Part shown: positions 1 to 33,008 of the stretch, one piece after another | Layout of the letters: each line of letters opens with the position of its first letter | Position numbering within the stretch: the stretch's first letter is position 1 | Assembly (NCBI GenBank): GCA_016196285.1 | Contig: JACPXY010000019.1 | Coordinates: 1-33,008, forward strand | Source of the DNA: Candidatus Pacearchaeota archaeon | Lineage (GTDB): Archaea; Nanobdellota; Nanobdellia; Pacearchaeales; GW2011-AR1 | Reading direction: 5' to 3' | DNA length: 33,008 bases | Position numbers and translations under genes: made by a program | The notes under the pieces: generated by a model | Databases searched by the model: none | What the model was told of the DNA's origin: nothing | What the model saw: only the letters and a program-made list of their open reading frames with translations

Positions 1-113
1 TTTGGATGCCGAGAGAACTTTCAGTTCTCGGGCACAGAAAATCTACTAGATTTTCTCGTGCTCAAGGAACTACACACCATAAATGGTGTGGTTTCCGTCA
101 AGTTCCTTGACAT
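1..113 (-). repeat. Palindrome-array element, copy A (partial, cut by window start)
   Basis: On the minus strand this is almost identical to the first half of the element at 7709-7930, so the two are inverted copies. Three hairpins are visible: an outer stem TCAAGGAACT/AGTTCCTTGA enclosing an inner stem around CACACCAT/ATGGTGTG (about 63-112), a hairpin AGAAAATCTA/TAGATTTTCT (about 37-58), and GAGAACT/AGTTCTC (about 13-29). The inner stem has lost one G relative to the other copy. The rest of the element would lie to the left of the window. No coding capacity is seen. It could be a miniature mobile element or a structured RNA. Confidence 0.8.
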
Positions 114-136
114 CATAGAAGTTTCACATATATCTT

Positions 137-973
137 ATGACTGAGAATGAATCTAAAAAGGAGATAGTGCAGCAGATATGCTTAAGCTTGCTTGTGAGCG
201 GGGTGCGTAAAGAGGATTTAGTTATAAAGAGAGGAATGCCTGAATGGCAGAGAGCAAAGACGAGGAGGGAAAGTTTTACTATCTGGATGAAAGAGAAGAA
301 AAAAGGACTGGTTGGTCTTCTGAACGGCACAAGAACTGCAGAGAATGTGAAGGATCATCTTGCTGCAACTACTGGTGCAGTTATGGGAGGACTACCCATC
401 TATTCTCTCCTTGAGATGGGTGTGGTTTATCTTACTCCACTGCAATCTCTAGTGACACGAGCAACTGCTGCAGGAGCAGGATATCTCGGGTTTAATCCTA
501 TCTTTGTAATAGGAAGAGAAGCGTTTTATATTGCCTGCAAGGTGAATGAGAAGTCCAAAGGATACAAGAAAAGAGTGGCAGATATCGCGTATCAGGGAAT
601 CTTCAACGGACTTACTTATCCTGTATTTGCAGGTCTTGGGAGATTTTTTTCAGACACATCTCTTCACGCTAAAGATATAGCTGATGAGACTTTTATATTT
701 ACATTGACAGGGTTAACTGCAGGAATGTTTGTTGGAATGGGCATTGATGCGTATCGCGAGCTTCTCGGGACTAACTTTTCTTCGCGAGTTCCACCGAGTG
801 TACGAAATCTTCCTCGCAGCACGAAGGCAGGGGTTGCTGCGCTTGCAGCAGCAGCTTCTTTATATGCAACTTCTCTGGAACATGACTATTTCTCTAATTG
901 GGATTATACACATCTTCCAAAATCTTCATGGCATTTGTTCAATCACGGAAAAGAACCTGCAGAGATAAAGTAA
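137..973 (+). CDS. AlaE-like multi-pass membrane protein (putative)
   Basis: A 278-residue protein with a basic, soluble N-terminal part of about 70 residues followed by a membrane domain. Hydrophobic segments are seen near residues 80-100, 110-130, 150-170 and 185-205. The order of motifs recalls the L-alanine exporter AlaE family (DUF1144): a T-R-A segment leading into a helix with NPIF and GREAFY, then K-K-R-V-A-D with a helix containing FNGLTYPVF, then a glycine-rich helix ending GIDAYRELLG. E. coli AlaE is about 149 residues, so this protein has long N- and C-terminal extensions; the C-terminal tail (residues about 215-278) has one more hydrophobic stretch. If the assignment holds, it would export alanine or a similar small solute. 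The ATG follows an AT-rich ATATAT stretch. It stands alone, next to the inverted palindrome element. The family link is by eye only. Confidence 0.5.
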   Translation: MTENESKKEIVQQICLSLLVSGVRKEDLVIKRGMPEWQRAKTRRESFTIWMKEKKKGLVGLLNGTRTAENVKDHLAATTGAVMGGLPIYSLLEMGVVYLTPLQSLVTRATAAGAGYLGFNPIFVIGREAFYIACKVNEKSKGYKKRVADIAYQGIFNGLTYPVFAGLGRFFSDTSLHAKDIADETFIFTLTGLTAGMFVGMGIDAYRELLGTNFSSRVPPSVRNLPRSTKAGVAALAAAASLYATSLEHDYFSNWDYTHLPKSSWHLFNHGKEPAEIK

Positions 974-1073
974 GATAATGCAGGATTACAATAAACCTAA
1001 AATAGTTTAATGAGCATAATTATCTTTTGTCTGATAAAGATGAGTAGTTGCAGGAGCTGAATTCTCAAGGAAC

Positions 1074-1086
1074 TTGACATAAATAG
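1074..1086 (+). repeat. Fragment of the palindrome element
   Basis: The 13-bp palindrome TCAAGGAACTTGA, followed by CATAA, is the same as the outermost segment of the elements at 1-113, 7709-7930 and 19592-19713. It stands here without the remaining hairpins, as if it were a remnant or a minimal unit. Confidence 0.5.
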
Positions 1087-1109
1087 CTCTTAGAGTAAAT
1101 AGCGTTACC

Positions 1110-1363
1110 ATGAATGATTCTGCTAGATATGATGGTTGGCTTGTTTATAATAGCTTTATCAAAAGATTAATAGCTGTTTGTGGTTATGCTGCATTAGGGG
1201 AGTGATATTATATATAGGATTATTTACTATTCTTTTCATAGCAGAGGTAGTAATTCCCTGTTGGTCTTTCTTAAATAATCAGGATAATAACTATCTTCTT
1301 CTAAGTTGTAGAGTAACTGAGAAAATAAGGTTGTCCGGAAAAATACCGCGCTGATATAAATAT
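1110..1363 (+). pseudogene. Possible small membrane protein gene broken by a frameshift
   Basis: The 410-bp gap between the AlaE-like gene and the surface protein contains a short reading frame from ATG 1110 that stops at 1205 after 31 residues ending RLIAVCGYAALGE. Right at a GGGG run (about 1197-1200) another frame continues as a strongly hydrophobic stretch (GVILYIGLFTILFIAEVV) and stays open to about 1363. One additional G would join the two into a single membrane-protein-like product. This could be a decayed small gene, a sequencing indel or chance. The rest of the gap holds only the element fragment near 1074 and the promoter of the next gene. Confidence 0.25.
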
Positions 1364-1364
1364 T
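1353..1364 (+). promoter_or_regulatory. TATA box of the surface protein gene
   Basis: GATATAAATATT is centred about 26 bp before the ATG at 1384. This is the spacing of a leaderless archaeal transcript and supports that start codon. Confidence 0.6.
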
Positions 1365-1383
1365 ATGAGTTAGTAAGTAGGTT

Positions 1384-4300
1384 ATGTCAATCACAAAATT
1401 AACGGGAAAGAAAAAATCCACCTTCAATGGTGTCTTACCGATTCTATTGGTGAGCATCATGCTTATTGCTTCCTTGATCGCACCTATCTCAGCTCAAGGT
1501 GCTGATACAACTAATCCTACTATCTCTATTACACATCCTGCTGACGGCGCAACACTCTCAGGAGAGGACTTTGTCTCTGCTGACGCTTCTGATAACGTAG
1601 CTATAACAAAAGTTACATTCACTTTGGATGGAAGCCAGAGTGTTGATGACACCGAAGCCCCTTATTCTCTTCCTCTCTTTACAACTCTTATGTCTGACGG
1701 AGCACATAATATTGTTGCAGTTGCATCTGATTCATCTGGAAACACTGCAAGCGACTCTGTTTCGTTTACTGTAAATAATTCAGCAGGAAGCGGAGACACA
1801 ACCGCTCCTTCTGTATCTATTACAAGTCCTGCAAATGGTGCAAGTGTATCTGGAACTATTAATGTAAATGCTGATGCAAGCGACAATGTCGCAGTAGCTA
1901 ATGTGCAATTTAAAGTAGATGGAAATAACATCGGCAGTGCCGACACTTCATCCCCGTATTCTGCAAGCCTGGATACAAGTACTCTCTCAAATGGAAACCA
2001 TGTACTCACTGCTGTTGCAGCTGATTCATCTGGAAACACTGCAACTTCTACATCTATCAGTATTACAGTCAATAATGGAGGAGGAAATGTAAGCGATACT
2101 ACAGATCCTAGTGTTTTTGTTACGAATCCTACTAACGGCGCCACAGTAAGCGGAACAATTCCTATTACTGCGATTGCAAGCGATAATACAGGTGTTGTTG
2201 GAGTGACATTTGTGCTTGATGGGAATAATGCAGGAGCAATTGATGATACAACTGCTCCTTATGAAACTTCTCTAGACAGCACTTTAGTTGCTGATGGAAG
2301 CCATAGTATTTCTGCGACTGCACGTGATTCTGCTGGAAATACAGCGAGCCATACTATATTCTTTAATGTGAATAATGCTGGAGGGAGCGGAGACACGACA
2401 GCTCCTGCTGTTTTAATAACACAACCTTTCAACAATTCATTCATCTATGGTAGTTCATATGAAATTCAGGCAGATGCAAGCGATAATGTTGCCGTAACAA
2501 AAGTTACATTCACTTTGGATGGAAGCCAGAGTGTTGATGACACAACATCTCCTTATGGAACAATTATCCAGCCGTCTGCTCTTTCGGAAGGACAACATAC
2601 TCTATCTGCTACAGCATTTGATGCAGCAGGAAATACAGCGGTATATTCAATTGTATTTAATATAGACAATGATGGAAGCCAAGGACCTCCTCCAATACCA
2701 GCTCAAACTCCTCCTGCTGTGACTATAATTGATCCTCAAGCAACAACTTACACTTCATATCCAATACCTTTCAGGTTCAGCATCAACGAAGCAGGAGATT
2801 GTTCATATTTGCTTGACAACAATTTCTCAAATCAGTATCCAATGACTAAAACAGACGCAAGCAGGACTGAATTCACTGCGCAAAGATCTGACTTGGCTAA
2901 TGGAAATTATCATGTAGCTGCTATTTGTACTGACTTGGTAGGAAACGCGAACTTCTCAGAAGGGAGAGACTTTACAGTTAATGTAGGAAGCGGCGGAGAT
3001 ACTACAAATCCATCAGTTAGTATAACCTCTCCGAGTAATGGAGCAAGTGTATCCGGGACAATTAATGTAAATGCAGATGCAAGCGACAATGTGGCGGTAG
3101 CTAATGTTCAATTCAAAGTTGATGGAAATAACATCGGCAGTGCTGACACAAGCTCCCCATATTCTGCAAGCTTAGATACAAGCACATTATCTAATGGTAA
3201 TCATGTATTGACTGCTGTTGCAGCTGATTCATCTGGAAACACTGCAACTTCTGCATCTATTAGTATTACGGTCAATAATGGAGCTGGCGGAGACACAACT
3301 AATCCTAGTGTATCAATTACAAGTCCTACTAATGGTGCTACAGTAAGCGGAACTATCGCTGTATCTGCTACTGCAAGCGACAATGTAGGAGTTACTGGAG
3401 TGACATTCGTGCTTGATGGGAACACTGCTGGCGGGATTGACGATACTGCTGCACCATATGAAACTTCATTGGACAGCACACTAATCGCTGATGGTACACA
3501 TACATTATCTGCGACTGCAAGAGATGCAGCTGGAAACACACAGACTGCCAGTGTTACCTTTACAGTTAATAATGCAGGCGGAGGAAATGCAACTGATACT
3601 ATTGCTCCAGCAGTTTCTATTACTTCACCATCCCATTGGTCTACGGTGAGCGGAACTATCGCTGTATCTGCTACTGCAAGCGACAATGTAGGAGTTACTG
3701 GAGTGACATTCGTGCTTGATGGGAATAATGCAGGAGCAATTGATGATACAACTGCTCCTTATGGAACATCACTCGATACAACTCTGATTACAGATGGTAC
3801 ACATACATTATCTGCGATTGCAAGAGATGCAGCTGGAAACACTGCAAGCGATGTGATAAACTTCATCGTAAACAATGCTGGTGGAAATGCAACTGATACT
3901 ACACCTCCTGCAATTACTGTATTCTCACCTGAGAATAAGACCTACAATACTAGTACTATTGTGGTGAACTTCAGCGCAAGCGATTCAAGCGGAATATCCT
4001 CATTGAGCTTCATGAATGATACAGGCATAACTGAATATACCGGTGCAACAACACAGACAGCTTCTGAAGGAAGCCATACATGGACATTTATTGCAAGAGA
4101 TAATTTAGGGAATGAAGCACACCAGAATGTAACCTTTGCAATTAATCTGACTGCTCCAGGAGAAGAGACAAATGAGACTATCCCTGGCAATGTCACTTGC
4201 AGTGATACAAACATGACGATAAGTCAATACAAGTTTGTCTACTTTGTGTGCCCTACATTGGAATCAGGAGCAGTTGTTGACAGGAATTATATTGAAGTCA

Positions 4301-6045
4301 ACACAACTACTATTCCTGCAGGCATAGGAAACATAACTATCAGACTATACAATGCATCGCACCAGCTCATAAGTGAAGATACTGCTGGCACATATTACGG
4401 TTTGTACAAGAATTACAGCGGTCTGCCTTATGGCTTGTACTTCTATAATGCGAGCATTGATGGCGAGAATCTTAATATGTCTTACTTTGCAACTGAGACG
4501 AGAAACATCACTCTTGCGAACCTGACTATCCCTGGCAATGGAACAATTATTCCCGGCAATGAGACGAATGGAACCTTGAATGATACTATTCCTCCAGCAC
4601 AAGTCACTGACCTGCATTCTGTTGCAGTATTTGAGAACAGTATTACATGGGCGTGGAACAATCCTAATAATACAGACTTTGCCCATACGAAAGTATACTT
4701 AGACGGAGAGTGGACTGCTTATACTACTCAGGAGATATTCACGGCAGGCAATCTCCTGCCTGGAACACTACACCTTATCGCACTGCGGACTGTAGACACG
4801 AACGGTAATGTGAACACTGATACAGTATTTCACATAGAGAGAACTCTTGGAGGAGATCTCTTCGCGAACTTGACTATCCCAAGTTTATCAATCAGCGGAC
4901 TTAACGAGACTATCGCATATCCTATTGTGACTACTTTCTCAGGAAATGGATGCCCTAACGAGAATGTTACATGCAGGCTTTACCTTGATGGTATTCTCGT
5001 AAGCAATCCGCATACGACTATCTTGTCTCCTGGTGAGCATACAGTTATCTTCCTAACTAATGGAGATGCACAGTATGCTCCTGCATTGGCAGTGAGAGAC
5101 GTTACTGTAATTGCTAACTCCAACAGCCAGTTTGCTTCAGGAACAACAATCGTGCTTACCAATGGAACCAAAGAAGTAATATTCACCGATAATTCTGGCA
5201 CTGAGCAGATTATTATCCGCACGACCTCGGATACAGAAGAGATTATCCTGAATCTTGCTCTGTTGCTTGAGGATGATTCTGTGACTCTGCCTTCAAACTT
5301 GACTCTTATCCGAGAGAGCGCAAGCAAAGATTATCGTGTCTTCATACCTGCAGGAACTAAGATGAGCGCAGAGGGCTGGGATGGCACATTTATCATGCCA
5401 GCAGTTCGTGATGGCTCTTCTTTCAGCGTTCCTTCGGGAACTGTTGATGTTGTCTTGACCATGGGCATTGATGGAGAGCTTACATTCTCACAGCCAGTGC
5501 AAGTAGTACTCTCTGGCATGGCTGGCAAGAGTGCTGCGTGGAGTTCAGGAAGCAGTACTGCAACACCAATCACTGCTGTATGCAACAGCGATAGCACACC
5601 AACGAATATTGATTCAGTGAATATACGGGAGTGTGCTGTAAGCTCAGGGAGCGACCTTGTGATATGGACTTACCATTTCACTGACTTTGGTGCATATACA
5701 CCAGCCTCTTCGAGCGCTTCCTCAGAAGATACTTCAGGCAGTTCTGACAGTTCAGGGAGTTCAGGAAGCGGCGGCAGAATCGTCACCTCATCTGCTGTAA
5801 CTACCAGTGCTTCAGATTCTACTCAGACCACTCCTTCTGAGAGCAGTACTGAAGGTACATCAGCATCTGATTCAAGCGACTCTTCTGATGCAGGAGATTC
5901 CGAAGAGCAGAGATCTCCAAGTATCACTGGAGCAGTAACTGGCACCTTCGGCAAGATTGGCGCCACTGTTGCCATCGTCTTCATGGTACTTGTAATCTTA
6001 GGACTGGCAATTGTCTCGGTCAGAAAATTGAGAAAGGAAAAGTAA
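1384..6045 (+). CDS. Large surface protein with nine Ig-like repeats and C-terminal membrane anchor
   Basis: A 1553-residue protein. Residues 1-38 form a signal peptide (basic start, hydrophobic core, cleavage near ISAQG). Nine Ig-like domains of about 100 residues follow, starting near residues 40, 138, 238, 337, 442, 539, 637, 738 and 838. Most carry the pattern DTT-P-SVSITSP-NGA-VSGT, ASDNV, LDG, D-AGNT, VNN, which is typical of bacterial Ig-like domain Big_7; repeats 5 and 9 are divergent. Next come an Asn-rich region with many N-x-T/S sequons (930-1065), a fibronectin-III-like domain (about 1070-1160), another beta domain, a domain ending WTYHFTDFGAYT (about 1270-1440), a Ser/Gly-rich linker, the motif SITGAVTG, one transmembrane helix and a basic tail RKLRKEK. 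It is very probably an anchored cell-surface adhesin or S-layer-associated protein that projects outward on the Ig stalk. The ligand is unknown. It is transcribed alone from its own TATA box. Confidence 0.85.
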   Translation: MSITKLTGKKKSTFNGVLPILLVSIMLIASLIAPISAQGADTTNPTISITHPADGATLSGEDFVSADASDNVAITKVTFTLDGSQSVDDTEAPYSLPLFTTLMSDGAHNIVAVASDSSGNTASDSVSFTVNNSAGSGDTTAPSVSITSPANGASVSGTINVNADASDNVAVANVQFKVDGNNIGSADTSSPYSASLDTSTLSNGNHVLTAVAADSSGNTATSTSISITVNNGGGNVSDTTDPSVFVTNPTNGATVSGTIPITAIASDNTGVVGVTFVLDGNNAGAIDDTTAPYETSLDSTLVADGSHSISATARDSAGNTASHTIFFNVNNAGGSGDTTAPAVLITQPFNNSFIYGSSYEIQADASDNVAVTKVTFTLDGSQSVDDTTSPYGTIIQPSALSEGQHTLSATAFDAAGNTAVYSIVFNIDNDGSQGPPPIPAQTPPAVTIIDPQATTYTSYPIPFRFSINEAGDCSYLLDNNFSNQYPMTKTDASRTEFTAQRSDLANGNYHVAAICTDLVGNANFSEGRDFTVNVGSGGDTTNPSVSITSPSNGASVSGTINVNADASDNVAVANVQFKVDGNNIGSADTSSPYSASLDTSTLSNGNHVLTAVAADSSGNTATSASISITVNNGAGGDTTNPSVSITSPTNGATVSGTIAVSATASDNVGVTGVTFVLDGNTAGGIDDTAAPYETSLDSTLIADGTHTLSATARDAAGNTQTASVTFTVNNAGGGNATDTIAPAVSITSPSHWSTVSGTIAVSATASDNVGVTGVTFVLDGNNAGAIDDTTAPYGTSLDTTLITDGTHTLSAIARDAAGNTASDVINFIVNNAGGNATDTTPPAITVFSPENKTYNTSTIVVNFSASDSSGISSLSFMNDTGITEYTGATTQTASEGSHTWTFIARDNLGNEAHQNVTFAINLTAPGEETNETIPGNVTCSDTNMTISQYKFVYFVCPTLESGAVVDRNYIEVNTTTIPAGIGNITIRLYNASHQLISEDTAGTYYGLYKNYSGLPYGLYFYNASIDGENLNMSYFATETRNITLANLTIPGNGTIIPGNETNGTLNDTIPPAQVTDLHSVAVFENSITWAWNNPNNTDFAHTKVYLDGEWTAYTTQEIFTAGNLLPGTLHLIALRTVDTNGNVNTDTVFHIERTLGGDLFANLTIPSLSISGLNETIAYPIVTTFSGNGCPNENVTCRLYLDGILVSNPHTTILSPGEHTVIFLTNGDAQYAPALAVRDVTVIANSNSQFASGTTIVLTNGTKEVIFTDNSGTEQIIIRTTSDTEEIILNLALLLEDDSVTLPSNLTLIRESASKDYRVFIPAGTKMSAEGWDGTFIMPAVRDGSSFSVPSGTVDVVLTMGIDGELTFSQPVQVVLSGMAGKSAAWSSGSSTATPITAVCNSDSTPTNIDSVNIRECAVSSGSDLVIWTYHFTDFGAYTPASSSASSEDTSGSSDSSGSSGSGGRIVTSSAVTTSASDSTQTTPSESSTEGTSASDSSDSSDAGDSEEQRSPSITGAVTGTFGKIGATVAIVFMVLVILGLAIVSVRKLRKEK
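1501..4160 (+). repeat. Tandem Ig-like repeats, about 300 bp each, with mosaic identity
   Basis: Nine in-frame units of about 300 bp. Identity between units is patchy at the DNA level. Unit 8 shares 77 exact bases with unit 7 (3649-3725 and 3346-3422), then 52 exact bases with unit 3 (3712-3763 and 2212-2263). Units 1 and 4 share about 49 exact bases (1604-1652 and 2495-2543). Units 2 and 6 encode nearly the same protein with many silent differences. Confidence 0.85.
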
Positions 6046-6138
6046 TTATGTCTGTAAGAGGTTAGCCTTAGGATACTGCCCATCTTTCAGAAAAATTTAT
6101 AAGGTTAGCTTTATATATTATTAACAATCTTGTTTTGA

Positions 6139-7695
6139 ATGATAATAAGGGATAGTAAAGGCAGAGTTCCAGTAAGTGTGATTCATCGAGTACAAAGTAT
6201 TCGGGAAAATCTTGAGCATATACTCTCGACTCATCCATTCAAAGGAGTCTTGCGAGTTGATTCTTCTTATGAGAATCCTGTTTCCTATGTAAATTCTCTC
6301 TCTGGAGAGCTCCCTCATCCTTTTCTTTTTGTTCAAGAGGAAGAGATTACAAGACTGCAGACTATGCTTGATTCAAATTATCCTCCTGGAGGCACAAAGT
6401 ATTTTATGATATCTACAGGTATTGATGATGCTGTTGACCCTGGGCGAGTCATCCAGGAATTGCGCGACCTCCATAGCAAGAGAAAAGTGATAGGATGTAT
6501 TGATTTACTTAGACTTCTCACTGATAAAGAGAAATCAGGATATATCTGGAAGACAATGGCTGATTCTGGAGATCTGCGCAAGGAGAATACGAAAGTAGGT
6601 TTAGTAGGTTATGGGCATTTTAATAATACTTTGTTGACTCTTCTTCTTTCCAGCAAAGTGCGAGGAATTAGCTGCTACAGCTCCGATAATAGGGCGTTCA
6701 ATAAAGGAATACTCGCCATGTTTGAAGGTGAGCGAATACGCATTGGAGAGAAGGAATTACGAAAAAAGACAGTATTTGATAATATACTTTTTGATTCTGA
6801 TATGATAGTTGTTGCCCGAGGCCCGCAAATAGAGAATCCAGACACATTCTTCAATAGACCGCGGGCAGAGGTAGAAACTGACTTATTCAATCAAGGAAAC
6901 GCGCGCATGAGGGCATTCTTTGATGCAGCAGTATTACATAACTATAAGGGGCTTCTTGTACTAGAATCTACTCCAGTCTCAGCATACATTCCCATGGCTC
7001 GGAAGTATGGGTTTGAGCTTGATCAGATTACATCTATCTCCTCTGATGCCCTTCGAACTGGTTTTATCGTGTTTCAGCTTCTCAAAGAGTATGTTCAGGG
7101 AGAAAGTATCCCTTTGGAATGCCTTATTAATCTTGAGCAGATAGAATGCAAAGTGACGGGCCACCATTGGTGGCCTCACATCATCTCTGATTTTAGCAAG
7201 GTTAAGAATGATACGTTGTTCTTCAGTACACTCTTTCAAGATGGCGGATCTTCTTTCCATTCTAAACTTGCTGAGCTTGTACGACGAAATGTGAGCACGA
7301 GCGACCCTAGCTATCAGGATTCTCCTTATGCAGTACATTCTTTTATTGAAGAAGCTATCTCGCTCCATGAGACTCTCTCCGGACCTTTCTCTGCATATTG
7401 CCCCTTAAAGATAAGAGACATTGAAAAGATATTCTCCCTTGCTGAAGTAGAACGCCCTGCTGACTTTACTGAAACTGCAATCTTATATCCTTCTCCAACA
7501 CTTACATACTTTCCTCACTTACGCATTGGGCAGAATGGCGATCTCAGCCTGCCTAGTTTTACGCAGAAAAGAAGCAGGAATACTGAAGACAAAGACTTTT
7601 CCCGCAAAGAGAAGAACATTGCGGTTAGCTTGGCAGAGATTATACTAAGGGATTATGAATTGAATAAGATGAGATTGCAGAGCATAGGTATGTGA
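6139..7695 (+). CDS. Divergent lactate/malate dehydrogenase-fold protein with long extensions
   Basis: A 518-residue protein. The N-terminal 150 residues are not recognised. Residues 152-165 (KVGLVGYGHFNN) look like the dinucleotide-binding loop of a Rossmann fold. MIVVARGP at 222-229 corresponds to the DIVVITAG strand of the LDH/MDH family, and STPVSAYIPMA (277-287) to TNPVD-TYVA. D303 and R306 in SSDALRTGF have the same spacing as Asp168/Arg171 of LDH (DSAR). GHHWWP (341-346) sits where GEHGDS carries the catalytic His, so H343 is the likely equivalent. The mobile-loop substrate arginine is not clearly placed. After about residue 370 there is a further 150-residue extension without obvious motifs. 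It may be an NAD(P)-dependent 2-hydroxyacid dehydrogenase of unknown substrate; canonical LDH/MDH are about 310-330 residues. It lies alone, just before palindrome element B. Confidence 0.55.
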   Translation: MIIRDSKGRVPVSVIHRVQSIRENLEHILSTHPFKGVLRVDSSYENPVSYVNSLSGELPHPFLFVQEEEITRLQTMLDSNYPPGGTKYFMISTGIDDAVDPGRVIQELRDLHSKRKVIGCIDLLRLLTDKEKSGYIWKTMADSGDLRKENTKVGLVGYGHFNNTLLTLLLSSKVRGISCYSSDNRAFNKGILAMFEGERIRIGEKELRKKTVFDNILFDSDMIVVARGPQIENPDTFFNRPRAEVETDLFNQGNARMRAFFDAAVLHNYKGLLVLESTPVSAYIPMARKYGFELDQITSISSDALRTGFIVFQLLKEYVQGESIPLECLINLEQIECKVTGHHWWPHIISDFSKVKNDTLFFSTLFQDGGSSFHSKLAELVRRNVSTSDPSYQDSPYAVHSFIEEAISLHETLSGPFSAYCPLKIRDIEKIFSLAEVERPADFTETAILYPSPTLTYFPHLRIGQNGDLSLPSFTQKRSRNTEDKDFSRKEKNIAVSLAEIILRDYELNKMRLQSIGM

Positions 7696-7708
7696 TACCG
7701 CATTTTTA

Positions 7709-7930
7709 TGTCAAGGAACTTGACGGAAACCACACCATAAATGGTGTGGTAGTTCCTTGAGCACGAGAAAATCTAGTAGATTTTCTGTGCCCGAGAACTG
7801 AAAGTTCTCTCGGCATCCAAACCGCAAGGATTTTCAATCCTTGATGGCAGTCAAGAACTCCGTTCTTGATGACACGAGTGCCTGTCACAAACCACGCACT
7901 TTAGTGCGTGGTGGCACATCGTGCTTTTGA
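7709..7930 (+). repeat. Palindrome-array element, copy B (complete, six hairpins)
   Basis: Six consecutive stem-loops fill this gap. H1 is 7711-7760: outer TCAAGGAACT/AGTTCCTTGA, an 8-nt 5'-side bulge, inner ACCACACCAT/ATGGTGTGGT with a 2-nt loop. H2 is 7761-7790 (GCAC/GTGC around AGAAAATCT/AGATTTTCT). H3 is 7791-7813 (CCGAGAACT/AGTTCTCTCGG). H4 is 7825-7843 (CAAGGATT/AATCCTTG). H5 is 7851-7869 (TCAAGAAC/GTTCTTGA). H6 is 7873-7923: outer CACGAGTGCC/GGCACATCGTG, an 8-nt 5' bulge, inner ACCACGCACT/AGTGCGTGGT with a 2-nt loop. H1 and H6 share the same architecture. No ORF is present. Copies A and C cover parts of it. It may be a non-autonomous mobile element (IS200/IS605- or REPIN-like) or a structured RNA; nothing here decides which. 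Confidence 0.8.
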
Positions 7931-7952
7931 TATCGCCTCGCAGTATAGAAAT

Positions 7953-7964
7953 GCTTATATATTT
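7953..7964 (+). promoter_or_regulatory. TATA box of the TrmB-like regulator gene
   Basis: GCTTATATATTT is centred about 24 bp upstream of the ATG at 7982, consistent with a leaderless transcript. It begins about 20 bp after the end of palindrome element B. Confidence 0.6.
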
Positions 7965-7981
7965 CATGTGTTTAAACAGGT

Positions 7982-8716
7982 ATGGAGCAGCGCGTTGACA
8001 ATGCCCTTTCTTTGCTTGGACTTGCAAAAAATGAGAAGAAGGTTTTTCTTGACCTCATTAAGAACGGTAAATCCAGTGCTTTAGAGATATCCAAGAGAAC
8101 AAGCATACATCGGACTAATGTTTATGATACTTTAAGGGAGCTCATTACTAAAGGGCTTGCGTTCGAGTTCGTCGAGAATGACAAGAAACTGTTTATCTCA
8201 AAGAGCCCAGAAAAACTGGCAGACCATGCAGAGGAGATAAAGAAGGAAGTTGTCTCCGTTATCCCATACTTCAAAGACCTACATCGGGCAGATTCCTCGA
8301 CGGAGTCGGTTATTATGTCAAAGGGAACTTTTGCACTTAGGGAAGCGCTGAATGGATTGCTTGACTCTAATGAACCTATCAGCATCTATGGTGCGACCAA
8401 AGATGCACCAGAGAGCTTCGGAGTTGCGTTCCTTGATGATTTTCACAAGCGACGTGTTGAGAAGAAGATACTTATGAGGCATATCTATCATTATGATGCT
8501 CCTGAGAGAATACTCAAGCTCAACAAGCTTAAGCATACTGAGGCACGGCATCTACCTAAGAAATATTATTCAGCTGTCTCAACAGCAATATGCGGAGACA
8601 CTGTTCTGCTTATTATCTTTACCCAGCCAGTCTCTCTTATCAAGATACAGAATAAGGCAATTGCCGAGTCATATAATAAGTATTTTGAGATACTCTGGGC
8701 CAAGAGCAGCATCTAA
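7982..8716 (+). CDS. TrmB-family transcriptional regulator
   Basis: A 244-residue protein. Residues 5-75 form a winged helix-turn-helix of the TrmB type: LGLAKNEKKVFLDLIKNG, then ALEISKRTSIHRTNVYDTLREL as recognition region, then a wing ending KKLFISKSPEKL. The C-terminal part (about 100-244) contains VIMSKGTFALREALNGLL and ISIYGATKDAPE, resembling the PLD-like/effector half found in short TrmB proteins rather than the full sugar-binding domain of about 340-residue TrmB. It is expected to bind promoter DNA and respond to a small ligand, perhaps a sugar or other metabolite; the target is unknown. Its leaderless ATG is set by the TATA box at 7953-7964. No metabolic operon is directly attached; the next gene encodes a secreted protein. 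Confidence 0.8.
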   Translation: MEQRVDNALSLLGLAKNEKKVFLDLIKNGKSSALEISKRTSIHRTNVYDTLRELITKGLAFEFVENDKKLFISKSPEKLADHAEEIKKEVVSVIPYFKDLHRADSSTESVIMSKGTFALREALNGLLDSNEPISIYGATKDAPESFGVAFLDDFHKRRVEKKILMRHIYHYDAPERILKLNKLKHTEARHLPKKYYSAVSTAICGDTVLLIIFTQPVSLIKIQNKAIAESYNKYFEILWAKSSI

Positions 8717-8835
8717 ATATTACCTGTTGCTATTTATCACAATTAGTTTATAGCATACAATTATGTTGTCTTGAAATAGACTGCAGTTATTCTTATATCT
8801 CAACGCATTAGATATTAAATGGGGTATTGCATCTA

Positions 8836-9390
8836 ATGAACTTTAAATTAACATCGAATCTTTCTGCAGGACGCGTTATCTTAGTTGTACTTTTAATGGG
8901 AGTTATCTTTTTGAGCACTCCAGGTTATGCATTATATCATGATGCCGATGTTAGTGTTGATACTGGAAGTGGAGCCGAGATTGATATTGGGGGAGATACA
9001 GGCATCTCTTCCGGGATTGATGTACGAACAGGATTTAATGCAAGCAGAGTAGAAAATGAGACTAAGGGCTCTTTGCTAAGAGTTACTTTGTCAAATGGAC
9101 AGTATGCTTATGTGAAGATACTTCCCGAGGTTGCTTCTGAGATAGCAGTGAGAGTATTAAATGCCTCTTGTCAAGAACGGAACTGCACGGTAGAGCTGAA
9201 GGAAACAGGATACTTGGGAGAGATACGGGCAGTCTACCGAGTGCATGCTGAAAAAGACGCACGAGTACTTGGAATATTCAGAACAACTATGAATGTGAGT
9301 GCTGATGTTGATGCTGAGACAGGGGAAATTATTGAGGTGAATAAACCATGGTGGGCTTTTATAGCCAGCGAGACGAACGTTTCTTCGTAA
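8836..9390 (+). CDS. Secreted or membrane-tethered protein of unknown function
   Basis: A 184-residue product from ATG 8836; the frame is open from a TTG at 8827, but the ATG is the more likely start. Residues about 11-34 form a signal peptide or anchor (AGRVILVVLLMGVIFLSTPGYA). A Gly/Asp-rich linker with VDTGSG and IDIGGDTG follows, then a compact domain from about residue 75: VTLSNGQYAYVKILPEVASE, a Cys pair in NASCQERNCTVELKETG, and the end VDAETGEIIEVNKPWWAFI. The last motif looks like one I associate with other DPANN surface proteins, but I cannot name the family. Several N-x-S/T sequons suggest an extracellular location. The two cysteines, five residues apart, could form a disulfide. 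It follows the TrmB-like gene by 119 bp and is probably transcribed separately. Confidence 0.65.
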   Translation: MNFKLTSNLSAGRVILVVLLMGVIFLSTPGYALYHDADVSVDTGSGAEIDIGGDTGISSGIDVRTGFNASRVENETKGSLLRVTLSNGQYAYVKILPEVASEIAVRVLNASCQERNCTVELKETGYLGEIRAVYRVHAEKDARVLGIFRTTMNVSADVDAETGEIIEVNKPWWAFIASETNVSS

Positions 9391-9500
9391 TCTCTTGCTC
9401 TAGTGATTCCTCTTGACTAGATGTAACTTTGCAGTGATTAGCGTTTGCTGTCCTAATTTATACCGCATTTCTTCATATATCGCTTGTTCTTCAACCCACA

Positions 9501-9851
9501 ATGTCACAGCATCTTTTTCGTGCTTCTGAAAAAAAGATTGATCAGTTTTTAATTACACAAGGAATTGCAACACAGCAGGAATTGTGGCATACTCTGCGTA
9601 TCCTGCTTCCGAGCACTTTTGTTGAAGCAATTCAAGCTTTCAGAGAATCTAATTCAGTTGCCACCACATACTCAATTCATGGAAAACCGACATATCGGTA
9701 TTGTGAGCGCTGTCTGAAAGCGCATGCCATGAAAACTGCACAGGAGATTGGTCTTGATAGCAGAATTCTCCGATGCCTTGAGCAAGCCTTGCCTGGAGAA
9801 ACAGGGCATGACGGTTATTATCTTAATCATGAAGAGTTGATTAAGATTTGA
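9501..9851 (+). CDS. Hypothetical small protein with a CxxC motif
   Basis: A 116-residue soluble protein that I do not recognise. It appears mostly helical. One CERC motif lies near residue 68, followed by AHAMKTAQEIGLDS. A single CxxC could be redox active or half of a metal site, but no second Cys pair is present. An AT-rich TATACC element lies about 40 bp upstream of the ATG. It converges on msrB, with stop codons 5 bp apart. Confidence 0.55.
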   Translation: MSQHLFRASEKKIDQFLITQGIATQQELWHTLRILLPSTFVEAIQAFRESNSVATTYSIHGKPTYRYCERCLKAHAMKTAQEIGLDSRILRCLEQALPGETGHDGYYLNHEELIKI

Positions 9852-9856
9852 GTTAA

Positions 9857-10231
9857 TCATCTCTTCTTAAAGACTAAGCAGGCAGAATTAATGCAGTACC
9901 TGCTTTTTCCTTCTGGCCCGTCGGGAAAGACGTGGCCTAAATGAGACTTGCACTTTTTGCATCTGACCTCTACCCGATGCATGCCATGCGAAGTGTCTTC
10001 TTTTATCTCAACTGCCCTTGTATTTGATGGGTTAGTAAATGATGGCCAGCCTGTTCCTGAGTCGAATTTTGTATCTGATCTGAATAGAACTGAGTTGCAG
10101 ACTGCGCACGTGTAGTCTCCTGATCCATTATGATTCCAGTACTTGCCGGAGAATGCAGGTTCAGTGCCTTTCTCTCTCAGAATATGGTACTGTTCAGGCG
10201 TAAGCTTCTTCTTGATCTCGCTTTCTTTCAT
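9857..10231 (-). CDS. msrB: Peptide-methionine (R)-S-oxide reductase MsrB
   Basis: A 124-residue protein of the usual MsrB length. It reduces methionine-R-sulfoxide in proteins, repairing oxidative damage in the cytosol. Residues seen: structural zinc ligands C42/C45 (CAVC) and C91/C94 (CKKC), the family signature SGTGWPSF (58-65), [10 protein letters not shown], and catalytic C113 in [11 protein letters not shown]. The resolving Cys that many MsrBs carry just before GWPSF is replaced by Thr here, while an extra Cys (C118) lies five residues after the catalytic one and may take part in recycling. It is the last gene of a four-gene minus-strand operon, 3 bp after the RHH gene. The sequence looks bacterial in type. 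Confidence 0.93.
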
Positions 10232-10234
10232 TCT

Positions 10235-10450
10235 TTATCTCTTCTTTCTTCTTCTGCGCTCCCGCGAGAAGACTGGAATGAGGGCATCATCAACCTTCCT
10301 CGTTGCTGCAGAGATTTTCTTGTAGGAGAGCATGCTCCGCCTGACAATGTCTTCTATCAATTCAGAAACCTCAAGATACTGCTTCTCTGCACGGCTCTTC
10401 AGCTTCTTATATAAGTCATCGCCAAGAGTAATGGATATTGTTTTACTCAT
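10235..10450 (-). CDS. Ribbon-helix-helix (CopG/Arc-type) DNA-binding protein
   Basis: A 71-residue protein. The N-terminal beta strand KTISITLGDDL and two helices (YKKLKSRAEKQYLEVSEL and EDIVRRSML) fit the ribbon-helix-helix fold; such proteins dimerise and bind operators through the paired strands. The C-terminus is very basic (SRERRRRKKR) and may add nonspecific DNA contacts. It overlaps the upstream membrane-protein gene by 4 bp (ATGA), so the two are translationally coupled. RHH proteins of this size often act as antitoxins or local repressors; no toxin is recognisable next to it, so an operon autoregulator is equally likely. Confidence 0.7.
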   Translation of the reverse strand: MSKTISITLGDDLYKKLKSRAEKQYLEVSELIEDIVRRSMLSYKKISAATRKVDDALIPVFSRERRRRKKR

Positions 10451-10740
10451 GTATACGCCTTATTCTTGATTCTTCCGTATAACCAACCGATTAAGGATCC
10501 GATAACAAAGAAGATTACTAGATTAACTCCATATATCCAGACCCAGTCTAGCCCAGATGGGCTACTCCCCATATATGAGAATATTATAAGATATACTGGT
10601 CCCTCGAAGATAATCCCTAAAGTTTTTAGGATACTAGACCATGGTGTATTTATTGCTGGTAAGAGTAAGAGGACTATTATATCAAGTAATAAAAGGATTA
10701 TCCCTCCCTTTAACCAATAACTCCAATCTTTCCACCCCAT
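10447..10740 (-). CDS. Small three-helix membrane protein, unknown
   Basis: A 97-residue protein from the ATG at 10740. This start has a strong Shine-Dalgarno-like GGAGGAAG a few bases upstream, inside the 3' end of the preceding gene; a longer frame from 10782 exists but lacks this support. Three hydrophobic segments are seen: GGIILLLLDIIVLLLLPA, ILKTLGIIFEGPVYLIIFSY and WIYGVNLVIFFVIGSLIGWL, the last followed by the basic YGRIKNK. I do not recognise the family. It is coupled upstream to the 99-residue membrane protein and downstream to the RHH gene. Confidence 0.6.
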   Translation of the reverse strand: MGWKDWSYWLKGGIILLLLDIIVLLLLPAINTPWSSILKTLGIIFEGPVYLIIFSYMGSSPSGLDWVWIYGVNLVIFFVIGSLIGWLYGRIKNKAYT

Positions 10741-10741
10741 G

Positions 10742-11041
10742 TTACTTCCTCCTTGTCTGCACGTAAACTTTCTGCACGGCAAATGATTTGTAAATGCCTT
10801 CTAAAATATCGGTTCCCGCATACCCTGCCAAAAGGGAGAGCCGATAGTCTATATTGAATACGATGCCGGTGAAGATTCCGATGATTGCAGCAACAATAAC
10901 TGTTATGAGATAGTAACCCCAGAGAATTGTTCTTCTCAAAGAGAGTGCTTTCAAAAGGCCTATAACTCCTCGTGTCAGGCCTCCGATGCCTCCCAGCAGC
11001 GCAGGATAGAAGATTTCAGCAAATAACGTTGGATCGACCAT
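10742..11041 (-). CDS. Small membrane protein, holin-like in appearance
   Basis: A 99-residue protein, first gene of a four-gene operon. Hydrophobic segments: FYPALLGGIGGLTRGVIGLL, a central YYLITVIVAAIIGIFTGIVF, and a glycine-containing end SLLAGYAGTDILEGIYK, followed by a basic tail. The GYAG-D ending is reminiscent of small phage-type holin proteins, but the match is weak and a housekeeping membrane role is equally possible. Its promoter is the TATA element at 11069-11079, shared with the divergent thermonuclease gene. Confidence 0.55.
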   Translation of the reverse strand: MVDPTLFAEIFYPALLGGIGGLTRGVIGLLKALSLRRTILWGYYLITVIVAAIIGIFTGIVFNIDYRLSLLAGYAGTDILEGIYKSFAVQKVYVQTRRK

Positions 11042-11068
11042 AGCCTCTTTATGTTAATACGATAGATT

Positions 11069-11079
11069 ACTATAAAAGG
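11069..11079. promoter_or_regulatory. TATA element between divergent genes
   Basis: ACTATAAAAGG lies about 26 bp before the thermonuclease ATG (11100) and about 33 bp before the ATG of the minus-strand operon (11041). The spacing fits a leaderless start for the plus gene. The same A/T block may serve the operon on the other strand. Confidence 0.5.
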
Positions 11080-11099
11080 GTTGTGTTTCTCTTCTCTGT

Positions 11100-11504
11100 A
11101 TGAAACAGATACAGGTATGGATAGTCTGTGTATTGATTCTGGCATTTATTATAACCATAGGCATAGTATACCTGCCAGTAAAGCAGGCAACTGAAGATGA
11201 TGATTCTAGAGTACGAGTGATTGATGGAGATACATTTGAATATCAGGAAGAGATTATCAGATTGCTTTGCATTGATACGCCTGAGAGAGATGAGGAGGGG
11301 TATGAAGAGGCATCTCTATTTCTCTCTTCTTTGTTGCAAGATGCTGAATTTAGCATCGAGCGGCATGGTTATGATAAGTACAACCGGACGCTTGCTTATG
11401 TATTTACAGAGAATCTGAATACATCTGTGAATGAAGAGCTTGTTGATCAGGGCTATGCACAGATATTTCCTTATGGGAATGAAAGCTGCACTTCTTTTTA
11501 TTGA
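11100..11504 (+). CDS. Membrane-anchored thermonuclease (staphylococcal nuclease family)
   Basis: A 134-residue protein. Residues 6-26 form a hydrophobic N-terminal anchor or signal; the SNase domain follows. Active-site residues of S. aureus nuclease have clear counterparts: Arg35 is R54 and Asp40 is D59 in IRLLCIDTPE, Glu43 is E62, and Arg87 is R96 in DKYNRTLAYVF. RVIDGDTFEY is the usual first strand motif. It should be a calcium-dependent nuclease cutting DNA and RNA outside the membrane, for nutrient scavenging or defence. The domain is complete but compact. It is transcribed divergently from the msrB operon. Confidence 0.88.
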   Translation: MKQIQVWIVCVLILAFIITIGIVYLPVKQATEDDDSRVRVIDGDTFEYQEEIIRLLCIDTPERDEEGYEEASLFLSSLLQDAEFSIERHGYDKYNRTLAYVFTENLNTSVNEELVDQGYAQIFPYGNESCTSFY

Positions 11505-11672
11505 TTCTTTCTGATGTTTTATCTTTTCCTAATACCTCCTAGCTTGCTTTTGGGATAAAGCAATGCAATTAGAAGATCTAAAAGTTAAGCAATAAATATT
11601 GTTAGCTGATGTCTGTAAATATTATCGTATCATAGATAATGAGGTTCTTCTTTTCTTCTTCTGATGTCCCAT

Positions 11673-11703
11673 GGTCTTGCCAGAGGGTTCTTCATTAGGC
11701 AAG
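11673..11703 (+). other. Dispersed intergenic motif, copy b
   Basis: GGTCTTGCC-4-GGTTCTTCAT (11673-11695), closely matching copies at 14922-14944 and 30339-30362. CTTGCC (11676-11681) can pair with GGCAAG (11698-11703), putting the GGTTCTTC part in a loop. It lies in the 233-bp gap before the DUF2238-like gene. Apart from AT-rich sequence, nothing else is seen in this gap. Confidence 0.45.
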
Positions 11704-11737
11704 TCTTTTTATAGTGCTTGTTCCTTGTGGGTGAAAG

Positions 11738-12361
11738 ATGGTGAAGCAGAAACACGCGGTTCATCGCGAGTATGTGTACAAACGCAGAGTCATTTTGGTG
11801 CTGTCTATCCTGATTGCCCTGATGATTTACTTCTTCAAGAATGCCTCGTTTCTCCTTAGGGCAGCAACAACCATTGAATTCTTGATTCTATTTTATCTCA
11901 TCGACCATTTTCTCGATATTCGTTTCAGACCACATCACTATGGTTTTGTCCTGCTTATAGGGGTATTCAGCTTATTGCTGAGCCCGCTCTATTATGTGTA
12001 CCCTAATTATGATAAGATACAGCACTTTGTGCAGCCGATGCTCTTCTGTTCCATTATTTACTTTATGGTGAACAAGCTGAAGCTTGAGATGCGCTGGAAA
12101 TTAATATTTACGTTCTTTGTGACACTAGGGATATTGGGTTTGTTTGAAATCAGCGAGTATACTCTCGATCATTTCTTTGACCTAAAATTGCAAGGAGTGT
12201 ATCTCAGGGATTTACATGGGTTTGAGAAGTTCAACCTGATTACTGATCCATTGGATGATACTATATTTGATCTGATTTTAGGAGTGCTGGGCAGCGGGCT
12301 TTATGCTATTATCTTAGGCATCTGGTACCGCGCTCAAGGAAAGCATATTCTGAAAAGGTGA
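11738..12361 (+). CDS. DUF2238/YjdF-like polytopic membrane protein
   Basis: A 207-residue protein with about six hydrophobic helices. Conserved-looking polar residues inside the membrane region fit the YjdF/DUF2238 pattern: YDKIQHFVQP, GLFEISEYTLD, and DPLDDTIFDLILGVLGSG. In that family an H near a D, an E-x-x-E and a late D-T-x-x-D mark the core. The biochemical role of the family is not established. A TTTTTATAG TATA element occurs about 30 bp before the ATG. It is monocistronic and ends just before the tRNA-Pro repeat region. Confidence 0.6.
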   Translation: MVKQKHAVHREYVYKRRVILVLSILIALMIYFFKNASFLLRAATTIEFLILFYLIDHFLDIRFRPHHYGFVLLIGVFSLLLSPLYYVYPNYDKIQHFVQPMLFCSIIYFMVNKLKLEMRWKLIFTFFVTLGILGLFEISEYTLDHFFDLKLQGVYLRDLHGFEKFNLITDPLDDTIFDLILGVLGSGLYAIILGIWYRAQGKHILKR

Positions 12362-12365
12362 CTCT

Positions 12366-12474
12366 CTATCACCTCCCGGAACCGCACAGCGACCTTATGG
12401 GGTCGCTGGATAAGAACCTCCACCGGGTTCCTATCACCTCCCGGAACCGCACAGCGACCTTATGGGGTCGCTGG
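12366..12474. repeat. 44-bp direct repeat containing the 3' end of tRNA-Pro
   Basis: Two identical 44-bp copies (12366-12409 and 12431-12474), 65 bp apart. The right copy includes the last 12 bases of tRNA-Pro, so the left copy duplicates the tRNA 3' end plus 32 bases of trailer. Each copy contains the inverted repeat AGCGACC/GGTCGCT; on the tRNA strand the trailer can pair with the 3' acceptor strand. A small inverted repeat GAACC/GGTTC lies between the copies. Confidence 0.8.
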
Positions 12475-12536
12475 GATTCGCACCCAGGTCTTACACACCC
12501 CATGCGTAAATACTAACTAAGCTGTACTACGACCCC
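12463..12536 (-). tRNA. tRNA-Pro (anticodon GGG)
   Basis: On the minus strand this folds as a 74-nt cloverleaf without intron. The acceptor stem GGGGTCG/CGACCCC is fully paired with discriminator A. The D stem is GTAC/GTAT. The anticodon stem TACGC/GTGTA carries the loop ATGGGGT, with anticodon GGG. The T arm is CTGGG-TGCGAAT-CCCAG. No CCA is encoded. The T loop starts TGC rather than the usual TTC. The 3' end is duplicated 65 bp further downstream. Confidence 0.9.
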
Positions 12537-12673
12537 TACGTCAATCTTGCTTTGCATATTTTTAAGGATTGCTAATGAGTTGGTATAGGGTAGGAGATAG
12601 AAGAATTTCTTCGATAGGTAAATCATACTCTTTTGAAAGATCAAAAGGAACTATTATGTGAATGAACTGGTAG

Positions 12674-12682
12674 GTTTATAAG
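12674..12682 (+). promoter_or_regulatory. TATA box of tgt
   Basis: GTTTATAAG is centred about 27 bp before the ATG at 12705. This supports that start over the upstream in-frame GTG at 12690. Confidence 0.6.
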
Positions 12683-12704
12683 TTTATTTGTGAATGAATT
12701 ATTA

Positions 12705-13829
12705 ATGATATTTGATATAGTTGCTCGGGATGCGAAGAGCAAAGCACGGACAGGAGTATTGCATACTAAATCAGGCAGCATAGAAACACCTTTCTTCATG
12801 CCTGTTGCAACTAAGATGACTGCAAAATTTGTCTCCCCTGATGATTTCGATAGAATGCATTGCAATTCCACAATAAGCAACGCCTTTATTCTCTCACTCA
12901 AGCCTGGAACAAAAGTGATACAGAAGGCAGGAGGCATTGGAAAGATGATGAATTGGAAAGGAGTCAATTTCACTGATTCAGGCGGTTTTCAGATGTACAC
13001 CAAATCATTGTACTTAGGAAGCGATGAGAACGGAGTTAGATTTAGAGATCCTTTTGAAGGCAAAGAGTATTATGTGACTCCTGAGAAGGATATGCAGATA
13101 CAATTAGCTCTCAACGCTGATGTTGCTATGTGCCTTGATTCCATGCCTTTGATTGAACATTCAAAGGAAGATATACGCAAGGCTGTTGAGAAAACAAGCG
13201 CGTGGGCTGGCCGATGCAAGGAATATCATGCTATTAAACAGAAGAAGATTAAGGAAAAAGAAAGACAGATTCTTTTCGGCATTATCCAAGGAGGAATACA
13301 CAAGGATTTGAGAAAGAGGAGTGCTCGGCAATTGGTTGCTTTGGATTTTCAAGGATACTCCATCGGCGGGCTTGCATTGGGAGAGCCGAAGAAGGATGAA
13401 TATCAGATGATTGAAGTGTGCAAACTAATTATTCCTGAAGAGAAGCCAGTGTACCTAATGGGTGCAGGGCATCCTTTGGAATTATTAGAGGCGATACATA
13501 GAGGAGTTGATATGTTTGATTCTCGATTTCCAACTAGAAATGCGCGGCACGGAAGCTTGTATACCTGGAAAGGAAAAATTAACCTGATGAACAAGAGATA
13601 TGAAAATGACTTGACATGTATAGATAAAAATTGTGATTGTTTTTCTTGTAAGAGATATAGCAAGGCATATATAAGATATTTATTGAAACAAGGTGAAGGT
13701 ACAGGATACAGGTTAGCAAGTATTCATAACCTTCATTTTTTACAAAGCCTGATGAGAAAAGCAAGAGAAGAGATAATGAAAGGGAATTTTCAGAAACTAC
13801 TTAAGAATTTTAGGAGGAATTATGCATAA
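12705..13829 (+). CDS. tgt: tRNA-guanine transglycosylase, bacterial type
   Basis: A 374-residue protein from ATG 12705. This start matches the normal beginning of bacterial Tgt and the TATA spacing. It exchanges the guanine at tRNA position 34 for queuine or a preQ1-type base. Seen: the substrate-pocket motif DSGGFQ (about 91-96), GIIQGG, GGLALGEPK, and the nucleophile Asp in FDSRFPTRNARHG (about D272). Zinc ligands are CxCxxC (about C310, C312, C315) with a later His (about 341) in SIHNLHF. Length and motifs fit the single-domain bacterial/eukaryotic enzyme rather than archaeal ArcTGT, which carries extra C-terminal PUA-type domains. No queuosine-synthesis gene is nearby, so the base may be salvaged. 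It overlaps the next gene by 8 bp. Confidence 0.9.
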   Translation: MIFDIVARDAKSKARTGVLHTKSGSIETPFFMPVATKMTAKFVSPDDFDRMHCNSTISNAFILSLKPGTKVIQKAGGIGKMMNWKGVNFTDSGGFQMYTKSLYLGSDENGVRFRDPFEGKEYYVTPEKDMQIQLALNADVAMCLDSMPLIEHSKEDIRKAVEKTSAWAGRCKEYHAIKQKKIKEKERQILFGIIQGGIHKDLRKRSARQLVALDFQGYSIGGLALGEPKKDEYQMIEVCKLIIPEEKPVYLMGAGHPLELLEAIHRGVDMFDSRFPTRNARHGSLYTWKGKINLMNKRYENDLTCIDKNCDCFSCKRYSKAYIRYLLKQGEGTGYRLASIHNLHFLQSLMRKAREEIMKGNFQKLLKNFRRNYA

Positions 13830-14085
13830 AGAACTGTATGACTTGGTGACATACGATGAGAATCTCTTTCAGCGGTTTAGAAGACTATTGCCTGATAATG
13901 AGATATATACTGATGCAGAGATTTGCATTGATCCAGTGTATATGATACGAGATCTTCATATAGGCGAGCTTTTGAATACTGAAATAGCTGTGCCCCATCC
14001 GCCTTTCTCATTCATACCTCATACCAAGAGCGCAGTACACTATTATTTTGAGAATGGGTTGTGCATGATTGCTTTTAGCGCGTGA
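13822..14085 (+). CDS. Hypothetical protein coupled to tgt
   Basis: An 87-residue acidic protein that I do not recognise. Its ATG overlaps the end of tgt by 8 bp and is preceded by a clear Shine-Dalgarno-like AGGAGG inside tgt, so it is a real translated gene in the same transcript. No membrane segment or metal motif is seen; EIAVPHPPFSFIPH is a notable Pro/Phe-rich stretch. Its 3' end overlaps the convergent gene at 14075-14806 by 11 bp. Confidence 0.6.
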   Translation: MHKELYDLVTYDENLFQRFRRLLPDNEIYTDAEICIDPVYMIRDLHIGELLNTEIAVPHPPFSFIPHTKSAVHYYFENGLCMIAFSA

Positions 14086-14806
14086 TTGCCTCATCTTCTA
14101 GAAGAGTATTATTAACTCCAATCTCGGGGTGAATATCCAATATTTGCCATTTCTTTGGGAAGATAGTACCATTCCTAGGAGAATTTAGTATCAGATTTAG
14201 TACTGCATATATGCGCGGGGCTGGTTTTAGATATGTTATCCTCCTTGCTGCAGTACTTAAGCACTTTCTTAGATATCCTCCTCCTAGATATACTGTTCTC
14301 CCTGCGAGAAAGTATATATTCTCTTCTTCAGCAGGAGCTCCGCTATCTGCTCCGGTAAATACAACTTTGTTTACGAGACCTCTTTCTACCATGAGGCTGG
14401 TTGCAGCTGCATAATGATGGAATGTCTCAAATATCACTACATTAATTCTCTCCCTTGCAAAGCTCGGTTGCATTACCTGCATAAGATTATTTGTATATCT
14501 TTGTAGTTCCTCTGCAGCTTCTTCTCCCTGAAGAAGATGCATATGACTAAGACTTAGATAAAAAGGATGAACAAGTACAAGGAATTTTTCTGAATCAATC
14601 CCTAATTCTCCACTTCGTGCATGGTCTTGCGCATACTGCATCAAAGGAGCATCTCTTGAGCCGTATCTTGCTCCCTGCCTGTCTCGTATCCTTTCCTCTA
14701 TTAATTCATTCCATCTTTGAAATTCTCTATTTAATGCAACTTCTCTCGATCCATTGTTCGAGCATAGTTGCTCTGCTAATCTAGTATCATAGTGCTTTCT
14801 TTCCAT
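14075..14806 (-). CDS. Hypothetical protein with duplicated promoter/start region
   Basis: A 243-residue soluble protein, family not recognised. The first 75 residues are charged and helical. A compact alpha/beta part follows, with FLVLVHPFYLSLSH (about 85-98), RINVVIFETFHHYAA (about 134-148), NKVVFTGADSGAP and VYLGGGYLRKCL. Clustered His and acidic residues next to predicted strands could form a catalytic or metal site, but no known signature fits. The ATG at 14806 lies in the inner copy of a 53-bp tandem duplication. The outer copy carries a second ATG (14859) that sits at the ideal distance from the TATA box but leads to a 13-residue ORF. Confidence 0.6.
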   Translation of the reverse strand: MERKHYDTRLAEQLCSNNGSREVALNREFQRWNELIEERIRDRQGARYGSRDAPLMQYAQDHARSGELGIDSEKFLVLVHPFYLSLSHMHLLQGEEAAEELQRYTNNLMQVMQPSFARERINVVIFETFHHYAAATSLMVERGLVNKVVFTGADSGAPAEEENIYFLAGRTVYLGGGYLRKCLSTAARRITYLKPAPRIYAVLNLILNSPRNGTIFPKKWQILDIHPEIGVNNTLLEDEAITR

Positions 14807-14882
14807 AGAATTCGCATTTAAACTTCTCTTAATCTAGTATCATAGTGCTTTCTTTCCATAGAATTCGCATTTAAACTTCTCT
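14777..14882 (-). repeat. 53-bp tandem duplication covering a start codon
   Basis: Two perfect consecutive units (14777-14829 and 14830-14882). Each contains the first codons and the short upstream region of the 243-residue gene. The period of 53 is not a multiple of three. The identity of the copies indicates a recent event. Confidence 0.9.
14818..14859 (-). CDS. Thirteen-codon upstream ORF made by the duplication
   Basis: The outer repeat unit gives ATG-GAA-AGA followed by the same first ten codons as the downstream gene, then AGA-GAA-GTT and a TAA stop. The TATA box at 14881-14888 is centred about 26 bp before this ATG, the leaderless distance. Ribosomes would therefore probably meet this mini-ORF first. 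It is likely non-functional as a peptide and may reduce expression of the main gene. Confidence 0.4.
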   Translation of the reverse strand: MERKHYDTRLREV

Positions 14883-14888
14883 TATAAA
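14881..14888 (-). promoter_or_regulatory. TATA box upstream of the duplicated start
   Basis: On the minus strand TTTATAAG, centred about 26 bp from the outer ATG (14859) and about 79 bp from the ATG of the full gene (14806). Confidence 0.5.
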
Positions 14889-14915
14889 TCTTTCTAAGCT
14901 TGTTCTTCATTAATA

Positions 14916-14954
14916 CACTAAGGTCTTGCCCTATGGTTCTTCACTGCCTTAGTG
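14916..14954. other. Dispersed intergenic motif, copy a, with 8-bp stem
   Basis: GGTCTTGCC-4-GGTTCTTCAC (14922-14944) framed by a perfect stem CACTAAGG (14916-14923) and CCTTAGTG (14947-14954). The right arm overlaps the stop codon of the gene at 14949-15386. It could be a 3'-end structure of that operon. The stretch TAATACACTAA just upstream also occurs in copy d (25461-25500). Confidence 0.45.
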
Positions 14955-15386
14955 ATGAGTATCGTGATGCCGGTACTTCTGCCTAAACGGCAGCTTCCAC
15001 TCAAACCTTATCTTATTGGCAGTCTGCCTTAGGTTATTACAGAACTCATGCCTATCTTGAATTGCTTTCTGAATGAGTGCCAGCTTCTTCTGGCGCTTTC
15101 TCTCGATAGTATACGCAAAAAAGCGCATTCCTTGGCTGATAGCCAGGAGATAAGGAGGTTCATTGGTTGCAGCCGCACATGAGAGCACTGCTGCATCAAG
15201 AATTCCCGGCACTACTCTTCCGAGTGCGATATGCACATGCTGTTCAAGATCTAGATGATTATAGATTGCCATGCGGTCTTGGGCATCTAGAACGTATTCT
15301 ACATAGAATCTTTTCTGTTCGCGATAAAAAGAGATAGTCTTTGCTCCAAGGAGATATTCTTGCAGGAAGTCTCTTACACGAGCCAT
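14949..15386 (-). CDS. Hypothetical protein coupled to the SPOUT methyltransferase gene
   Basis: A 145-residue protein, not recognised. It starts with a helical MARVRDFLQEYLLGAK segment, has a middle part with Ala/Cys-rich AAVLSCAAATNEP, and ends in a basic helical tail with KKLALIQKAIQDRHEF and a His-rich terminus (YRHHDTHH). The basic tail suggests nucleic-acid or ribosome contact. The stop of the SPOUT gene and this ATG overlap as TAATG, so translation is coupled and a shared function with that methyltransferase is plausible. Confidence 0.55.
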   Translation of the reverse strand: MARVRDFLQEYLLGAKTISFYREQKRFYVEYVLDAQDRMAIYNHLDLEQHVHIALGRVVPGILDAAVLSCAAATNEPPYLLAISQGMRFFAYTIERKRQKKLALIQKAIQDRHEFCNNLRQTANKIRFEWKLPFRQKYRHHDTHH

Positions 15387-15958
15387 TAGAAGCTCTCTTT
15401 CTTCTTGAGGTAATGAATCAGCTTTGGTGAGATATATGATTTTCCATGTACTAAATTATAACGGTAAGGAAGAAGAATAGACTCTACTTTATTGATGGTT
15501 ACTTCAGCAGTATCTATGAATGCGAGCTTCCTGAATGCTTTTCCTCTGAGAATCTGCTGCGCTGTGTAAACTGCATTGTCAGTACTCATCTGCCTGTCTC
15601 CTATATGTCTCTTTACCGCTTCTGGAAGGAACCTGCTTAGCTCAGGTCCTGTGCGCTTTTGCGGCGGGTCGTCACCGAGAATGCCGCCTAAGATGAAATA
15701 CTGAAATCTTGATTTATCTCTTGGAGAGAGCAGTTTATTAGCTTCTGGATCAAGAACACAGGCATTCTTCAGATGCATTGATGTGACTGATTCGGTAAAA
15801 ACAGAGCCATACTTTGCCAGCTTTTTCCTATCTTTCTTAGGTATATTGGTGAACCAGAGATTTTTCTTCCCTACTGCTTGCGAGATATGCTTATATTCTA
15901 TCAAGCACCACTCATACATTTCTTTTTCCAAATGCTCTATAATGAAAAAGTGGTTCAT
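15386..15958 (-). CDS. SPOUT methyltransferase, Sfm1/DUF431 family
   Basis: A 190-residue protein that matches the Sfm1 family (PF04252) along its whole length: FFIIEHLEKEMYEWCLIEYKH at the start, NLWFTNI, CVLDPEA, YFILGGILGDDPP, GDRQMSTDNAVYTAQQI and ESILLPYRY near the end. The GGILGD-to-QMSTD region forms the knotted SAM-binding site in this fold. Yeast Sfm1 methylates an arginine of ribosomal protein Rps3; archaeal members have been considered RNA or protein methyltransferases without a settled substrate. It is the middle gene of a tightly coupled operon: TGATG with the 30-residue membrane miniprotein and TAATG with the 145-residue gene. Confidence 0.82.
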   Translation of the reverse strand: MNHFFIIEHLEKEMYEWCLIEYKHISQAVGKKNLWFTNIPKKDRKKLAKYGSVFTESVTSMHLKNACVLDPEANKLLSPRDKSRFQYFILGGILGDDPPQKRTGPELSRFLPEAVKRHIGDRQMSTDNAVYTAQQILRGKAFRKLAFIDTAEVTINKVESILLPYRYNLVHGKSYISPKLIHYLKKKESF

Positions 15959-16050
15959 CAGGTAAGGAGTGTTTTTAGGAGGACAATTAGGAAGAAAAGA
16001 ACTAGAAATATGAGCCCGATAGTGACGAGTACTTTCTGCATTCTATCCAT
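15958..16050 (-). CDS. Thirty-residue single-pass membrane miniprotein
   Basis: Reads MDRMQKVLVTIGLIFLVLFF and continues hydrophobic to LLKTLLT, 30 residues, ending TGATG so that its stop overlaps the start of the SPOUT methyltransferase gene by one base. One transmembrane helix with basic residues on the N-terminal side. An AT-rich TTAAATAAT element lies about 24 bp upstream of the ATG, and a second ATAAAT element is closer. Overlap and composition support a real gene; the function is unknown (membrane tether or translational coupling leader). Confidence 0.55.
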   Translation of the reverse strand: MDRMQKVLVTIGLIFLVLFFLIVLLKTLLT

Positions 16051-16086
16051 ATACATTTATAGCATAGGATTATTTAAGGATTATCA

Positions 16087-16170
16087 TGCGGGGAGCATGA
16101 TTCGAACATGCGCAGGCACTAAGCCACTGCGACCTGAACGCAGCCCGTTTGACCGCTCCGGCATCCCCGC
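16087..16170 (-). tRNA. tRNA-Leu (anticodon CAG)
   Basis: An 84-nt class II tRNA on the minus strand. The acceptor stem GCGGGGA/TCCCCGC is fully paired, with discriminator A. The D arm contains GGAGCGGTCAAACGG. The anticodon stem CTGCG/CGCAG has loop TTCAGGT, anticodon CAG. A long variable arm (TGGCTTAGTGCCT) follows, then T arm GCATG-TTCGAAT-CATGC. No intron and no encoded CCA. Confidence 0.93.
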
Positions 16171-16222
16171 TCAAAAGTATGGATTGAGTAAGATTTAAAA
16201 ATACTCGCTTATGCTCTTTTAT

Positions 16223-16879
16223 ATGTCGGGGAATGGAAACGGGAATGGGCAGGCATATCTTATTGATACCTGTGCTTCACATCTTTACTCGCCTCGCTCT
16301 AGAGACTTTATACCTGGAGGATTACAGAGAAAACTAGACTCACTCACTGCTCAGCTTACCGCTTTTAATGCCTTTGCAGATAAACATATAATATATACTG
16401 TTGAGGAAGTTACACAAGAACTGCGCATGCTTACTACGCAAGTGCGTTCTCTGGAGGATGAACAAGATTTTTCAGAAGATCTAAGCCCTCTTTATAGCGC
16501 AGTTCGGAAAGCACTCTTTATGCTTGATGGGTGCAGAGTATCCTCTGTGCAGATGACCTCTATACAGAAGACTATCTTTCGCTATGCATTTCGTGTAAGT
16601 GAGATACATTCTTCGCGCACCTCTCAAGAAAGTGAAGGCGGAAGACTTCAGACGGATAGGCGTCTTGCCGCTACTACTTTTGCATTAGCTATCTCAAGTC
16701 CGATTATTCTCTTGACACGTGATGAAGGTCTTGCTGAGACACTTGTTGAGATGGTTCCGTTGGTAGTTGATGGAATGGGTGCTCGCGAATATTTCACTAA
16801 TCCTATTGGTCTCTGCAAACCCCACTTTGAAGAATGTCTCAATATCGATTCTGTAAAACAAGTGTATTCTCCTTCTTGA
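16223..16879 (+). CDS. PIN-like domain protein (putative RNase)
   Basis: A 218-residue protein from ATG 16223; an in-frame ATG at 16211 would add four residues, but TTTAAAAATA near 16194-16203 is about 25 bp from the inner ATG. After a Gly/Asn-rich start (SGNGNGNG) the pattern of a PIN nuclease is seen: AYLIDTCA with D15, an acidic helix in YTVEEVTQELRML, D145 in TDRRLAATTFALA, and the closing strand IILLTRDEG. These four acidic positions fit the metal-binding site of PIN-domain RNases such as Nob1- and VapC-type enzymes. At 218 residues it is larger than VapC toxins, with an inserted helical middle. No antitoxin gene is beside it. It converges on the gene at 16882 with a 2-bp gap. Confidence 0.6.
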   Translation: MSGNGNGNGQAYLIDTCASHLYSPRSRDFIPGGLQRKLDSLTAQLTAFNAFADKHIIYTVEEVTQELRMLTTQVRSLEDEQDFSEDLSPLYSAVRKALFMLDGCRVSSVQMTSIQKTIFRYAFRVSEIHSSRTSQESEGGRLQTDRRLAATTFALAISSPIILLTRDEGLAETLVEMVPLVVDGMGAREYFTNPIGLCKPHFEECLNIDSVKQVYSPS

Positions 16880-16881
16880 CG

Positions 16882-18030
16882 CTAGGTAATCTTCTTCCCG
16901 TCAACATAGACATGCATGCCGCGCTTTCCCAGCTCTTTGATGAAAGCACGATGAGGAATGACTCCTTCAGGTGCGTGAACTCCGGTTTCCTTGATGATTC
17001 CTGAATACAGCATGGATGACATGATGGCAATGGTCCTGCCTGTATCAACATTACTTCCTGCGTCTTCCCATCCAGGAGTTGTTTTTACCACACAGTCGAT
17101 TGCTTTATTGACTTTCTTTTTATTCTTTGTTCCTGACATCCTGACCCATAAATCTTCTGTTTCCTTGTAACCTTGCGGGATTGGGAGGCGTTTCAGGAGA
17201 GCTGTGGTAAAGTCAACAGGGCGTATCTGCTTGCCTGAGATTGCTAGAGTTTTCTCTGAACTGAAACCGAGATTCATAAGCGTATCAAGCACTGTTCGTG
17301 AATGTTCTGGAAAGCCCGCCATGTAATGCACGGTCTTGAGTCCTTTCTTCTTGAAGTAGCGTGGGAATGAGTAGACTTCTGAATGAACAATGCAGTAGAC
17401 TGTCTGTGTTCCGACTGAGCGGAAGTTCATGGTTCCTTTGCATCTGATTCTTGATTCTTTGATGAATCTGCCTTGATGATATGTGGCTGGCGGCTGATTG
17501 AATTCTTCAAAGATGCTCTGTAAAGAATAGGGAATGACGAATTGCTTGATGTTGGAATCCCATGCGAATCCCAAACTAATTTCTTCAACTGTGTCTAGTT
17601 CTTCAAGAACATGCGCTGCCATGACATTTAAAATGCCTGGAGTTGAGCCGCATCCTGTGATGCAGAGAATGCCTGTTTCTTTAAACTTCTGGTGAAGCTT
17701 GAATTGCTGTTCAGTTACTTTCTGCAGACCCCCTAGGTCTGTGCAGGACTTTTTACAGGCAAGGCATGCTTTCATAATCGGAATGTTGAAGATTAGCTCT
17801 GCGCAATTTATCACTATTCGTGCAGATGAGTTTTTTATTGCTTTTATGATTGCCCTTTGATTTGTTAAGTCTATTTTTAGAAAGCCTGCTTTCTTATTAT
17901 TCAACAAGCTCTTGATTCCTTCTGGATTCCTGCCTGCGAGCAAGACTGAGTAGCCTGATTCAAGCAGGTCACGGGCGCAGATTCTTCCCTGCAAGCCGGT
18001 GCCACCAAAGATGATAAAATCGTACTCCAT
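16882..18030 (-). CDS. Saccharopine dehydrogenase-like NAD(P)-dependent oxidoreductase
   Basis: A 382-residue product from ATG 18030, where the Rossmann fold begins directly (YDFIIFGGTGLQGR, GxTGxxG loop). A longer frame upstream to 18165 would cross the promoter and the divergent gene. LLAGRNPEGIKSLL gives the second strand and NADP-type RN motif; VINCAELIFNIPIMKACL and CTDLGG, then GCGSTPGILNVMAAHVL, are typical of the saccharopine dehydrogenase/LYS9-like family; the C-terminal half carries its alpha/beta insert. Archaeal members of this superfamily are used in lysine or polyamine-related steps or have unknown roles; the substrate cannot be told here. No biosynthetic neighbours. Divergent from the 175-residue gene over one palindromic TATA box. 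Confidence 0.78.
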   Translation of the reverse strand: MEYDFIIFGGTGLQGRICARDLLESGYSVLLAGRNPEGIKSLLNNKKAGFLKIDLTNQRAIIKAIKNSSARIVINCAELIFNIPIMKACLACKKSCTDLGGLQKVTEQQFKLHQKFKETGILCITGCGSTPGILNVMAAHVLEELDTVEEISLGFAWDSNIKQFVIPYSLQSIFEEFNQPPATYHQGRFIKESRIRCKGTMNFRSVGTQTVYCIVHSEVYSFPRYFKKKGLKTVHYMAGFPEHSRTVLDTLMNLGFSSEKTLAISGKQIRPVDFTTALLKRLPIPQGYKETEDLWVRMSGTKNKKKVNKAIDCVVKTTPGWEDAGSNVDTGRTIAIMSSMLYSGIIKETGVHAPEGVIPHRAFIKELGKRGMHVYVDGKKIT

Positions 18031-18059
18031 TGCCTCTTTTTTCTCCAATGCAGTAGGAT

Positions 18060-18069
18060 TATTTAAATA
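18060..18069. promoter_or_regulatory. Palindromic TATA box between divergent genes
   Basis: TATTTAAATA is a perfect 10-bp palindrome. Its centre is about 27 bp from the plus-strand ATG at 18092 and about 34 bp from the minus-strand ATG at 18030, so one TBP site may drive both directions. Confidence 0.55.
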
Positions 18070-18091
18070 CTCGCCCCTTGTGTGATTCTCC

Positions 18092-18619
18092 ATGTTTAAG
18101 ACAGACAAGCATTCTCTTGAGAAGCTATCCTTTATCTTTAGTGAGAAGGATATTGCACGGTTCAAGCGTTTATTTGAGCTGGTGAGCAGAGAAGATATGA
18201 GTACTGTGCCTGCAGAAGAGCTAGAACGATTGTTCCATGGTTTAAATGAGATAGGAAGATTGAAGCTAGACGCAAAGCATTACGCATTTCACGTTGAGGA
18301 TGAATATGCGTATAAACAAGGAGGAGATGCAGGATATGGTGTGGAAGTTTATTTACGGCAGGGAGATGCTTTGGAGAATGAGCTGGTGCTCTCACATCGG
18401 GATTATGTCATGAAAGCAAATGAGCTTATACCTATCTTGAACGAGCGGAAAATTACCAGGCTTTACACTGGACCAATTCCTAAAGGCACTAGTTTCTTAG
18501 GGCTCCCTGAAGAGTGCGATCCTGATGACCCTCTTATCAGGAGTATCTTGCATGAATCTGAAATTATTGATTTTAGAGATGCAGGCATAGAGGTTATTTT
18601 GCTTGAGACGCTTATTTGA
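18092..18619 (+). CDS. Hypothetical acidic soluble protein
   Basis: A 175-residue protein, no family recognised. Helical N-terminal part (SLEKLSFIFSEKDIARFKRLFEL), then a beta-rich part with YAFHVEDEYAYKQGGDAGYGVEVYL and GPIPKGTSFLGLPEECDPDDP. No membrane segments and no Cys pair. The leaderless start is set by the palindromic TATA box. The last residues form a hydrophobic strand (GIEVILLETLI). Confidence 0.6.
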   Translation: MFKTDKHSLEKLSFIFSEKDIARFKRLFELVSREDMSTVPAEELERLFHGLNEIGRLKLDAKHYAFHVEDEYAYKQGGDAGYGVEVYLRQGDALENELVLSHRDYVMKANELIPILNERKITRLYTGPIPKGTSFLGLPEECDPDDPLIRSILHESEIIDFRDAGIEVILLETLI

Positions 18620-18646
18620 CTGATATTTGATATTTTGCAGATTTCT

Positions 18647-19537
18647 TTAATCATTATACACGATGGCCGAACGGTCTGGCGTATGCTGTTCTTCCCAGAG
18701 TGCACGCCACGGCGGTTCATGGCTCGGTGTCTGCTGTTTCCATTTGAGTACGTAGTACGCAAGATCCCACCCATCTCCAAATAGCTCGAATGCATTATTT
18801 CTATCCTCATGCCCTGTGCAGTACCTATCTTCTTCTAGAGAACTTCCAGGATGAGGAAGTTTATCTAGGCGCCTGCATAGTTTAAGGCCAGTCCCTCCGC
18901 AATAGTTTGTAATGTATGCTGGCTGCAGATTCAACCTCTGCAGGATTGTTTCAAAGGGCAGAATCACTTCTCTATCTGAGATAATTGCATAACACGGATC
19001 GATGATTGTTTCAAGCGCTGATTCTCTGCCGTTACCCTTTTCTTCTGAATCACCAGTATGCATCCAGTTCAAGCGAGCCATCTGTGCATGCTCATCCCAT
19101 GAATTGTATGACTCAAGCGGTGCTTCTATCTCTTGTTCTTCCACATGAAAGCATCGTATTCTTCCACGCCCATCTTGTATCTTTTCTGTGTGCTCTTCTT
19201 CTCGCGGACACGACACAAGATCTATGTGGGGCAGCTCAGACTCAAGATAGAGCTCTTCTATAGCCAGCTCATGATACCGTTGTTCGTTGTCGTTGTTTTC
19301 AACTCTCCATTTCTCTATGAATTCCATGAGCTGGGGAATCGCTAACGGCCAGTAGCACGTGTTCAGGCCCCCCCGTCGGATGCTGTCGAGGCAAGAGCCG
19401 AGGTGCTTTCCTTTCATCTTTCCTGATTCCATTAAATATACATACTGCTGTTCAGGTGTACGCGCATCGCGCCATTCATCGGCAGTTTTGGTTATCCCAC
19501 GTAATGCACGAAAGAATGAATGCATGACACTACTCAT
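18647..19537 (-). CDS. Hypothetical protein, acidic, no recognised domain
   Basis: A 296-residue protein that I cannot assign. It is rich in Glu, Trp and Cys, with a helical N-terminus (HSFFRALRGITKTADEWRDAR), a conserved-looking NTCYWPLAIPQLMEFIEKW, a low-complexity acidic centre, and a C-terminal part with YITNYCGGTGLKLCRRL and ELFGDGWDLAYYVLKWK. The scattered Cys residues do not form an obvious zinc motif. It is convergent with the 175-residue gene (27 bp gap) and is followed on its start side by palindrome element C. Confidence 0.55.
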   Translation of the reverse strand: MSSVMHSFFRALRGITKTADEWRDARTPEQQYVYLMESGKMKGKHLGSCLDSIRRGGLNTCYWPLAIPQLMEFIEKWRVENNDNEQRYHELAIEELYLESELPHIDLVSCPREEEHTEKIQDGRGRIRCFHVEEQEIEAPLESYNSWDEHAQMARLNWMHTGDSEEKGNGRESALETIIDPCYAIISDREVILPFETILQRLNLQPAYITNYCGGTGLKLCRRLDKLPHPGSSLEEDRYCTGHEDRNNAFELFGDGWDLAYYVLKWKQQTPSHEPPWRALWEEQHTPDRSAIVYND

Positions 19538-19591
19538 AACGCTTTCTTAAATTGAGTGATTTATAAGAATTGTGGTGTTATGAGAGATCAA

Positions 19592-19713
19592 AAACACGAT
19601 GTGCCACCACGCACTTTAGTGCGTGGTTTGTGATAGGCACTCGTGTTTTGGATGTTCAAGGAACGACCACACCTTAAAAGGTGTGGTTTTCGTCAAGTTC
19701 CTTGACATAACGA
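19592..19713 (-). repeat. Palindrome-array element, copy C (short form, two hairpins)
   Basis: On the minus strand it contains only the two end hairpins of copy B, H1 then H6, joined by ATCCAAA; H2-H5 are absent. H1 here has inner stem ACCACACCTT/AAGGTGTGGT, whereas copy B has ACCACACCAT/ATGGTGTGGT: an A-T pair has become T-A, so pairing is kept. H6 keeps the inner stem ACCACGCACT/AGTGCGTGGT and the outer stem CACGAGTGCC/GGCACATCGTG. The ends (TATGTCAAGG and CATCGTG followed by T-rich sequence) match copy B and so define the element borders. Confidence 0.8.
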
Positions 19714-19760
19714 TACTATTCTAATAAATGCTTTTTGCTTTCTAATTATGTTTAATGTGT

Positions 19761-21440
19761 TTACCTGCGTTTCTTCTTTTTTGACTTGACTTTCTCTTTG
19801 ACTTCTGGAAGTGATATGGGAATTGGTTTAAGCATCTGCTGGGCTGCTGCGACAATGCTGGTGCTCTCTGTTTTCTCTGATTCAGTATGCTTGAGATGCT
19901 GTGCATAATGCACACAGGTTATTCCTTGAGAGATGAGTTCATGCGTGAGCATCTCACCTATTCCTCCTTCTTCGATATGGTTTTCAAGAATAATCAGTTT
20001 TCCACCATGCTCCTGAATGAAGGCAGCAAGTCCAGATAGTGATAGTGGTTTGATACTATACAAATCAATAAGTGCTGTGGGTATTCTCTCCCGCTTTAAT
20101 AGAGTGTGCGCTTTTAATGCTTCATGCAATGCATATCCTGTGCTGAGTATAGTGAGCTTATCTGCTGGTGAAGATGCAAGGACTTTGTATTCTCCTTGTA
20201 TGAAACTTTCTGTCTCTGTATAAATGAGCGGTGCAGGCTCATTGTTTATTCTGAGATAGGTGAGTCCTTTTTGCATGAATGCATGCTTGATGAAATAGAC
20301 AGCAGCATACGCATCAGCTGGAGAGAAGATGGTTGCAGAAAGAGTGCGTGCAAGTGCAAGATCTGCTGCTGGAGTAGAGACTTCGGCACTAACTATAATC
20401 GGTGCCTGAGCAAGGAAGGCAGCTACACGCAGCTGCGGAAGTGCTACACTAAGCTGAGATTCTGTCAAAGATACCCAGACTTTATTTTTTTGCAGCGTAA
20501 GACCTAAGGCAATTCCTCCACTGCTCTCGGCAAGGTCTCCATCAAGCATGACTGCCTGCGATGAATGGTGTGCTCTGAATTGATGAGCCGCTTGTGCAGT
20601 AGAGACTAGTTCTGTCAGGCGATACTTTATTCCCGAGACTGCAGATTCTTTTATCTCTTTCATTGTGTTTCTTTTAGGCCTCTGTAATTGAGGAAGGTAT
20701 GCTCGCTGTTCAGAAAGCTCTCTGAGTGCATGTATTGCCTCTGATTCAGTAAGTAGATTTCCTGAAGGGATGAATGAGATTCCTTTTCCTGGCTGGATGT
20801 GAGCGAGCATGAGCGTTGGCTTTTCTGATTTGCGTGCGAGTGCATAGGCAGACACAAGTTCTTTATTTTCATGACCATTGACTATCAGGACATTCCAACC
20901 GAGTACTTCCCAATATCTTTTCAACTCTTTGCTCTTTTCTCCTGTGCAGGGAAGTATGAGAAGGATATTTGCAATTTGTTTTCGTACAGTGAAGCGGGCT
21001 GCTTCATAGACACAGGGCAGGATACTCTCAGATTCATTGATGAGCGCGATTGTTCTTCCTGAGCGCTTGTGCAGATGCTGAGCGTACGCACTTCCCACAG
21101 CAATTGCAGGCAGTAATCCTGGAATATATTGAGGCATTAGACTCTGCATAAATGGTTTCTCTTCTTGCTCTTTCCGTGCAGATTTATCTCTATAGATGCC
21201 TAAGCGTGAAAGAAAGATAGATGCAAGTATACTATACTCTGGATTAACTAAGAGTATATCATTATCAGGATTGTTCTGGTTCTTAAGGTCATAACGGAAC
21301 TCTTGAGATATGAACGAGGCGAGAATATCTGTTGCCGCGAGCGAGGAAAGAAGCTGGTTGACAGGTTTTCCTATCATCTCTTTAATGCATTCTCGCCTGA
21401 TTAGTTGTGCGAGCGTTTGCAACTGCCTTGCCTGCCCCAT
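19761..21440 (-). CDS. Transketolase-family protein lacking cofactor-binding residues (probable pseudoenzyme)
   Basis: A 559-residue protein. It has the transketolase layout: N-terminal part with FRYDLKNQNNPDND (48-61) and YIPGLLPAIAVGSAYA (105-120), a middle part from about 265 (SGIKYRLTELV), and a C-terminal domain with KLTILSTGYALHEALKAH, IDLYSIKPLSL and LIILENHIEEGGIGEML. Positions for thiamine diphosphate and metal are changed: SKGHA is NPEYS (66-70), GDGE is NESE (135-138), the Asn ligand after the LILP strand is Thr (LPCTG), and the segment that holds the activating Glu (GIAE-N) is shortened to ESSGGIALGL. Complete transketolases are about 600-670 residues. Both halves are fused here although archaeal enzymes are often split. 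The tail is Lys-rich (KEKVKSKKKKRR). Catalysis is doubtful; a structural or regulatory role is inferred. Confidence 0.75.
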   Translation of the reverse strand: MGQARQLQTLAQLIRRECIKEMIGKPVNQLLSSLAATDILASFISQEFRYDLKNQNNPDNDILLVNPEYSILASIFLSRLGIYRDKSARKEQEEKPFMQSLMPQYIPGLLPAIAVGSAYAQHLHKRSGRTIALINESESILPCVYEAARFTVRKQIANILLILPCTGEKSKELKRYWEVLGWNVLIVNGHENKELVSAYALARKSEKPTLMLAHIQPGKGISFIPSGNLLTESEAIHALRELSEQRAYLPQLQRPKRNTMKEIKESAVSGIKYRLTELVSTAQAAHQFRAHHSSQAVMLDGDLAESSGGIALGLTLQKNKVWVSLTESQLSVALPQLRVAAFLAQAPIIVSAEVSTPAADLALARTLSATIFSPADAYAAVYFIKHAFMQKGLTYLRINNEPAPLIYTETESFIQGEYKVLASSPADKLTILSTGYALHEALKAHTLLKRERIPTALIDLYSIKPLSLSGLAAFIQEHGGKLIILENHIEEGGIGEMLTHELISQGITCVHYAQHLKHTESEKTESTSIVAAAQQMLKPIPISLPEVKEKVKSKKKKRR

Positions 21441-21526
21441 TCATTTCATCAACGAAGTGGTTCTTTTTATAGTTTGCTTGATTGTACAGTATTAATTTAA
21501 CCGAACTTATAGGTAAAAGCTTATAA

Positions 21527-21543
21527 AGTAAGATATTCTTACT
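21527..21543. promoter_or_regulatory. Dyad operator over the AbrB-like gene start region
   Basis: AGTAAGATATTCTTACT, arms AGTAAGA/TCTTACT with a TAT centre, lies directly after the TATA box (GCTTATAAAG, about 21519-21528) and 5 bp before the ATG at 21549. A protein bound here would block initiation; autoregulation by the AbrB-type product is the simplest idea. Confidence 0.5.
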
Positions 21544-21548
21544 AATAA

Positions 21549-21755
21549 ATGCATATTACGAAGATGAGCAGTAAAGGGCAAGTGGTTATTCCTCAACAGC
21601 TTCGGGAGACACTGAGACTACAAGAAGGAGATGCGTTTACCATTGTTGCTGAACAGGGAATCATTCTCTTGAGAAAGATACCTTCTGTGGAACGGCATCA
21701 GCAGACACCAGTCCGCCAAAAGGAGATAGGTATGCAACGGAATTATATTCAGTAA
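21549..21755 (+). CDS. AbrB/MazE-type transcriptional regulator
   Basis: A 68-residue protein. Residues 1-45 are a classical SpoVT-AbrB swapped-hairpin domain: ITKMSSKGQVVIPQQLRETL, then LQEGDAFTIVAEQGIILLRK. The remaining 20 residues are a polar tail. Such proteins bind DNA as dimers and act as repressors or antitoxins. The ATG is leaderless: the TATA box lies about 26 bp upstream with a dyad between. No toxin gene follows; the next gene is an ABC exporter about 100 bp downstream with its own dyad, so this protein may control the exporter as well as itself. Confidence 0.8.
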   Translation: MHITKMSSKGQVVIPQQLRETLRLQEGDAFTIVAEQGIILLRKIPSVERHQQTPVRQKEIGMQRNYIQ

Positions 21756-21801
21756 AGATACAAAGTAATGGCATCCTATCTTTAAATACTTTGTGGTGGC
21801 T

Positions 21802-21820
21802 GTTACTACCCTATAGTAAC
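21802..21820. promoter_or_regulatory. Inverted repeat upstream of the ABC exporter gene
   Basis: GTTACTACCCTATAGTAAC, arms GTTACTA/TAGTAAC with a 5-base centre, abuts a TATA-like ATTTAAATA. The 11-mer TTTAAATACTT occurs on both sides (21781-21791 and 21822-21832). The half-site TTACT/AGTAA is also found in the dyad at 21527-21543, though in the opposite arrangement. Confidence 0.45.
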
Positions 21821-21859
21821 ATTTAAATACTTATCGGGAGTTGCGCTTATAAGGATGAT

Positions 21860-23629
21860 ATGGTGTATGTTATGACAGAGCAACCCTATCCGGTTCGCAG
21901 CTTTTTTGGGGATATCTGGAGATTCCTGAATGGGTATCAGGCTCTTTTCAGCATCTGCCTGCTCGTTCGGCTTGCTTCCGAACTCGGTCCATTTCTTATT
22001 GCTTTCTTGCTCGGAAAAGTTCTTGACTTCTTTACTTCCTACCAATCAGGGGATTCTCTGGCTCTTTTTTATTACCTGGTGGCAGGTATTGCGCTGACAG
22101 GAATTGTGCAGGTGTGGATGCGGACATACTCTAAGACTGCAATTGGAGTTGTCGGTGCTCGTGCACGTCAACGGGCACGCCAGCTTGCTGTTAATAAGCT
22201 CATGGATCTTGAGATGGCATGGCACGAGAGCGAAGATACAGGAAGCAAGATACAAAGAGTAAATGCAGGAAGCCAGCATATTTATCGTCTTTTCTCAAGT
22301 CTTCTTGCAAATAACGGGAGCGTCGTATTCATAGGCATCATCGGCAGTATAGGATTGTTTAGCTTGATTGGGTGGGAGTACGCTCTTTTTGCACTTGTGT
22401 ATGCAGGTATCTACATGAGCATAGAATATTATCATAACCGGAAGCACAGTTATTGGGTCACTGAACTTGCGAAGATTGATGAGAAGATTAGCGGTAAGAT
22501 TCATGAATCGGCCTCTAATGTCTTATCTGTGAAATCTCTTGGGCTGCGAGAACGATTTGAGAAGGCTACGCAGAAACACGAGGATGATTACTATGCTGTG
22601 TGGTATAAAACAAAGACAACTGGCCACAATAAACTAAAGTATACTAAGTCATTTGCAGCTGTCGGCTATGCTCTCTTTCTGATACTTGTAGGGTTTGATT
22701 TCGTACACAGCGCAATTACCCTTGGATCGATACTTGTCTATGCTTCGTATTTCAATAGACTTCGAGATGCGCTCGATAAAATAAGTGAGACAACATCCGA
22801 ATTTATACAGATTAAATCATCTGTTGCTCGCCTTATGACTATTCTCGGCAGGGATGTCTTTGACAGAGAATCATCTTCACTCCTGGCTGTTCCTTCAGAC
22901 TGGAAATCTATAAGATTCGAGAATGTTGATTTCACGTATAAGAATAAAAAAGTACTACGAAACTTTTACCTTATTATCCGTAGAGGAGAACGTATAGGTA
23001 TTGTCGGGCGTTCTGGTTGTGGAAAATCTACACTGGTCAAGCTTCTACTGGGGCTTTACACTCCTCAAAAAGGAAGAATCACTATTGATGGTATTCCTCT
23101 GGAACGGTTCAAGCATAGCTCTCTGACTGCTATCTTGAGCGTCGTGCTTCAGGATTCTGAAATGTTTGCCATGACTTTGGAAGATAATATCACTATCTCT
23201 AGCGATAGAAAAGATGCCTACCTGTTGTCAAAGGCAATAAAAGTTGCCGAGCTTGCGGCAGTTATCGCACGAATGCCTGCTAAGCTGAAGACGCTGATTG
23301 GGGAGAAAGGGTATAAAGTCAGCGGAGGAGAGCGCCAGCGGGTTGGCATTGCACGTGCAGTCTATAAAGATACTTCTATGCTTGTCTTGGACGAAGCAAC
23401 ATCTCATCTGGACAGCAAGACTGAGGCAGCTATTCAAGCACACCTGACGCATGAGCTGCAGGGAAAAACATTCCTTATTGTTGCACACAGACTCTCTACC
23501 TTAAAGAATGTCGATACTATTTACGTGATGGAACACGGTAGGATTATCGAACACGGTTCGTTCAAACAGCTCATCGCAAAGCGTGGAGCGTTTCATCAGC
23601 TTTATACATTACAGCATAAAAAGGCATAA
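21860..23629 (+). CDS. ABC exporter, fused permease and ATPase
   Basis: A 589-residue half-transporter. Residues about 30-320 are the exporter transmembrane domain with six helices; the ATPase domain follows. Seen: Walker A GRSGCGKST (about 384-392), Q-loop in SVVLQDSEMFA, signature VSGGERQRVGIARA (about 487), Walker B MLVLDEATSHLDS (about 507) and the switch His in IVAHRLSTLKN. It should form a dimer and export a hydrophobic or peptide substrate; the substrate cannot be told. ATG 21860 has AAGGATG just upstream; an in-frame ATG at 21872 is an alternative because TTATAAGG lies about 25 bp before it. An inverted repeat and two TTTAAATACTT copies upstream suggest specific regulation. Confidence 0.88.
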   Translation: MVYVMTEQPYPVRSFFGDIWRFLNGYQALFSICLLVRLASELGPFLIAFLLGKVLDFFTSYQSGDSLALFYYLVAGIALTGIVQVWMRTYSKTAIGVVGARARQRARQLAVNKLMDLEMAWHESEDTGSKIQRVNAGSQHIYRLFSSLLANNGSVVFIGIIGSIGLFSLIGWEYALFALVYAGIYMSIEYYHNRKHSYWVTELAKIDEKISGKIHESASNVLSVKSLGLRERFEKATQKHEDDYYAVWYKTKTTGHNKLKYTKSFAAVGYALFLILVGFDFVHSAITLGSILVYASYFNRLRDALDKISETTSEFIQIKSSVARLMTILGRDVFDRESSSLLAVPSDWKSIRFENVDFTYKNKKVLRNFYLIIRRGERIGIVGRSGCGKSTLVKLLLGLYTPQKGRITIDGIPLERFKHSSLTAILSVVLQDSEMFAMTLEDNITISSDRKDAYLLSKAIKVAELAAVIARMPAKLKTLIGEKGYKVSGGERQRVGIARAVYKDTSMLVLDEATSHLDSKTEAAIQAHLTHELQGKTFLIVAHRLSTLKNVDTIYVMEHGRIIEHGSFKQLIAKRGAFHQLYTLQHKKA

Positions 23630-23676
23630 TGGTCTACGCGCAGGTATCTTCTCGCTGTGAGGTTTAGCTGACACCA

Positions 23677-23688
23677 CATTTATAAAAC
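23677..23688 (+). promoter_or_regulatory. TATA box of zwf
   Basis: CATTTATAAAAC centred about 25 bp before the ATG at 23708; leaderless spacing. Confidence 0.6.
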
Positions 23689-23707
23689 TCCTGCTTGTTA
23701 GAAGAGT

Positions 23708-25015
23708 ATGGGCGCATTTGTCATCTTCGGGGCTACTGGCGATTTAACAAGGCGCAAACTCTTGCCTGCGCTGGTGCGCTTACAGGAGCATAAGCAGCTT
23801 GTTGATATGAAGATTATCTGTGTTGGCAGACGAGCGTTTGTAACTGAGCAGTATAAGGAATTCTTAAAGAAAAGCATGCCTGCAGTAACTTATGAATCAA
23901 TAGAATCTCTCCCTCTCCAGTATCTTTCTCTTGATTTTTCTGTGCCTGATTCATTTAAGAGTCTGCATCAGGCGTTGGAGTATGCTGATTCACCTTCTAT
24001 CTTCTATCTTGCTACTAATTATCTGCTTTTTCCTGAGATTCTTGCAGGATTGAGAGCTCATGGATTAGAGAAGACGAGTAAGATTGTTTTTGAGAAGCCG
24101 TTCGGTTCTGATAGCAAGTCTGCGCGAAAACTTGATGCTTTGATTCATAGTGTTTTTCCTGAAGAACGCGTGTATCGGATTGACCACTACAGCGCTAAGG
24201 AGACTGTGCTCGATCTCGAAGTGCTGAAATTTACGAATCCTGTATTTGAGGCTGTACTGAACAAGAAGCATGTTGCGCGAATTGAGGTGTGCATTGATGA
24301 AGAGCTGGGAGTTGGAGAGCGTTTAGGATACTATCATGGGACTGGTGCGCTGAAGGATATGGTGCAGAGCCACCTGCTTCAGGTTCTCTCTTTAGTGTTG
24401 ATGAGAAAACCTAAGAATGCAGGAAGCACGGCGCTGCATGACGAGAAATTACGGATACTGAAAAAACTAAAGGTTCTTGATCCCTCCCAGCACTTGCTTG
24501 GGCAGTATGATTCATACCAGCAGGAAGCTGTTCAGGCAGGGCTTCCTGCACGAAATACCGAGACCTTTGCGCGAGTCGCGCTGGAGTGCATGAGTGCAGA
24601 GTGGAAGGGAGTGCCCTTGATTCTGCAGACAGGCAAGAAGCTCCCGCAGAAACGCGGGCAGATTCGCATATACTTCAAACAGATTCCTTCCTTGCTGAAA
24701 GGAGCACTTGCAAATGAGCTGGTGATTGATATCTATCCGAAACAGGATATTTATCTCTTAGTGAATACGCGGAAGCAGGGCATGCGTGATGAAGCAACAC
24801 CGATACAGTTTGAATTCTCACGAGAGAAAGCGTTCGGGCCGAATACGCCTGATGAGTATGCGACCTTGCTAAATGAAGTCTTTCTGGGCAATCAGATGTT
24901 TTTTCCGAGAGGCGATGAAGTATTGGCTGCATGGAAAGTGATTGAGCAGGTTGAACATATGCGGGATAAGATATTGTTTATGAAGTATCCTGATGGAGTG
25001 TATCCTGCTGGATGA
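23708..25015 (+). CDS. zwf: Glucose-6-phosphate 1-dehydrogenase, bacterial type
   Basis: A 435-residue protein that oxidises glucose-6-phosphate to 6-phosphogluconolactone with NAD(P)+, the entry to the oxidative pentose phosphate route. Seen: the coenzyme loop FGATGDLTRRKLLPAL (7-22), FEKPFG (128-133), the active-site motif RIDHYSAKETVLDL (157-170; usual RIDHYLGKETVQN), and the catalytic-base region ALKDMVQSHLLQ (214-225). The C-terminal domain is somewhat shorter than the common 480-510 residues. This enzyme is rare in archaea, where other sugar routes dominate, so acquisition from bacteria is likely. No 6-phosphogluconolactonase or gnd gene is in the window; the nearby transketolase homologue seems to lack its cofactor site. 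Monocistronic by its own TATA box. Confidence 0.93.
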   Translation: MGAFVIFGATGDLTRRKLLPALVRLQEHKQLVDMKIICVGRRAFVTEQYKEFLKKSMPAVTYESIESLPLQYLSLDFSVPDSFKSLHQALEYADSPSIFYLATNYLLFPEILAGLRAHGLEKTSKIVFEKPFGSDSKSARKLDALIHSVFPEERVYRIDHYSAKETVLDLEVLKFTNPVFEAVLNKKHVARIEVCIDEELGVGERLGYYHGTGALKDMVQSHLLQVLSLVLMRKPKNAGSTALHDEKLRILKKLKVLDPSQHLLGQYDSYQQEAVQAGLPARNTETFARVALECMSAEWKGVPLILQTGKKLPQKRGQIRIYFKQIPSLLKGALANELVIDIYPKQDIYLLVNTRKQGMRDEATPIQFEFSREKAFGPNTPDEYATLLNEVFLGNQMFFPRGDEVLAAWKVIEQVEHMRDKILFMKYPDGVYPAG

Positions 25016-25063
25016 AATATCTCTGAGCCGAAAGATTTTTAACTCTCTTTCTTTGAGATTCTT

Positions 25064-25447
25064 ATGCACACTGAACAGGATTTTGAGAGAGATGTAGAGA
25101 CGTACCAGCGATGGCTCGATGACATAGGCAAGGCGAAAGCTCTGCGGGAGAGGTCATTTATTCGATCTGTCATCGATCTTTTTAATCTCACACCCAGCAC
25201 ACCAGCACATCCTATTCGTGGGCGTGCTGATTTGTCTGAAACACAGCAGACTGCAGTTGGTCATGGCGTCGATTACCGCGTTCTTGAGCGCAAATTTAGA
25301 GATATCGCTGAAGGCAGGCGCACAGGAGATATTTCTCCTGAAGAGGCTCGGTTAATGATATCATTAGCACATGAAGGATATGAAGCATGCAAACATACCT
25401 ATATTGTTAACTCAGTGTATGCTATACACGTGCAACAGGATGATTGA
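25064..25447 (+). CDS. Hypothetical helical protein
   Basis: A 127-residue soluble protein, not recognised. Charged helices at both ends (TEQDFERDVETYQRWLDDIG, and ERKFRDIAEGRRTGDISPEE continuing into LMISLAHEGYEACKH), with a Pro-rich middle (LTPSTPAHPIRGR). TTTTTAACT about 25 bp before the ATG is a TATA-like box. It begins 48 bp after zwf and may be transcribed separately. Confidence 0.55.
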   Translation: MHTEQDFERDVETYQRWLDDIGKAKALRERSFIRSVIDLFNLTPSTPAHPIRGRADLSETQQTAVGHGVDYRVLERKFRDIAEGRRTGDISPEEARLMISLAHEGYEACKHTYIVNSVYAIHVQQDD

Positions 25448-25460
25448 ACTTTATTGTTTC

Positions 25461-25500
25461 TTAATACACTAAAGTCTTGCCTTAGGAATAAAACTAGGCA
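25461..25500 (+). other. Dispersed intergenic motif, copy d (degenerate)
   Basis: TTAATACACTAAAGTCTTGC followed by CTTAGG closely resembles the sequence at 14910-14934, and TGCCT/AGGCA can pair around it. The GGTTCTTC part is lost. It lies in the 171-bp gap after the 127-residue gene. Confidence 0.35.
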
Positions 25501-25587
25501 GGAAAGAGATTCTAAAGTAGAATGTATGCAGAAAATAATTAACTGATGCTCGACTATAAAATCTTAGTTGTATGAGATAACAATAGT

Positions 25588-25599
25588 CTTTATATACTG
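25588..25599 (+). promoter_or_regulatory. TATA box of the single-pass membrane protein gene
   Basis: CTTTATATACTG is centred about 25 bp before the ATG at 25619 and excludes the upstream frame start at 25568. Confidence 0.6.
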
Positions 25600-25618
25600 T
25601 CTACATATTCATAATTTT

Positions 25619-26080
25619 ATGAGTGGTTTGAAACAAAAACTTGGCAAAATAGCGATAGGATTGAGTGTAACTTCGGCTTTATACCTCGGATTAGTAATAT
25701 GGAATTATGTATCTAAGATTAATTCTGCTCATCTGGTAGAGAAAGCATATTTATCACTTCAGGAACAAGCTGAACTAATAAGTGAAGATTTAGGATTTAT
25801 TCAAACTGAAAGAGAGAATTATGTCTTGGAATTTACAGAAATGAATGTACATGGAGTAAGACCTAATCATAAACAGATTATGGAACGTGCAGAGATGAAT
25901 ATGCATGGACAAACTCCTACTATTGAACAAAGAAGCTATATCGCTGACTATGCATTAATAAATGAGTGTCTTAGGTCCAGAGAATTAGAATTAAAAATTA
26001 AAGAAGCCCAACTTTTGGATAATATCAATAATTTAGAGCCTTCATATTTTGAAGCATTAAGAACCCTTAGGAAATACTAA
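25619..26080 (+). CDS. Single-pass membrane protein with helical domain
   Basis: A 153-residue protein from ATG 25619, chosen by TATA spacing. A short basic start (SGLKQKLGK) leads into one transmembrane helix (IAIGLSVTSALYLGLVIWNY), and a long charged, probably coiled-coil part follows. Within it a short motif is repeated: EMNVHGVRPNHKQIMERA and EMNMHGQTPTIEQR, about 25 residues apart. The family is unknown. It converges on groEL with a 15-bp gap. The gene is more AT-rich than its neighbours. Confidence 0.55.
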   Translation: MSGLKQKLGKIAIGLSVTSALYLGLVIWNYVSKINSAHLVEKAYLSLQEQAELISEDLGFIQTERENYVLEFTEMNVHGVRPNHKQIMERAEMNMHGQTPTIEQRSYIADYALINECLRSRELELKIKEAQLLDNINNLEPSYFEALRTLRKY

Positions 26081-26095
26081 ATTAAAAATGCTCTT

Positions 26096-28048
<1,953 letters not shown>

Positions 28049-28052
<4 letters not shown>

Positions 28053-28321
28053 GATATCACCTTCGCTACAATGTCTTTGTAATCAAGAATCAGATGCTTC
28101 TCGCCATTAAGCTCGAATTCCTCGCTGGAAAAGCCGGTATAGAGAATATGGTCTCCTACTGCAAGAGGAAGGGGCTTTCCATCTTTCTCTCCGCATGCTA
28201 CGATAATGCCTTCTTTCTTCTCCTGACTGCCTTTCGGGAGAATCAGGCCTGACTTGGTTTTCTCTTCTGCCTGCTTGAGCTGCTTGATAAGCACGCGTTC
28301 ACCTAAAGGTATAATGTTCAT
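28049..28321 (-). CDS. groES: Co-chaperonin GroES
   Basis: A 90-residue protein of normal size. Seen: IIPLGERVLIKQLKQAEEKT, then KSGLILPKGSQEKKEGIIVA, the GroEL-contacting mobile loop being around residues 15-32, then GDHILYTGFSSEEFELNGEK and LDYKDIVAKVI at the end. It caps GroEL. First gene of the three-gene operon; a TATA box lies about 39 bp upstream, leaving a short leader. Confidence 0.95.
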
Positions 28322-28354
28322 GGTAAGTTTTAGTAGATTTCTATGTTCAGAAAA

Positions 28355-28366
28355 GGTATATAAGTT
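28355..28366 (-). promoter_or_regulatory. TATA box of the groES operon
   Basis: On the minus strand AACTTATATACC, centred about 39 bp before the groES ATG. A start of transcription about 26 bp downstream would leave a leader of roughly 13 nt. No clear heat-shock operator is visible. Confidence 0.5.
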
Positions 28367-28375
28367 TTTCGCTGG

Positions 28376-30163
28376 CTACTCGCCAATGTATCCGCCCTTC
28401 TGCAGATTCCAAAGCTGCTTATAGAGCCCTGGTTTCTTGATTAATTCTCGGTGCGCGCCTATCTGAACAATCTTCCCCTTATCCAAGACTACAATTTTAT
28501 CTGCACGCATAATGGTTGATAATCGATGGGCGATGATTATTGATGTTCTGTTTTCTAGAAGCTTTTGTAAGTCTCTCTGGATATCATGCTCGGTCTGCGA
28601 GTCAAGCGAGGAGGTTGCCTCATCGAGAACTAGAATCTTCTTGTTAGCCAAGATTGCTCTAGCTATTGACACACGCTGCTTCTCTCCGCCTGAGAGCTTG
28701 ATGCCGCGCTGGCCTACAATGGTATCCTCTTTGTTAGGGAACTCATTGATAATCCTGTCAAGCTGCGCAAACTTGATTGCCTGCATAACATCTTCTCTTT
28801 TTGCAGAGGGGTTTGAGAAGAGAATGTTATTATAAATTGTGTCGTCAAACAGCACGCACTCTTGAGGAACAATACTCAATTCACTTCTGACTGATTCCTG
28901 CCTGCAATTACGAATATCTTGATTGTCGATTACAATGGAGCCTTTATCAACATCATACAACCTGTACAGGAGCTTGATGAGCGTTGATTTTCCTGAACCT
29001 GAGTGGCCAACCAAGGCGACCTTCTCATTCTTAGCTATCTCCAGAGTGAACTTCTTAAATAGCTTTCTCTTCCCGTAGTTGAAGTCTATTGCATTGAAAA
29101 GGACACTCCCTTCAGGGATATGAATATTCTTTGCATTCGGTTTGTCTTCTATCTCATTGTGTATCTTGCCGTACTGGAAGAGATCATTGAAGTCAGTCAT
29201 AGAGCGGTAGAATCCTCTGATGCCGTAGGAGAATCCATAGATGTTGCCGAACAAGTCAAGGTAAGCAGTGTAGATTAATACTAAGGTGCCTACAGTGATA
29301 TTTCCTGCAAGAAACTGTTTAATAGGAGTGATGATTACCAGGAAAGTTCCTAATGCGAGAATCAAGTTGTGGCCTGCATCGCGCCAGCGCCCGTAATCCC
29401 AGAATTTAATCATGCACTTTCTGCTTGCCTCTGCTAAATCAGTATATTTACGATTGATGTAGCTCTCTTTTCCATAATACTTGATTGAGTCTATATTCGT
29501 GAGGATATCCCCGATATTTGCTTTCTCGATATCTTCTGCCTTGTTATAGGCGTCATTCGCGGGCTTTTCCAGCTTTTGGATGTAAAGAGTGTATGCCACA
29601 AAGACAATTGTTGTGCTTGTAATTACAATGCCGGTAGTCTTATCGAAATAGAGCAATGTCGTGCTTACTACAATCAACTGGAGGATGAGCGGGAAGATGT
29701 TAAAACCGATAAAGTCAGTCATGCGCTCCATTGCTCCTGCTCCTCTGCCCAGGCGTGCAATCAATGAGCCAGTCTTATGTGTGATGTGAAAGTTGTGTGA
29801 TAGATGAACTAAGTGATTGAAGAAGCGCTGCTTCATGTCAAGCATGATTGAGCTGTCTATCTTATTGATAAGATGAATCTGCATCCAATTTCCTGCTGAT
29901 TTGCCGAGCGTTGTCAGAAGATATGCGCCAGCTACTGTAGATAGTACTGTAATGAATATACCTCTGGGCAGTGCATCAGTTGCGTAGAGCGTGCCCTGAT
30001 CGATAATAATCTTGAACAGAAATTTGTCGGTCAGCCTTGCGACTTCCTTTGCCAGAACTATAAAGACGAGCAAGGCTATTAAGAACCCGTAAGGTCTTAG
30101 AAAACTCCAGTACACTTGCAGGTTGTACTTGAAATCGACGCTCTTGTTGGTTTTTGTTTTCAT
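28376..30163 (-). CDS. ABC exporter, fused permease and ATPase (second copy type)
   Basis: A 595-residue product from ATG 30163; an in-frame ATG at 30193 would add ten residues but would place the start upstream of the TATA-like element at 30168-30180. Six transmembrane helices in residues about 20-310, then an ATPase domain: Walker A GHSGSGKST (about 386), SIVPQECVLFDD with the Q-loop, signature LSGGEKQRVSIARA, Walker B ILVLDEATSSLDS and IIAHRLSTIMRADK. It belongs to the large exporter group with MsbA and Atm1; the substrate is not predictable. It is only distantly like the exporter at 21860-23629. It lies just upstream of groES on the same strand but its stop is 10 bp before the groES TATA region, on the far side from groES transcription. 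Confidence 0.87.
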   Translation of the reverse strand: MKTKTNKSVDFKYNLQVYWSFLRPYGFLIALLVFIVLAKEVARLTDKFLFKIIIDQGTLYATDALPRGIFITVLSTVAGAYLLTTLGKSAGNWMQIHLINKIDSSIMLDMKQRFFNHLVHLSHNFHITHKTGSLIARLGRGAGAMERMTDFIGFNIFPLILQLIVVSTTLLYFDKTTGIVITSTTIVFVAYTLYIQKLEKPANDAYNKAEDIEKANIGDILTNIDSIKYYGKESYINRKYTDLAEASRKCMIKFWDYGRWRDAGHNLILALGTFLVIITPIKQFLAGNITVGTLVLIYTAYLDLFGNIYGFSYGIRGFYRSMTDFNDLFQYGKIHNEIEDKPNAKNIHIPEGSVLFNAIDFNYGKRKLFKKFTLEIAKNEKVALVGHSGSGKSTLIKLLYRLYDVDKGSIVIDNQDIRNCRQESVRSELSIVPQECVLFDDTIYNNILFSNPSAKREDVMQAIKFAQLDRIINEFPNKEDTIVGQRGIKLSGGEKQRVSIARAILANKKILVLDEATSSLDSQTEHDIQRDLQKLLENRTSIIIAHRLSTIMRADKIVVLDKGKIVQIGAHRELIKKPGLYKQLWNLQKGGYIGE

Positions 30164-30167
30164 GAAA

Positions 30168-30180
30168 GGTTTATATACTT
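30168..30180 (+). promoter_or_regulatory. TATA box for the 39-residue ORF
   Basis: GGTTTATATACTT is centred about 24 bp before the ATG at 30198. The core is nearly palindromic and overlaps the beginning of the divergent exporter gene. Confidence 0.5.
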
Positions 30181-30197
30181 CTGCACCCTCCATCTAT

Positions 30198-30317
30198 ATG
30201 CCTGCATCGGACATTCGAGTCTATGGATCTGAAGCGGTGTGTTCACGTTATGAACAGGAACCTGAAGACGAACCACCCTTTTCATATGATGACCAACAGG
30301 AAAGAATCGTTTTTTAA
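30198..30317 (+). CDS. Small leaderless ORF, 39 residues
   Basis: Encodes MPASDIRVYGSEAVCSRYEQ and an acidic second half (EPEDEPPFSYDDQQERIVF). The start lies at the ideal distance from a strong TATA box, and the composition (acidic, no runs) looks coding. The role is unknown; it might be a small regulator. Evidence is promoter spacing only. Confidence 0.4.
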   Translation: MPASDIRVYGSEAVCSRYEQEPEDEPPFSYDDQQERIVF

Positions 30318-30338
30318 TCTTTGTATTCGCTGATTCTA

Positions 30339-30362
30339 GGATATTGCCATAAGGTTCTTCAC
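30339..30362 (+). other. Dispersed intergenic motif, copy c
   Basis: GGATATTGCC-4-AAGGTTCTTCAC style match to copies a and b, in the gap between the 39-residue ORF and the AAA+ gene, about 45 bp before that gene's TATA element (AGTTTATATAG, about 30406-30415). Confidence 0.4.
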
Positions 30363-30448
30363 CAGAAAAACATCATCTCTGCCATCACTTTGACGTGTGA
30401 GGAAAAGTTTATATAGTGTTACCCCTGGCAGGTTATTATATTTATACC

Positions 30449-32746
30449 ATGCCTACACCAGAAGAATACATCGCACGAGTGAAGACCGGTCAGGACTTGC
30501 TTGACTTAAGAGTAATTCCCAAAGATTCCTCGACGCATCTTGCGCTGATTGCTCGTGAGCGGTTGCAGAGACTGCGTGAGAAGATTGATTCTCAGATTAC
30601 TGATGATGATCTTGGAGCATGGGTGCCTGCTGTAAAGAAGATAGGGAAAGAGTATACTGGGGAAGTGAGTGATCCTGAAATTATCTTGAGATTAGGGCAG
30701 CCAGGCATGCGTGTTGAAGGGAGAGGGGTGCATGATGGGCGCGACTTTAAAGGACTGGCAGGAATTCTTAGAGGCACGAAAAAGAATGAGATACTTGTTG
30801 AGTTCGACCGTCCGATAGCGGGAGGCCATGATTGTGACGGCCTGGCAAAGAAAGGATATGGTTTTAGAATGGCTCCTGAAAAAATGGCGATTATGCTTGC
30901 TCCAGGGCAGACACTTGTTGATGCCAAAGAGTATGCATTAGGAAAGGATATTGTTGCGCATGAGCATATCGGCCATATCGTGCGTGTTGCCACTGATTTG
31001 CCTGCAATCCGTGCATGGGACAACGACGATACTGGGGTACAACTGGCACTAAAGTCAGGCACATTTGGCAGGCTCTATAATTGCCAAACTAGCAAGGGGT
31101 CAGGTAAAAGAGTCTTAACAGTCAAGTTTGATGACCCTGTCAATAATAAGCAGATATATCAATTCCATCTTGAGACGATTGCAGACTGCTTCCAGGTCTC
31201 TTCACTTGGACAGCTTAAGCCGCATAGTCGAGAAGAATTGGTCCGAGATGAGACTTTTTTCGCGTTCTTTCCAAGCACAGTCATTGCAACAAAGCGCGCG
31301 GAGCGTGCATTAGTTGCCTTGCTGATGGGCAAGGATAAGGTTTTCTATGGCCCTCCAGGAGGCGGCAAGTCCCAGATAGCAAGGGATATCACAGATATTG
31401 CAAAACTACAAGGTGTTGGCTTTGTGGTAGAAGGATGCAAAGCAAACTGCAACCCCTTCAGTCTATTTGATGAATCATTTGCACGAGTTGTTCCTCCATG
31501 CCCTGAATGCATGATACATCACAGTCCTGATTTCAGAACCACTGGGCGATTTACCCGACCAAAGCCAGAAGATGTGAAAGTGATTGTTACTAATTATGGT
31601 GATGGCAAAGGAATTGAATTCTTGCAAGGAAAGGTAGCCATACAAGCTATGCATCTTATTGGCTATAAGCTTCCTACTATTCCTGGAGATACATCTGGAA
31701 CTGTTCAACCTGATTTACACGATGATTCAAATCCAGAAGGATTCATGGCAGGCGCATTGGTGCGAACTAATAACGGAGTGTTACATGCAGATGAGATGGA
31801 CAAATGGCGGCAGCAGGCACTTGATGTTTTATTGGAGTCCTTGAACAGCGGGAGGGTGAAACCTGATGAGTTGAGATACGCGTATCCTGCGCACAGCCTC
31901 GTTGTCGGCACTGCGAATGACCATACAAAGTTCTCTGGCGCCTTGAATGACCGTATGGCTCTGCTTGCGATACGGTATCCGGGCACAGTGTCTGATCGAC
32001 ATAGAATCACGAGAAGGGCGTACCATGGCGAGGTCACTCCTGCCGAGGAGGTTCCGATTGGCGATACGCATACGATGCAGAATGAGATTCTCCGCAGAAT
32101 ACCTATGGCAGTCACATTGGAGAAAGCTGTCGATGCGTTCTACATGAAGTTTGAAAATGAGTTCACTGGAGCAGGGAAGAACGAAATTTCTGCCAGCAAC
32201 CGCTCTAAGATAGATGCATTGAATGCTGCGCGCGCTTCATTGCTTCTTGAACGTACCTTCTTCAAAGATGCTCCTCTCATCACTGCTCCGAAGCATGCCA
32301 TGTTCGGCATTCAGTTTGCTGTATGCGGACGCGTGCAGAAGCAGAACCGCGAAGAAGAACAGAAAGCGAAGCAAGAGTTAGTTGATTATATTCATGAGAA
32401 TCTACCACCAATCTTAAAACAGGAGGAAAATACATGGTGGTGCGAGACGTATCGGCATGCAGGATTTCGTGATAAACAAGTTCCTGGCACCATTGATTAT
32501 TTTGTTAGTGAGATGAAGCTGTACGAGACTGCTATCGGGCAGGCAGCTACTGTATTTGAGCTTATTAAGAGGGGACGCGATCCTGCTGCCTCTGTTCACG
32601 ATAAGAAAGCACGTATAACTTATCCTTTCATGGACTACCTCTTCAAAGAACAGCCGCGCATGGCTTCTTTTACCAATGACGAGGTAAGCGAGCTTATCAA
32701 GTACTTCTTACAGAGCCGTGAGAACACTATCTGTACTATAGAGTAG
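30449..32746 (+). CDS. MoxR/chelatase-type AAA+ ATPase with N-terminal SH3-like domains
   Basis: A 765-residue protein from ATG 30449; an in-frame GTG at 30416 lies too near the TATA box. N-terminal helices (1-65) are followed by two small beta domains: GMRVEGRGVHDGRDFKGLAG with a GGHDCDGLAKKGYGF motif (about 86-147), recalling HERC2/Mind-bomb-type SH3-like modules, and a second one at about 170-250 (HIVRVATDL, TVKFDDP). AAA+ core: Walker A GPPGGGKS (301-308), Walker B in VLHADEMDK (444-452), sensor 1 in VVGTANDHTKFSG (485-497) and an Arg in ALNDRM. Four Cys (330, 334, and PPCPEC 351/354) could bind zinc inside the AAA domain. The long helical C-terminal part is unassigned. Members of this class remodel proteins with a partner, often a VWA protein. 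The next gene follows by 8 bp. Confidence 0.8.
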   Translation: MPTPEEYIARVKTGQDLLDLRVIPKDSSTHLALIARERLQRLREKIDSQITDDDLGAWVPAVKKIGKEYTGEVSDPEIILRLGQPGMRVEGRGVHDGRDFKGLAGILRGTKKNEILVEFDRPIAGGHDCDGLAKKGYGFRMAPEKMAIMLAPGQTLVDAKEYALGKDIVAHEHIGHIVRVATDLPAIRAWDNDDTGVQLALKSGTFGRLYNCQTSKGSGKRVLTVKFDDPVNNKQIYQFHLETIADCFQVSSLGQLKPHSREELVRDETFFAFFPSTVIATKRAERALVALLMGKDKVFYGPPGGGKSQIARDITDIAKLQGVGFVVEGCKANCNPFSLFDESFARVVPPCPECMIHHSPDFRTTGRFTRPKPEDVKVIVTNYGDGKGIEFLQGKVAIQAMHLIGYKLPTIPGDTSGTVQPDLHDDSNPEGFMAGALVRTNNGVLHADEMDKWRQQALDVLLESLNSGRVKPDELRYAYPAHSLVVGTANDHTKFSGALNDRMALLAIRYPGTVSDRHRITRRAYHGEVTPAEEVPIGDTHTMQNEILRRIPMAVTLEKAVDAFYMKFENEFTGAGKNEISASNRSKIDALNAARASLLLERTFFKDAPLITAPKHAMFGIQFAVCGRVQKQNREEEQKAKQELVDYIHENLPPILKQEENTWWCETYRHAGFRDKQVPGTIDYFVSEMKLYETAIGQAATVFELIKRGRDPAASVHDKKARITYPFMDYLFKEQPRMASFTNDEVSELIKYFLQSRENTICTIE

Positions 32747-32754
32747 GAGTGCTT

Positions 32755-33008
32755 ATGCCTGAGATTCAAGATTACCGGCACGCTGACTGCAACCTCTTCA
32801 GGACTCCTCCTTTAGATTTCAGTAAACTTGACTCGACACTCATCGATACTCTTGTTTCATCATGGAAAAATGGATATACTGCGGATAACGCCTTGCAAAA
32901 GGTAGTGGAGGATACTTCTCTTGTCAGAGAATTAACTAAACAAGTTGCTGAACAGCTGACCTTCCAGAGAAGAACTGAACTTGAGCAGCTAAAGAGTGAG
33001 GAAAAAGC
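32755..33008 (+). CDS. Partner gene of the AAA+ ATPase (cut by window end)
   Basis: Begins at ATG 32755 with TAGGAG as Shine-Dalgarno-like site, 8 bp after the ATPase gene, so the two form an operon. The visible 84 residues start MPEIQDYRHADCNLFRTPPL and become strongly helical and charged (VVEDTSLVRELTKQVAEQL, FQRRTELEQLKSEEK). No domain can be named yet. By analogy with MoxR-type operons the remainder may carry a VWA domain; this is inference. Confidence 0.7.
   Translation, partial: MPEIQDYRHADCNLFRTPPLDFSKLDSTLIDTLVSSWKNGYTADNALQKVVEDTSLVRELTKQVAEQLTFQRRTELEQLKSEEK

Follow-up and report, generated by a model that had tools for sequence, protein, structure and literature searches.

At the 3' end of the 33,008-nt window (the whole stretch of DNA that was analysed) we identified two genes, A and B, that by homology and gene order open a seven-gene archaeal cassette encoding two AAA+ motors, a VWA protein and four proteins of no known kind. 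The initial annotation had described a locus of a motor and its partner; both are present, but the genes number seven rather than two. Its products probably form a machine of the chelatase/MoxR-VWA kind that uses ATP to remodel proteins and is equipped with a further AAA+ motor.

The genomes of DPANN archaea are very small, and most of these organisms are uncultured. Because their genomes are so small, a cassette that spans 10 kb and includes two AAA+ motors must be doing something costly as well as useful. To the chelatase/MoxR-VWA machines, the cassette adds a branch that is absent from the libraries and literature searched (in open-access papers, we found no description of an archaeal or DPANN AAA-VWA cassette). 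Genes D, E and G represent at least three conserved protein families matching nothing in the libraries searched, and the cassette provides subunits open to biochemical testing from mostly uncultured organisms.

Gene A and its product

The window corresponds to contig C38 of an 864-kb genome in 72 contigs, and the window end coincides with the contig end. The open reading frame of gene A (30416-32746, forward strand) has two candidate starts, GTG 30416 and ATG 30449. The true start is very likely the ATG, because homologues align from the Met at this position and the GTG abuts a TATA-like box (30408-30415). The box lies ~34 nt 5' of the ATG, a spacing from which we expect a near-leaderless archaeal mRNA beginning just upstream of the start codon (Table 1).

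Table 1. Coordinates in the window of genes A and B and of features of gene A (residue numbers are those of the A protein)
Feature	Position	Strand	Basis
Putative archaeal-type promoter: BRE-like GAAAAG, then TATA box TTTATATA	30402..30415	+	Sequence reading; archaeal promoter consensus
Gene A, 765-aa chelatase-type AAA+ ATPase	30449..32746	+	Sequence, homologue alignment
First SH3-like barrel, residues 85-150, holds GGHDC-G-GYG	30701..30898	+	AlphaFold model, Foldseek, conservation
Second SH3-like barrel, residues 155-251	30911..31201	+	AlphaFold model, Foldseek
Walker A GPPGGGKS, residues 301-308	31349..31372	+	Motif, homologue alignment
Four-cysteine insert C330-x3-C334-x16-C351-x2-C354	31436..31510	+	Alignment; zinc predicted
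Walker B VLHADE, residues 444-449	31778..31795	+	Homologue alignment
Sensor-1 Asn490, invariant	31916..31918	+	Homologue alignment (n=11)
Arg502, invariant, candidate arginine finger	31952..31954	+	Alignment; role as in chelatase/MoxR AAA+ proteins
C-terminal helical region, residues 555-757	32111..32719	+	AlphaFold model
Gene B, helical/coiled-coil partner, first 84 codons, runs past contig end	32755..33008	+	Sequence, homologues

The product of gene A exceeds the cut-off of Pfam Mg_chelatase (34.1 bits against 20.3), and the AAA_PrkA, MCM and AAA models fall under theirs. G301, G304 and K307 of Walker A are invariant in the homologues (n=11), as is D501-R502, and Walker B has an acidic residue (D/E) at position 449 in 11/11. 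These residues and the profile score bear out the initial reading of A as a MoxR/chelatase-like motor. At position 448, the Walker B Asp gives way to Glu or Ser in some homologues, a point against the remodelling machine proposed above; the active site of A is apparently intact. The AAA motifs, the Mg_chelatase profile and the hhalign match to archaeal ChlI-like AAA proteins all place A in the chelatase/MoxR clade, as does its clustering with the gene of a VWA partner (C, MIDAS DxSGSM...DG).

A Cys-rich insert in the AAA core had been pointed out earlier. It is real, with C330, C334, C351 and C354 kept in 11/11 homologues, and is likely a structural zinc site. It is not special to A, however: four cysteines of archaeal ChlI-like ATPases align with those of A and are present in most of 23 sequences compared. 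Thus, the insert is inherited, and we rejected the idea that it is a new feature.

The AlphaFold model of A (mean pLDDT 72, built with nine sequences) has two groups of strands near the N-terminus, with pLDDT of about 66-90 over most of residues 88-251; the AAA core (residues 385-514) is modelled with low confidence. The best Foldseek matches of the two beta modules are tandem KOW (Spt5)/Tudor folds and the PARC CPH domain (TMt 0.71), with no match to the PDB at E<=0.001, and small phage proteins of similar fold also pair with them. The strands and matches support the two beta modules proposed earlier and an SH3-like fold for them. The barrels diverge fast (mean identity 28-29%, versus 52% for the AAA core). 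The GGHDC-G-GYG motif singled out in the initial annotation is present in this copy of A but is not recognisable in the homologues of G270, G372, G390, G504 and G505. Thus, it is not diagnostic. In another genome (G394, L037 7042-9450), part of a pyruvate-phosphate-dikinase-like protein resembles the first barrel of A (45% identity across 61 residues).

Two other loci in the window were noted. A 1553-aa protein of bacterial Ig-like repeats (1384-6045; Pfam Big_7, E 3e-117) is likely a surface protein. At 26096-28321, this DPANN genome has groEL- and groES-like genes of Group I (the bacterial type), recognised by eye, with a 119-aa gene of no known kind between them.

Organisation and distribution of the cassette

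As first described, a helical partner gene begins 8 nt after the gene A stop; complete homologues of B, judged from sequence, are helical/coiled-coil. The remainder of the cassette was identified on contig C20 of the same genome (locus L064), which holds the end of B (the last about 22 codons), then C, D, E, F and part of G. Its first bases, read on the minus strand, encode the conserved B C-terminus (LGKLWRMLNYEIW). We found no sequence overlap between the window end and C20, and we infer that the two contigs join from the B tail and the gene order. The order A-B-C-D-E-F-G occurs in four genomes (G270, G503, G505 and G411) and is permuted to D-E-F-G-A-B-C in G390; in the remaining carriers, pieces of the cassette are spread over separate contigs. 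B, C and F of G411 (L107 2894-13161; 354, 550 and 650 aa) are longer than in the other genomes. The pairing of A and B, whose absence would have told against the earlier reading, is conserved: B directly follows A in ten carriers, and the contig of the only other carrier, G372, breaks off within A. Wherever the contig continues, gene C comes after A-B. A VWA domain had been anticipated past the window end; it is there, but in the third gene and not in B.

The C protein combines a coiled coil with a VWA domain (Pfam VWA_2, E 2e-5, slightly under the cut-off). DxSGSM and T/S-D-G-x-P are kept in nearly all copies; the exact DxSGSM string is absent from the G372 copy. F is a classical AAA+ protein resembling Msp1/p97/TRIP13, with a single AAA match at residues 306-444 (Pfam AAA, E 3e-10). 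GxPGxGKT, MYVADAD, MDAN and SRLFDE are invariant in seven copies of F, leaving Walker A, Walker B and sensor-1 intact. D is helical; its AlphaFold model is of low confidence (mean pLDDT 64) and establishes no fold. It was rejected as TelA, as the genome holding it has no PF05816 match, and was not accepted as ESCRT-III-like (CHMP4B matches at E 0.015 over the coiled coil only, and the structure search returned generic coiled coils). For E and G, we identified no meaningful Pfam, PHROGs or PADLOC family and no convincing natural solved structure. Homology of E to G with one another was tested and not borne out.

The carriers of A are this genome and ten further DPANN archaea (Pacearchaeota/Woesearchaeota), 11 in all, and F is present in 11/11. 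Among the nearest 56 genomes, A occurs elsewhere only in G041. Full-length A was found in 5/378 genomes of the class and 5/371 of the phylum (this genome counted in both); the five in the class are also precisely those, out of 378, that have full-length F. Two degenerate motifs, scanned against 84,980 species genomes, matched only records titled Nanoarchaeota, Pacearchaeota, Woesearchaeota and, once, 'uncultured archaeon'.

Copies of A are ~42% identical irrespective of host kinship. In one same-genus pair, A is 42% identical, compared with 82% for RpoB and 73% for the ordinary ChlI-like AAA protein, and the two cassettes are flanked by different neighbours. Pairwise identities of A and C correlate with each other (r 0.82) and not with RpoB (r 0.03 for A and 0.16 for C). 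Thus, A and C evolve as a unit, and by these comparisons the cassette does not track host phylogeny. Transfer between lineages or very rapid divergence would both give this incongruence. In the trees of A and of C, most inner branches are weak, so we claim no specific transfers; G000-G503 and G270-G476 do pair as they do for RpoB.

Divergent loci with E/F/G-like genes, or F alone, occur without A, B and C (G281, G318, G379 and others). The motors A and F may therefore belong to modules that can be separated. By eye, such loci often adjoin lipoprotein-like or LemA/TPM-like genes, a hint towards the cell envelope. The divergent E/F/G-like locus of G281 (L067 7422-18740) has about nine lipoprotein-like paralogs alongside, with JAB/MPN-like and ThiF/E1-like genes (by eye) on the opposite strand.

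Tandem paralog arrays were observed near two cassettes. On G390 contig C30 (L097 1-17000, L035 1-2408), about 30 small paralogs, all in one orientation, lie downstream of the cassette at a distance of a few kb; of these, two were tested and weakly match the Pfam pseudomurein-binding repeat, below the cut-off (E 2e-4 and 6e-3). Adjoining the cassette on G270 contig C34 (L033 12627-18908, L095 1-7328) is an array with one member weakly matching PI3/PI4-kinase; a PNP_UDP_1/DUF6909 protein and a trio of related short proteins are encoded there too. Further arrays of short-protein paralogs occur on G270 contig C7 (L080 2328-5328, 12936-14433), far from any cassette, and are therefore a general feature of that genome. 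With arrays also on such background contigs, and none at L045 or L065, we draw no firm link between them and the cassette.

Possible functions of the cassette

In the protein-remodelling machine that we favour, which is modelled on MoxR-VWA pairs (PMC7159879), A would assemble as a hexamer, and the MIDAS of C would capture a peptide of the client protein and dock it on A, with B as a tether. ATP hydrolysis would then alter the conformation or assembly state of the client, which the fast-changing SH3-like barrels of A may select. F would take apart or recycle a complex made of D, E and G, which would supply the body or the client of the machine. The likeliest role of the cassette is to assemble or maintain this dedicated D/E/G complex.

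A system of biological conflict (defence or inter-microbial), with the AAA-VWA pair both setting a threshold and releasing an effector (the scheme put forward for MoxR-vWA ternary systems; PMC7159879), is unlikely, though several observations agree with it. The cassette is patchy (about 1% of sampled genomes) and independent of host relationship, same-genus copies are just 42% identical and sit among unlike neighbours, the barrels of A evolve fast relative to its AAA core, and a pair of motors is also found in the FtsH ternary systems (PMC7159879). However, we identified no recognisable effector, and the core composition is constant rather than effector-swapping. Placement in defence islands, which the initial annotation proposed to check, finds no support: the neighbours resemble housekeeping genes (EF-2, enolase, LeuRS, CoaBC, ABC transporter, groEL), and PADLOC gave no meaningful match for A or C-G (a weak P-loop match of A, E 0.04, and only coiled-coil and TRIP13-like AAA similarity for C-G).

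The horizontal-looking distribution would also be expected of genes from a mobile element, such as an archaeal virus integrated in the genome. MoxR-VWA proteins have viral precedents in the pair of Acidianus two-tailed virus and CobST of archaeal tailed viruses (PMC7159879, PMC8651126), and F matches PHROG 3757 (a family of no known function, E 3e-10). Such an origin is nonetheless very improbable, given that A found no relative in viral contigs (IMG/VR), phage or plasmid collections and F none in IMG/VR or phage collections, that no viral hallmark lies beside the cassette, and that the loci sit among differing chromosomal genes. Insertion of Mg or Co into a tetrapyrrole, as by a metal chelatase, is hardly credible. 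It would fit the Mg_chelatase score of A and the VWA domain of C, but no carrier has CobN: a CobN/BchH subunit was found in 0/11 carriers, as against five positive control genomes (several carriers are incomplete, so that a single absence says little, but 0/11 does carry weight). Moreover, A reaches 21.5 and 24.8 bits against TIGR02030 and TIGR02442, where the equivalog cut-offs are 467 and 779. The remodelling machine stays our preferred reading. A bolder version, possible but doubtful, is a DPANN-specific two-motor system that moves horizontally and works as a new type of apparatus for conflict or for surface assembly, in which variable SH3-like barrels would sense the client.

Comparison with known AAA-VWA systems

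RavA-ViaA follows the same AAA-VWA logic, with low sequence similarity (hhalign probabilities of 15 and 29), and RavA ranks far behind YeaG as a relative of A. The MoxR-vWA-FtsH ternary systems likewise combine a MoxR-clade ATPase, a VWA protein and a second, classical AAA+ protein in each cluster (PMC7159879). Their third component has two FtsH-type AAA domains, the first inactive, and the MoxR P-loop is often GXXXTAKS (PMC7159879). In contrast, F has one AAA domain and not an FtsH-type doublet, the P-loop of A is GPPGGGKS, the MIDAS of C is mostly intact, and the cassette was found in DPANN archaea only.

PrkA/YeaG is closer. The AAA core of E. coli YeaG aligns with A from Walker A through the arginine finger (probability 94, E 1e-7, second-ranked), with a similar motif pair (CNPFSLF against NDHPFCLF), and PrkA/YeaG genes cluster with a VWA protein (YeaH, DUF444). 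However, AAA_PrkA scores 20.0 bits on A, below the gathering score of 25, and the C-terminal kinase domain of PrkA was not found in A (no model match at E<=1; the YeaG alignment covers the AAA core only). YeaH and C share general VWA-level similarity alone (probability 28). Thus, the AAA cores are related, and we rejected A as a PrkA serine kinase.

The top-ranked profile is that of the archaeal ChlI-like ATPases (about 335 aa; probability 99.7, E 1e-26 for the AAA core). Their genes are common in the same class, although an ordinary ChlI-like ATPase was not detected in 6/11 carriers, including this genome. Many are followed by a VWA gene whose product is distantly like C (probability 93.8, E 2e-7). 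These simple two-gene pairs lack the SH3-like barrels and the long C-terminus of A, and by sequence A and C look like an elaborated form of this common archaeal AAA-VWA pair.
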